Assembly (NCBI GenBank): GCA_016278505.1
Contig: JADQBQ010000005.1
Coordinates: forward strand, 100,771 to 151,216
DNA length: 50,446 nt
Source of the DNA: Clostridiales bacterium
GTDB lineage: Bacteria; Bacillota; Desulfotomaculia; Desulfotomaculales; VENG01
Direction of reading: 5' to 3'
Shown here: positions 1-50,446 of the stretch, in pieces
Layout of the letters: every line of letters starts with the position of its first letter
Numbering within the stretch: position 1 is the stretch's first letter
The notes under the pieces: model-generated
Database searches by the model: none
What the model was told of the DNA's origin: nothing
What the model saw: the letters and a program-made list of their open reading frames with translations, nothing else
Position numbers and translations under genes: made by a program

Positions 1-133
1 AGGGAGGGGATGAGCAGCAGATCCCTCCCCATGCCGCAGTCATGACATTCGGCTTACCTTCTTCATTATAAGTCCCGACAATAAAAACCGGTGTTGGGTA
101 GACCAATGTTTTAGCTCCCAAGCTTTTCTTCAT
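1..133 (-). CDS. Flavin reductase family protein (flavoredoxin-like), 3' part outside the window
   Basis: The gene starts at the ATG at 133 and runs off the left edge, so only 44 codons are visible. The peptide begins [20 protein letters not shown] and continues with [20 protein letters not shown]. That is the typical N-terminus of the FMN-binding split-barrel flavin reductase/flavoredoxin family, in which PNVMTAAW lies in the flavin-binding region. A GGATGA ribosome-binding site precedes the start. It lies 83 bp downstream of two flavodoxin-fold genes on the same strand, which suggests a small flavin redox operon. The family assignment rests on this short but characteristic stretch; the substrate cannot be inferred. 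Confidence 0.8.
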
Positions 134-216
134 GATCTCATCCTTTCAACTAAAAATTTTTTCTAGTATACACCCTTCGCCCAGGCAATATAAACAAGCA
201 GGTGTCTTATCCTGTC

Positions 217-894
217 TCATTTTACTTTTATCCCGTAAGGCCTGGTAGCTAAGTCCTCAATACCACTCTTTTTGGCATTTTTCCGGGTCAAAGCATTCAT
301 TAGCAATTTTACCAACCAGGGAGGCATGGGAATGGTTGACCGATCTTCCAGAGTAAGGTCCTCAACTCCCGACAGACTGCCCTCCCATATTTTTTCAGCC
401 ACCCGGTCCAGTGAGGAACGAATTCCCTTGGTTAATCCCCCCGCGCTCTCTAAAGTCCGGCCATTGATGGGGGAAGTGCCGCCAAAACTCAAGCCTCCAC
501 ACCACTCAATCCCCATTTCCCGGGCAAAACACCGGCACATTTCCAAACAGGGCCTTCGCTGCTGGGGTTCCGGGTAACCGGAGTGGATAATGGCTAACAT
601 CTTTGTTCCCTCCAAACCATTTCGGCCTATTTTGTCTCGGGCCATTTCCAATAACTGAATTAAAGGGGCGGAAAGAAGATCCACGTAAACCGGAGCAGAT
701 AAGATCAAAAGCTCACATGCCGCCAACTCTTGAAAAAAGACATCCTGCTCCCGGGGTCGGTGATACATGCGGCGGGCATAATAACTTGGAACCGACATTT
801 CCCCGGAAGACAACTGCTGAGCAAGGTAGTTCACCAGGGACTGGGAGGTACTCTTTTCCCCCCGGTTACTTCCAATCACTGATACTATTTTCAT
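217..894 (-). CDS. Flavodoxin-fold NAD(P)H-dependent oxidoreductase
   Basis: A 225-residue protein starting MKIVSVIGSNRGEKSTSQSL. This is the beta1-loop-alpha1 pattern (GSNR...ST) that binds the FMN phosphate in the NADPH-dependent FMN reductase/flavodoxin-like superfamily. A second conserved block, ILSAPVYVDLLSAPLIQLLE at about residues 64-83, matches the flavin-contact segment of that fold. A GGGGGTG ribosome-binding site precedes the ATG. The start overlaps the stop of the upstream gene by 4 bp, so the two are probably translationally coupled. Unlike its neighbour it lacks a CxxC cluster motif. The partner and substrate are unknown. Confidence 0.7.
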   Translation of the reverse strand: MKIVSVIGSNRGEKSTSQSLVNYLAQQLSSGEMSVPSYYARRMYHRPREQDVFFQELAACELLILSAPVYVDLLSAPLIQLLEMARDKIGRNGLEGTKMLAIIHSGYPEPQQRRPCLEMCRCFAREMGIEWCGGLSFGGTSPINGRTLESAGGLTKGIRSSLDRVAEKIWEGSLSGVEDLTLEDRSTIPMPPWLVKLLMNALTRKNAKKSGIEDLATRPYGIKVK

Positions 895-1454
895 TCGCCC
901 ACCCCCTTTAATCCCCGCTCAATCTGGTTTTCCACATCTCCGGGATCATCACCTTCCGTTATAATTACCGCTGAATACCGGTCTAAAAGAAAATTTACGG
1001 CATTCCGCTCCGTAAGGTATTTAAAGGCTTCCCGTTCTTGAGCATTTTCCTCCCCGAGGATACCAATGGTCATTAGAAAGGGCATAGGCTCATACCGGTT
1101 CTGATGGTGGAGTTCCCCCTGGTACACAGTAAAGAAAGGTGTATTTAGGGGCAACAGCCGGTCTATCACCTTTTTTAATTCTGAATGATAGCCTCCAAAA
1201 CTAATGGGAGTAAGAAAAACTACCAGTTGACTCTGTACCCAACCGGCCAGTATCTTTTCCATTTCATCCTTCCGGGTGCACAGTCCCGGAGACCTGGTGG
1301 CACACCCCCCACAACTGGCACAAGGCTTGATGTCCATATTCCCCAGGGCAAAAACATCATACCGCCAACCTTTCTTTTTTAATTCAGATTCCAATATCTT
1401 TTCCGCATCCGAATTCTTTTGTTCAGGAAATGCATTTAGGATCAACGCTTTCAT
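891..1454 (-). CDS. Flavodoxin family protein with Cys-rich iron-sulfur-like motif
   Basis: A 187-residue protein beginning MKALILNAFPEQKNSDAEKI, the phosphate-binding loop of NADPH-dependent FMN reductases. The motif CASCGGCATRSPGLC (about residues 45-59) followed by KDEM is typical of the iron-sulfur flavoprotein-like branch, where such cysteines can bind a [4Fe-4S] cluster. I chose the ATG at 1454 because a G-rich ribosome-binding site (GGGGGGTG) lies just before it; an upstream start would add 13 poorly conserved residues. It lies 78 bp downstream of recQ and overlaps the next flavodoxin-like gene by 4 bp. Cluster binding is inferred from the cysteines only. Confidence 0.7.
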   Translation of the reverse strand: MKALILNAFPEQKNSDAEKILESELKKKGWRYDVFALGNMDIKPCASCGGCATRSPGLCTRKDEMEKILAGWVQSQLVVFLTPISFGGYHSELKKVIDRLLPLNTPFFTVYQGELHHQNRYEPMPFLMTIGILGEENAQEREAFKYLTERNAVNFLLDRYSAVIITEGDDPGDVENQIERGLKGVGE

Positions 1455-1532
1455 ACCACCACACCCCCCCGGAAATCGGTGTACTGTTAACACTTATCTA
1501 AAATACGCTTGCACAATTGAATATTGTATTCC

Positions 1533-3362
1533 TTATCCTCTTTCTCCAACATTCGACTGCCGGGCATTTTCCACACTGTCGGCAACTTCACCCTTTTCCT
1601 GCAGGTGCTGCTGAATCTCAGCCAGGAACAATGATCCAAAACGCTGAAGTTTAACCTCTCCCACCCCGGTTATAGCCATCAGGTCTTGCTCGCCTGCAGG
1701 ACAGCTTTCGCTCATCTCCCGCAGAGTGACATCTGTAAACACCATGTAAGGAGGCAGGCCTTCCTGCTGGGCAATATCCTTACGTAACCGACGCAGCCTC
1801 TCGAAAAGTTCATTGTCCGGCGCCTTTTCCTCTTCCCGTATCACTTTCCGGTAAACAGGGGCCTGTCCTTTGAGCACCGGACCGGCTTTTTGCCGCAACT
1901 TAAGCACAGGGTACTGGCTTTCAGTAACCATAATATATCCCTCGGCAATTAATATGTTAATTAAGTCCTTAATTTCATTCAATGAATAATCCTGTAGAAG
2001 CCCATAGGTCGACAGGCTGTCAAATCCCAACTGAAGCACCTTTTTATTGCGAGATCCTTTTAAAACCCCGGCCACCAGCGCTAGACCAAAGCGCTGCTGC
2101 ATACGCCATATACAGGAAAAAATTTTTTGGGCTTCAACTGTTATATCCATAAGCTCACTATCATCGCTGCAATTGCTACAGTTACTGCAAGCATCCGGCA
2201 TACTTTCTTCACCAAAATAGGCAAGTATGTAGTGGCGCAAACAATGAGTAGTATAGCAATAGTCTACCACGGATTGCAGCTTGCGGTAATCACGCGCCCT
2301 GCGCTCCGGAGTTGACTCATTAAGCTCAATCAAATATTTTTGCACCTGAATATCTTGCGGGCTGAAGAGGAGAATGCACTCACCGGGCTCACCATCCCGG
2401 CCCGCCCGTCCGGCTTCCTGGTAATAGCTTTCCATATTTTTCGGCATATTATGATGAATTACAAAACGCACGTTGGATTTGTCTATACCCATGCCAAATG
2501 CATTGGTGGCCACAATAACCTGTATCTCATCGTAGATAAACGCCTCTTGTACCTTGGTACGAGCACCATCACTCAATCCGGCATGATATTTCCCAGCCGC
2601 AAAACCTTTAGCCTGTAAAAATTCACAAAGATTATCCACCTCTTTACGCGTGGCTGCATAAATAATCCCGGGCTCACCTTTATTTCGACTCAGGAATTGA
2701 AATATAAAATTTCTTCTATTCTCGCCGCGTATAACCGAGAAAAATAAATTGGGACGGTCAAAACCGGTGACGTGTATAAAAGGCTTGTGAAATGCAAGGT
2801 GCCGGCCTATGTCCTTCTTTACTTCTTTAGTAGCGGTGGCAGTAAATGCAGCCACCGCCGGCCGGGATGAAAAACCGGCAATCAGCCCGGCAATGGCCAA
2901 GTAGCTGGGCCTAAAATCATGGCCCCACTGGGAAACGCAGTGGGCCTCGTCCACAGCCAACAGTGAAATATGCAGGCGATTGATAAGTTCCCGGAAGGAA
3001 TCAGCTTCTAATCGTTCAGGTGCTATGTACAAAAGCTTATACCTGCCACGGGACACATCGTGCATTCGGGCCTCAACTTCGCGGTATCCAAGCGAGCTGT
3101 TTATAAAAGTAGCCGGTATACCAAGGTTATTGAGGGCATCAACCTGATCCTTCATTAGAGAAATCAACGGAGAGATGACCACAGTTGTGCCCGGAAAAAT
3201 CAGTGCCGGAATTTGATAACAAAGTGATTTTCCGCCACCTGTGGGCATAATGCCCAGTGTGTCACAACCATTTAAAATACTAAGCATAATTTTTTCTTGC
3301 CCTTCCCGAAAGGAAGAATATCCATAATACTTTTTTAACAGCTTTCTGGCTTTTTCCAGCAT
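1533..3362 (-). CDS. recQ: ATP-dependent DNA helicase RecQ
   Basis: A 609-residue 3'-5' SF2 DNA helicase for recombination and repair of stalled forks. Visible motifs are Walker A PTGGGKSLCYQ (residues 40-50), the DEAH box in VDEAHCVSQWGHDFRPSY, motif III AFTATAT, and the C-terminal helicase block with QEAGRAGRDGEPG. The RecQ zinc region has Cys in YCYTTHC and ACSNCSNC. A winged-helix RQC region follows, and an HRDC domain occupies about residues 515-590. The length fits the family. A GGAG site 8 nt before the ATG supports the start. It probably leads a minus-strand operon with the flavodoxin genes, although that grouping has no obvious functional logic. Confidence 0.95.
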   Translation of the reverse strand: MLEKARKLLKKYYGYSSFREGQEKIMLSILNGCDTLGIMPTGGGKSLCYQIPALIFPGTTVVISPLISLMKDQVDALNNLGIPATFINSSLGYREVEARMHDVSRGRYKLLYIAPERLEADSFRELINRLHISLLAVDEAHCVSQWGHDFRPSYLAIAGLIAGFSSRPAVAAFTATATKEVKKDIGRHLAFHKPFIHVTGFDRPNLFFSVIRGENRRNFIFQFLSRNKGEPGIIYAATRKEVDNLCEFLQAKGFAAGKYHAGLSDGARTKVQEAFIYDEIQVIVATNAFGMGIDKSNVRFVIHHNMPKNMESYYQEAGRAGRDGEPGECILLFSPQDIQVQKYLIELNESTPERRARDYRKLQSVVDYCYTTHCLRHYILAYFGEESMPDACSNCSNCSDDSELMDITVEAQKIFSCIWRMQQRFGLALVAGVLKGSRNKKVLQLGFDSLSTYGLLQDYSLNEIKDLINILIAEGYIMVTESQYPVLKLRQKAGPVLKGQAPVYRKVIREEEKAPDNELFERLRRLRKDIAQQEGLPPYMVFTDVTLREMSESCPAGEQDLMAITGVGEVKLQRFGSLFLAEIQQHLQEKGEVADSVENARQSNVGERG

Positions 3363-3504
3363 AGGCTAAACTCCTGACATAATTCTTGTTTCTTTATATA
3401 TCCTTTTCTTGAGTTTATCATATCACGGAAAGCAACACAGCCAAAGAAAAGGAACAGTTATCTGGCTTCTTTGCCATCCTTATCTTGATTTTTGTCGAAA
3501 TAAC

Positions 3505-3520
3505 TAGGAAAATTTTCCTA
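3505..3520. promoter_or_regulatory. 16-bp perfect palindrome upstream of lipoprotein gene
   Basis: The sequence TAGGAAAATTTTCCTA is a perfect AT-rich palindrome in the gap between divergent recQ and the lipoprotein gene, about 65 bp before the lipoprotein start. It could be a binding site for a dimeric regulator. No clear promoter was found beside it, so the role is unproven. Confidence 0.3.
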
Positions 3521-3584
3521 AGCAAATAAAGGAAAGAAACTATAAATACGGAACAATTAAAAAAAACAAAAGGGGAGAGTCTAT

Positions 3585-4313
3585 GTGAAAAGATCATTAA
3601 GTTGGTGGCTGGTTGCTTTCTTAATTTTTACCTGCGTGAGCCTTGCTGCCTGTGGAGGAGGAACAAAAGAAAGTGGCAGTAACCCGCAAGGAGAAGAAGA
3701 TGCTGCAGTGGAGAGCTCCGGCAATGAAGGCGATACGTTATCCCTGGGAGCCTTGTTTGCGAAAAGCGAGAATGTTGAAGGTATGACTTATGACTTTACG
3801 CTTCAATCCAAAAAACAAGAAATGAGCGGCAAGTTTTGGATGCAGGGAGACAAGTTTAAATTTGAGTCAATGATGGAAGGACAAAAGGTAATTACCATTT
3901 TTGACGGTAGTACGGTTTATAACTGTATACCGGATCAGAACATGGCAGTTAAGGTTGCCATGGATGCCATCTCACAGCCGGAAACTCCTCTAGAAAAAGC
4001 TGAGAGCTTTGAAGAAGGGAACGCCAAATTACTGGAAACCACCGTTTATGACGGTGTAAAGTGCAAGGTTGTTTCGATTTCAGGCCCTGATGGTCAAGAA
4101 GAAGCGAAAATGTGGGTGCGTGAAGACTATGGTATTCCTGTAAAGGTGGAAGTTACAGAAGCTGATGGTAGTAAAACAGTGATGGAATATAAAAACCTGG
4201 AAATTGGTCCCCCTCCGGCAGGAACCTTCGAACTACCATCTGGAATAGAAGTTATGGATATGAGCAATATGATAGAACAAATGCCCGACATGTCTCAGCT
4301 GCCTGGCAATTAA
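3585..4313 (+). CDS. LolA-like/DUF4412-like secreted lipoprotein
   Basis: A 242-residue protein starting at GTG with an AGGGGAG ribosome-binding site 7 nt upstream. The N-terminus has a lysine-arginine pair, a hydrophobic stretch and the lipobox LAAC at about residue 23, so the mature protein should be lipid-anchored on the outer face of the membrane. A low-complexity Gly/Ser/Glu linker follows. The body (MTYDFTLQSKKQEMSGKFWM..., KMWVREDYGIPVKVE) resembles the LolA-like outer-membrane-lipoprotein-sorting fold found in Gram-positive lipoproteins. The role is unknown in this setting. It stands alone and ends before a strong terminator. Confidence 0.6.
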   Translation: MKRSLSWWLVAFLIFTCVSLAACGGGTKESGSNPQGEEDAAVESSGNEGDTLSLGALFAKSENVEGMTYDFTLQSKKQEMSGKFWMQGDKFKFESMMEGQKVITIFDGSTVYNCIPDQNMAVKVAMDAISQPETPLEKAESFEEGNAKLLETTVYDGVKCKVVSISGPDGQEEAKMWVREDYGIPVKVEVTEADGSKTVMEYKNLEIGPPPAGTFELPSGIEVMDMSNMIEQMPDMSQLPGN

Positions 4314-4331
4314 GGCCTAGTTATTATTGAG

Positions 4332-4359
4332 AAAAAAGAGCCTGCAGGCTCTTTTTTTT
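4332..4359. terminator. Rho-independent terminator (bidirectional)
   Basis: The inverted repeat AAAAGAGCCTGC / GCAGGCTCTTTT is followed by a T run. It lies between the convergent lipoprotein gene and the MutS-like gene and can serve both. Confidence 0.85.
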
Positions 4360-4382
4360 GTGGATGTATGCGGGCGACGGTT

Positions 4383-6188
4383 TCAATTGATCTTAATACC
4401 AATAATCTTCATTAAAGCGACAGCATTGGTAGATTTGGAAACCCCGGGCTTCAGGCGATAGTCGAAGGTTATTTCCCGGCCGGATATTTGATCCGTAAAA
4501 TGATAATTTTTTATCTGAGGGATTTCCTGTTCCAAACGGCTTAGCTCAAGGTCGTGGGTGGATACTAACCCGATGGCTGCCAACTCATGTAAACTTTTTA
4601 GGACTGCTTGAGCGCCCAAAATTCTGTCCTTTGAATTAGTTCCTTTGAAAATTTCATCGACCAAGAAAATGATTGGTTCCCCGAACCTAGCAGCGTCTAC
4701 TATCAACTTAATTCTTTGCAGTTCAGCATAGAAAGAAGAAATGTTTTTCTCTAAATTATCATTAATATGAATGCTTGTATATACATTCATGCGAGAACAA
4801 CTTAATTCTTTAGCGCAAACAGGGGCTCCGGCATAAGCAAGAATTAAGTTTATCCCTACTGTTCTGAGGAGAGTACTTTTGCCGGACATATTAGAGCCGG
4901 TAATAAGTAGAATTATACCTGGTTCCGACAGTTCAACGTTATTTCCCACGCGCACTTCATCTTTAATCAATGGATGTCCCAGTGCCACAGCTTTAAATGC
5001 CGGTTTGGACTCTTTTATTTCGGGCATCGTCCAATGGGGATGATCATGAGCCAGACCGGTAAAGCTGGATAACGCTTCAAATTCAGCAATCACCTCAATC
5101 CAAGATCTCAGTGACCGGCCTGAACCGCTGCGCCATTGTTCTAGTTTAATCAGTGTTTGTAGATCCCATAAAACACCTATGTTAATCACGGGATGCAAGC
5201 TGGAATAACGAAGATTCATCCGCTCTACGATGTTAAATAGCTTCTTAATCCGGCGAGATGGTGCATCACCGCCCTGAATTAGTTTTCTTTTTAAACCCTT
5301 TAAGAGCGGAGACTCGAATTTTTCCGGTTCTATGCATTTTAAAAGAGCTGACCAGCGCCGTATCTCATGAACCGAATTACCGGTCTTATTAAAAGTTTGA
5401 TGAGCTTTTTTTGATGTAAAAGCAACGATTATTATCTGCATCGTAAAGGGTAAAACCCAAAGATATGGGGGTATCAGGGATGTCAAATGGAGATGCCCGA
5501 GAAAGGCCAAAACCACGGTAATAACCGGGCAAAAGAGGAGTAAAGATGTATATTTATTAGTAAATACCGGCTTTTCTTCCGCCCAGGCCAATAATTTTTC
5601 TAAATTGCCGGGTTTTCTTACACTCTCCGACATACCGGTGGCTTGAAAATGCTGGCGCCAGTCCAGTCGCGGACTAAGTTCCTTTATAGCCTGTTGTCGT
5701 TGTTTTATTTCATCTAAACTAGTTTGGAATTCCAGCAAATGAGCTAATCTCTCTTCACCGGCAAGAGAAGTGGCAGCATTAAGATACTGAAACAATGATC
5801 CCTGTCCGAATATATTTAAATCAGATGAATAACGATGTTCAGGGTTTATAAACCGCTCCCCTGTATTGGGAAACTCTAACCATTTGCCATCCAGGCGCTG
5901 CATGGCAACATCATTGATATGGACTAATAACTCCAAATATTTGATATTCGCTTTAACTCGATTATGCCTGACAAGCATCCATAGAAAGATAACAATTAAA
6001 ATTCCACTGAATAGCAGATAAACAGGTTTCGGTGACAGCAATGAATGAGCCATTAAAAAACCAACCGCGGCCAAAAAAAACAGCGGACGCAAGAGAACCA
6101 GCAGACTATTTTGCTTCATAACGCCGGACAGTTCTTCTCTAATATCTGCTCTTTTTAATCGGTAAGTCTCATATATTGAGTTAACCAT
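4383..6188 (-). CDS. Membrane-anchored MutS-like ATPase
   Basis: A protein of about 601 residues whose C-terminal 200 residues form a MutS domain V ABC-type ATPase: Walker A ITGSNMSGKSTLLRTVG, Walker B FLVDEIFKGTNSKDR and the H-loop region STHDLELSRLE. The mismatch-recognition domain is absent. Instead the N-terminal half has two paired hydrophobic segments (LLRPLFFLAAVGFLMAH, YLLFSGILIVIFLWMLV) and another pair near residues 220-260, which suggest membrane anchoring. I chose the ATG at 6188 because GGGGAG lies 7 nt upstream and a longer start would overlap the preceding gene. This subgroup of MutS-like membrane proteins has no established function; classical mismatch repair is unlikely. Confidence 0.8.
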   Translation of the reverse strand: MVNSIYETYRLKRADIREELSGVMKQNSLLVLLRPLFFLAAVGFLMAHSLLSPKPVYLLFSGILIVIFLWMLVRHNRVKANIKYLELLVHINDVAMQRLDGKWLEFPNTGERFINPEHRYSSDLNIFGQGSLFQYLNAATSLAGEERLAHLLEFQTSLDEIKQRQQAIKELSPRLDWRQHFQATGMSESVRKPGNLEKLLAWAEEKPVFTNKYTSLLLFCPVITVVLAFLGHLHLTSLIPPYLWVLPFTMQIIIVAFTSKKAHQTFNKTGNSVHEIRRWSALLKCIEPEKFESPLLKGLKRKLIQGGDAPSRRIKKLFNIVERMNLRYSSLHPVINIGVLWDLQTLIKLEQWRSGSGRSLRSWIEVIAEFEALSSFTGLAHDHPHWTMPEIKESKPAFKAVALGHPLIKDEVRVGNNVELSEPGIILLITGSNMSGKSTLLRTVGINLILAYAGAPVCAKELSCSRMNVYTSIHINDNLEKNISSFYAELQRIKLIVDAARFGEPIIFLVDEIFKGTNSKDRILGAQAVLKSLHELAAIGLVSTHDLELSRLEQEIPQIKNYHFTDQISGREITFDYRLKPGVSKSTNAVALMKIIGIKIN

Positions 6189-6213
6189 CAATTGCTCCCC
6201 GTCTGCGAATAAT

Positions 6214-6501
6214 TTAAACAGAAGGTTTTCTAAAAGGTATAACCTTACCGTTACCCTTGGTTTGCTCAGGAGATTTGTCTTGGCAGGATTGACATCCACC
6301 GCAGCCATTTTTATTACCAACAAACACCTTACGCCATGACACTTGCCATTTATCCTCTACCTGCTCTATATTAGTTTCCACTTCATACTGGGGACCGTGT
6401 GATTCATTTGCTAATCTCGATTCTGTAGTAGCAACAATACTTGCAATTTTTAAAGCTTTCTCTTCAGAATCATACATAGTCTGTAACTTTACCCATTCCA
6501 T
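6214..6501 (-). CDS. Small hypothetical protein with CxxCxxC tail
   Basis: A 95-residue unrecognised protein starting MEWVKLQTMYDSEEKALKIA. The N-terminal part is mixed alpha/beta without membrane segments. The C-terminal third carries GCGGCQSCQDKSPEQ, a CxxCxxC cluster that could bind a metal or an Fe-S centre, followed by a basic tail. It ends 25 bp before the MutS-like ATPase on the same strand, so the two are probably co-transcribed. I do not recognise a domain and infer no function. Confidence 0.65.
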   Translation of the reverse strand: MEWVKLQTMYDSEEKALKIASIVATTESRLANESHGPQYEVETNIEQVEDKWQVSWRKVFVGNKNGCGGCQSCQDKSPEQTKGNGKVIPFRKPSV

Positions 6502-6720
6502 AATTATTCACTCCCTCCACAATACTTAGTTACCAGCTAACCATATTCATTTAAAATTACCACTAATTATATCACGCCATACAAGTTAAAAAACATCCTG
6601 GCTTGGGATTTTAATTTAGTGTTCCACAAACTCCAACAATGTTTTTGATTATGCTTTAAATTTACCAGGAAAACTTAAAGGAAACGTGGAATTTGGAATT
6701 TATAGTTTCGTGGCAAATCT

Positions 6721-6800
6721 TAAAAAGGCAAACCCATCGAAAGGTGGGTGCTTATAGCCATGGATTTAAGGCTTTACAGCTATGATTGCCAGGTCCTGTC
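6721..6800 (+). ncRNA. Cyclic di-GMP-I (GEMM) riboswitch-like aptamer, orphan
   Basis: The segment contains GGCAAACCC, a GAAA tetraloop closed by CCCATC/GGTGGG, then TAGCC...GGATTTAAGG and TATGATTGCCAGGTC. The order and spacing match the GEMM-I aptamer (GGCAAACC-GAAA-GG...GCAAAGCC...GCCGGGUNNCC). The usual GACGCAAAGCC segment is degenerate here (GTGCTTATAGCC). It reads on the plus strand and is followed by an intrinsic terminator, but no intact plus-strand gene lies downstream; the chemoreceptor at 6946 is on the opposite strand. It may be decayed or leftover. Confidence 0.6.
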
Positions 6801-6814
6801 CTGATAAATTCTTG

Positions 6815-6837
6815 GCGACCTTTTAGGTCGCTTTTTT
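6815..6837 (+). terminator. Intrinsic terminator after the GEMM-like aptamer
   Basis: GCGACC, loop TTTTA, GGTCGC, then six T. It lies 15 bp after the aptamer, as the expression platform of a transcriptional riboswitch would. Beyond it a strong ribosome-binding site (GAGGTGAGGGG) is followed by only about 15 codons before a stop. Confidence 0.8.
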
Positions 6838-6945
6838 GGTAAACCACATTTGTGAGGTGAGGGGAATTACAAACGAAAAACAATTATCAAATCTGATTGA
6901 AAAACTGTTTTAAGACAAATAGTGGGTACCGGGCACCCGTATAAC

Positions 6946-8544
6946 TTAGGTACCCGGTACTGTGTTTTCTATTTTGAATTTTGATATGGTCTCGTTTAAA
7001 TCATCGACAATATTTGTTAAATCCTGTGCTGCACTGGATACTTGTTGAGTCGTGGAAGTAATTTGTTCATTTGATGCGGATAATTGTTGTGATCCTTCAT
7101 TAACCTGCATAACACCCTCCGCGACATCCCTGATTATACCAGTATTTTTCTCAACAGCACTGATAATATCATCCAGAGCAACCCCTGCATTATTGGCAAC
7201 CTGCACACCTTGATCTACTTCTACTGCACCGTCTTCAATGGCAGACACAGCTTCACCAACACCAACTTGCATCTTTTCTATCAAGCCCGTAATTTCACTG
7301 GCCGCACCGGCGGATTGTTCAGCTAGTTTACGCACTTCTTCGGCCACAACCGAAAAGCCGCGTCCATGTTCTCCAGCCCTGGCCGCTTCAATGGCCGCAT
7401 TTAAAGCTAAAAGGTTTGTTTGATCAGCGATAACGGTTATGGTATTGATTATTTTGCCAATCTGATCCGACTGCTGACCAAGGTTCCTTATTGCCTTAGC
7501 GTTATTTTGGGACATTTGGGCAATGGAATTTATTTTTTCAACAGTCTCTTTTACCGCTTGATTACCATTTCGTGCAGCTGCTTCCACCTGCTCGTATTCC
7601 TCTGTGGCCACTTCCAATTTTTCAGCCCCTTGGCTTGATACAGAGGCAACCTCGTTTGTAATTCCGGCCACTTCTTCCATTGTAGCAGTGACTTCTTCAC
7701 TCGACGCTGCTAAATCCTGACTATGAACAGTTAAAGTATTAGAATTATCTCTGATCTTGGAAATTATATCGTGCAGGTTTTCCATCACCCCGTTAAAACT
7801 TTGTGCAACTTTAGCAATTTCATCCTTACCCTTCACCTGAATACGTTTCGTCAAATCGCCTTCACCACGGTTGATATCGTCCATTGACATGCGAAGCTGT
7901 GTGAGTGGTGGAACAATTTTTCTAATTAAAAACAAACATCCCATCACCAGAATAACTGAGACCGAGGCCAATACCAAGATTAAAGCAATTCGCAACGAAT
8001 GCATGAGCTTTTGGGATTCCATTATTGCGTCATTCATGGCCTGGATTTGCCCTGCAACGTATTCATCCAGCTGATTGGATAATTCTTTAGCTAAGCCGTC
8101 AAACTCCGGCATCATTGCATTTCCTGCTTCTCTTCCTTCATTGATATATGCACCGGCCATTTTACGTCCTACCGAATAATAAGGCTCAAAATCATTAATA
8201 ATCTTGTCAATACTTACCGCATGTACGGTATCATTAGTACGAAGCTCTTTTGCATAACCACGAAATTCTTGGGCGTATTGCTCTGCTTTTTCAAGTCCAT
8301 CTTTTTCTCCTGTGGCGCTTGCATCAGTAAGCCACTGCTGCACCTGAGCTACTTCATAGCGCATGTTTTGAGCCTGCAGGACATTTACCGTTACCTTCTT
8401 TTCGATTGTCTTAATCTCTTTATTAACATTTTGTAGTCCTATGTACGTAAAAGACCCCAATGTTAGCAAACATATTATTAACAAAACCATAAAACCACTA
8501 AGTGATGACTTAATAGTTAAACCCTTTGATAGCATTTTGTTCAC
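6946..8544 (-). CDS. Methyl-accepting chemotaxis protein
   Basis: A 532-residue chemoreceptor. It has an N-terminal membrane helix (residues 15-35), a periplasm-type helical ligand domain (about 36-190), a second membrane helix ([22 protein letters not shown]), a HAMP domain (about 210-262) and a long cytoplasmic signalling coil. The hairpin tip contains [32 protein letters not shown] (quoted by its ends QIGKIINTI and AIEAARAGE). The start is GTG with a run of six G five nt upstream, inside a perfect inverted repeat (see 8539-8575). It probably signals to a CheA outside the window; the ligand is unknown. It is not arranged to be controlled by the nearby riboswitch, which is on the other strand. 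Confidence 0.93.
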
Positions 8545-8575
8545 AATATCCCCCCTGTTTAATGATATTGTGAAC
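8539..8575 (-). promoter_or_regulatory. 12-bp inverted repeat enclosing the chemoreceptor RBS and start codon
   Basis: GTTCACAATATC (8539-8550) and GATATTGTGAAC (8564-8575) are perfect inverted repeats separated by 13 nt. In the mRNA the G-rich ribosome-binding site lies in the loop and the GTG start lies in the 3' arm of a 12-bp stem. It may be a translational control hairpin or a DNA operator. Confidence 0.6.
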
Positions 8576-8692
8576 TATTATAGCTATAAAATATTAATTA
8601 TTTCTTAAGTATACCTTAAGATGATATAAACAACTATTATTTAAGACTCTATCAATTCAATAGACCAGCCCCGTTAGGTACCGATGTTTATA

Positions 8693-9907
8693 CTATTTTT
8701 TCGCGGTTAAGTTTCTTAGAATAATAAAACCGACAACAATAACTGCTGCTACGGTGATAATATTAAGCATATTGCGCTTACTAGTTTCCTCTGCTGCATA
8801 CTTTTCGTTAATATTTTCACTGCCAGGGTTTATTTCCGGGAGATCATCCAAATCCACCAGATGAGCAAAACGGTTCAAATCGTAACGTGCAAACTCACTG
8901 CCGGGATTTCCGTACCAAAGATAATGATTTTCGTTGTTTAGATTAGCTAAAAGTGCAGGATACCTTCCCCTCACTTCTACCCCTTTCACATTAAGGGGCG
9001 GGCTATCCTGATTTTGAATTCGTATCTTAACATACCGGCCGACTCTTTCATGTACCGGTAAACTTATTTGGGACGCAGTGTAATCAGTCCAGCTGTAGTT
9101 AAATATCCTCCCTGAGCCAACTGCATACCATTCTTTTTTGTCGTAACTGTAATAACCCTCTATAACCCTGTCAAAATTATCATTGCTTACCTGTAAACTA
9201 ATGTCATTTACATAAATTCCTTTTACGCCCAGGTCAGCAATAATTTCAGAGGTTTTTGTTCCAGGGTCCTGCCGGTTGGATATTGTTTTTGCTTTAATTA
9301 AGCTAAAATCATTCTTTTTTTTCTGAATAAATCTCACTTTCACCTCTTTGATATCCAATGGCTCTTTGCCTTTACAGTCAATTTTAACCCGTACATAACG
9401 ATAGCTTGCAGGCGGGTAACTCACCTCGTTCTGTCCACTATTCCCTACCCTGAAAATCTTTGATTTAATGATGGTATCCCAATTCCGGTTATCGTTACTT
9501 CCTTCAATGAGGACATCCCGTAAATAATCATCTTTACTGGTTATTTCCAACATTATATTGTTATTAAGCCTGGCCGTCTGCTCCATATCGAGTGTTACGG
9601 CTGAGAATTCATTTTCTCTAACCACATCATTAATTATTTGCACAGGATAGGTTTCCACTGTGGAAGGTTCAACTTGAATAAGTTTGTAAGGCACCTCATC
9701 TCCCTGAGAAGAGACCAGTCTTAAGTCATTTAAGTCATTTTGACAATGTGTTAGCACCTCTTGATCCAGTCTAATTAAAGAAAACCCCTTCTTCTCCGGC
9801 TCAACTTTTTTATAGTACTGCCAGTTTTCCTTTTCAAAGTCAGCATGGGCGGGTGTAACCACTAAAAACATTATGGCGAAAGCGAGAACCAATATTTTTC
9901 TAATCAT
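8693..9907 (-). CDS. DUF3999 family envelope protein
   Basis: A 404-residue exported protein with a signal peptide (MIRKILVLAFAIMFLVVTPAHA) and the sequence FEKENWQYYKKVEPEKKGFS typical of DUF3999. Two beta-sandwich-like repeats follow (SNDNRNWDTI, YRYVRVKIDC and SNDNFDRVIEGYYS, GRYVKIRIQN), resembling F5/8-type carbohydrate- or surface-binding folds. A C-terminal membrane helix (MLNIITVAAVIVVGFIIL) ends in basic residues, so it is probably anchored with the bulk outside the cell. Its start overlaps the stop of the DUF2339 gene by 4 bp, the usual pairing for these families. Function is unknown. Confidence 0.8.
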   Translation of the reverse strand: MIRKILVLAFAIMFLVVTPAHADFEKENWQYYKKVEPEKKGFSLIRLDQEVLTHCQNDLNDLRLVSSQGDEVPYKLIQVEPSTVETYPVQIINDVVRENEFSAVTLDMEQTARLNNNIMLEITSKDDYLRDVLIEGSNDNRNWDTIIKSKIFRVGNSGQNEVSYPPASYRYVRVKIDCKGKEPLDIKEVKVRFIQKKKNDFSLIKAKTISNRQDPGTKTSEIIADLGVKGIYVNDISLQVSNDNFDRVIEGYYSYDKKEWYAVGSGRIFNYSWTDYTASQISLPVHERVGRYVKIRIQNQDSPPLNVKGVEVRGRYPALLANLNNENHYLWYGNPGSEFARYDLNRFAHLVDLDDLPEINPGSENINEKYAAEETSKRNMLNIITVAAVIVVGFIILRNLTAKK

Positions 9908-11616
9908 TTTTCCACCTTCTTTTCGTCCCTCTGATAAACAAACGAGACCCCAACTAAAATAGCGCCCATGATGAGTAAAATCATTACCCGCAGTGCCACA
10001 GTCAACATGGATAGATCTAAAAGGAGAATCTTACACAAAACTATGCCAAAAATCCCAAAAGAGATAAACCTAAAACCTTTATTATCTTTAATGACACCAA
10101 AAACAGTTAAGACTACAGCAATTGCCACCCAGGCCAGTGAAATAGCAAACCTCTCGTCAAAGCTCAGTTCAAAATAATTAATAACATTGATTACTTCCCA
10201 GCTTATATATTTCAATGTAAGTATGACTCCGTATACAGCTGCAGGCCATGCTATTTTCCGATCAACATGATTACTTCTATTAAACATGTAGTAGGTAAAG
10301 AAAAAGCCGGCAGTTATCAAGAGGAAACTTATGGAATAAGAATTGATAACGGGATACAGCTTCGATACATAAAGCGAAAATTGATACATAGAAGCCAGTA
10401 CCAAAACCGCCACACCGGATCTGGAAACCCAAATGTTTTCATTCTTTAGCCCTCCGTAAACCAGTACCAAAGCCTCTACTGCCCAGGCAATATTACACCA
10501 CTCCTTGTCCAATTGAAGCGGTATGGCAACGGTTACAAGGGTGAGCCCAATCCCCAGCATAGAGTAAAAAAGCTGGTTATCCCCCAACCCCCTTTTATGG
10601 AGCGTGAGACTTACCACCAGGTAAACTGATGCAAGTAAAACGGTAATCAAACCGTGCATATCGGAATACTTAAAGAGATTTTCAATGGTGGCGGTAATAA
10701 AGAACCCGGCATTAAGTGACATCAGCAGAATATCGGGTAAGGTTGTAGCCTTTTTGTGCCGAACATTATATAAGAAGGCCAACGCCCCAAAGATAACAAA
10801 ATATAGAACTAAAAATACCTGATTCATGTATGTATCGCTATACCCGCCTACATTATAGGCTGTATAAGCTAATGCTGTGCCTATAAAAGAAAGGAAGTTT
10901 AAAGAGCACCAGTTTTTATGAAAGGCCAGGTACAGTACAACAAAGTCCAGGATAGCTAAATAACTGAATAGAAACAGAGTATTTGAGCTATCACTACCTA
11001 TAAGGAAAGGTGACATAAAACCACCGAGGGTGGAAAGCACGGCCACTGCAAAGGCATCCTGCCTGACGGACAACAGCCCTCCGGCCACTGCAGTCAGCAC
11101 CAAAAGCCCCAGAGCAATCGCCGGGCTAAAAATGTCATACAAATTGGCAGCTGCGTAAGCAGTAAGATAAATAACTGCAATTCCTGCCCCCGTAAGCCCC
11201 TGGGAAAAAAAATGATACTTACGCTTCACTAACATATCTCCAGCAATCATTAAACCCATACCGGCTACCAAGCCAATAATAATTCTTCCTATTTCACCTA
11301 TCCACTGGTTATCAAAGGCATACTTTAAAAAGTAAGCAGTTCCGAACAATAAAATTACTATCCCTAAACGGTTTAGAACTTTACCTCCAATGAGTTGTTC
11401 CAGTCCTTCCTTGACAGAGAAATCTACTGCAGGAAAGCGTGTCTTTGGCTTATAATTATTCAGCTTGTCCTTAGGATTTGAGTTGTCTGCATTTATGTTA
11501 GTTTCTTCGTTAATTCCATTATCCTCTACCTTACCGGCAAGATAGTTCACCTTTGCCCTGAGTGCAGAAACTTCATTCTCCAAGTCTTGTAACCTTTCAA
11601 CTGTGTCTTTCTCCAC
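9904..11616 (-). CDS. DUF2339 polytopic membrane protein
   Basis: A 570-residue protein with a short coiled-coil N-terminus (VERLQDLENEVSALRAKVNYL), a linker, the conserved block LIGGKVLNRLGIVILLFGTAYFLKYAFDNQWIGE, quoted by its ends LIGGKVLNRLG and NQWIGE, and more than a dozen hydrophobic helices to the end. This is the DUF2339 architecture. It begins at GTG (11616); no convincing Shine-Dalgarno site was seen. It is translationally coupled to the DUF3999 gene, and the pair probably forms an envelope complex. Roles in cell-envelope or polysaccharide processes have been guessed from context elsewhere, but nothing here settles it. Confidence 0.85.
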   Translation of the reverse strand: MEKDTVERLQDLENEVSALRAKVNYLAGKVEDNGINEETNINADNSNPKDKLNNYKPKTRFPAVDFSVKEGLEQLIGGKVLNRLGIVILLFGTAYFLKYAFDNQWIGEIGRIIIGLVAGMGLMIAGDMLVKRKYHFFSQGLTGAGIAVIYLTAYAAANLYDIFSPAIALGLLVLTAVAGGLLSVRQDAFAVAVLSTLGGFMSPFLIGSDSSNTLFLFSYLAILDFVVLYLAFHKNWCSLNFLSFIGTALAYTAYNVGGYSDTYMNQVFLVLYFVIFGALAFLYNVRHKKATTLPDILLMSLNAGFFITATIENLFKYSDMHGLITVLLASVYLVVSLTLHKRGLGDNQLFYSMLGIGLTLVTVAIPLQLDKEWCNIAWAVEALVLVYGGLKNENIWVSRSGVAVLVLASMYQFSLYVSKLYPVINSYSISFLLITAGFFFTYYMFNRSNHVDRKIAWPAAVYGVILTLKYISWEVINVINYFELSFDERFAISLAWVAIAVVLTVFGVIKDNKGFRFISFGIFGIVLCKILLLDLSMLTVALRVMILLIMGAILVGVSFVYQRDEKKVEK

Positions 11617-11873
11617 GGGGGATCACCAACCTTTGAATTACTCTCATATGTTTTACCTGAGTTTACCACATCTTCAAACATTATGACAAAAAAAGCGCCC
11701 CCGGGAATTAACCGAACACAATAAAACTCGTCCCTGGCATCCTTTGATAGAAACAACGCCCCCGTTCTTCAGCCGGTTGCTGATTAAGGTGTCTCGTCAC
11801 CTTATGTGGAACATTAATTAGCCCCAAATAGTATAATGATATATCCAGCTTGATACGAAAGGATGTATCCCTT

Positions 11874-12317
11874 ATGCGCTTTTATTACGGCCAAAAGAAC
11901 GTGCTTAGAATACTGGATGAGGTAGAATTTTGGAAACAACAGGAACAGGAACACACTGTGGTTATCCGACAGATAACAGAGGGTCTAGAGCCCAAGTTCG
12001 TTAAGCTTTTGGAAGAATGGGAGCTTACATTAGCACAAACCGAAGCGGCAGCAGTAAGATATATAGAAGCTGTTATCAGATCCAATTACCATTTAAGCCC
12101 CGAACTAGAACAGCAAATAATTAGGTTTATAGATTTCAGCCTTAACCAATCCCGTAAGTTTGTCATTTTTTTGAATCAAATGTCTTTGGAAAGTCAAGCG
12201 GTGCGGCAAAGCCCGGTAACACAGGTAGTAATAAACCACATTCGCCGGGAATCAGAATATTTTATAGGCATCGTACAGGCATTTTTGAATGTTACCGGGA
12301 CCACCGGCACGGGATAA
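11874..12317 (+). CDS. DUF2935-like four-helix-bundle protein
   Basis: A 147-residue helical protein starting MRFYYGQKNVLRILDEVEFW. The opening LDEVEFWKQQEQEHTVVIRQ resembles DUF2935, a clostridial family of ferritin- or hemerythrin-like helical bundles, of which this would be a single-repeat member. The glutamates and histidines (ExxxxE, EHT) might hint at metal binding, but that is inference. I chose the ATG at 11874 because AAAGGATG lies upstream; a TTG eight codons earlier is an alternative. A TATAAT at 11832-11837 may be its -10. It is convergent with the NCS2 permease gene. Confidence 0.55.
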   Translation: MRFYYGQKNVLRILDEVEFWKQQEQEHTVVIRQITEGLEPKFVKLLEEWELTLAQTEAAAVRYIEAVIRSNYHLSPELEQQIIRFIDFSLNQSRKFVIFLNQMSLESQAVRQSPVTQVVINHIRRESEYFIGIVQAFLNVTGTTGTG

Positions 12318-12392
12318 TTAGGTGGAGATGGTCTTGAGTCATTGGTAAACTTTTTAATTTTTATTTGAGCAACCTGTCTTCTTGTTTAGCAG

Positions 12393-13676
12393 CTATTTTT
12401 CCGGATAAATTATGTGCTCCATAATCAAAACAGTTAATACCCCTACCACAAAGCCGTTTCCCCAAATGGGTCTAACCATGTCAGGAAAGGTATTTAATAC
12501 ACTAACCGGCAAAAAAGAAATAATTATACTGAGCATCACCGGCAGCCCCATAACAAGACCACTTTCAAACTTAAACTCGCTCATAGAACTGAATAATACC
12601 ATTAATCCTGCCGATATCTGTGAACACAGTATATAAAGTAGAGTGGTCCCAATAATCACGGCAGGTATGCCGCCAATAAAAGCAATTACACCTGGCAAAA
12701 AGGATAGTATTAATAGTCCAAGGCCGGCAGGTATAAGTGTGAATCTGGAAGCATTGCCGGTGGAAGCAATTACCCCTGGACTCAGCGAAAAGTTAACCGG
12801 ACCAATGACACCCAAAAGACCTGACAAAGCATTCGCCAGCCCGGTAAAAGATATCCCTCTGCTAATACGTTTTGGCATATCACCTGGTTTAGTTAATGCA
12901 CCTACAGACTGAATTGAACCCAGATCGTTTACGGAAAGGGCCAGAAAGCAAAATAAAAACGCAATCAGTACACCGGGTGCTAATTTAAAATTAAAATACA
13001 GATTTCTTGTAAAAGTTGCTATCGATGTAAAATCAGAGGCCTGCCCCATCCATTGGTATTGGGGAAAAATAACTAAGTACAATATACTTCCGATTATTAT
13101 TGTCCATATAATGAGGGTCGATTTCCAAATACCCACTAAGTATCTATTAGCTACAAACATAGAGATAACAAGCACCAGTGCAAAGCACAGGTTTAGCAAT
13201 GGTGACCCCGCTGCTTTGGAACTGATAATTAAATTCATAATAGTTGGGGTAAGAGTGAAAGCAATCAAGACCAATATGGTTGCCACTACCCTGGATGTAA
13301 ATAGTTGCTTTAAATATCCAAACAACCCGGTAATACTTAATGTAGTTAAAATAATTCCTCCGGCAAAAATAGAAGAATAAACTGCGTTCACATCACTCCC
13401 CTGGCTTGCCACTATCCCCACCAGTAAAACCGAGGCGGGACCAATGATGAGTGGAAGGCGGTGCCCCCATAGTAACTGAACCAGAAGGGCGGAAGCCGTC
13501 ACAAAAAATAGTTTCTGTAAGTATATTACCTGGTCTACGGCATCGCTAAAATGTAGGGCGGCCACCACTTTGCCTATTATTACTATGGTTGGGACGGCTA
13601 TAGCCAGCCACTGCAAACCGAACAATACCAGTTCCCCCAAAGGTGGAATATCGTCCACACCGTACCTGAATTTCAT
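12393..13676 (-). CDS. NCS2 family uracil/xanthine permease
   Basis: A polytopic permease of about 427 residues. It has some 13 hydrophobic helices and starts MKFRYGVDDIPPLGELVLFGLQWL, the conserved N-terminus of nucleobase-cation symporter-2 proteins (uracil, xanthine or purine uptake). The signature-like segment FCFLALSVNDLGSIQSVG with the conserved polar residues, and the motif GLANALSGLLGVIGPVNFSLSPG, fit the substrate-binding halves. I prefer the ATG at 13676 because GAGGTGG is properly placed for it; an upstream GTG overlaps that site. It is divergent from the preQ1-controlled YhhQ transporter. No purine riboswitch was seen. The exact substrate is uncertain. Confidence 0.85.
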   Translation of the reverse strand: MKFRYGVDDIPPLGELVLFGLQWLAIAVPTIVIIGKVVAALHFSDAVDQVIYLQKLFFVTASALLVQLLWGHRLPLIIGPASVLLVGIVASQGSDVNAVYSSIFAGGIILTTLSITGLFGYLKQLFTSRVVATILVLIAFTLTPTIMNLIISSKAAGSPLLNLCFALVLVISMFVANRYLVGIWKSTLIIWTIIIGSILYLVIFPQYQWMGQASDFTSIATFTRNLYFNFKLAPGVLIAFLFCFLALSVNDLGSIQSVGALTKPGDMPKRISRGISFTGLANALSGLLGVIGPVNFSLSPGVIASTGNASRFTLIPAGLGLLILSFLPGVIAFIGGIPAVIIGTTLLYILCSQISAGLMVLFSSMSEFKFESGLVMGLPVMLSIIISFLPVSVLNTFPDMVRPIWGNGFVVGVLTVLIMEHIIYPEK

Positions 13677-13771
13677 ATTTTGGTACACCACCTCATCAGA
13701 TATTTGTACAAAACTATAGCGAATTATATAATTTCACTTTATAATATACAAGTCAGCAACATATCAATATC

Positions 13772-13809
13772 ACCCGGTCGCAGACACCCGGGTTAAAAAA
13801 ACGAGGAGG
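13772..13809 (+). ncRNA. preQ1 class I riboswitch
   Basis: ACCCGG pairs with CCGGGT around the loop TCGCAGACAC and is followed by TAAAAAAACGAGGAGG. This matches the minimal preQ1-I aptamer: hairpin, C-containing loop, and an A-rich tail whose end pairs back with the loop. The tail contains the GAGGAGG ribosome-binding site of the next gene, so preQ1 binding should block translation. Its target is a YhhQ-type queuosine-precursor transporter, as expected. Confidence 0.9.
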
Positions 13810-13817
13810 CATTTTAA

Positions 13818-14510
13818 TTGCGCTTATTTCCTTTGGTAATGTCGGCATTTGTTACCGTGCTGCTGGTGTCTAACACAGTTGCGGTAAAAGTAACCCATAT
13901 CGGTCCGTTTTACTTCGACGGTGCCACCATTCTTTTCCCCCTTGCATATATCTTTGGGGACATATTGACAGAAGTGTATGGATACAAAAGAAGCAGAATT
14001 GTGGTATGGACAGGTTTTGCTGCCTGTGCGTTCATGTCGTTTATCTATTGGTTAGTTGGAGTATTACCTGCAGCGGGAGACTGGAGCGGACAAAGCGCGT
14101 ATATTACCATATTGGGACAAATACCGCGCATTGTAATTGCCAGTTTAATCGCGTATTCTTGTGGAGAGTTCGTAAACGCCTATATACTAGCCAAAATGAA
14201 AATAGCAACCAAAGGTAAACACTTGTGGACACGAACTGTAGGGTCCACTTTCGTAGGTCAGGGAGTTGATACAGTAATATTTGTTACAATTGCCTTTGCA
14301 GGAATTATCCCCGGCCAATTATTATGGTACATGATGGTATCAAATTATATTTTTAAAACAAGCTGTGAGGTTTTAGCAACCCCGGCTACATATGCCGCGG
14401 TAGGCTTTTTGAAGAGAACCGAGCAAGTTGATTGTTACGATACGCATACTAATTTTAACCCGTTTAAATTTTCCTTAAGAGATTTGGAAGGCTACACTGC
14501 CAACCGGTAA
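13818..14510 (+). CDS. yhhQ: Queuosine precursor transporter, YhhQ family
   Basis: A 230-residue integral membrane protein with about six helices and the family hallmarks PFYFDGATILFPLAYIFGD, ILTEVYGYKRSR and GSTFVGQGVDTVIFVTIAF. YhhQ-type proteins import queuosine precursors (preQ0/preQ1) used for modifying the wobble base of tRNA. The TTG start at 13818 is 8 nt after GAGGAGG. That site is part of the preQ1-I aptamer directly upstream, so expression should fall when preQ1 is plentiful. The riboswitch and the protein family support each other strongly. Confidence 0.93.
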   Translation: MRLFPLVMSAFVTVLLVSNTVAVKVTHIGPFYFDGATILFPLAYIFGDILTEVYGYKRSRIVVWTGFAACAFMSFIYWLVGVLPAAGDWSGQSAYITILGQIPRIVIASLIAYSCGEFVNAYILAKMKIATKGKHLWTRTVGSTFVGQGVDTVIFVTIAFAGIIPGQLLWYMMVSNYIFKTSCEVLATPATYAAVGFLKRTEQVDCYDTHTNFNPFKFSLRDLEGYTANR

Positions 14511-14555
14511 CACCGGTATGCAAACATCTTTTTATCTAGCAGGTGATAAGCATTG

Positions 14556-14981
14556 ATGTATACTCCTTCCACTAAAAATTTTACGTCGCGGGTTTCCCTC
14601 TTTATTTGGCTGGCTATCTTTATAGTAGCTTTATTTACCGGCTGCTCTGCTGAAGTTGCCACAAATGATTATCAAAATATTAATTCAGAGAAGCTTTTAT
14701 CCATTCTTCAAAATGAAGACAGCTTCATACTGATGGATGTGAGGGAACCGGGAGAGCTGCTGGAAACGGGTATTATCCCTGGTGCCATTAATAAACCTGT
14801 AAAAAAGGTTAAAAAGGAATTCAGTACCCTTCCCCGAAAAGGCAAGCTGATTATTTATTGCCGAACAGGTAACCGAAGTGCCTATATAGCTAAATTTCTG
14901 GCAGATAAGGGCTTTGAAAATATCTATAATCTTAAAGACGGTATCGTTGGTTGGCCATATAAAAAGGCGGGTTGGAAGTAA
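14556..14981 (+). CDS. Rhodanese-domain lipoprotein
   Basis: A 141-residue protein with a positively charged N-terminus, a hydrophobic segment and the lipobox LFTGC, followed by a single rhodanese domain. The active-site loop is CRTGNRSA with the catalytic cysteine (about residue 107), preceded by LMDVREPGELLETGIIPGA, the standard rhodanese entry motif. It probably handles sulfane sulfur or a redox thiol on the outer face of the membrane. AGGTG lies 10 nt before the ATG; a TTG one codon earlier would also fit. It follows the YhhQ gene on the same strand without a strong terminator between them. Confidence 0.88.
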   Translation: MYTPSTKNFTSRVSLFIWLAIFIVALFTGCSAEVATNDYQNINSEKLLSILQNEDSFILMDVREPGELLETGIIPGAINKPVKKVKKEFSTLPRKGKLIIYCRTGNRSAYIAKFLADKGFENIYNLKDGIVGWPYKKAGWK

Positions 14982-15099
14982 TCTGCCGGTGTACGGAGTT
15001 GTTTTTGAAGAATACATTTATGGTACTTGCGTTTTACATGCAACTATAATATACTTAATCCAAATTTTAAAGAGGACAATATCTTTTACATTTCATCTT

Positions 15100-15459
15100 A
15101 TGAAAATAATATCTAAAGGGCAGTTAGAAGATCAGATATCAAAAAATTTTATCCAGTTTGAGCGTGAATTTCTTGGCCGCGGACCGGTTAATGTTAAGAC
15201 CGATATCATTAGGGACATGATTTTGATTACACTGCAAGGTGTGTTAACCAAGGCGGAAATAGAGCTCGCTAAAGATCTGGATGGAATTTTAATGGTAAAG
15301 TCAATGCGCTCAAAGTTACTTGAAAACGGTAAACACTATGTTGCAAAAATGATAAACGAAGTTACCGGTAGTAACATAGTTAGTTTGCATACGGACATTA
15401 GCACGAGAAGTGGAGAAAGAGTAATATTAATAAAAATAGATAAGGTTTTGTTTGGTTGA
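15100..15459 (+). CDS. MpsC/DUF2294 family protein
   Basis: A 119-residue soluble protein: MKIISKGQLEDQISKNFIQF, then EREFLGRGPVNVKTDIIRDM and ILITLQGVLTKAEIELAKD. The GRGP plus VKTDI...DMILITLQGVLT pattern is typical of DUF2294 (PF10057, now named MpsC after the membrane-potential/bicarbonate system of staphylococci). The start is set by the conserved N-terminus; the nearest AGAGGA lies over 20 nt upstream, so initiation is weak or another start is used. It is followed by a strong terminator and then by a beta-carbonic-anhydrase-like gene. The inorganic-carbon connection is inferred; no MpsA/MpsB partners are in the window. Confidence 0.7.
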   Translation: MKIISKGQLEDQISKNFIQFEREFLGRGPVNVKTDIIRDMILITLQGVLTKAEIELAKDLDGILMVKSMRSKLLENGKHYVAKMINEVTGSNIVSLHTDISTRSGERVILIKIDKVLFG

Positions 15460-15494
15460 TTCTTAAAAGGACATTTATGTCAGTTTGGAATATA

Positions 15495-15528
15495 CCAACT
15501 CTTCTTTTTATGAAGGGTTGGTTTTTTT
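15495..15528 (+). terminator. Rho-independent terminator after DUF2294 gene
   Basis: CCAACTCTTC and GAAGGGTTGG form a 10-bp stem with one G-T pair around a seven-base loop, followed by seven T. Confidence 0.88.
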
Positions 15529-15553
15529 ATTTTTAAAATTGGGGGGGGAAATA

Positions 15554-16012
15554 ATGATAGGATGTAAAAACCTTGTTATTATGTGTATGGACTTCCGGTT
15601 TCAGATTTCAATATATTCATGGCTGAAACACCGGGGGGTTTTTGGGAACTGTGATGTAATATCAGTCGCGGGATCTTCTTTAAATTTGCTTCATGATGCG
15701 GAGCCCAAAACCTTTATATTAAACCAAATTGACCTGGCACATAAAAAGCACGGTATAGATAAAATATTAATATTTCATCACGAAGACTGTGCTGCCGTAA
15801 GTGGTACCCCGATGGATACTGAAGAACAGATTAGATTTCATCATGAAAAAATGAATCTGGCTGAAAAAGTTATTGTTAGTTATCTCCCCAACGTTACGGT
15901 TAATAAATACTTCATAAGTCACAAAGGGCAGTTTTACCCTTCTATAGTAGAACATCCAAATTCCGCCAGTACAAGAACATCGATAAAAAACAGCAATGCA
16001 CTTAGGGTCTAA
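15554..16012 (+). CDS. Beta-carbonic-anhydrase-like protein
   Basis: A compact 152-residue protein starting MIGCKNLVIMCMDFRFQISI. It has the beta-class zinc pattern: CMDFR (Cys-x-Asp-x-Arg, about residues 10-14) and HHEDC (His-x-x-Cys, about 75-79), with VISVAGSSLNLL between them in the place of the usual GNAG region. It is shorter than classical beta-CAs. Activity is therefore plausible but unproven. A very G-rich ribosome-binding site precedes the ATG at 15554. It follows the MpsC-like gene after a terminator. Its 3' end overlaps the convergent broken coat-like gene by 11 bp. Confidence 0.7.
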   Translation: MIGCKNLVIMCMDFRFQISIYSWLKHRGVFGNCDVISVAGSSLNLLHDAEPKTFILNQIDLAHKKHGIDKILIFHHEDCAAVSGTPMDTEEQIRFHHEKMNLAEKVIVSYLPNVTVNKYFISHKGQFYPSIVEHPNSASTRTSIKNSNALRV

Positions 16013-16243
16013 ATGTAGGAATCTCATTTAAATAGCCTTTTAGCTTACCGTACTCAAAAAGTTTGTCCATGAGTTCCATTTCTTCTTTAAGAAAACCTCT
16101 AAACAGTTCCCGGATAGTTGATGTTGGGACTGATTAAAATTGTTGGTATACAGAAGTAAAGAATGTCTTATTCCATCAAATATCTGCCTAAAAATAGTTT
16201 GGTCGGTAATGGCGTTTACATCCAAATTAATGTATAAAAGCAT
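16002..16243 (-). pseudogene. Frameshifted CotF/DUF3231-like coat-type four-helix fragment
   Basis: From the ATG at 16243 the frame reads MLLYINLDVNAITDQTIF then RQIFDGIRHSLLLYTNNFNQ. Near 16120 homology-like coding moves to another frame, which reads STIRELFRGFLKEEMELMDK then LFEYGKLKGYLNEIPTFRP and stops at 16002. The joined protein of about 80 residues resembles half of a CotF-type spore-coat helical bundle. Its tail (YGKLKGYLN) matches the end of the intact DUF3231 protein at 37308-38294 (LGKLKGWLN). A one-base frameshift is the simplest explanation. It could be a sequencing error. Confidence 0.55.
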
Positions 16244-16267
16244 ACCTTGCCTATATATGGCAAGGTA
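16243..16267. promoter_or_regulatory. Inverted repeat near the RND operon leader
   Basis: TACCTTGCC, spacer TATATAT, GGCAAGGTA: perfect 9-bp arms. It covers the start codon of the coat-like pseudogene on the minus strand and lies about 130 bp upstream of the efflux operon, so it may be an operator for either. A second small inverted repeat (TTAGT-N5-ACTAA) is at 16296-16310, and a TATAAT is at 16322-16327. Confidence 0.4.
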
Positions 16268-16394
16268 AATTTCCCTAAAGTAAAAATAAAATTTATTAGT
16301 GTCTTACTAAAAAATGTATATTATAATGATTAATAATCTAAGGAATCATATTATACGGTTGTTAAAGCATAGCCGGCACAATGGGAGTGAAAAA

Positions 16395-17507
16395 ATGAAA
16401 CACAAATGGAAGTTATTTCTACTAATACCTATAGTTACTGTTTTGGCTTTCGTTCTGCTCCAATCGGAGGGTTACTTTGCCAGCGGAAAAAATAATGATG
16501 ATAATTCCGGCAATAGTGTGGTTCAAACAGTGGTGGTCAAGGAAGTGTCCAAGACTAAAATAGAAAACATCATATCCCTTACCGGAACCCTGGAACCACA
16601 AAAAGAAGCATCTATCAGCCCCAAGGTGGGTGGCAAGGTAAACCGGGTGGCGGTGGAGAATGGCAACAGGGTGTCAGCGGGCAAGGCATTGGTCTTTTTA
16701 GAGGATACAGATTTCAAAAACGCTCTCAACTTAAATCATGCCACATTGCAAAAGGCGGAAGCCGCCCTGACCAAGGCACAGTCAGATCATGAGCGTTTTA
16801 GTTATTTACATAAACAGGGAGCAGTGTCGGACAAGGACTTTGAGGATGTAAAAACAGCTCTGGCCATGGCCGAGGCTGACGTAAGCTCCGCCACGGCCGC
16901 CGTAAGCAGCGCCGAAGAGGCTCTGCGCAGCGCCACCATTAGCGCTCCCATGGGTGGAGTGGTAGCGAATCGCAATGTTAACGTGGGACAAGTACTATCT
17001 CCTGGTGTTCCGTTGATGACGGTGGCGGACATATCGTCGGTTTATGCTGTGGTTAACATTAAGCAGGAAATAATATCACAGATTAAACCTGGGCTTAAAG
17101 CATCGGTGGCACTTGACTCCTATCCCGACAAAACCTTTACAGGCGTCGTGGACATTATTAATCCCATAGCCAGCAAATCTTCCCGGGTATTTGAGACAAA
17201 AATTAAAGTTGATAATAAAGACGGTCTGTTAAAACCAGGCATGTTTGCCAAGGTAGAGATAAAAACCGGTGGTGCAGAAGAAGTAACGGTAGTTTCAAGG
17301 GATGCATTAACTGACAGGGAAGGTTTATACTTTGTATTTATGGCCAGGGACGGCAAGGCAGTCCGCCAGCAGGTAAAAATAGGCAGGATAATTAATCAAC
17401 TAGTTGAAATCAAAACCGGACTTGTGCCGGGACAGAAAGTAATAGTAACCAATGTAAACAAGCTCAAGGACCAGGACAGCATAAGCATTGCTGATAAGGA
17501 GGAGTAG
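16395..17507 (+). CDS. RND efflux periplasmic-adaptor/membrane fusion protein
   Basis: A 370-residue HlyD/AcrA-type adaptor. It has an N-terminal membrane anchor (KWKLFLLIPIVTVLAFVLLQ), a lipoyl/barrel-sandwich half (SISPKVGGKVNRVAVENGNRV), an alpha-helical hairpin (ALNLNHATLQKAEAALTKAQ...), the second lipoyl half (ATISAPMGGVVANRNVNVGQ) and beta-barrel and C-terminal domains. I chose the ATG at 16395 because GGGAGTG lies just before it; a longer start would add 27 unconserved residues. Its stop is 3 bp before the transporter's TTG, so the two form an operon. No outer-membrane TolC-like factor is encoded here. Confidence 0.92.
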   Translation: MKHKWKLFLLIPIVTVLAFVLLQSEGYFASGKNNDDNSGNSVVQTVVVKEVSKTKIENIISLTGTLEPQKEASISPKVGGKVNRVAVENGNRVSAGKALVFLEDTDFKNALNLNHATLQKAEAALTKAQSDHERFSYLHKQGAVSDKDFEDVKTALAMAEADVSSATAAVSSAEEALRSATISAPMGGVVANRNVNVGQVLSPGVPLMTVADISSVYAVVNIKQEIISQIKPGLKASVALDSYPDKTFTGVVDIINPIASKSSRVFETKIKVDNKDGLLKPGMFAKVEIKTGGAEEVTVVSRDALTDREGLYFVFMARDGKAVRQQVKIGRIINQLVEIKTGLVPGQKVIVTNVNKLKDQDSISIADKEE

Positions 17508-17510
17508 ACT

Positions 17511-20500
17511 TTGTTCCTAACTGATCTCAGCCTAAAAAGGCCTGTCTTTGCAACGGTAATCATACTGGCCCTGGTCTCCCTCGGCATTATCAGTTATATG
17601 GGACTGAACATTAACGACTACCCCGAGGTTGAATTTCCCTACGTGGTAGTTACTGTGGTACAACCGGGGGCCTCTCCCGAACAAATTGAAACTAAAATTG
17701 CTCGTAAAATGGAAGAGGCTGTCGGGCAAATATCCGGGGTAAAGCATATCTACACTACTGCCCGGGAAGCGGTCGCCACAGTGGTAGTCGAGTTTGCACT
17801 GGATACATCCCCGGAAGTGGCTGCCCAGGATGTGCGGGATAAAATAGGGACCATCCGGGGAGAACTGCCCCAGGATATTGAGGAACCGGTAATTGCCAGA
17901 CTGGACCCCACAGCTTACCCTATTGTTTCCATGGCGGTCACCGGAAATATTCCACAAAAGGAAATGACCGGGATTGTGAATGATCTGGTAAAAAAGCGAC
18001 TGGAAACAATTAAGGGTGTAGGTAATATAACCTTGCACGGTGCCCAGGAAAGGGAAATACAGATCAACCTGGACAAGGACAAGCTGGCGGCATACAGTCT
18101 TACCACATCTGAGGTCTTAAGTAGCCTGCGCAGTGAGAATATGGAGATGCCGGGAGGCAAAATCAGCAACAGCGGCCGGGAAATAACCCTGCGAACTGTG
18201 GGTAAGGTTGACAAGCCGGCAGATTTCCTCAACCTGCCGGTTGCCCGGCGTGACGGGGTGCAGATTTATGTTAAGGATATAGCCACCGTGGTGGACGGGG
18301 TAAAGGAAATGGACAGCCTGTCCCGCTACCAAGGGAAGCCGGCCATCGGATTGGATATTATCAAGCAATCCGGAAGCAATACGGTGGAAGTAGCCGACAC
18401 CGTAAAAAAGGCTATCGAAGAAGTTCAGAAGGAGCTGCCCCCCGGAGTAAACGTCGAAATAGTTAGTGATAACTCTACTTACATTAAGGACTCAGTAAAG
18501 GACGTTATACGTACAATCATTGAGGGCGCTATTCTAGCAGTGCTCATGGTATTTATTTTCCTGCGCGACTGGCGCAGCACCATGATAAGTGCCCTGGCCA
18601 TTCCCACGTCCATTATTTCCACTTTCTTTGCCATGAAGGTAATGAATTTTTCCCTTAATTTTATGTCGCTAATGGCACTTTCTCTTTCGGTGGGACTGCT
18701 CATTGATGACGCTATCGTGGTCATTGAAAATATCGTGCGGCATAGGAAAATGGGTAAAAGTGCCTTTGCAGCGGCGAAGGAAGCCGCTGGGGAAATCGGC
18801 CTTGCGGTTACCGCCACTACTCTCACCGTGGTAGCGGTGTTTTTACCCGTCGCTCTGATGAAAGGTATTGTTGGCCAGTTTTTTAAGCAGTTCGGCATTA
18901 CTGTGGTATTTAGTGTACTGGTGTCTCTGCTAGTTTCCTTCACTCTGGTGCCCCTGCTGGCTTCTCGCCACCTAAAAGAGACGGAGAATACCCCCCCCAG
19001 GTCACCTTTGGGTAGATTCCTGACCTGGTTTAACAGGGGTTTCGATAATTTAACTGTTAAATATTCCTACTTACTCAAATTAGTGCTTAGACATCGGTGG
19101 AAGACAATGGCCTTAGCCATGCTGCTATTTGTAGGGAGTCTGATGCTGGTTCCCTTGATGGGCTCTAGTTTCATACCCTCTGCCGATATTGGCGAGTTTA
19201 CCATGGAGGCGGAACTTGACGCCGGTCTGAACCTGCAAGCCGCCGGCAGAATGACGGACAAACTGGAGGCACTTGTCCAAAAGTACCCGGAAGTAACAAA
19301 AACCTATTCCACAATTAATACAGATAAAGTAAATATTTATGTGAAAATGGTGGATAAAAAAGAGCGTGAGCGCAGTGTTTATCAGATCGCTAAGGACCTG
19401 CGCAGTGAACTACATAAGATTCCCGGGATACGCGCAGCGATAGTTTTGCAGGCAGGCCTAACCGTAGAGAAGACAGTGGTATTTCGAATGCTGGGGGACG
19501 ACATGAACCAGCTGCAGACATACGCTGAGCAGGCCCAGAGAATCATGGAAAGCATACCCGGGGCGGTTGACGTGGGAAGCAGTTACGTTCCCGGCAAGCC
19601 GGAGGGAATAATACAGATCAAACAGGAAGCGGCGGCTGACCTTGGTGTTTCCACTGCCCAGGTTGGTGATACCCTGCGAACGCTGTTTAACGGAGTAGTG
19701 GTAAGCCAATTTGAGGACGGAGAAGACCGCATAGACGTGCGGGTGCGTCTAAGTGACAGCCAGCGCCAAGAATTGGATGATTTAAGCAATATATATCTGA
19801 GCAGCAGTAACCGGCCCGTCGGTGGGGATTCTAATCCAAGAATTGCCCTCAGCCAGGTGACAGAACAGTCCTATGCTACAGCTCCCAGCCAAATACAGAG
19901 ATTTGACAGAGCCAAGGAAATTGTATTATCAGCCAACCTGGACGGTTTATCCCTGGGGGAATTCAACAAAATATTTAATGAACGGGTTGAGAAGGAAATG
20001 CAACTGCCCCCGGGATACAGTCTTACTGCCAGCGGTGAGTCAGAAAGAATGGGGGATACTTTTAACTCCATGGGATTGGCCCTGATTACTGCCGTATTAT
20101 TCATCTTCTTTATCCTGGCCTCCCAGTTTGAAAGCTATATTGACCCATTCGCAATCATGTTTTCTATACCAATGGCCGTTGTGGGAGCGATTTTGGGTTT
20201 ACTGGTGGTGGGCAGTGACCTGAGCCTGATGTCCATGATTGGAGTCATAATGTTGATGGGCCTGGTGACTAAAAACGCAATCTTGCTTATTGACTTCACC
20301 AAGCAGCGGCGGGCCCAGGGCATGGAGCGGAACGAAGCTATACTGGAGGCAGGTCTAACCAGATTAAGACCGATCATTATGACCACTCTGGCTATGATAT
20401 TCGGCATGCTTCCCCTGGCACTGGCCTTGGGCTCCGGGGCGGAAAGCAGAGCACCCATGGCCCACGCTGTTATCGGAGGTTTGATAACTTCCACCATGTT

Positions 20501-20609
20501 GACCCTGGTAGTGGTGCCCGTAATGTACACATTCCTTGACGACCTAAAAAACAAGGTTTACTCCGCAACACATCGAGACAAAGCACCGGTCTCAGATGCT
20601 AAACATTAA
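17511..20609 (+). CDS. RND family (HAE1-type) efflux transporter
   Basis: A 1032-residue proton-driven multidrug or hydrophobic-compound transporter of the AcrB/MexB fold. It has one helix at the N-terminus (RPVFATVIILALVSLGIISY), a large extracytoplasmic loop, a helix block 2-6, a second loop and a final helix block. The relay aspartates are visible in GLLIDDAIVVIENIVRH and the TM10 lysine in GLVTKNAILLIDF. Starts at TTG with GGAGGAG upstream, coupled to the adaptor gene. Such pumps also occur in monoderm clostridia, where they work with the adaptor alone. The terminator at 20644 ends the operon. The substrate is unknown. Confidence 0.95.
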   Translation: MFLTDLSLKRPVFATVIILALVSLGIISYMGLNINDYPEVEFPYVVVTVVQPGASPEQIETKIARKMEEAVGQISGVKHIYTTAREAVATVVVEFALDTSPEVAAQDVRDKIGTIRGELPQDIEEPVIARLDPTAYPIVSMAVTGNIPQKEMTGIVNDLVKKRLETIKGVGNITLHGAQEREIQINLDKDKLAAYSLTTSEVLSSLRSENMEMPGGKISNSGREITLRTVGKVDKPADFLNLPVARRDGVQIYVKDIATVVDGVKEMDSLSRYQGKPAIGLDIIKQSGSNTVEVADTVKKAIEEVQKELPPGVNVEIVSDNSTYIKDSVKDVIRTIIEGAILAVLMVFIFLRDWRSTMISALAIPTSIISTFFAMKVMNFSLNFMSLMALSLSVGLLIDDAIVVIENIVRHRKMGKSAFAAAKEAAGEIGLAVTATTLTVVAVFLPVALMKGIVGQFFKQFGITVVFSVLVSLLVSFTLVPLLASRHLKETENTPPRSPLGRFLTWFNRGFDNLTVKYSYLLKLVLRHRWKTMALAMLLFVGSLMLVPLMGSSFIPSADIGEFTMEAELDAGLNLQAAGRMTDKLEALVQKYPEVTKTYSTINTDKVNIYVKMVDKKERERSVYQIAKDLRSELHKIPGIRAAIVLQAGLTVEKTVVFRMLGDDMNQLQTYAEQAQRIMESIPGAVDVGSSYVPGKPEGIIQIKQEAAADLGVSTAQVGDTLRTLFNGVVVSQFEDGEDRIDVRVRLSDSQRQELDDLSNIYLSSSNRPVGGDSNPRIALSQVTEQSYATAPSQIQRFDRAKEIVLSANLDGLSLGEFNKIFNERVEKEMQLPPGYSLTASGESERMGDTFNSMGLALITAVLFIFFILASQFESYIDPFAIMFSIPMAVVGAILGLLVVGSDLSLMSMIGVIMLMGLVTKNAILLIDFTKQRRAQGMERNEAILEAGLTRLRPIIMTTLAMIFGMLPLALALGSGAESRAPMAHAVIGGLITSTMLTLVVVPVMYTFLDDLKNKVYSATHRDKAPVSDAKH

Positions 20610-20643
20610 AAGCAAGTAAAAAAATTTAGGAGATACCTTGATA

Positions 20644-20670
20644 GAAGGACCGTAGGCTACGGTCCTTCTT
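20644..20670 (+). terminator. Rho-independent terminator after RND operon
   Basis: GAAGGACCGTAG and CTACGGTCCTTC form a nearly continuous 12-bp palindrome followed by TT. It lies 35 bp after the transporter stop. Confidence 0.8.
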
Positions 20671-20730
20671 TATCCGCTAATGACATGTATTTTTTTCGTA
20701 CTTCCTGAAAGAGATATTTATCTATATAAT

Positions 20731-21711
20731 ATGATTATGAATACTAATAACGATATGGCTGAGAAATTGAGTCAACAACTGGATGAATTATGGCAGGAAA
20801 TGGGCAAAGTTATAATTGGAAGAAAAAAAGAATTAAAGCTGATCTTTACAGCGTTGTTGAGCCAGGGACATGTTTTATTGGAAGACCTCCCCGGGACCGG
20901 GAAGACCACAATGGTTAAAGCTTTTTCCAAAGGTCTGGATTGCTTATTTTCCAGGATTCAATGCACACCTGACTTGCTCCCATCCGATGTTTTAGGCTGC
21001 TCAATATTTAACCCCAAGACTAACGAATTTTACCTCAGAAAAGGACCTGTTTTTACAAATGTTTTATTAGTTGATGAAATTAATAGAACGCTACCCCGTA
21101 CTCAATCAAGCTTGCTGGAATGTATGGAAGAAGGACAAGTTTCTATTGAAGGGAAAACCCATTTTTTATCCAGTCCTTTTATTGTACTGGCTACACAAAA
21201 CCCTATCGAAATGGAAGGTACATTTCCGCTTCCTGAAGCCCAGTTGGACAGGTTTTTAATGAAATTAAAGCTGGGGTACCCCATCCAGAAAGAAGAAGAG
21301 CAAATGCTCGAGCAAGTGGGAGACGAGGTTCCCTATGAACAAATAAATAGTAAATTTAATCCAGGGGACATTCAGGCACTGCAAAGGCAATGTAAAAATG
21401 TTCATACTCACCCTTCTATACGGGAATATATCGCAGTATTGGCCAATGTTACCCGTAACCACTCCCTTGTCTCTGTCGGGGTAAGCCCCCGGGCGAGCAA
21501 AGCCCTGTATAAAACCGTAAAGGCATGGGCACTGCTCAATGGCCGCAACTATGTAATTCCGGATGATGTAAAAGATATGGTTAAGCCTGTATGGAATCAT
21601 CGCTTGATTTTAAAAACAGAAGCATATATCAACAATACTCAACCTGAGGATATTTTAGAGGAAATTCTGGGACAAGCCAGCTTGGTTGATGAAAAGGTAG
21701 TGCGTGTATGA
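20731..21711 (+). CDS. MoxR family AAA+ ATPase
   Basis: An ATPase of about 326 residues (AAA_3/MoxR). It has Walker A LEDLPGTGKTTMVKAFS (about residues 46-62), a CTPDLLPSDVLG block, Walker B VLLVDEINRTLPRTQSSLLE, sensor 1 ATQNPIEMEGTFPLPEAQLDRF and a C-terminal lid with VGVSPRASKALYKTVKAWAL. MoxR ATPases act as chaperones for envelope or metal-centre assembly together with DUF58/VWA partners, which is the gene that follows (4-bp overlap). The start is uncertain: ATGs at 20731, 20737 and 20755 are possible, none with a good ribosome-binding site, and a TATAAT at 20725-20730 abuts the first. Confidence 0.92.
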   Translation: MIMNTNNDMAEKLSQQLDELWQEMGKVIIGRKKELKLIFTALLSQGHVLLEDLPGTGKTTMVKAFSKGLDCLFSRIQCTPDLLPSDVLGCSIFNPKTNEFYLRKGPVFTNVLLVDEINRTLPRTQSSLLECMEEGQVSIEGKTHFLSSPFIVLATQNPIEMEGTFPLPEAQLDRFLMKLKLGYPIQKEEEQMLEQVGDEVPYEQINSKFNPGDIQALQRQCKNVHTHPSIREYIAVLANVTRNHSLVSVGVSPRASKALYKTVKAWALLNGRNYVIPDDVKDMVKPVWNHRLILKTEAYINNTQPEDILEEILGQASLVDEKVVRV

Positions 21712-22919
21712 GTACGGAACAAGTAGATCAACCCAAGTCTCCGGAAACCAGCCTACTGTTTGAACGCCATGTAATATGGGTGCTGTTGGCTTTGTTGCTG
21801 GCAGCTATTTGGTACAGGTTTGTACCATTAATTATTGTAGATACCTTTTTAATTTTTTTATCCATAATCATAATGGCATGGAAAAACATGTCGTTGAAAC
21901 GTATAGAACCCGCCCTGCAGCTTTCCAAATCCAGGTTATTTCCCGGTGATGAATTTCTAATTCATGCTTCGGTTTATAATGGCAAATGGCTCCCGTTAGT
22001 ATGGCTGGAATGGAGTTTTCCCCCCAATATTGGGATCAGTTTCGGCGATGAAAAAGATGACACCTGTGCCATACGTTTTTTATGGTTACTTTGGTTTCAA
22101 AGAGTTAAATGGACATTGAATGCTAAAGCCCTTCAGCGGGGTGTTTATAATATTGGTCAAGTCACGTTACATTCCGGGGATGGATTCCGCTTTACGGAGA
22201 TAGAACAATTACATAGTTTAGATGGAAAACTATATGTATACCCCCAATTAGTACCTGTCCATGTGTCTGGCTTTCGACCATCAATGCAGTGGGGAGTAAG
22301 GGGGAAACAAGGAGGATTTATAGAAGACCCCCTGTTAGTCATTGGCACCAGGGAATATCAGCCAGGGGATGAACTGAGAAGGTTAAATTGGAAGGCCAGT
22401 GCACGAACCGGGAAACTACAGGCAAATGTTTACCAGCCTCTGCTCACGGAACAACTGATTATTTATATTGACGTTCAAGGCTTTGTGATCAATGAAACGG
22501 CAGATGCCTTTGAACGGTTTCTTTCGGTTATTGCTTCTGTCTCTGTGAAGTACAGGGAAAAGGGAATTAGCATTGGTTTTGCCAGCAACGGCCTGAACTA
22601 TGGTGGAGAAAAGATGCCCTTTATTTTACCAAGTACAAACTTGACTCCATTATTAGATCAGCTGGCTCAAATTACCCAACAGGTAGGAACTCACAAAATG
22701 GCCGCTTTAAATGAAATGCTGCACCAGGGACAACTGCAAATTCCTTTATTTTGCTTTTGCCACCATATTGATGAAGATCAATATCTGTGGTATCGACAGT
22801 ATAAACATAAACTTTCGGAGGTATGTTTTTATTACAAAAATGAAACGGAGTATGCCAACAAATTAGCTGCAAAGGCAAAACCCATGGACACATTTCTTTC
22901 GCCTTTGGCTTCATCTTAA
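21708..22919 (+). CDS. DUF58 domain protein
   Basis: A 403-residue protein with two N-terminal membrane helices (about residues 22-60), a beta-rich middle region and the DUF58 signature GTREYQPGDELRRLNWKASARTGKL (quoted by its ends GTREYQPGDELR and NWKASARTGKL) at about residues 216-240. A VWA-like C-terminal fold follows, starting LIIYIDVQGFV. Its ATG overlaps the MoxR stop, showing tight coupling. It probably serves as the membrane partner of the MoxR ATPase in an envelope function. The C-terminus is unremarkable and the gene ends 12 bp before the DUF4129 gene. Confidence 0.9.
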   Translation: MSTEQVDQPKSPETSLLFERHVIWVLLALLLAAIWYRFVPLIIVDTFLIFLSIIIMAWKNMSLKRIEPALQLSKSRLFPGDEFLIHASVYNGKWLPLVWLEWSFPPNIGISFGDEKDDTCAIRFLWLLWFQRVKWTLNAKALQRGVYNIGQVTLHSGDGFRFTEIEQLHSLDGKLYVYPQLVPVHVSGFRPSMQWGVRGKQGGFIEDPLLVIGTREYQPGDELRRLNWKASARTGKLQANVYQPLLTEQLIIYIDVQGFVINETADAFERFLSVIASVSVKYREKGISIGFASNGLNYGGEKMPFILPSTNLTPLLDQLAQITQQVGTHKMAALNEMLHQGQLQIPLFCFCHHIDEDQYLWYRQYKHKLSEVCFYYKNETEYANKLAAKAKPMDTFLSPLASS

Positions 22920-22931
22920 GGAGGCCATATC

Positions 22932-24290
22932 ATGGAGCGAGTTAAAGATATTTATAAATCATTTATCATGATGTTCAGTGAAATTATCTGGATTTATTAT
23001 GCAATTGTTATGTTTACCAGTATTGAGTGGGACCAACCTGTCTTTTTTGATTTAACTTGGCTGATAGTATCCGGTGTAGTGGGATATATTGTAAATGCTT
23101 TATTGGCAAAAAGGAACAATCACGCGCTATTGTTTGCAGGCAATTTATTAGTCATAGGACTAATCATTGTCCAAAATTGGAGGAATGTAGTGCCGGAAGG
23201 GGCCTGGGTGTTTGGGTTATGGCTAAGCATAGGCCTCAGCATTATTTTTATCCGCAGTGCCAGATTGGTCCACCAGAAACCTACACGTCCGGAAATATTA
23301 CATCGCTTTGAAGCAAATGTTATATTATATATAATTTTTGCCCTGGTATTTACCGTCAGGGATTGGAGTAATGAAACATTTCACCTGTCTTTTATATTTG
23401 CCATAGTAAGTAGTTTGACAGGAATGATCTTAACCTTACATAATCATGCAGATGCGGAAGGCGGTCAAAAAATACAAGTTATGAAAGTGGGGCAATCAGG
23501 GTGGTTTGCTGGAGTGGCGACTGCCTTGTTGGTGTTTATCCCCCTCTTTTCATTGACTTTACTCTTGCCTGCAGTAAACAGAACCTTATATTCGCTGGGG
23601 ATGGGAGTCTGGGAAGGACTGAAATGGCTGGCCCTAAAGGTTGTCAGTTTTTTAGTTTGGCTGGCCGGTCTTTTGCCTGAGCCGGAAAATATGGGAGAAA
23701 ACCGTCATTCAGTTCCCGAACAACCGGTTATACCACCCGGTGCGGGGGAAGAAACCTTTGTCTCCTTCCCCTATGTATGGATTATGGCCGGGATTGCAAT
23801 CTTATTAATTGTAATTGCCATATGGGTTGTTTCAAAACTGATTAAAAATAGGCAACAACCTCCAAAGTCCATGCACCCCAAACATATAATGGTTGCCAAA
23901 GAATCATGGTGGGCAAATTTTAAAAGAAACCTAAACTCCTATTTTCTATGCTTAAAATTAAGATGGCGTATGCGCTTTCCTTATTATTATTATCAACCTA
24001 TCTACTGGTATTACCATCAAGTACTGAGATGGGGGAAAAAGAACGGATTTCCAAAGGAAAAGTGTGAAACTTCCCGCGAATATGTGCAGAGAATAATAGA
24101 CCATATCCCTGCAGGAGAAAATAGTTTAAGCTGTAAGAGCCAAAACTACCGACTGCCGGAACTGTTGAAGAGATTAAATAGAGACTACCAGGCCACTTAT
24201 TACGGTCCCAAAGCACAAATATCAGGAGCAACGGAGTACAAGCTTTTAATTAAACTTTTACGGAGTACTCATCTTAATCAAAATGGGTAA
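22932..24290 (+). CDS. Polytopic membrane protein with C-terminal DUF4129
   Basis: A 452-residue protein: about six N-terminal membrane helices, another helix around residues 283-303 (WIMAGIAILLIVIAIWVVS), then a cytoplasmic tail with YYYYQPIYWYYHQVLRWGKK and SREYVQRIIDH, the DUF4129 pattern. In the common MoxR-DUF58-TgpA operons the third gene has a transglutaminase core between its membrane domain and DUF4129. Here that core and its Cys-His-Asp residues are missing, so this is a reduced version. AAGGAGG lies 9 nt before the ATG. The gene ends two bases before the convergent VTT gene with no terminator visible. Confidence 0.75.
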   Translation: MERVKDIYKSFIMMFSEIIWIYYAIVMFTSIEWDQPVFFDLTWLIVSGVVGYIVNALLAKRNNHALLFAGNLLVIGLIIVQNWRNVVPEGAWVFGLWLSIGLSIIFIRSARLVHQKPTRPEILHRFEANVILYIIFALVFTVRDWSNETFHLSFIFAIVSSLTGMILTLHNHADAEGGQKIQVMKVGQSGWFAGVATALLVFIPLFSLTLLLPAVNRTLYSLGMGVWEGLKWLALKVVSFLVWLAGLLPEPENMGENRHSVPEQPVIPPGAGEETFVSFPYVWIMAGIAILLIVIAIWVVSKLIKNRQQPPKSMHPKHIMVAKESWWANFKRNLNSYFLCLKLRWRMRFPYYYYQPIYWYYHQVLRWGKKNGFPKEKCETSREYVQRIIDHIPAGENSLSCKSQNYRLPELLKRLNRDYQATYYGPKAQISGATEYKLLIKLLRSTHLNQNG

Positions 24291-24292
24291 TG

Positions 24293-25066
24293 CTACTTGT
24301 TTAAAAAAACGTAGGCTAGTTCAATAGAATAGGAAAGCACAAATGAAGTGATAATTTTGGAGATAGAAGCTATAATTAAAAATTTTTTAATTGAAACCCC
24401 ACTCAACCCGGCACCTGCACTTATTATTTCATCAGGTAATACCGGAATAATAAATAAAACTGCTAGGATAAGAATTTCATTTTTCTTGACATACTGATGA
24501 TACTGTTCTAAACTATCATCTTTAACCAACTTACGGATAATTTTAATGCCACCGATTCTTGACAGGAAAAACATAGCTATAATACCAAGTAATGTACCCA
24601 AAAAACCTAAGATGAAGGCATTTAACGCGCCAAAAACTGAACTGCCTGCAACAATAGTTACAGCTTCGGGCACGGGCAAAAAAATAGGCTGGATAAAACA
24701 AATAGCAAAAAACATAAACTTTGCTATAGACATATTCTGCCTTAATAATATCTCTACTTCATAAGCGCTAGTCAAAACAAGAAAACTGCTTACATGATAA
24801 ACGAGAAAGACAACTACTATTACCGTAAAATTATAAATGGCTATTATTTTAACAATACCCATAGATTCTTTGTTAGCATAAAAGTAGGCTAGAATTGAAG
24901 TCAAAAAAATTATAATTGATATGAATATTCCCGCCGACCTATAAAAAGGTAACAGTGGAGGTAATGACGCATAAAGTATATACATTGGAATAAAACTAAT
25001 GGCAACTTGAAACAACAACCATAATAATGAACTATGCCCGTCATTTACTTCCTGGCTTTTATACAT
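24293..25066 (-). CDS. VTT (SNARE-associated/DedA-like) membrane protein
   Basis: A protein of about 257 residues with four N-terminal membrane helices followed by a VTT core: FIQPIFLPVPEAVTIVAGSS, then GFLGTLLGIIAMFFLSRIGG and FIIPVLPDEIISAGAGLSG. The paired re-entrant loops with conserved Pro, Glu and Gly residues are typical of the TVP38/TMEM64/DedA group of lipid scramblase-like transporters. I chose the ATG at 25066 because AAAGGAG lies 6 nt before it; two earlier starts overlap that site. It is convergent with the DUF4129 gene. Substrate unknown. Confidence 0.8.
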   Translation of the reverse strand: MYKSQEVNDGHSSLLWLLFQVAISFIPMYILYASLPPLLPFYRSAGIFISIIIFLTSILAYFYANKESMGIVKIIAIYNFTVIVVVFLVYHVSSFLVLTSAYEVEILLRQNMSIAKFMFFAICFIQPIFLPVPEAVTIVAGSSVFGALNAFILGFLGTLLGIIAMFFLSRIGGIKIIRKLVKDDSLEQYHQYVKKNEILILAVLFIIPVLPDEIISAGAGLSGVSIKKFLIIASISKIITSFVLSYSIELAYVFLNK

Positions 25067-25194
25067 TTCCATCTCCTTTAACGGTCCCACGTTATCCTAA
25101 TGCAACCGTAGATACTCAGTCTGTCCGCGGGGGGCAAGATCACATTCCTTATGGAAAAACATGAATTAGAACTTCAAAATTTGCGGAATGGTAA

Positions 25195-25437
25195 ACTGGT
25201 TGTACAATTCGTGATAACGGCCCCGGAATTCGCGAAGAAGACCTGCCGCATATATTCGAACGATTCTACCGGGGAGAAAAATCCCGCTCCCGCAATTTCG
25301 GCGGAACGGGACTGGGGCTTGCCATCAGTAAATACAATGGAGAGATATGGGCGGAAAGCATACACGGCGGAGGTAGCAGCTTTCACTTTTCCCTGCCTAT
25401 TGTGGCAGGGTATTCCCCCGAAAAATGGGATAAGTGA
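25195..25437 (+). pseudogene. Histidine kinase ATPase-domain remnant
   Basis: This frame reads [20 protein letters not shown] then [20 protein letters not shown] and [14 protein letters not shown], ending in [12 protein letters not shown]. These are the G1, F and G2 boxes of a HATPase_c domain. A stop codon lies just upstream, no dimerisation domain or start is present, and about five residues that normally follow ISKY are missing. It is therefore a 3' remnant of a sensor kinase. It overlaps the 3' end of the convergent mscS gene by 55 bp, so that gene may have arrived or extended over it. Confidence 0.75.
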
Positions 25438-26222
25438 ATATCCCTTTGCGGGAACGGAATGGTAATCCCTTCATTGTCAAACGTGCTTTTTACTTTTTCA
25501 TGTAGATCATAATAAATATCCCAGTAGTTTTCGCCCTGACACCACACACGAACGGCAAAGTTAACTGAATTGTCGGCCAGCTCAAATACCCGTATTAATG
25601 GTGCCGGATCTTGTAGTATTAATGAATGTTCCGACACAATGTGGGTCAGTATTTCCTTAACCTTAGCAATATCGTCTTCGTAACTCACACCAAATACAAT
25701 GTCCACTCTTCGCGTTTTCTCTGCCGTAAAGTTAACAAGCTTGGCATTTGACAGTTCTCCATTCGGAATTACAACAACCTTGTTGTCCGGAGTTGTAAGA
25801 TATGTATGCAGCAATTTGATTTCTTTAACCGTCCCCATATAGCCCTGGGTTTCGATGAAGTCTCCAACACTAAGAGGGCGAGAAGTTAGAATAAGAACCC
25901 CTCCTGCGAAATTGGACAAACTGTCCTTAAGTGAAAGTCCTACCGCAAGCGCTGCAGCACTCAGCACAGCAATAAAGGTAGTCATAGGGATTCCCAGCAT
26001 TGCAGCAATGGTTATCAGCAAAACAATTTTTAGCATAAAATTGACAATTGACCTAATAAAAGAGTGAAGTGAAGCATCCAGCCGGCTCTTCTGTAGAGTG
26101 TTCGCTATAATGTTTGATATCCATTTGATAGCGATCAAGCCTACTATTAGAAGTATAATAGAGCCGGCCAGTCTAGGGCCGTATTCCATCAGTAGGCTTA
26201 TTGCTTTCTCCTGTAAATCCAT
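25383..26222 (-). CDS. MscS family mechanosensitive ion channel
   Basis: A 279-residue small-conductance-type channel with three N-terminal membrane helices. The pore helix is [20 protein letters not shown] and the beta domain begins with [20 protein letters not shown], followed by [20 protein letters not shown]. The C-terminal alpha/beta vestibule ends in [13 protein letters not shown], a family hallmark. It releases solutes during osmotic downshift from the cytoplasmic membrane. The ribosome-binding site GAGGAGGG lies about 12 nt from the ATG. The gene's end covers a kinase remnant on the other strand, giving it a tail ([15 protein letters not shown]) that may be recent. Confidence 0.93.
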
Positions 26223-26299
26223 TAGTTCTCTATTCCCTCCTCAGTCTTCCACTGCCTTCGGTCTTCTGTTTCTCTACATATGCATTATCTCCTCTTTTT

Positions 26300-26557
26300 T
26301 TAAGTATTGTTTTCTTCCTTTAACCAGCTAACTATTTCTTTCCTGGAAGGAAGCCTTCCGCCTGCCTTTAGCTTTTTATTAATCACAAAACCTGGGATTG
26401 CGCCAGGGCCGAAAGATTCAACAATCTTTTTATCGGTAACCTTTTCTACCCCGGCAGCAATCTGCAATTCTGACAATATATTTATGGTAGTCTGTACCAA
26501 GTTGGTACAGTTTGGACATCCTTCCACACCCAGTATCTTAATATTAATATGCAGCAC
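26300..26557 (-). CDS. Small thioredoxin-fold protein (CPNC)
   Basis: An 85-residue glutaredoxin/thioredoxin-like protein: ILGVEGCPNCTNLVQTTINI with a CxxC active site and GAIPGFVINKKL with the cis-proline loop. It belongs to the small redox-active disulfide (thioredoxin_3) group. It overlaps the stop of the metal ATPase gene, so it is translationally coupled to it and may reduce or shuttle thiols for metal handling. The start is unclear. The GTG at 26557 lies inside the AGGAGGTG ribosome-binding site. An ATT at 26546-26548 is correctly spaced (6 nt) and would give the family-typical N-terminus (M)NIKILG. Confidence 0.8.
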   Translation of the reverse strand: MLHINIKILGVEGCPNCTNLVQTTINILSELQIAAGVEKVTDKKIVESFGPGAIPGFVINKKLKAGGRLPSRKEIVSWLKEENNT

Positions 26558-28403
26558 CTCCTACCCTTTCTTTCTGCTCACCTTTGTAAATCAAAAGCCT
26601 CATGGAATTTAATATTACTATCATTACACTTGCTTCGTGTGCCAACATACCGGAAGCCAGGAAAACATATTTGCTTAAAACTCCAGCCAGTAATGCTGCT
26701 ACCACCAAAACAGCGAAAGTAATGTTTTGCTTTATATTGCGCAAAGCTGACTTGCTTAGTCCAATGACATAGGGCACCATGCTCAGCTTATCACCCATTA
26801 GTACAATGTCTGCAACCTCTATAGCTACGTCTGTTCCTGCCGCTCCCATAGCAATTCCTATATTTGCGGTTGCCAGGGCAGGGGCATCATTAATACCGTC
26901 TCCCACCATAGCCACTGTATTTCCCTGCTCAATATATCCATTTATGGCTTCCACTTTCTCTTCGGGCAACAGCCCGGCTTGAAACTCATCTATACCCAGT
27001 TCTTTAGCAATGGAAGATGCAGTACGCTGGTTGTCACCCGTTAGCATCACTACTTTATCTATACCCATATTTTTTAGCTGGTTAATTACAGCTGAAGCAC
27101 TCTCTCTAACCTGGTCCGCTATGGATATTACACCGACAATACTTTTATTTTGAGCCACTAGTATGCCGGTATATCCTTTCTCTTCCCGGCCCTGCAGATA
27201 TTCTTCCACTTCAGCCGGAATGGTTATTCTTTCTTCGTGCATCATGCCCCTGTTGCCGACAAGCACTTTACTGCCGGTCACTATTCCGCTTGCACCCTTA
27301 CCGGGAAATACATTAAAATCATCCGCGGCCTGCGCTTGGCTACCCGCCGCCTCGGTTATCGCCTTGGCCAGGTGATGTTCGGAATTAGTTTCTATGCTTG
27401 CTGCCATCTCGATTACATTGGTTTCGGTTCCCTGAAAAGCTTTAACATTTTTCACCGCAGGCCTGCCGTAAGTTAAAGTACCGGTTTTATCAAAAGCAAC
27501 GACATTTATCTTACCTGCTTTTTCCAGGTGCTCACCGCCTTTTACCAGAGCACCCTTTCTTGCCCCATTACCAATGGCGGAGACAATGGATACCGGCGTG
27601 GCAATAACCAGTGCACCGGGACAGGCTATCACCAGCAGGGTGAGGGCCATTTTAGTGTCCCGCGTAAAAAGATAAGTTAAAAGGGAAAGAATAATTATAC
27701 CCGGTGTATAATATCTGGAAAACTTGGTCAAAAACCGCTCGGTAGGAGACTTGCTTTCCTGAGCCTCTTCCACCAGGTTAAGTATCTTAGCAAAAGTAGT
27801 ATCGTCCCCTGCTTTTTCTGTCCTTATTTCCAGGTAGCCGGCATCATTTATAGTGCCGCTGTATACTTTTTCTCCCGGCCCTTTTCCCACCGGCATAGGC
27901 TCACCGGTCACATGAGATTCATTGATGGTACCCCTGCCCTTGATAATGCTGCCGTCCACGGGTATTTTACCGCCCGGTTTAACCGCCACTATGTCGCCGG
28001 GATTGACTTCTTCCGCCGGGACTTCCCGCTCACCGGATTCACTTTTTATTACCGCCTTCAAAGGTGCAAGCTCCACCAGGCTTTGTATAGCATGCCTGGT
28101 TTTATCCATAGTTTTGGCTTCTAAGAAAGACCCCAGGGCAAAGAGAATGGTAACGGCTGCCGCTTCCCAGTATTCTCCAATTAATATAGCCCCCACGGCA
28201 GCTATTGTCACCAGTGCCTCAATGCCCACTACCTTAAATCTTAAAGACGTCAATGCATTCTTCGCAATGGGGTATCCGGCTACGACAGCAGCAGTTACCA
28301 TCAATACCTGGTTGGCCATGGTAAATTCATATTTGCCCAGTATCCAACCGGCAATTGCAATAGACCCACTTGTCAGCAGTACGAAGGTCTTGTTGTTTAA
28401 CAT
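26544..28403 (-). CDS. Heavy-metal P1B-type ATPase with CPG motif
   Basis: A P-type metal exporter of about 619 residues. Recognisable motifs are TGEPMPV (actuator), the phosphorylation site DKTGTLT, MLTGDN and MVGDGINDAPAL. The membrane metal site in the helix before the P domain reads ACPGALVIATP, that is CPG rather than the usual CPC, CPH or SPC. The nucleotide-domain HP dipeptide is replaced (SEHHLAKAI). No N-terminal HMA domain is fused; instead a separate HMA protein is encoded 16 bp upstream. The start at 28403 is supported by AGGTG 6 nt upstream. It is probably an efflux pump for Zn/Cd/Co-like ions, but the altered site makes the metal uncertain. Confidence 0.9.
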   Translation of the reverse strand: MLNNKTFVLLTSGSIAIAGWILGKYEFTMANQVLMVTAAVVAGYPIAKNALTSLRFKVVGIEALVTIAAVGAILIGEYWEAAAVTILFALGSFLEAKTMDKTRHAIQSLVELAPLKAVIKSESGEREVPAEEVNPGDIVAVKPGGKIPVDGSIIKGRGTINESHVTGEPMPVGKGPGEKVYSGTINDAGYLEIRTEKAGDDTTFAKILNLVEEAQESKSPTERFLTKFSRYYTPGIIILSLLTYLFTRDTKMALTLLVIACPGALVIATPVSIVSAIGNGARKGALVKGGEHLEKAGKINVVAFDKTGTLTYGRPAVKNVKAFQGTETNVIEMAASIETNSEHHLAKAITEAAGSQAQAADDFNVFPGKGASGIVTGSKVLVGNRGMMHEERITIPAEVEEYLQGREEKGYTGILVAQNKSIVGVISIADQVRESASAVINQLKNMGIDKVVMLTGDNQRTASSIAKELGIDEFQAGLLPEEKVEAINGYIEQGNTVAMVGDGINDAPALATANIGIAMGAAGTDVAIEVADIVLMGDKLSMVPYVIGLSKSALRNIKQNITFAVLVVAALLAGVLSKYVFLASGMLAHEASVMIVILNSMRLLIYKGEQKERVGGAAY

Positions 28404-28419
28404 GTGGATCACCTGCCTT

Positions 28420-28632
28420 TTATAACTGTTTTGCCTTATACCCCAGCTTTTTTATAGCCCCAATTATTCCTTCAGGAGAAATTTCCTCTTCCAAGTAAGT
28501 AATCTTTGCTTTCCCGGTATTAAAAAACACATCCGCTTTTTCTATACCTTTTATCTTGTTCAACATGTCCCCAATCTTTTCTGTACAAACTGGGCAAGAC
28601 AACCCCTCTACCCGCAATACTAATTTTTTCAT
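28420..28632 (-). CDS. HMA-domain metallochaperone (CopZ-like)
   Basis: A 70-residue heavy-metal-associated domain: MKKLVLRVEGLSCPVCTEKI with the metal-binding GLSCPVC motif (CxxC), then VFFNTGKAKITYLEEEISPE and the terminal IKKLGYKAK. It has the beta-alpha-beta-beta-alpha-beta length of single-domain chaperones. It lies 16 bp upstream of the metal ATPase, suggesting that it delivers metal to it or serves as its detached N-terminal domain. A ribosome-binding site AGAGGAGTG precedes the ATG. No dedicated regulator is adjacent. Confidence 0.9.
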   Translation of the reverse strand: MKKLVLRVEGLSCPVCTEKIGDMLNKIKGIEKADVFFNTGKAKITYLEEEISPEGIIGAIKKLGYKAKQL

Positions 28633-28923
28633 AAACTGTCACTCCTCTTTTAATTAGTCTTAAATATTCAATTGTTCTTGGGGTTATATTATTTGATATG
28701 GCGCTTTCCGGATATGACATAGCTCACATTTAAGGAAAAAGTTTCTCACAAGGTGGATGATTAATGCCCAATGCCTCGTCAAATCAAGAAAAGAGTATGC
28801 AGAAATTTAAAAAACAATTATAGTTCACCGTTCACGCTTTAAATTAGGCTATTGGGCTTGAACCCCTTACCTTTTTTTAATGTTCGGGTTAACATAGTGA
28901 CAAACTGGGAAAGGAAGGATAAA
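28633..28923. other. Intergenic region between metal cassette and sigma-54 activator
   Basis: About 290 bp separating divergent genes. It must hold the promoters of the HMA-ATPase cassette (minus) and of the activator gene (plus), but I find no convincing -35/-10 pair and no GG-N10-GC element for either. An imperfect repeat of ATATGG/CCGGATAT lies around 28697-28718. Confidence 0.5.
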
Positions 28924-31116
28924 GTGTCTGTTGTTTCCACCCTGGAAGATAAATGTAAGGCCTGTTACTCTTGTCTCCGTGAGTGTCCGGTGAAGGCGAT
29001 TAAAGTGGAAGTCGGACAGTCAAGGGTCGTGCCGGAGCGATGCATAAACTGCGGCAGCTGTATTAAGGCGTGCTCGCAAAACGCTAAAAGTGTTCTTTCC
29101 TTTGTTCCTCAGGTCCAGGAATATTTGAGGGAAGCTAAAACCAAAACCATAGCTCTCCTGGCACCCTCCTTCCCGGCATTCATCTACCCACTTGAACCCA
29201 AGGATTTTTTTGACCTTCTTATGGAGGTAGGCTTCCATGAAGTTCATGAGTTAACTATCGGAATAGAACTGGTAATGCCCAAGTACAGGGAATACCTTCA
29301 GGGAAGGAATGAGCCGGCCATCGGATCGCACTGTGCGGCAGTGGTGAATTTAATCGAAAAACATTTTCCGGACCTAATCCAATACCTGATCCCCGTTGAT
29401 TCTGCCCTGATGGCTACGGCAAAACTGCTCCGCCATAGGAATAAAGACAGCAGGCTAGTCTTTATCGGCCCTTGCATAGCCAAAAAGGAGGAGTTTCTTA
29501 ATTCTCCTGAGGGTATTTTGGACGCTGTCATAACGTTTAAGGAGTTAAAAGAATTGTGCCTAAGCAAGGGATGTCTAGAAAAAATGGATAATTGTGCCCC
29601 CTTGGAGGGAAAGAGTTATTTGCCTTCCATATTTCCACTTAACAGGGGTTTAATCAAAAATATCGACCCCCAGGGGAAAATCTATAAGGACGACGAGGTG
29701 GCTGTGGTTGAAGGGAAAGAAGACTGTGTTCAGTTTCTGCAAAAGCTGCAGGAAGGGGCCATCAAGCCCCGTTTTATAGATATGCTGTTTTGTAAAGGAT
29801 GTATTGACGGGCCTGAGATCGCCACCGAATTGGACATTTTCAGCCGGCAGTACCAGGTTTACCGGCACTCCCGCACCAGGCAAAAAGAAAGACTTGGCCG
29901 CATACCCAAACTCAATTTGGATCGTTCCTTCTCAAGTAAGTATCAACCCTTGCTATCACCAAGCGAACAGGAAATAGCCCAGATTTTAACATATACAGAT
30001 AAGCACCAACCTGAGGATGAATTAAATTGCGGCGCCTGTGGTTACAATTCATGCCGCGATAAGGCTGTCGCTGTCTGCCAGGGACTGGCCGAGGTGGAAA
30101 TGTGCCTACCTTATTTGCTGGAACAATCCCGCGGCGAGTTAGAATACTATAAGAAGCATTGGAAAAATGGCGACATTGAGGACCTTATTGTGGGTGACAG
30201 CCCCTGTATCTGTGATTTGAGGCAAATGGCCATCAAGGTCGGGCGAAACGACGCTTCGCTTTTAATCCTGGGGGAAAGTGGGGTAGGCAAAGAGGTCTTT
30301 GCCCGTACCGTTCACATGCTAAGCCGGCGTTGCCATGATCCCTTTATCGCTATCAACTGCGCTGCCCTGCCGGAACAACTGCTGGAGTCCGAACTTTTCG
30401 GCTATGAAGAAGGGGCTTTCACCGGTGCCCGCAAGGGCGGTAAGCCGGGTAAATTTGAGCAGGCGCGGGGAGGCTCCCTCCTGTTGGATGAAATTGCCGA
30501 AATGCCCCTTTTTATGCAGGCAAAACTCCTGCGTGTAATTCAAGAAAGGGAGTTCGAACGGGTGGGCGGTACCAAGACCATCAAACTGGATGCCAGGATA
30601 ATGGTGGCCACCAATAAAGACATAAAAAAGCTTACCCAGCAAGGACTGTTCAGAAGCGACTTGTTTTATCGGCTTAATGTTATATCCATTACAATTCCCA
30701 CATTACGCCACAGGAGCGAGGATATTCCCCTCCTGGCAGACCACTTCCTGCAAGAATTGGCTGCAGATTGCAGGAGGTATCCAAAAATCATTTCCAAGCC
30801 GGCCTTCACTCTTCTTTTGGCCTACGATTGGCCCGGCAATATCAGGGAGCTTAAAAACGTCATTGAACGGGCGGTATATCTAGCCGACGGAAAAGTTATT
30901 CAGGTGCAGCACCTTCCTGAGCACATGCGGAAATTAAACGTCAAACAAGAGGGAACCCGGCTAACTCCGCTAAAGGTGGCGGTACGGGATCTGGAAAAAG
31001 AACTTATTTTAAAAGCCCTGAAAAAGACTGAAAACAACAAGGTTGACGCGGCCAAGATACTTGGTGTGCCCAGGGCAACCTTTTACCTGAAGTTAAAGGA
31101 ATATGAAATCAATTAA
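28924..31116 (+). CDS. Sigma-54 activator with ferredoxin and [Fe]-hydrogenase-like sensor domains
   Basis: A 730-residue fusion. Residues 11-50 hold two CxxCxxCxxxC clusters (CKACYSCLREC, CINCGSCIKAC). Residues about 70-400 form a Fe-hydrogenase large-subunit-like domain with Cys137 (GSHC), Cys184 (GPCIAKKEE) and Cys290/293 (FCKGCIDGP). The last motif is CxxC, not the CxGGC of the true H-cluster. A four-Cys Fe-S domain (NCGACGYNSC, about 368-394) follows. Then comes a sigma-54 AAA+ domain with GESGVGKE (about 450) and GAFTGA (about 497), and a Fis-type HTH (DAAKILGVPRATFYLKLKEY). GTG at 28924 follows GGAAGGA; an earlier TTG is possible. It lies directly upstream of the hydrogenase operon and probably senses redox state or H2 to activate it. 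Loss of H-cluster features argues against catalysis. Confidence 0.92.
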   Translation: MSVVSTLEDKCKACYSCLRECPVKAIKVEVGQSRVVPERCINCGSCIKACSQNAKSVLSFVPQVQEYLREAKTKTIALLAPSFPAFIYPLEPKDFFDLLMEVGFHEVHELTIGIELVMPKYREYLQGRNEPAIGSHCAAVVNLIEKHFPDLIQYLIPVDSALMATAKLLRHRNKDSRLVFIGPCIAKKEEFLNSPEGILDAVITFKELKELCLSKGCLEKMDNCAPLEGKSYLPSIFPLNRGLIKNIDPQGKIYKDDEVAVVEGKEDCVQFLQKLQEGAIKPRFIDMLFCKGCIDGPEIATELDIFSRQYQVYRHSRTRQKERLGRIPKLNLDRSFSSKYQPLLSPSEQEIAQILTYTDKHQPEDELNCGACGYNSCRDKAVAVCQGLAEVEMCLPYLLEQSRGELEYYKKHWKNGDIEDLIVGDSPCICDLRQMAIKVGRNDASLLILGESGVGKEVFARTVHMLSRRCHDPFIAINCAALPEQLLESELFGYEEGAFTGARKGGKPGKFEQARGGSLLLDEIAEMPLFMQAKLLRVIQEREFERVGGTKTIKLDARIMVATNKDIKKLTQQGLFRSDLFYRLNVISITIPTLRHRSEDIPLLADHFLQELAADCRRYPKIISKPAFTLLLAYDWPGNIRELKNVIERAVYLADGKVIQVQHLPEHMRKLNVKQEGTRLTPLKVAVRDLEKELILKALKKTENNKVDAAKILGVPRATFYLKLKEYEIN

Positions 31117-31145
31117 CTCAATTAACTCATATTCCGGTTTTGCTC

Positions 31146-31160
31146 GTCTAAGATTTAGAC
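31146..31160. promoter_or_regulatory. Candidate upstream activator site
   Basis: GTCTAA-GAT-TTAGAC is a perfect 6-bp inverted repeat about 105 bp upstream of the -24 element, a usual distance for enhancer-binding proteins. The neighbouring gene encodes such a protein, with a Fis-type HTH. Confidence 0.45.
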
Positions 31161-31228
31161 ATGTCCAGAGTTTGGAATGACCTAAAAAAGAGGTATACAA
31201 TCAATGTGAATTCTTTGTGTCCAAAAAA

Positions 31229-31246
31229 TAGATCAAATAGGATCTA
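31229..31246. promoter_or_regulatory. Second inverted repeat upstream of the -24/-12 promoter
   Basis: TAGATC-AAATAG-GATCTA has perfect 6-bp arms and ends 18 bp before the TGG of the -24 element. It resembles 31146-31160 in the TAGA/TCTA core and may be a second activator or a competing site. Confidence 0.35.
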
Positions 31247-31276
31247 AGGCCGGCCTTCTAGGCTGGTCTTTTTTTT
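31246..31276 (+). terminator. Intrinsic terminator of the activator gene
   Basis: AAGGCCGGCC and GGCTGGTCTT pair over 10 bp (two G-T pairs) with loop TTCTA and continue into a T run. It lies 130 bp after the activator stop. Its T run is also the spacer of the adjacent -24/-12 element. Confidence 0.75.
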
Positions 31277-31279
31277 GCA
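31264..31279 (+). promoter_or_regulatory. Sigma-54 (-24/-12) promoter for the hydrogenase operon
   Basis: TGGTCT-TTTTT-TTGCA has the invariant GG and GC separated by exactly 10 nt and matches TGGCAC-N5-TTGCW at most other positions. It is preceded by a gene for a sigma-54 activator and followed, 109 bp on, by the NuoE-like start. The T run belongs to the overlapping terminator, so part of the match could be chance. Confidence 0.6.
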
Positions 31280-31301
31280 TGAATATTTAGAATATTCATG
31301 C
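31277..31301. promoter_or_regulatory. 25-bp palindrome at the predicted transcription start
   Basis: GCATGAATATT and AATATTCATGC are perfect 11-bp arms around TAG. It begins at the -12 GC and spans the expected start site, which is where a repressor operator would sit. In RNA it would form a 5' hairpin. Confidence 0.5.
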
Positions 31302-31387
31302 ATTCGCCTTTTAAACAGCAACCCAGAAGGGAGGTCCATTACTGGAAAGGACGTTTTATGAAGCAGCAAGGAAAGGAGGGCTAAGAA

Positions 31388-31924
31388 ATGAAAGAAAATG
31401 ATTGTAAGTGCGAGCATCTTTGGGCAGAGTTCAATCAAACCTTGGAAAAGAATAGTGGGAACCGCAGTGCACTAATTACTGTATTACACAAAGCCCAGGA
31501 ATTATTTGGGTATATACCCCGTGAAGTGCAAATTAGGATCGCCGAAGAATTAGAAATTCCACTGGCCGATGTATATGGCGTTGTTACCTTTTATAATTTC
31601 TTTTCATTAAAGCCCCAGGGGAAATATAAAATATCAGTTTGTAAAGGTACTTCGTGCTATGTCCGGGGAGCATCAGGAGTACTGGAGCGTTTCAGCAAAA
31701 CGTTGGGAGTAGGGCCCGGGGATTCTACTGATGACGGGCAATTCAGCATTGAGGTTGTACGCTGCCTGGGAGCCTGCGGTCTTTCTCCTGTGATGACCGT
31801 AAATAAAGACGTTTACGCACTGGTAAAGCAGGAAAGCATTCCTGAAATACTAGACAAATATGCAGCTGAAGAAGTCCAAGAAAGTGCAACTGATACTTTG
31901 CAAAGGGATCAACGTGAAACTTAA
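31388..31924 (+). CDS. NuoE-like [2Fe-2S] subunit of NAD(P)-linked [FeFe] hydrogenase
   Basis: A 178-residue subunit of the HydC/HndA type. The N-terminal helical part (ALITVLHKAQELFGYIPREV) is followed by a thioredoxin-like fold with four cluster cysteines in CKGTSC and CLGACG. It would pass electrons between the flavin subunit and the hydrogenase in the cytoplasm. The ATG at 31388 is preceded by AAAGGAGG. It is the first gene of a three-gene operon, 14 bp before the NuoF-like fusion. A C-terminal tail of about 20 polar residues is longer than usual. Confidence 0.93.
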   Translation: MKENDCKCEHLWAEFNQTLEKNSGNRSALITVLHKAQELFGYIPREVQIRIAEELEIPLADVYGVVTFYNFFSLKPQGKYKISVCKGTSCYVRGASGVLERFSKTLGVGPGDSTDDGQFSIEVVRCLGACGLSPVMTVNKDVYALVKQESIPEILDKYAAEEVQESATDTLQRDQRET

Positions 31925-31938
31925 GGGGGTGGCAGTGA

Positions 31939-34900
31939 ATGAAAAAAATTAAAACGCCGGCAGAGTTGCATGCATGGAAGTTAGAGGCTGAGAAGACGCT
32001 TCAACCTCGGGAAAGCGGCACCAAGCAAGTCATGATATGCTCTGACACCAACTGCAAAGTGTCCAAGGGAGAAGATCTTTATAACAGTCTGGTTGATGAA
32101 ATCAAGAACGCCGGCCTGGAGGAAAAGGTATCGGTTTCTCAAACCGGATGCTTCGGTTTATGCCGTATTGGTCCCAATATGATGGTTTATCCGGAGCGGG
32201 TGTATTACTCTCAGATTTTACCTGAAGAAGTACCAAGATTGGTAAAGGAACACTTTGGACAAGGACGCATTGTGGAAAACCTGCTTTACCGCAACCCGGG
32301 TAGTCAAACTCCCGTACGCAGATATGAGGATATTGATTTCTTCAAATATCAAAACCGGATTGTCCTCCGTAACTGCGGGTTTATTAACCCTGAGCGGCTT
32401 GACGACTATGTTGCACAGGATGGTTACGCCGCCCTTTGTAAAGTAGTCAATGATATGTCCGCACCTGAAGTAATTGACGAGATTAAAACATCGGGCCTGC
32501 GAGGTCGCGGCGGTGCCGGTTTCTTAACCGGCATGAAATGGGAATTTGCTGCTAAGGCCGCCGGCGGGGAGAAATATATTATATGCAATGCTGACGAGGG
32601 CGACCCGGGTGCTTTTATGGACCGCAGCGTTCTCGAAGGGGATCCTCACAGCGTACTGGAAGGGATGGCCATTGCAGGTTATGCCATTGGGGCTAATCAA
32701 GGATACATTTATATACGGGCAGAATATCCAAGCGCAGTACAAAGACTGGAACTAGCCATCGAACAGGCCAGGGAATCAGGTTTCCTGGGTGCAAACATTT
32801 TTGATACAGATTTTTCCTTTGATATTGATATTCGGTTAGGCGCAGGTGCCTTTGTTTGCGGTGAGGAAACGGCCTTAATTGCTTCAATTGAGGGCCGCCG
32901 CGGAGAACCCAGGCCCAAACCGCCATTCCCGGCTAACGCCGGTCTTTGGGGCAAACCAACCATTATCAATAACGTGGAAACTCTAGCCAATATAGCAACA
33001 GTTATTCGCAACGGAGCTAACTGGTTTGCCGGTATAGGTACTGAAAAAAGTAAAGGAAGCAAGGTATTCGCATTGGCCGGCAAAATTAACAATAATGGCT
33101 TGGTAGAGGTTCCTATGGGTACTTCACTGGGAGATATTATCTTTGACATTGGCGGTGGAATACCGGGCGGTAAAAAGTTTAAAGCAGCTCAAACGGGCGG
33201 GCCCAGTGGCGGATGCATACCCACCCAGCATTTAAATACCCCCATGGATTATGAATCATTAACTGCCCTGGGTACCATCATGGGTTCCGGTGGACTTGTG
33301 GTCATGGATGAAGACACCTGTATGGTGGACCTAGCCAAATTCTTTATAGAGTTCGTGCAAGAGGAATCCTGCGGCCAGTGTTCCATGTGCCGCGTTGGAA
33401 CCAAGCGTATGTTTGAAATATTGGATCGTATTACCAAGGGACAGGGTCGTGAAGGGGACATTGATTTACTGCTTGAATTAGGGGAGGGAATCAAAGACGC
33501 ATCGTTGTGCGGGCTTGGCCAGACCGCACCTAACCCGGTTTTAAACACCATACGCTATTACCGCGATGAATACGAAAAGCATATAAAAGACAAATACTGT
33601 CCGGCATCAGTATGCGCGTCACTGTTTAATTCCCCCTGCCAGAATACATGTCCCGCCAATGTGGATGTACCCATCTACATCGATTTAATCAGGCAGGGAA
33701 AATTTACCGAGGCCTACCGCACCATAATTGAGGAAAACCCCTTCCCTGTTATTTGCGGCAGAACCTGCAACCACCCGTGTGAAAGCAGCTGCAACAGAGG
33801 TAAGTTGGATGAGCCGGTAGCCATAAGGGATTTAAAACGTTTTGCAGCTGATTATGTATTGGAACACGGAGGTTTGGAAATCCCGGCTGTTGAGGAGCAT
33901 AAGGAAGAGAAAGTTGCCATAATCGGTTCCGGCCCGGCAGGGCTTACTGCAGCTTATTATTTAAGACGCCAAGGGTATCAAGTCACTGTTTTTGAATCTT
34001 TACCCACTGCAGGCGGAATGATGGCAGCAGGCATACCGGAATATCGACTGCCGAAAAAAATGCTGCAGGCGGAAATAAACACCATTAAAGAAATGGGTGT
34101 GGAAATAATATTAAACACCGCCATCGGGCGGGACATTACGGTTAGTGATCTAAAAGAGCAGGGATTTAAAGCCATATTTATTGCCGTAGGCGTTCATAAA
34201 GAACGACAGTTAAGAATTCCGGGGGAAGACTTGGACGGAGTGGTTTCAGGAGTTAATTTCCTCAAGGATGTTAACCTGGATACCCCTGCTGACTTATCGG
34301 GTAAGGTTGTAGCTATTATTGGTGGTGGGAATGTTGCCATTGATGCAGCCAGATCTGCTTTGAGAATGGGCGCTTCAGAGGTCAAGATTGTATACCGGCG
34401 CCGCAAGCAGGATATGCCGGCACTTCCAGAAGAAGTTCGTGAGGCTCAAAATGAAGGTATTAAATTTTTAGAGCTGGCATCTCCAGTGGAATTTGTTAGT
34501 GATAACTCCCGGGTCTCCAGTGTACTTTGTAATAAAATGCGTCCCGGTAATTTTGACAAAAGTGGTAGAAGGAAACCGGAACCGGAGGAAGGTTCACTAT
34601 TTAGTGTAGATGCTGATTTAGTTATTAAAGCAATTGGCCGGTCAGTTGATCTCTCATTTATCCCTGCAGAAATGGGATTGGGGATTGGAAAAACCGGAAA
34701 TGTAAAAGCGAAGCAAGATACATTTGCCACAAATATACCCGGCATTTATGCCGGTGGAGATTGTGTAAGCGGGTCCAACACACTTGTTGAAGCCATAGCT
34801 GCCGGTAAAAAAGCAGCGACTTCCATTGATAAGTTCCTGGGTGGTGACGGAAAAGTTACACTTGAACAAACAGTGGAAAGGAAACTCTCCGGCCCGCTAA

Positions 34901-35043
34901 TGGAAGAAAAGAAGGCCAGGATAGAAGCACCGCTGTTACCTGTTGAGCAGAGGATTATCGGTTTTGAAGAAGTAGAAACAGGCTATGCTGAGGAAACAGC
35001 AGTAGCAGAAGCATGCCGCTGTTTACGCTGTGATGTAAGGTAA
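31939..35043 (+). CDS. NuoF-like hydrogenase subunit fused to GltD/NfnB-like NAD(P)H oxidoreductase
   Basis: A 1034-residue fusion. The N-terminus is a thioredoxin-like [2Fe-2S] domain (CSDTNC, CFGLC). The NuoF core follows, with RGRGGAGFLTG (about 189, FMN/NAD), NADEGDPGAFMDR and GAFVCGEETALI, then an SLBB region and the [4Fe-4S] motif ESCGQCSMCRVG (about 476). Where HndC-type subunits end in a bacterial ferredoxin, this one has a GltD-type double cluster (CQNTCPANVDVP, CGRTCNHPCESSC). An FAD/NAD(P) oxidoreductase completes it, with IGSGPAGLTAAYYL (about 662), GGMMAAGIPEYRLP and IGGGNVAIDAARSA (about 792). GGGGGTGG precedes the ATG. The two pyridine-nucleotide sites suggest coupling of NADH and NADPH pools to hydrogenase and possibly electron bifurcation. 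Confidence 0.93.
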   Translation: MKKIKTPAELHAWKLEAEKTLQPRESGTKQVMICSDTNCKVSKGEDLYNSLVDEIKNAGLEEKVSVSQTGCFGLCRIGPNMMVYPERVYYSQILPEEVPRLVKEHFGQGRIVENLLYRNPGSQTPVRRYEDIDFFKYQNRIVLRNCGFINPERLDDYVAQDGYAALCKVVNDMSAPEVIDEIKTSGLRGRGGAGFLTGMKWEFAAKAAGGEKYIICNADEGDPGAFMDRSVLEGDPHSVLEGMAIAGYAIGANQGYIYIRAEYPSAVQRLELAIEQARESGFLGANIFDTDFSFDIDIRLGAGAFVCGEETALIASIEGRRGEPRPKPPFPANAGLWGKPTIINNVETLANIATVIRNGANWFAGIGTEKSKGSKVFALAGKINNNGLVEVPMGTSLGDIIFDIGGGIPGGKKFKAAQTGGPSGGCIPTQHLNTPMDYESLTALGTIMGSGGLVVMDEDTCMVDLAKFFIEFVQEESCGQCSMCRVGTKRMFEILDRITKGQGREGDIDLLLELGEGIKDASLCGLGQTAPNPVLNTIRYYRDEYEKHIKDKYCPASVCASLFNSPCQNTCPANVDVPIYIDLIRQGKFTEAYRTIIEENPFPVICGRTCNHPCESSCNRGKLDEPVAIRDLKRFAADYVLEHGGLEIPAVEEHKEEKVAIIGSGPAGLTAAYYLRRQGYQVTVFESLPTAGGMMAAGIPEYRLPKKMLQAEINTIKEMGVEIILNTAIGRDITVSDLKEQGFKAIFIAVGVHKERQLRIPGEDLDGVVSGVNFLKDVNLDTPADLSGKVVAIIGGGNVAIDAARSALRMGASEVKIVYRRRKQDMPALPEEVREAQNEGIKFLELASPVEFVSDNSRVSSVLCNKMRPGNFDKSGRRKPEPEEGSLFSVDADLVIKAIGRSVDLSFIPAEMGLGIGKTGNVKAKQDTFATNIPGIYAGGDCVSGSNTLVEAIAAGKKAATSIDKFLGGDGKVTLEQTVERKLSGPLMEEKKARIEAPLLPVEQRIIGFEEVETGYAEETAVAEACRCLRCDVR

Positions 35044-35061
35044 CTTGAAAGGAGGGATAAA

Positions 35062-36789
35062 ATGCCAATGATTTCTTTAACTATAGATAATAAAAAGGTG
35101 GAGGTTGAACAGGGCACATCCATCCTGGAGGCAGCAAGGGAGGCTGGCACGGGAATTCCCAGCCTGTGTTACCTTAAGGATATAAATGTAGTTGGGGTAT
35201 GCCGGGTTTGTGTTGTGGAAGTGAAAGGGGCTCGTTCCCTGGTGGCATCATGTGTTGCCCCTGCAGCTGAGGGAATGGAGGTTTTAACCAATACAAACCG
35301 TGTTCGCAATGCGCGCAGACTGGCAGTGGAATTAATTCTCTCGGACCACCCCATGGAGTGCCCCACCTGTATTAGAAATCTTAATTGTGAATTACAAACG
35401 CTGGCCGAAGAATTAGGGATTCGGGACGTGCGATTTGAGGGTGAAAGGACAAAGCATACAGCCGACAATTCATCTCCCTCCATTATCCGTGACCCGCAGA
35501 AATGCATCCTTTGCCGGCGCTGTGTAAGCGTTTGTGAGCATGTTCAATCTGTAAAGGCAATAGCTCCCCAGAATCGTGGATTTGATGCTGTGGTCTCCCC
35601 TGCCTTTGAAGCCGGACTGGCAGAAACAGAATGTGTAAACTGCGGGCAGTGCTCACTGGTTTGCCCTACAGGGGCTATTTACGAAAAGGATGACACAACG
35701 AGAGTATGGGATGCCCTCGCTGATCCTAATATACACGTGGTAGTACAGACTGCACCTGCAGTACGTGTCGCCCTGGGAGAGATATTTGGCATGGAGCCGG
35801 GCAGCGTAGTTACCACGCAAATGGTAGGTGCGTTAAAACAGCTGGGGTTCAATAAGGTCTTTGACACCGACTTCACGGCGGATTTAACCATTATGGAAGA
35901 AGGAAGTGAATTAATCGAAAGGATAAAGAGTGGCGGTAAGCTGCCGCTGATTACCTCCTGCAGCCCCGGCTGGATTAAATTTATAGAACACTTTTATCCA
36001 GACTTATTGCCGCACTTATCCACCTGCAAGTCACCACAGCAAATGTTCGGCGCACTGGCTAAAACTTACTATACCGGTAAAGCAGGTGTGGATCCGGCCA
36101 ATGTATTTTCTGTATCGATCATGCCCTGCACCGCCAAGAAATTTGAGTCACAGCGGCCTGAAATGAACAGCAGCGGATACCAAGACGTGGACGTTGTTCT
36201 GACCACTAGGGAACTGGGGCGTATGCTCAAGCTGGCAGGGATTGATCTTTCTTCCTGTCCGGAAGAAGAATATGATGACCCCATGGGAATCTCCACAGGG
36301 GCAGCAGTAATATTCGGCGCCACAGGGGGCGTAATGGAGGCGGCCCTGCGTACCGCGTATGAGTTAATCACAGGGGAGACTCTCCCATCAGTGGATTTTA
36401 AAACAGTAAGGGGTATGGAAGGAGTAAAAGAAGCTTCCGTACAAGTAGGCAGCCTCAACGTGAATGTAGCTGTAGCACACGGGTTAGGAAACGCAAGAAA
36501 GCTCCTGGATGCTATCAAAGCGGGAGATGCTGATTATCATTTTATCGAAATAATGTGTTGTCCCGGCGGCTGTATCGGTGGAGGTGGTCAACCCATACCC
36601 ACTGATCTTGGGATCAGAGAAAAACGGATCGGCGGAATATATACCGCAGACGAAAAAATGGTTCTAAGAAAATCCCATGAAAATCCCGCCATACAGCAGA
36701 TATATAAAGAGTTTCTCGAAGAGCCCCTGGGACATAGGTCCCATGAACTGCTGCACACACAATATGTAGCCCGAGGCAAATATAAATAG
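35062..36789 (+). CDS. hydA: [FeFe] hydrogenase catalytic subunit (HydA/HndD type)
   Basis: A 575-residue group A hydrogenase. It has an N-terminal [2Fe-2S] domain (C36 onward, VCRVC), a His-ligated cluster (HPMECPTCIRNLNC), two [4Fe-4S] clusters (CILCRRCVSVC, CVNCGQCSLVC) and the H-cluster domain: L1 TSCSPGW (about 298), L2 MPCTAKKFE (about 354) and L3 EIMCCPGGCIGGGG (about 497). L1 reads CS rather than the textbook CC, a variant I associate with multimeric NAD(P)-linked enzymes. The C-terminal small-subunit-like tail ends ELLHTQYVARG. AAAGGAGG precedes the ATG, 18 bp after the fusion subunit. The operon ends at the terminator at 36838. Confidence 0.96.
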   Translation: MPMISLTIDNKKVEVEQGTSILEAAREAGTGIPSLCYLKDINVVGVCRVCVVEVKGARSLVASCVAPAAEGMEVLTNTNRVRNARRLAVELILSDHPMECPTCIRNLNCELQTLAEELGIRDVRFEGERTKHTADNSSPSIIRDPQKCILCRRCVSVCEHVQSVKAIAPQNRGFDAVVSPAFEAGLAETECVNCGQCSLVCPTGAIYEKDDTTRVWDALADPNIHVVVQTAPAVRVALGEIFGMEPGSVVTTQMVGALKQLGFNKVFDTDFTADLTIMEEGSELIERIKSGGKLPLITSCSPGWIKFIEHFYPDLLPHLSTCKSPQQMFGALAKTYYTGKAGVDPANVFSVSIMPCTAKKFESQRPEMNSSGYQDVDVVLTTRELGRMLKLAGIDLSSCPEEEYDDPMGISTGAAVIFGATGGVMEAALRTAYELITGETLPSVDFKTVRGMEGVKEASVQVGSLNVNVAVAHGLGNARKLLDAIKAGDADYHFIEIMCCPGGCIGGGGQPIPTDLGIREKRIGGIYTADEKMVLRKSHENPAIQQIYKEFLEEPLGHRSHELLHTQYVARGKYK

Positions 36790-36837
36790 GTTTTCTTAAA
36801 GTAATACAATCTAAGGATTTTGCTTTTGCAATATGGG

Positions 36838-36865
36838 AAAAGCCACCACAAGAGTGGTGGCTTTT
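36838..36865. terminator. Strong bidirectional terminator after hydA
   Basis: AAAAGCCACCAC, loop AAGA, GTGGTGGCTTTT: a perfect 12-bp stem with T and A flanks, usable by hydA and by the convergent winged-helix gene, whose stop lies within its edge. Confidence 0.92.
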
Positions 36866-37130
36866 ATCCCGCTTTATAAATTAATTCCAAATAATCTTGA
36901 CCCAACGGGGTCAAGCCGCACATTCTGCTTTTACCTTCCGACTTTACTTGAATAAATCCCAGGGCGTAAAGTTGCATTACTAAGTGATCCAACACAGCCC
37001 TTTTTACTCCTGCAGACAAGGATAATGATTCCTTATTCATTTCCCCCTCTTGCTGTAATACCTTTAAAACTCTCTCGACTTCCTCGGGAAGGCGGCTACT
37101 TGCCTTTAAAAAATAGTCATTAAGCGTCAT
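36864..37130 (-). CDS. Small winged-helix protein
   Basis: An 88-residue protein, MTLNDYFLKASSRLPEEVER..., with a helix-turn-helix-like middle (NKESLSLSAGVKRAVLDHLV) and a wing-like end (MQLYALGFIQVKSEGKSRMC, GLTPLGQDYLEL). This looks like a MarR/PadR-like or DUF-type winged helix reduced to its DNA-binding core. I prefer the ATG at 37130, with AGGAG 11 nt upstream; a GTG four codons earlier overlaps that site. It is convergent with hydA. It could be a regulator of nearby genes, but no target can be named. Confidence 0.65.
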   Translation of the reverse strand: MTLNDYFLKASSRLPEEVERVLKVLQQEGEMNKESLSLSAGVKRAVLDHLVMQLYALGFIQVKSEGKSRMCGLTPLGQDYLELIYKAG

Positions 37131-37222
37131 AATAAAAACCACTCCTATTATTTTATACTGATATTATTGCCAAATAACAGTCAATTAATAAGTAGAGTGG
37201 ATTATTATATGGAAATGATCAG

Positions 37223-37250
37223 TTGAGTGCAAATAAAAGGGATTTAGAAT
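37223..37250 (+). promoter_or_regulatory. Putative sigma-A promoter of the DUF3231 gene
   Basis: TTGAGT and TAGAAT are separated by 16 bp, about 57 bp before the TTG start. Confidence 0.4.
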
Positions 37251-37307
37251 AAAGATAAGCCGGTAGGTAAAAAACTAATAGAAAGAGAAGTGAAAGGGGA
37301 ACTTGCG

Positions 37308-38294
37308 TTGATTCTCCCGTTGCTGGGCAAAAAGAAGAGCAAGAATAAACATTACGATATCGGATTAGCGGAAGTACACTACCTGTGGCACATGGTGAAA
37401 GCAAAGTACGACTTTCTCCAACTCCTTGATACCTGGACCAACCAAGTTCATGATCAGGACTTGCTGGCGCTGATGAAGGTGTATGCCATTGAAATCCGCC
37501 GCGATGTCAAGACCTGGGAAGACTACCTACGGAAGTTCGGCGTCCGCGGTCCTGATGACTATACACCAGCCACCGATACAATATCCAATCCTCAACTGAT
37601 CCACGATCGGCTCATCGCCAGCGAGTTATTTATTTTTGCCCAGGAACATATTGGCATGCTTATCAAGGCCTTTCGGACCTCGACCACAAACGATGATATC
37701 AATGCCGTCTTTAAAGATGGAACGAAGAAAGCTGTTAACCGGTTCAGCCTCTTCAGCAAATACATCAAGACCAAAGGATGGATCGGCAAACAGCCCCTGT
37801 ACCAGAATCACCCTGAGCATGCCAAAGAGGAATTGTGTGCAGGAGAAGCTCTTCACCTGTGGGACCACCTAACCTACCGCAACGACAATATTGAGATGAC
37901 GGAAACCTTCATCTCCTTCATTAAAGACAGTGACTTTAAGCTGTTCCTGGAAAAAGGTGTGCAAGTAATTATAAAACAGGCAAGGATGCTGGAAAAGGAG
38001 CTTATCCACTACAGAGTTCCCCTGCCCAACAGGCCTCCAAATGTAATGCCACCGGCAGCCCCCATAGAGTTGATGGATGATGATAACATTTTCAGGTGGG
38101 TTTTCCAAGGGATTCAGGGTGCATTGTCTATGCACTCCCAGTCACTTACAGAGTGCACGCACAATGAAGCAATTAGAGACATCTTTAAGGAATTACTCTT
38201 TAATGAATTAGAGGTACTAGCGTCGGTGATCAAGTTAGGTAAGCTCAAAGGGTGGCTGAACCCGGCCCTGCGCTACGGGGTGTTGCGGAAATAA
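37308..38294 (+). CDS. DUF3231 family protein (double four-helix bundle)
   Basis: A protein of about 328 residues made of two similar helical halves: LAEVHYLWHMVKAKYDFLQL ... and AGEALHLWDHLTYRNDNIEM .... This is the duplicated ferritin-like/CotF-like arrangement of DUF3231, a family common in spore formers. Conserved histidines and acidic residues in the first helix of each half are visible. I prefer the TTG at 37308 because AAAGGGG lies 7 nt upstream; a GTG at 37290 would add six residues. Its 3' end overlaps the convergent GGDEF gene by 22 bp. A broken relative lies at 16002-16243. A spore or stress role is inference. Confidence 0.8.
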   Translation: MILPLLGKKKSKNKHYDIGLAEVHYLWHMVKAKYDFLQLLDTWTNQVHDQDLLALMKVYAIEIRRDVKTWEDYLRKFGVRGPDDYTPATDTISNPQLIHDRLIASELFIFAQEHIGMLIKAFRTSTTNDDINAVFKDGTKKAVNRFSLFSKYIKTKGWIGKQPLYQNHPEHAKEELCAGEALHLWDHLTYRNDNIEMTETFISFIKDSDFKLFLEKGVQVIIKQARMLEKELIHYRVPLPNRPPNVMPPAAPIELMDDDNIFRWVFQGIQGALSMHSQSLTECTHNEAIRDIFKELLFNELEVLASVIKLGKLKGWLNPALRYGVLRK

Positions 38295-39436
38295 TTAGAA
38301 AATGTCCTGGCAACTATTGATGGCTTAGATTGCTTTTTGGTTTGTCTTTTTACTTTGTACATAACTTTATCAGCTTTTTGGATTAATTCATCAATGGAAT
38401 TTGCGTCTTGAGGAAATTTCGCATAACCTATACTAACACCTAAGAAAGGCATGTCCATTTCTAAAACGCTTACAAGTTTCTCATCAAACGTTGCTAAAAA
38501 CAGATCTATCCTGTTTTCATTATATAGGCAAATAAATTCATCCCCTGACATTCTATAAACACTTCCTCTATCGCCTACCGTTTCTGTTGTTGCTTTAGTA
38601 AAGTGTTTTAAATAAACATCCCCAGCAGAGTGGCCATATGTATCATTCACTTTTTTAAAATTATCTAAATCCATATATACAATAGTAAAAGGTTCATTTT
38701 TAGAAATGAGTTCTTCACAATCAAAAAAGAGTGCTAATCTGTTTTTTATACCGGTTAAATTATCTGTATAGGCAAGATACTTTAGAAAATCGATGTTCTT
38801 AGAGTTTCTAACGATAATATAAATTAAATGATAGCTTATAGATGATATTAGTGCTATAAATGTTACTGTTACTACTTTCCAAAAGGAGTTCGCATTTTCA
38901 ATAAAATATAAAATTGTTATAGAAAGGATTGCAAATTCCAATAGACTTAAAATGACGAGATATCTATTTAGTTCACTGGGTATATTTTCTAGTATATATG
39001 AAAACTTGTCTTTGGCAAATTTTATAATGACAGGAGTGCTAAATAAATAAATCACAGTTTGAACTAATAAAGCCATTTGAAAATGATTGTTGAAACCAAA
39101 TGATGTGGAAACTTGTACAGAAAAATGAGTCACAGTCATTGTATGAATCCATGAAAAAAACATGATGGATAAAATTATATCCGAAGATTCATAATATAAG
39201 TACTTCAAAGGGAAAAAATATGTTAACCCTAGTAATATCAAAACACTTCCATTAACATAATTTAAGTTGAATTTAGACCTTATTAAGAATGCAACTAGGA
39301 AAATCAATAGAGTGAATAGTATTAATTTAACAATTATTTGCTTTATTGAATTCTTTCTCTCCATACAAAGATGTGAGGTTATCAAATTTACAAATAACAT
39401 TTCCAGCAGAAGAAAAATTCTTGCTAATTCTTCCAT
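38273..39436 (-). CDS. Membrane-bound GGDEF protein (diguanylate cyclase-like)
   Basis: A 387-residue protein with about seven membrane helices over residues 1-215 and a C-terminal GGDEF domain: AYTDNLTGIKNRLALF, FTIVYMDLDNFKKVNDTYGH and the signature SGDEF (about 318-322) in place of GGDEF. No RxxD inhibitory site is seen just before it. SGDEF can support cyclase activity in some proteins, so it may make c-di-GMP, but this needs testing. Starts at ATG with GAGGAG 7 nt upstream. An inverted repeat CTAATA-N6-TATTAG at 39498-39515 lies in its leader. It gives the window a possible c-di-GMP source besides the riboswitch-like element. Confidence 0.88.
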   Translation of the reverse strand: MEELARIFLLLEMLFVNLITSHLCMERKNSIKQIIVKLILFTLLIFLVAFLIRSKFNLNYVNGSVLILLGLTYFFPLKYLYYESSDIILSIMFFSWIHTMTVTHFSVQVSTSFGFNNHFQMALLVQTVIYLFSTPVIIKFAKDKFSYILENIPSELNRYLVILSLLEFAILSITILYFIENANSFWKVVTVTFIALISSISYHLIYIIVRNSKNIDFLKYLAYTDNLTGIKNRLALFFDCEELISKNEPFTIVYMDLDNFKKVNDTYGHSAGDVYLKHFTKATTETVGDRGSVYRMSGDEFICLYNENRIDLFLATFDEKLVSVLEMDMPFLGVSIGYAKFPQDANSIDELIQKADKVMYKVKRQTKKQSKPSIVARTFSNYFRNTP

Positions 39437-39497
39437 ATCTTTTCTCCTCGTTATCTAAAGTACCGTCATAACATGCCATAAATTTCCCTATTATTCA

Positions 39498-39515
39498 CTA
39501 ATACGCCCTTATTAG
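39498..39515. promoter_or_regulatory. Inverted repeat upstream of the GGDEF gene
   Basis: CTAATA, CGCCCT, TATTAG: perfect 6-bp arms about 60 bp before the start of the minus-strand GGDEF gene. Possible operator; no promoter assigned. Confidence 0.3.
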
Positions 39516-39679
39516 ATAAAAACCTCTTAATTTTTCTTATGATTTTTTCCGAGAACAATTCTTTCGGGTGCGATCGAGGTAGACACATAAAAAATAACGA
39601 TAAGAAAAGACTAATACAATGTAACATCAAACGCAGGTGATGACTTAAGTGTATTAAAATAAAACAGGAGGGGTAAAAA

Positions 39680-40870
39680 ATGCTCGAATTAAAAGAAAAA
39701 ATTTACTGGGTGGGAGTTAAGGACTGGGAATTAAAAAGGTTTCACGGAGAAGAGTATTCCACCCACAGGGGTTCTAGCTATAACTCTTATTTGATCAAAG
39801 ATAAAAAAATAGCGCTGGTAGATACGGTTTGGACCCCTTTCCATGAAGGCTTTGTCGCAGACTTGGAAAAAGAAATTGGTTTAAATAATATAGAATATAT
39901 CATCATTAATCACACTGAGCAGGACCATGCCGGCAGCCTTGCCTACTTAATGGAGAAAATTCCCGACACGCCTATATATTGTACCAAAAACGGGGCGTCA
40001 ATGATCAAAGGCCATTTTCATAAGGATTGGAACTTTAAAGTGGTAAAGACTGGCGACAGCCTGGAACTGGGTGATTATAAGCTGGTCTTTGTCGAAATGC
40101 CCATGCTGCACTGGCCCGATTCGATGGCTACATATGTTGCCGGGGCTAATGTCTTATTGTCCAACGACGCCTTTGGACAACATTATGCCTCCCCATACAT
40201 GTTTAATGATCAGGTGGATCAAGGTGAATTATTTCAAGAGGCCGTAAAATATTATGCCAATATACTTACACCTTTCAGCGGCCTGGTCAAAAAGAAGATT
40301 AAAGAAATCAAGGAGCTTAATGTTCCGATTGATATGATTGCACCTAGTCACGGCATCATCTGGCGCGACAACCCGCTGCAAATAGTGGAGAAATACGACC
40401 TGTGGGCCAGCGAATATGATGAAGGTACCGCAGCTATACTGTACGACACGATGTGGGGAGCTACCAAAAAAATGGCCTTATCTATTGCCAAGGGGTTAGA
40501 GAAAAATGGTATTGGGGTTAAGGTTTTTAACCTGGGGAAAATTGATAAAAATGATGTCCTCACCGAAGTTTTTAAAGCCAAGGGCATTATTGTAGGCAGC
40601 TCAACGATTAATAAAGGAATTTTGAGCTCTACCGCCTCAATTTTGGAAATCATCAAAGGGCTTAAATTTAAAGGTAAAGTAGCAACTGCTTTCGGCTCGT
40701 ATGGCTGGAGCGGCGAATCTCCTAAAATAGTAGAACAAAGATTGACCGATGCAGGCTTTGAAATAATCCAGGAGCTGATCAAAGTGAAATACGACCCGAC
40801 ACCTGAGAACCTAAGGGAATGTGAGGCATTTGGTGAACAATTTGCCCTAAAAATGAAGGAGCATATGTAA
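39680..40870 (+). CDS. fprA: FprA family A-type flavodiiron protein
   Basis: A 396-residue protein: metallo-beta-lactamase-like diiron domain plus flavodoxin domain. Iron ligands are visible in NHTEQDHAG (H78, E80, D82, H83), then the His in MLHWPDSM, the Asp in SNDAFG and the His in SHGIIW. The flavodoxin half begins near residue 255 (AILYDTMWGATKKMALSIAK). These soluble enzymes reduce O2 to water or NO to N2O in strict anaerobes, usually with electrons from rubredoxin or F420-like donors. AGGAGGGG lies upstream of the ATG. No rubredoxin gene is adjacent. It protects oxygen-sensitive enzymes such as the nearby hydrogenase only in a general sense. Confidence 0.95.
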   Translation: MLELKEKIYWVGVKDWELKRFHGEEYSTHRGSSYNSYLIKDKKIALVDTVWTPFHEGFVADLEKEIGLNNIEYIIINHTEQDHAGSLAYLMEKIPDTPIYCTKNGASMIKGHFHKDWNFKVVKTGDSLELGDYKLVFVEMPMLHWPDSMATYVAGANVLLSNDAFGQHYASPYMFNDQVDQGELFQEAVKYYANILTPFSGLVKKKIKEIKELNVPIDMIAPSHGIIWRDNPLQIVEKYDLWASEYDEGTAAILYDTMWGATKKMALSIAKGLEKNGIGVKVFNLGKIDKNDVLTEVFKAKGIIVGSSTINKGILSSTASILEIIKGLKFKGKVATAFGSYGWSGESPKIVEQRLTDAGFEIIQELIKVKYDPTPENLRECEAFGEQFALKMKEHM

Positions 40871-40940
40871 ATCCAGATCGGGATATGGGGGGAATTATCG
40901 TTGTCTGAGCAGCGCAACATAAATAAATTAAACGAATTAC

Positions 40941-41330
40941 TCAAAGGTGAAAACTGACCCTTATCTTCTGCCCAACAGGTATATCCGCCGGGGCAAAATC
41001 AAATTCATTTAATTTCCCTTTTTCCGTCCACTTAGCCGCCTCATGGAAATTCAACATAATTTCCCCGCCGGTAATTTCCGCAAGGTAGCATATTAATTCA
41101 ATCTCACCGGTTTCATACTTGTAGGTACTGTTCATAAAATGTCCGGTTATTTTAATATCAAGGTCTAGCTCCTCTTTGATCTCTCGCACCAGGCACTGCT
41201 CCGGGGTTTCCCCCGGCTCTATTTTTCCACCCGGAAACTCCCACTTTAGCGCCAGTTTATCGGTCCTGGGCCGCTGGGTAATTAGAATTTTGCCGTTCTT
41301 TTCAATAATGGCTGCGGTTACTTTTTTCAT
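40941..41330 (-). CDS. Nudix hydrolase (MutT-like)
   Basis: A 129-residue Nudix protein. The catalytic box starts GGKIEPGET and ends REIKEEL (about residues 36-57), and KWEFPGGK precedes it as in 8-oxo-dGTP diphosphatases. It begins MKKVTAAIIEKNGKILITQR. Its ATG lies 3 bp after the stop of the PLD-helicase gene, so the two are surely co-transcribed and probably work together. It may clean up oxidised or modified nucleotides, or consume a nucleotide signal. Function beyond Nudix chemistry is unknown. Confidence 0.93.
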   Translation of the reverse strand: MKKVTAAIIEKNGKILITQRPRTDKLALKWEFPGGKIEPGETPEQCLVREIKEELDLDIKITGHFMNSTYKYETGEIELICYLAEITGGEIMLNFHEAAKWTEKGKLNEFDFAPADIPVGQKIRVSFHL

Positions 41331-41333
41331 GTT

Positions 41334-44300
41334 TTACCCCACGATCATTTTATTAGTCTTTTTGAGGAACTTGGCCGGGATGGGCCGCTCCAGACGCCAA
41401 ACAATACTCATGGGCTTAGACCCCTGATGCTGCACATACTGGGCCAATCCCAGAAAGGTATACGGCGCTGCCCCGGCGGCATCGTTTTTAAACTCCCGTA
41501 CAAACAGCGCCACCCGGCTGCCATTTTTACGGTGGTTTATATATCGCTGCCCGGTTGGTGAGTGCTCAGCGGTGGTGCTCTGAGACTGCCAGTGGAACAG
41601 CCATTCATTTATCGAGTAATCGTCATACATGGTGGAGGGCGAATATTGCTTATTCGCTTTATTCAAGGTTATGAAGAATACATCCAGCTTCTTCCCAGGC
41701 AGGTATTTGACACCCTCCCGCATGGCGGGCATGCGGTCCGTGGTATAGTAGTCCAACGCCGCTAGAATCTGATCCCGGGTATAGGTGCAATGCAGGTCCA
41801 AGGGGCTATTAAAGCCTAACTCCACCGGCTGGTCCACAAAGTCTATCTTTTCATAGCAGTAACGCAAAAGCTCTACTAGCTCCTCAAACATAACTGTATT
41901 TTGCCTAATACGTTTTATGCTTTCGGCACGAGAATTAAAGCCGCTGCCGGGCAAAGTCTTTTGCCAGACCGTGTAATGGGCCATCAGCAGCATTTTACGT
42001 TCTGCTTCAGTTAAAGCACTTTCGTCTGTAGTTTCTTCAGACTGTAAAATTTTTAGCAAGAATTCAATCCACCGCCGGGAGTCAATAGCACACAGTCGGG
42101 CCAATGCCTTTTGCAATACGTCCTCATCAGGCTCCTTAAAATCCTCCCTTATTCCCGCCCTTACAGACAAGCGGCTAAAAGAGGTCTTCTTGCCATAAAA
42201 CTCCCTAGCCTCCAGGTGGTAGTACTCCAAAAATTTGGCCAGCGTAGGCGTCTCACCGGTATCTTCCTCAAAGGAGGCCAGCCGGGTAACAAATCCAGAT
42301 AGCCGCCCTAGGCTGCTGCGAATATTACCCAGGATATATTCCTGTGCCTTCTTTTCTAACTGAATAAAGCAACCCTTGGGCAAACCGGTAAAGCCCTCCC
42401 TCAGGTCTCGCTGTATGCCACGGGTGGTATTAATCAAAAGCGCCTTAAATTTGTCCTCAAAGTTATATCTTCTATTCGCCTGGCCAATAAAGTCCAGCAC
42501 AGTAAGGCATTCCTTATCCTCATGCAGGCGCAGCCCCCGGCCCAACTGCTGCAAAAAGACCGTCAGGCTCTCGGTGGGCCGCAGGAACAGTATAGTATTG
42601 ACCTCCGGTATATCCACGCCCTCATTGTAAAGGTCCACCACAAAGATAAAGTTAATTTCCCCTCTGGCCAACAGCATCTTGGCGTTCTTTCTCTCTTCTT
42701 CCCCGGACAGGGTAGATAAGGCCATGGCCGGTATGCCAAAGTGATTAAAGAAGCTTGCCATATACCCGGCGTGTTCAATGGAAACACAAAAGCCCAGCCC
42801 TTTCACTTCATTGATGTCTGTTACATACCGGTTCACTGAGGTGATCACATGCTTGGCCCGGGCGTCATTTCCGGTATAAACCTTACTCAGGTCTCCCCGG
42901 TCATAGCCTCCCCTGGACCAGCGCAGGGTATCTAAATCCACGGTGTCTGTCACACCAAAGTATTGGAAAGGGCTTAGGAGCTTTCGATCTATGGCCTCGG
43001 GCAGGCGGATTTCAGCTGCAATGCGGTTGTCAAAGTATTCAAGTACGCTTTTGCCATCCATGCGTTCTGGAGTGGCAGTAAGGCCTAGAAGAATTTTGGG
43101 ACTATAGTGCGTAAGGAGCTTTTGGTAGCTTGACGCTGCGGCATGGTGAAATTCGTCCACAATTATGTAATCGTAATAATCAGGAGAGGTATGGTTGTCA
43201 AGTTCCCGAGAGTTAAAGGTTTGTATGGATATAAAAAGGTGTTCAATGCTCCCCGGACTGTATCCCCCAACGAACAGCTCACCAAAATTGGGATCTTTAA
43301 GAACAGTGCGAAAGCAAGCCAGGCTCTGCTTTAATATTTCCTCCCGGTGGGCCACAAACAGCAGGCGGGCCGGCCTGTCACGCTTCTCGGAGCAAAACCT
43401 CTTATAATCAAAAGCTGAAATCACTGTTTTACCGGTGCCTGTGGCAGCCACCACAAGGTTACGCCAATGGCCCCTCACTTTTCTCTCAGCTTCCAGTTGA
43501 TCCAGTGTTTCGCTTTGGTACGGATAGGGTGTAATATCAAAATTAAAAGAGATATTTTCCCCACCGGTGTGGCGCTCAGCCACAATGGCTCGATGCAGAG
43601 CCTGTCTATCTCCCTCATGGTAGGAAACAAACTCCCTGTCATTCCAATAGGTCTCAAAGGTGGCCTCGATCTTTTTGATAATATCGGCTTGGTCTTTTTG
43701 GGTTAGCTTCACGTTCCACTCCAGCCCGGCGGATATAGCCGCGCCGGACAGATTGGACGACCCCACATAGGCTGTGCTAAAACCGTTTTGGCGGTGAAAA
43801 ACATAGGACTTGGCATGCAGCCGGGTATTCCTGGTTTCATAAGAAATCTTTATCTCAGTATTGGGCAGCCCCTTAAGGCGTTCTACGGCCTTAACGTCAG
43901 TGGCCCCCATGTAGGAAGTTGTAATAATACGAAGCTTACCCCGCTTTGTAAATTCCTTTAGTTCGTCAATAATAATCCGCAGACCGCTCCACTTGATAAA
44001 GGAAACCAGCATGTCTATCCGGTCTGAACTTATAATTTCTTTTTTCAGTTCTGAAAGCATACTTGGTTCATACGCTGACCCCGTAAACAGTGAGCTGGAC
44101 GCAATAGAGGTTGCCGGCCGGATAATAGCAGCTTTTTTATTTACTGCGTAAGCTGAATTTTGCCTCTCCAGAAAAGCAAGCAGCATTTGAGCGCGCCTGT
44201 CCACTGTCATGCCGGCAAGGGCAGCATCCTCTGAATTTGCCACCATTGTATTGATCAAGTCATTACAGATAGCGATCTGATCCCCTATCTGACCGCCTTT

Positions 44301-44471
44301 ATCCTTGATATTAGTAAGCCCCTGCAAAACAACCCCGGCAAGATAATTGGCCAGAACTTTAGCCGCCTCTTCGCTATCAATGGGGCCTTTTTCAACTATG
44401 TACTCAGACGAATCTATATCATTTGAGATGAGCTTGTTAAGCACCTGCTCATAAATACCTGATTTTAGCAT
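41334..44471 (-). CDS. PLD-nuclease/SF2-helicase fusion with DUF3427
   Basis: A 1045-residue protein. After an N-terminal helical region comes a phospholipase-D-type nuclease domain with one HKD motif (RLHAKSYVFHRQ then GSSNLSGAA, about 230-250). An SF2 helicase follows with Walker A AATGTGKTVISAFDY, the DEAH-like box VDEFHHAAASSY, motif III GLTATPERMDG and motif VI QQLGRGLRLHEDKE. The last 300 residues (DUF3427) end in FLKKTNKMIVG. This architecture is found in helicase-nucleases of suspected phage-defence or DNA-repair function. GGTGG precedes the ATG. The co-transcribed Nudix gene follows after 3 bp. Confidence 0.92.
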   Translation of the reverse strand: MLKSGIYEQVLNKLISNDIDSSEYIVEKGPIDSEEAAKVLANYLAGVVLQGLTNIKDKGGQIGDQIAICNDLINTMVANSEDAALAGMTVDRRAQMLLAFLERQNSAYAVNKKAAIIRPATSIASSSLFTGSAYEPSMLSELKKEIISSDRIDMLVSFIKWSGLRIIIDELKEFTKRGKLRIITTSYMGATDVKAVERLKGLPNTEIKISYETRNTRLHAKSYVFHRQNGFSTAYVGSSNLSGAAISAGLEWNVKLTQKDQADIIKKIEATFETYWNDREFVSYHEGDRQALHRAIVAERHTGGENISFNFDITPYPYQSETLDQLEAERKVRGHWRNLVVAATGTGKTVISAFDYKRFCSEKRDRPARLLFVAHREEILKQSLACFRTVLKDPNFGELFVGGYSPGSIEHLFISIQTFNSRELDNHTSPDYYDYIIVDEFHHAAASSYQKLLTHYSPKILLGLTATPERMDGKSVLEYFDNRIAAEIRLPEAIDRKLLSPFQYFGVTDTVDLDTLRWSRGGYDRGDLSKVYTGNDARAKHVITSVNRYVTDINEVKGLGFCVSIEHAGYMASFFNHFGIPAMALSTLSGEEERKNAKMLLARGEINFIFVVDLYNEGVDIPEVNTILFLRPTESLTVFLQQLGRGLRLHEDKECLTVLDFIGQANRRYNFEDKFKALLINTTRGIQRDLREGFTGLPKGCFIQLEKKAQEYILGNIRSSLGRLSGFVTRLASFEEDTGETPTLAKFLEYYHLEAREFYGKKTSFSRLSVRAGIREDFKEPDEDVLQKALARLCAIDSRRWIEFLLKILQSEETTDESALTEAERKMLLMAHYTVWQKTLPGSGFNSRAESIKRIRQNTVMFEELVELLRYCYEKIDFVDQPVELGFNSPLDLHCTYTRDQILAALDYYTTDRMPAMREGVKYLPGKKLDVFFITLNKANKQYSPSTMYDDYSINEWLFHWQSQSTTAEHSPTGQRYINHRKNGSRVALFVREFKNDAAGAAPYTFLGLAQYVQHQGSKPMSIVWRLERPIPAKFLKKTNKMIVG

Positions 44472-44516
44472 TTTACCACCTTGTTTTTTCTGGAAACTAT
44501 TTAAAGCATGGGTTTA

Positions 44517-45755
44517 TTACAAACGTTTCGCCAAACGCTTGGCCAGCGCCAGCAGAGTAAAAGTGGGAGGAAGTCCCCACTCCGTTGGAAGCACTGAGCA
44601 ATCACAAACATACAAATTGTCATACTCCGTCTGCAAATTCGAATCAACTGCGCCGCCAATCCTTACAGAACCTCCAGGGTGGGCAGCAGTCCAGGCAGTA
44701 CGGAAAATTTTTTTGACCCCGGCATGCTCCAGTATTTTAGTGGCATGGGCCAATCCATTTTCCATTTTCCTTTTATCCTGATCGGTGAATTCTTTACGTA
44801 CATTTCCTTTTTTAGTAATTCGACCACCCAAACTGTCTCTAACCTTAACCATTATTGATACAGTTTTCCCATGGTCAAAAAGCCGGTGGAACCTGAGCGC
44901 TTGTGCTGTAAAAAGTTTATAAACCAGCCGGGGCAAAGTAATATCCGTGAGGATATAGCCCTCTTGCTTACAAATCATACCCGCGGCCATGGGAATTTCA
45001 TTTCCGGCTTGAATACCATCCCCTACTCCGTGGACAGTGATGATAGGATCACAAAAAAATCCTTCCGGCGTATTAATACCACTGTTGTTAAGGATTTGCG
45101 CGGAGGCAATGCCACCGGCCGCCAGCACTATTTTGGGAGCATAGACTTTTTGGTGGATACCGCTATCGATATATTCAACCCCAACAGCTTCCTTTCCGCT
45201 AAGGATTACCCTTTTAACATCAGCCCCATTTAACATTGCTGCACCGGCTTCAATTGCCTCAGTGATATATTCCGTTGCATTCCACTGTGCCTGATCAGGA
45301 AAATGCCCTGGAGCGCACTTGTCCTGGTAAATGAACTTGTCCAGCTTTCTCCAGGGATAACCAAGGCCAGTTGCACTTTGCATGATTTTTTTCGCAGACG
45401 GCCCAATTAGTTCATCCCTTAGAGGAGCAACCGGCAATTCCCTTCTTAATTCATCAAATTCCCCGGACAGGTCAATGCCGTACTGTAGAAAATATTCTTT
45501 CGGCGGCTCATAAGCTGTCCCATAATATAAAACAGATGTACCACCGGTTCGAATTCCTCTGACCAGGGTTTTGCCCTTTCCAATATACAGCATTTCCTTA
45601 TTTTTAAGCATGCTGGGGATATGGATGGAATAGTCCAGCTTCCCTTTTTCCATAATCAGCACTTTCTTTTTCCTTATGGCTAATTCACGTGCCACAGTCG
45701 CTCCTGCAGGACCTGTCCCCACAATAATGGCATCCCAGGCGTTCTTTGTGTTCAT
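44517..45755 (-). CDS. GMC-type FAD-dependent oxidoreductase
   Basis: A 412-residue flavoprotein with the FAD Rossmann motif IIVGTGPAGATVARELA (about residues 10-26), a middle substrate domain with VLAAGGIASAQILNNSG, and the C-terminal GMC_C block HPGGSVRIGGAVD and LPTEWGLPPTFTLLALAKRL. It oxidises an alcohol or hydroxylated substrate, which cannot be named. A TTGACA-N16-TATAGT promoter lies 49-76 bp upstream (45804-45831). That promoter is inside the 55-bp repeat flanking the IS element. The helicase gene is 45 bp downstream on the same strand. Confidence 0.85.
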   Translation of the reverse strand: MNTKNAWDAIIVGTGPAGATVARELAIRKKKVLIMEKGKLDYSIHIPSMLKNKEMLYIGKGKTLVRGIRTGGTSVLYYGTAYEPPKEYFLQYGIDLSGEFDELRRELPVAPLRDELIGPSAKKIMQSATGLGYPWRKLDKFIYQDKCAPGHFPDQAQWNATEYITEAIEAGAAMLNGADVKRVILSGKEAVGVEYIDSGIHQKVYAPKIVLAAGGIASAQILNNSGINTPEGFFCDPIITVHGVGDGIQAGNEIPMAAGMICKQEGYILTDITLPRLVYKLFTAQALRFHRLFDHGKTVSIMVKVRDSLGGRITKKGNVRKEFTDQDKRKMENGLAHATKILEHAGVKKIFRTAWTAAHPGGSVRIGGAVDSNLQTEYDNLYVCDCSVLPTEWGLPPTFTLLALAKRLAKRL

Positions 45756-45783
45756 TTAATCACGACCCCGTTTAGGAAGTTTC

Positions 45784-45838
45784 AAATGACGAATACAAAC
45801 CCAACTATACTTAAATTGGGGATATTGTCAATAACCCC
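45784..45838. repeat. Left copy of 55-bp direct repeat flanking the IS element
   Basis: Matches 47819-47873 with a single mismatch (G at 45791 against T at 47826). Each copy runs from AAATGAC to AATAACCCC. Long, variable target duplications are a known habit of IS1634-type elements. It carries the GMC promoter and an imperfect inverted repeat (GGGG-A-TATT / AATA-A-CCCC). Confidence 0.9.
45804..45831 (-). promoter_or_regulatory. Sigma-A promoter of the GMC oxidoreductase
   Basis: On the minus strand TTGACA (45831-45826) and TATAGT (45809-45804) are separated by 16 bp, a near-consensus pair. The predicted start is near 45797. The right copy of the repeat contains the same promoter at 47839-47866, pointing into the IS. 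Confidence 0.75.
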
Positions 45839-47818
45839 CCTAATTTCGCAGCACGTCTAATAACTTATTAGCCCGGAAGCATCGATTTCACTGATGATTC
45901 CGGGTAATTTTATTTTAATTTTTAGTCAAATTTGTGTTGATTAATGTTGATTTAATGGTGAAATATACTTATATATTTAATTTTCTTCGATGGGAGTCAT
46001 GCTCATGTTTCTCAGACAAGCGAAAAATAAAAAGACAGGACGCATTTATTTGTCCATCGTACACGGTTACCGTGACAAGGTGAGCAAGAAATCTCGGACA
46101 AAAACAATCAAATCTCTTGGCTACCTTGATGAGTTGGAAAAAGAATACGATGATCCGATAGCCTTCTTCGAGGCCAAGGTTAAACAAATGAATGACCAAC
46201 AAGCGTCGGACAAATTTGCTATAACCCTTCGTATCCGGAGCGAAGAACGAATTCAGAAGGATGCCACCAATCGCAAAAATCTCGGCTACGCTGCATTGAG
46301 CAAGATCTACCATGATCTTGGCATCCATACATTCCTCATCAATAGGCAACGCCATTCCAAAGAAAGTTATGATGCCAACAGTATCATGAAACTCTTGGTG
46401 TTCGCACGGCTACTTTACCCAGCTTCCAAAAAGAAAACGTATGAGAACAAGGAAGTGTTTTTCGAAAAAACGGACTTCTCACTGGATGATGTTTACCGAT
46501 GTCTTTCCTTCTTCAATAAACATAAGGATGCACTCCAGCTATGGATTCATGAACGGATCAAGCAACAATATGATCGGAATACCAGCCTAGTCTATTATGA
46601 TGTAACCAATTATTACTTCGAAATCGATGAACCGGATGAACTCCGAAAAAAAGGTGTCTCCAAAGAACATCGCCCCGATCCTATTGTGCAGATGGGGTTA
46701 TTTATGGACACGGATGGGATTCCGATTACATATGGCCTGCATCCTGGGAACATGCTCGACAAACAAACGCTGATTCCGATGCTTGGAAAAATACAACGCG
46801 ATTTTTCCCTGGGAAGAATCATTGTGGTGGCGGATAAAGGAATGACGACGGGGGACAACATCTGGTATACCCTCTCTGCCAAAAATGGCTATATGCTTAG
46901 TTATTCCATCCGTGGCGCAGACAGAAAATTCAAAGACTATGTACTGGACCAGCGAGATTACGTCTCCAAGAATGATGGGTTTAAGATTAAATCCAGACTT
47001 TATCCGCGGCAAATCACGGTGACTTCGAGAAACGGGAAGAAGATCAAGAAAACGGTGGATGAAAAGCAAGTTGTATTTTACAGCGAAAAATTTGCTTTAA
47101 AAGCCAAGGCGGAACGTGCTCCTGCGTTGGAAAAAGCAAAAAGTCTCATCCGCAATCCTTCCCAATATAGCCGGGCGACCTCCTATGGTGCAGCAAAATA
47201 TGTAAAAAATCTTACCTTTGATGCGAAAACAGGAGAGATTCTAAAGGGTACCAACCAGCTTCTTTTGAATGAAGAAAAGCTAAGGCAGGAAGAAGAACTT
47301 GATGGTTACTATGCGATTGTCACTAGCGAATACAAAGAATCCGACGAACGCATCATTGAAATATATAGAGGTCTTTGGAAAATCGAGGAGTCATTCAAGA
47401 TCACTAAGAGTGATTTTGAAAGCAGGCCGGTGTTCCTTTCCACCAAGGAACATATCGAAGCACATTTCCTAACCTGCTTCGTTTCGCTCGTGATCGCAAG
47501 GATATTGGAGCACCGCTTGAAGGGAAAGTATTCGGTAACTGCCCTATTGGAAAGTTTGAGAAGGGCTTCATGCAGTCATATCCAAGAGAATTATTATCTA
47601 TTTGATTACGTTAATGAAACGCTGAATGATATAGGCCAAGAATTCGGGATCGAATTTGACAAAAAATGCTTGCCATTAGGAGAAATTAAAAAAATTTTAG
47701 GAGAGGTCAAAAAAGGGTAATTAACACAACAACTTTCTGACAAACGAAAACAGCCAAGAATCCAGTAACCATATGGGTTCCAGGCTGTTTTTTCATCTAA
47801 TTTGCTGCAAAAGTCAAG
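45839..47818 (+). mobile_element. IS1634-type insertion sequence
   Basis: An element of about 1.98 kb with one transposase gene, bounded by the 55-bp direct repeats. The ends share an imperfect terminal inverted repeat centred on TTTCGCAGCA (left) and TTTTGCAGCA (right, complement). The exact ends are approximate. An internal hairpin (AACAGCC ... GGCTGTT, 47752-47793) lies after the transposase. The single mismatch between the flanking repeats suggests fairly recent insertion. Confidence 0.85.
46005..47720 (+). CDS. IS1634 family transposase
   Basis: A 571-residue DDE transposase of the IS4-like superfamily, IS1634 group. It starts MFLRQAKNKKTGRIYLSIVH and has the first Asp region in LVYYDVTNYYFEIDE, the second in IIVVADKGMTTGDN and the Y-(2)-R-(3)-E-(6)-K-type signature in YRGLWKIEESFKITKSDFE. 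The length is full and no frameshift is seen, so it may be active. I chose the ATG at 46005, with GGGAG 8 nt upstream; ATGs at 45990-45999 are alternatives. Codon use differs somewhat from neighbouring genes, as expected for a mobile gene. Confidence 0.93.
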   Translation: MFLRQAKNKKTGRIYLSIVHGYRDKVSKKSRTKTIKSLGYLDELEKEYDDPIAFFEAKVKQMNDQQASDKFAITLRIRSEERIQKDATNRKNLGYAALSKIYHDLGIHTFLINRQRHSKESYDANSIMKLLVFARLLYPASKKKTYENKEVFFEKTDFSLDDVYRCLSFFNKHKDALQLWIHERIKQQYDRNTSLVYYDVTNYYFEIDEPDELRKKGVSKEHRPDPIVQMGLFMDTDGIPITYGLHPGNMLDKQTLIPMLGKIQRDFSLGRIIVVADKGMTTGDNIWYTLSAKNGYMLSYSIRGADRKFKDYVLDQRDYVSKNDGFKIKSRLYPRQITVTSRNGKKIKKTVDEKQVVFYSEKFALKAKAERAPALEKAKSLIRNPSQYSRATSYGAAKYVKNLTFDAKTGEILKGTNQLLLNEEKLRQEEELDGYYAIVTSEYKESDERIIEIYRGLWKIEESFKITKSDFESRPVFLSTKEHIEAHFLTCFVSLVIARILEHRLKGKYSVTALLESLRRASCSHIQENYYLFDYVNETLNDIGQEFGIEFDKKCLPLGEIKKILGEVKKG

Positions 47819-47873
47819 AAATGACTAATACAAACCCAACTATACTTAAATTGGGGATATTGTCAATAACCCC
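47819..47873. repeat. Right copy of 55-bp direct repeat flanking the IS element
   Basis: Second copy of the sequence at 45784-45838, with one mismatch. Its duplicated promoter (47839-47866, minus) would fire into the 3' end of the IS and could make antisense RNA to the transposase. Confidence 0.9.
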
Positions 47874-47953
47874 GTCCTTATCATCCTCCAAATAGTTTAC
47901 ATTTCAGAAAAGGGATACCATAAAATCTGGCGAATATTCTCACAAAAGGAACT

Positions 47954-47976
47954 AGCCCACACCTACGATGTGGGCT
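47954..47976 (+). terminator. Hairpin, probable terminator
   Basis: AGCCCACA and TGTGGGCT form an 8-bp perfect stem around CCTACGA, followed after four bases by ATATTTTT. It lies between the IS and the DUF2726 gene and may insulate the latter. Confidence 0.55.
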
Positions 47977-48049
47977 CCATATTTTTCTGAGGACTTCGAC
48001 AAAACACGACCATTTCTGCACCCCAAAAAACATAGAGAGGAGATTCAAG

Positions 48050-48610
48050 ATGTCAACTATTCTCATAACACTTCTAATCTTAGGTATTTTAGTTTTAATT
48101 TTGTATTACACCGGGACCCTGAAAAAATTGCTTAAACGACCAGAAGTAAAAGAAGTGCAGCTGCCATATAAAAAAAGAACATATCTGCTAACCAAGGCTG
48201 AACGGTCATTCTACGAGGTTTTGAACTCCATAGCAAAAAAGCAAAACCTTAAAGTATTTACGAAAGTCCGAATTGCCGATTTGCTTTACCTCCCTAAAAA
48301 AGTGAATAACCGAACGTCCTATCAAAACCGGATTAATTCAAAACATATTGACTTTGTTATTTGCGATACCGTGCATATCATGCCGCTCATTGCCGTTGAA
48401 TTGGATGACTCCTCACACCAACAAGCAAAAAGGGTACACCGGGACGAGTTTGTGAACAAGGCTTTTAAGAATGCGGGGCTTCCCCTTCTACGCATACCCG
48501 TCAAACAGTCATATAGTGTTATTGAGTTAACGGGGGAGATTGATAGCATTCTGAGCCCTGCACAAAATGAAGTTGCTGCGGCTTCCGAGCAGGTCAAGAC
48601 AAGGACCTAA
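48050..48610 (+). CDS. DUF2726 protein with N-terminal membrane anchor
   Basis: A 186-residue protein with one N-terminal membrane helix (ILITLLILGILVLILYY) and a DUF2726 domain from about residue 45: LTKAERSFYEVLNSIA, KVRIADLLYLPK, HIDFVICD, LIAVELDDSSH and FKNAGLPLLRIPVK. DUF2726 has a restriction-endonuclease-like fold. The D...ELDDSSH pattern recalls a PD-(D/E)xK-type core, so it may cut nucleic acid near the membrane, but activity is unproven. GAGGAG lies 7 nt before the ATG. It stands alone between the IS and a structured intergenic segment. Confidence 0.85.
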   Translation: MSTILITLLILGILVLILYYTGTLKKLLKRPEVKEVQLPYKKRTYLLTKAERSFYEVLNSIAKKQNLKVFTKVRIADLLYLPKKVNNRTSYQNRINSKHIDFVICDTVHIMPLIAVELDDSSHQQAKRVHRDEFVNKAFKNAGLPLLRIPVKQSYSVIELTGEIDSILSPAQNEVAAASEQVKTRT

Positions 48611-48979
48611 ACTATAGGGTACAAGCAGAGTAAAGGGTGCTTAAGCATGATTTACTCTGCTCATGGACAATAATTCCCTGGTCGGTCGCTTTCCCTCCGA
48701 CAGCCTGGAGCCCGATGCACATACCTCACAGGGCAATTATCTATTAAAGGTATTAACTAATTGGCGCCTAACATAATTCCTTGCTTAATGTTTAAGGTAT
48801 CATACACTATTAGGGCTACGGAACGAATAAAGGAATAAGTTAAATCCTGTGGAAACTGGGACAAAACTTGGATTGGTTTATCGGAACTCCACCCTTGTTA
48901 TTACTTTTCAACCCAGTAAGACCCGTCGCGTTAAGTTACAGGATATGGTATAATTTTCGTAATAGTGGAGGTGGCATAA
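48611..48979. other. Intergenic region with nested inverted repeats
   Basis: No gene is visible. GCAGAGTAAA (48625-48634) and TTTACTCTGC (48651-48660) form a 10-bp stem whose interior is the palindrome TGCTTAAGCA. ATAATTCCCTG (48670-48680) pairs with CAGGGCAATTAT (48729-48740), one base bulged, and encloses a smaller stem GTCGG/CCGAC (48681-48701). The arrangement suggests a structured RNA, a small non-autonomous element or a double terminator. From 48741 to the VapBC promoter nothing else stands out. Confidence 0.5.
48946..48954 (+). promoter_or_regulatory. Extended -10 promoter of the VapBC-type operon
   Basis: TGGTATAAT is an extended -10 (TGnTATAAT) 25 bp before the antitoxin ATG, with GGAGGTGG as ribosome-binding site. 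No good -35 is seen, as is common with extended -10 promoters. Confidence 0.6.
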
Positions 48980-49228
48980 ATGGCCGTGGATAAGCTCGTT
49001 GAGGAAATACGAAAATTAACCCGAAAACAAAAAACCGAGTTGTTTTACAAATTAGGCCTTAAATTAAACCAAGATCTCGAAAATAGTGAACAATTCCAGA
49101 CTAGAACTCCTGGCACCAGCGGAAAAGACCTTCTAAAATTTGCTGGCAGCATTGATAAATTGGATCTGAATAATATCCAAAAAGCCATCAAAAATGAATG
49201 TGGAAGGATAGATCATGATGAGTGGTAA
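48980..49228 (+). CDS. Antitoxin of a VapBC-type module
   Basis: An 82-residue acidic, helical protein, MAVDKLVEEIRKLTRKQKTE..., ending NECGRIDHDEW. It precedes and overlaps (14 bp) a PIN-domain toxin gene, the standard antitoxin-toxin order. The N-terminus is not a clear ribbon-helix-helix or AbrB fold, and the C-terminal tail would be the toxin-binding part. The identification rests on position and size. GGAGGTGG lies upstream of the ATG. Confidence 0.75.
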   Translation: MAVDKLVEEIRKLTRKQKTELFYKLGLKLNQDLENSEQFQTRTPGTSGKDLLKFAGSIDKLDLNNIQKAIKNECGRIDHDEW

Positions 49229-49607
49229 ATATCTACTTGACACAAATATAGTTATTGCCCTATTCGCCGAGGATGCCATTGTAATAAATTACTTAAGTAA
49301 AGCTGCTCACGTATTTATCCCTTCTATAGTTATTGGAGAACTTTATTATGGAGCTTATAATTCCCACCGTACGGAACAAAATTTATCACAACTAAGGAGT
49401 TTTACCCGGGAAAATACTATAATTCCATGCAACGAATTAACTGCTCAATACTATGGTCAAATTAAATACGACTTAAAAAAGAAGGGACGTCCAATTCCAG
49501 AGAATGACCTTTGGATTGCTGCACTTGGCAAGCAATATGGTATAACCCTTGTTTCACGAGATACTCATTTTAGTAATATTGATGAGTTGGGGCTTGAGAC
49601 CTGGTAA
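49215..49607 (+). CDS. vapC: VapC-type PIN-domain ribonuclease toxin
   Basis: A 130-residue PIN-domain protein. Acidic catalytic residues are visible in YLLDTNIVIALF (D9), VIGELYYGAY (E42 region), ENDLWIAALG (D98 region) and LVSRDTHFSNID (D115 region). VapC toxins cleave RNA, often initiator tRNA or rRNA, when free of antitoxin. The ATG at 49215 overlaps the antitoxin end; a second ATG follows at once. The length is normal and nothing suggests inactivation. The gene is near mobile elements, as is usual for such modules. Confidence 0.93.
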   Translation: MMSGKYLLDTNIVIALFAEDAIVINYLSKAAHVFIPSIVIGELYYGAYNSHRTEQNLSQLRSFTRENTIIPCNELTAQYYGQIKYDLKKKGRPIPENDLWIAALGKQYGITLVSRDTHFSNIDELGLETW

Positions 49608-50178
49608 ACACACAACTTACATAATCTGCAGCACTTTGCCCAAAAGTTATTCGAGATCATGGCTTTCGACCGGTTTTACAACCCGCTTTGTTTCCAGTTA
49701 CTTCATAACTGCTACGATTACAATTACAGAAATCAGTGCTGAGTTTATGGATAGAACAAAACCGCTAGCGCGGTGGTTTATTTACAATTCAATTCAGATA
49801 AGATATTATAAATATGAAATTGACATAGGCAATATCGAAAAAGGTCGAAAATGATTGAAATCCCATAGACGGCCTTGCCAAAGTCAATGTTTTCTAAATC
49901 CCTCGGTTTCGTTCTATCCGAATTATCTAAAGTTTGCTGATACCGTTTAAAATTAAATTCGATAAAAAAATGATTCCTGGTGCAATGATAAAAGCACCGG
50001 GTTTTTTAGGCTAAACTTCAGATAATTCTCTATGGATAATGCGAAGTAAATACAACTTGATTCTCTTCATAGAATAATCCACTTGACCTTCTCACTTATT
50101 AATTAAATTAAAAAATTTAGGATTCTACATATCCCTACAGGAACCGCCCCTCTGGTTCTACCTAAAGATTTCAGTAGT
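49608..50178. other. Intergenic region without a confident gene
   Basis: About 570 bp of AT-rich sequence. Short reading frames occur but none has a ribosome-binding site and recognisable content. A hairpin ACCGC-TAGC-GCGGT lies near 49771-49784, and the terminator at 49976-50007 is the only clear signal. Confidence 0.6.
49976..50007 (+). terminator. Rho-independent terminator
   Basis: CCTGGTGC and GCACCGGG pair over 8 bp (one G-T), followed by six T. It is 369 bp beyond vapC, the only intact plus-strand gene upstream. Confidence 0.8.
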
Positions 50179-50391
50179 TTATAATACTGGCACAGGGTCC
50201 ATATTTTCATAGATGTTAAATATATTGTAGAATATCCCCTCAAAATAATTATACACATCATGAAAGTTTAACTTTAGCGCATTATAATCTATTGCAAAAC
50301 TTGTATTCTCATCCCCAATTTTTTGAGTATCTGTATACTCTTTATTATAGGGATATCTAAAAACCATTGAACTTGGGTCAATACTGTTCAA
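50179..50391 (-). pseudogene. C-terminal fragment of an interrupted gene
   Basis: A reading frame of about 70 residues: SIDPSSMVFRYPYNKEYTDT, then ENTSFAIDYNALKLNFHDVY and NYFEGIFYNIFNIYENMD. It has the composition of a real protein C-terminus. The DPSSMVFRYP block followed by helices resembles the end of HEPN-like or other accessory-gene proteins, but I do not assign a family. Upstream it is cut by a stop at the junction with an IS-like end at 50392, and no start with a ribosome-binding site is present. It is probably a gene split by insertion, with the 5' part outside the window. Confidence 0.5.
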
Positions 50392-50446
50392 TGACTATAC
50401 CCCAGTTTGATGGACACGGTAAATGGCTGGTACAATAAAACCAACC
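50392..50446 (+). mobile_element. Left end of an IS150-type (IS3 family) element, continuing beyond the window
   Basis: From 50392 the sequence reads TGACTATACCCCAGTTTGAT then GGACACGGTAAATGGCTGG. It closely follows the IS150 left-end pattern as I remember it (TG-ACT--ACCC-A-TTTG-TGGAC---AAATGG). It starts exactly where the minus-strand reading frame is broken. Only 55 bp are visible, so no transposase can be seen. Confidence 0.55.

Follow-up and report, generated by a model that had tools for sequence, protein, structure and literature searches.

Between a sigma-54 activator gene and the [FeFe] hydrogenase genes that follow it on the same strand lies a gap of 271 nt, from the activator stop codon (31116) to the ATG of a NuoE-like gene (31388), and within it a terminator hairpin and a -24/-12 promoter motif fall on each other. 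The question is whether the end of one transcript and the start of the next are here set by the same bases. The DNA analysed (the window) is a stretch of 50,446 nt from an anaerobic Clostridiales bacterium. Our preferred reading, to which we give a probability of about 0.8, is a composite terminator/sigma-54 promoter placed between an Fe-S sensing activator and its most likely target, the [FeFe] hydrogenase operon. The features of the region are as follows.

28924..31116, + strand: gene of the activator, a sigma-54 enhancer-binding protein (EBP), assigned from Pfam, orthologue alignments and sequence
31145..31161, + strand: putative activator site 1, CGTCTAAGATTTAGACA, a 17-bp dyad at -119 from the T of the -24 box, placed by its offset and a block conserved with the related loci G036 and G068
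31162..31178, + strand: putative activator site 2, TGTCCAGAGTTTGGAAT, at -102, degenerate, placed by position and the conserved block
31218..31234, + strand: putative promoter-proximal activator site 3, TGTCCAAAAAATAGATC, at -46, the commonest offset in relatives
31246..31270, + strand: predicted intrinsic-terminator hairpin of the activator gene, AAGGCCGGCCTTCTAGGCTGGTCTT, from a hairpin scan, folding energy and conservation in three species
31264..31279, + strand: predicted -24/-12 promoter, TGGTCTTTTTTTTGCA, from the sequence, a sigma-54 matrix and comparison with relatives
31269..31276, + strand: T tract of the terminator, which is also the promoter spacer, read from the sequence
31276..31302, + strand: perfect 12-bp inverted repeat, TGCATGAATATT-TAG-AATATTCATGCA, covering the -12 box and the predicted start
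31388..31924, + strand: NuoE-like subunit, first gene of the operon (ATG 31388), Pfam 2Fe-2S_thioredx
31939..35043, + strand: NuoF-like subunit fused to an NAD(P)-binding GltD-like module, from domain matches
35062..36789, + strand: catalytic subunit of an NADH-dependent, group A6 [FeFe] hydrogenase, NCBIfam NF040763 (929 bits against a cut-off of 765)

The hairpin begins 130 nt past the activator stop codon and is the top terminator-like site within 7 kb, with 11 pairs (six of them G-C), a loop of 3, a T tail and a folding energy of -16.3 kcal/mol (z = -4.8 versus shuffles). It shares with ordinary intrinsic terminators the GC-rich hairpin and the T tract, but unlike them its 3' arm and tract double as promoter boxes and spacer, so that a single 34-base segment (31246-31279, AAGGCCGGCCTTCTAGGCTGGTCTTTTTTTTGCA) holds hairpin, T tract and -24/-12 promoter together. 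The TGG of the -24 box (31264-31266) lies in the 3' arm, paired with the CCG of the 5' arm, and TTGCA (31275-31279) closes the T tract. The first-pass annotation had read a TGG-N8-TTGCA element here with GG and GC exactly 10 nt apart and the T run as its spacer, and in this it was correct in coordinates and spacing alike: the match at 31264-31279 is exact, 10 nt separate GG (31265-31266) from GC (31277-31278), and the T tract 31269-31276 fills the spacer. Its picture of a terminator running into the TGG needs amending, as the TGG is itself inside the 3' arm; the overlap is thus larger than had been described. Placing the start 11-12 nt downstream of the GC predicts initiation of the hydrogenase transcript near 31290.

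A motif of this kind could be fortuitous. On such a reading the element does no more than terminate transcription: its TGG and TTGC would have come about by chance in a terminator with a long T run, and the operon would depend on a different promoter or on read-through. The numbers give this reading some footing. With a sigma-54 scoring matrix that is approximate, being built from general knowledge of the consensus, scores of at least 9.5 bits occur at 22 of 100,862 window positions, which puts the chance expectation for a single strand of the 271-nt gap at about 0.06; the window site itself scores 9.5 bits, the lowest among the three fused relatives, and although its TGG and TTGCA conform, TCT follows the TGG where the consensus has CAC or CAT. 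Among 113 genomes from the order, the pattern TGGN3T7GCW turns up in 71 and its mis-spaced control TGGN4T7GCW in 66, a similar frequency, so the bare motif is not clearly beyond chance and by itself proves nothing. Motif statistics as sole proof were accordingly rejected. The evidence against a mere terminator comes from elsewhere. G036 and G068 carry a site at the orthologous place (140-147 nt past the stop codon in the three genomes) with better -24 boxes and exact spacing, most orthologous gaps contain a sigma-54 site, and a search for a sigma-A-like promoter from the terminator to the start codon of the hydrogenase operon gave none, the sole + strand candidate in the gap (31172-31201) lying upstream of the terminator. 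We therefore regard this explanation as improbable.

Conservation was examined with the activator gene as anchor rather than the NuoE gene, because NuoE homologues in the order reach no more than 59% identity. Seventy activator-gene relatives with flanking sequence made up, with the window, a set of 71 loci, which the close relative G068 joined later. A -24/-12 site of at least 11 bits is present on the coding strand of the activator-operon gap in 48 of the 71 loci and on the opposite strand in 2; at 14 bits or more the figures are 36 and 0. Loci of the same family are not independent in these counts, and the site recurs across many families. Loss of the GG/GC in relatives, named in the first-pass annotation as a sign that the match is chance, was looked for in the same comparison and is not what the relatives show: the two dinucleotides and their 10-nt spacing are invariant in G036 and G068, and 48 of the 71 gaps hold a -24/-12 site.

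The closest view of the element comes from G036 and G068, whose activators are 74-75% identical overall to that of the window. Their sites (AATGCCGGTCTTTTAGACTGGCATTTCTTTTGCG and AATGCCAGTCTTTCAGGCTGGCATTATTTTTGCG, respectively) lie 141 and 140 nt past the stop codon, compared with 147 nt in the window, and both read TGGCAT, giving better -24 boxes. The fused layout is identical in all three, an ungapped alignment preserving 11 of 11 hairpin pairs in each, with two pairs changed on both sides and two on one side, while TGG, TTGC and the GG-to-GC spacing are invariant. This covariation is supportive, not decisive, since three sequences do not exceed column shuffles (112/500). The fused form is found in these three genomes, which span two families; G033, a 64% orthologue, is without it and its best sigma-54 site is weak (9.2 bits). 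Hydrogenase operons lie downstream of 32 of 54 full-length activator relatives (25 [NiFe], 7 [FeFe]/Nuo-type), but their class differs even among the fused loci: the window has an [FeFe] operon (31117-36789 with its control region), G036 and G068 an Hdr/Mvh-like [NiFe] operon (L070, L233). A change of hydrogenase class has therefore taken place downstream of an activator and control region that remained linked.

The proximity of terminator and promoter is a wider property of these loci. Of the 47 with a site, 24 have a terminator hairpin whose end falls between -14 and +8 relative to the -24 T, against 4.8 expected for random hairpin placement and a maximum of 12 in 2000 trials. In the usual layout the T tract extends as far as the -24 box and no further (examples are L003, L105, L115-L117 and L126); the terminator of the window's group sits about 13 nt further along and interlocks with the promoter. 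The fusion is an extreme form of the abutting arrangement, a point absent from the first-pass annotation, as are the activator-site dyads and the palindrome at the predicted start. That both elements are real and needed, and that the bases came to be shared by chance and are tolerated rather than selected, is an explanation we take seriously and place a little short of even odds. It concerns why the bases are shared, and is compatible with the composite element itself. Chance overlap would come easily, because a TGGCA, T-rich DNA and a TTGC need only an upstream TGCCA to make a terminator, and the commoner layout is indeed abutment without overlap. The gaps, moreover, are not especially short. 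Set against this, three genomes from two families keep the fusion, and the changes in their hairpins preserve both functions.

The fusion also arises beside unrelated EBP genes, which again weighs against simple tolerance. A search of 398 Bacillota genomes gives 13 occurrences of the pattern TGGCATTTTTTTTGCW and none of the version with one extra T, a control that requires a longer T run and would be rarer anyway. Eighteen T-spacer sites from the order and phylum searches were examined, and 11 of them sit 100-160 nt downstream of a same-strand EBP gene, nine with a hairpin that has the TGG in its 3' arm; examples are GCCAACCCTTT...AAAGGGTTGGCATTTTTTTTGCT in L339 and GTGCCGGAAGAGTATATCTTCTGGCATTTTTTTTGCA in L237, the latter preceding genes for a ferredoxin and an oxidoreductase-like protein. 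A fused hairpin of -10 kcal/mol or below is present in 12 of 14 T-spacer elements (the three hydrogenase-linked ones included), compared with 2.3 expected when the upstream sequence is shuffled. Apart from the three hydrogenase-linked loci, the EBP genes concerned are not orthologous to the activator of the window, which makes more than one origin of the layout probable. Even so the fusion is uncommon: when EBP genes of the order were taken without regard to the motif (22 sites were listed, and the five picked by motif left out), only 1 of 17 strong downstream sigma-54 sites has a fused hairpin, and a weak one; this rarity fits tolerated overlap. What makes the match in the window convincing is its orthologous position, the conservation of the hairpin and the convergent cases, all of which, like the anatomy and the spacing, are read directly from the sequence. 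The earlier proposal that terminator and promoter share bases is thus borne out by comparison, in G036 and G068 as well as downstream of other EBP genes, and we take the composite to be a real, recurrent element.

Two further observations were made in these searches. At position 1500 of L338, from a 6.6-Mb Bacillota genome, TGGCATTTTTTTTGCT is fused to a very stable hairpin of -32.5 kcal/mol, and no EBP motif was found upstream. In L123-L126, L129, L132, L135 and L138 a sigma-54 promoter behind the activator is followed by a conserved stretch with an apparent ORF of about 65 codons (ELNEAYARLDERYNCLRSNW...), a search of Rfam for an RNA family behind the promoters of this group giving no match, and then by a gene that by eye is peptidase-U32-like.

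The activator has the domains Fer4, Fe_hyd_lg_C, FeS, Sigma54_activat and HTH_8 (Pfam), with GAFTGA present in Sigma54_activat, and RpoN is encoded once in the genome (PF04552, single match, E 5.7e-63). Its ORF was listed from TTG 28852, but the alternative GTG 28924 is preceded by a good ribosome site (GGAAAGGAAGG) and orthologue alignments start at or beside the residue it encodes, making GTG 28924 the likelier start. The sensor part resembles [FeFe] hydrogenase, with GSHC in place of the TSC motif at the first cluster motif and the last shortened to CKGC, and its Fe-S cysteines (eight Fer4, four hydrogenase-domain, four FeS) are kept in 54 of 54 relatives. The replaced motifs and conserved cysteines together suggest an Fe-S sensor, not an enzyme. 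A search of viral contigs for relatives of the activator found none. The divergent genes on the - strand at 26544-28632, judged by eye, are candidates for a copper-type P-ATPase and a small metal-binding protein.

Sites at which such an activator might bind were sought as TGT-N11-ACA dyads in the 150 nt that precede the -24 box. Of 47 related loci, 23 carry them where 1.8 would be expected, and their offsets are fixed: -46/-47 is the commonest, and others lie at about -108 or form tandem pairs, for example -129/-146. The exact dyad was not met in the window, and its degenerate dyads were placed by position and alignment. Sites 1 and 2 stand in tandem with a 17-bp period, an arrangement shared with Desulfosporosinus loci and L115-L117, and site 1 has C for the first T of the dyad; site 3 (TGTCCAAAAAATAGATC) matches TGTCTAAAAAATAGACA of L115-L117 at 14 of 17 positions. 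The tandem dyads are probably activator sites, and the adjoining hydrogenase operon is most likely the activator's target.

From this arrangement we infer termination of the activator transcript, sigma-54 dependence of the next, a link between activator and operon and an insulating benefit. Sigma-A polymerase transcribing the activator gene would stop in the T run (31269-31276), and RNA polymerase with sigma-54 would bind the same bases as DNA, with the hairpin 3' arm as -24 box, the T run as spacer and the -12 box beyond, and wait there as a closed complex until activator bound to the dyads at 31145-31178 and 31218-31234 opened it, giving a start near 31290. On known biology, a terminator set on the promoter would keep the activator transcript out of the hydrogenase genes, which would be wholly dependent on the activated sigma-54 promoter because there would be no read-through, and elongating polymerase would rarely sweep off the waiting closed complex. 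Overlap beyond abutment would add mutual exclusion between a terminating and a waiting polymerase, and might also allow core polymerase to be handed over to sigma-54. That the repeated Bacillota fusion is under selection as one device, coupling the end of activator transcription to the state of the promoter via mutual exclusion or hand-over, we consider rather unlikely.

Hand-over in particular, in which the core that releases the activator transcript stays on the promoter DNA and is captured by sigma-54, so that activator transcription itself loads the promoter, seems to us highly improbable. It has a precedent in the work of Kang et al. 2020 (PMC6978380), in which RNA polymerase usually stays on the DNA after intrinsic termination, diffuses and can restart nearby, restart being favoured when a sigma factor is supplied, and the window resembles that recycling in having a termination point near a reusable promoter, indeed with the release point on the promoter itself. 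The precedent, however, is for sigma-70 and separate elements, whereas the window has a single set of bases for terminator and promoter, and a different sigma factor; the abutting layout, besides, would offer equal proximity without any overlap.

Several components of the composite terminator/promoter are already known: adjacency of EBP gene and operon, clostridial sigma-54 promoters, and EBPs with this sensor architecture (PMC6615313, PMC7438776). The Clostridiales sigma-54 regulons of Nie et al. 2019 (PMC6615313) have the promoter consensus TTGGCATNNNNNTTGCT and include EBPs with Fer4, Fe_hyd_lg_C and FeS sensor domains, and they share with the window the EBP gene adjoining its target operon, the upstream sites and, in part, the promoter consensus. 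Table 1 of that work, unlike the window, has no hydrogenase operon in its 39 regulons, and its main text is without the word 'terminator'. In the text of PMC7438776 the clostridial consensus is TGGCA-N6-[A,T]TGCT, 23 of 30 promoters adjoin an EBP gene, and mapped promoters include the non-consensus TGGTATG; a T-run spacer or fused terminator, as in the window, is not described in that text. A literature search for any sigma-54 promoter that overlaps a terminator found none, most subscription journals lying outside the search.

If its function is confirmed, the element would be a natural dual-purpose device of 34 bp that ends one transcript and starts the next under a different sigma factor. 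It would also predict a hydrogenase regulon for a widespread family of redox-sensing activators, for which none was found in the main text of PMC6615313. The element provides a setting in which to study the effect of a terminating polymerase on a sigma-54 promoter, which it might clear, block or load, and a search rule for others of its kind: TGGCA in a hairpin 3' arm, a T-run spacer and TTGC.

The promoter may receive a further input. The inverted repeat at 31276-31302 is possibly an operator, and its core occurs in perfect form nowhere else in the genome. The centre of the repeat, AATATTTAGAATATT, matches the CodY box AATTTTCWGAAAATT at 12 of 15 positions, and the genome encodes a CodY gene. 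Of 44 loci, 9 (closely related ones, the window among them) have a CodY-like box shortly after the promoter, where 0.5 would be expected; in Desulfosporosinus, G036 and G068 such boxes stand just downstream of the -12 box. It is plausible that the hydrogenase promoter has a second, repressing input.
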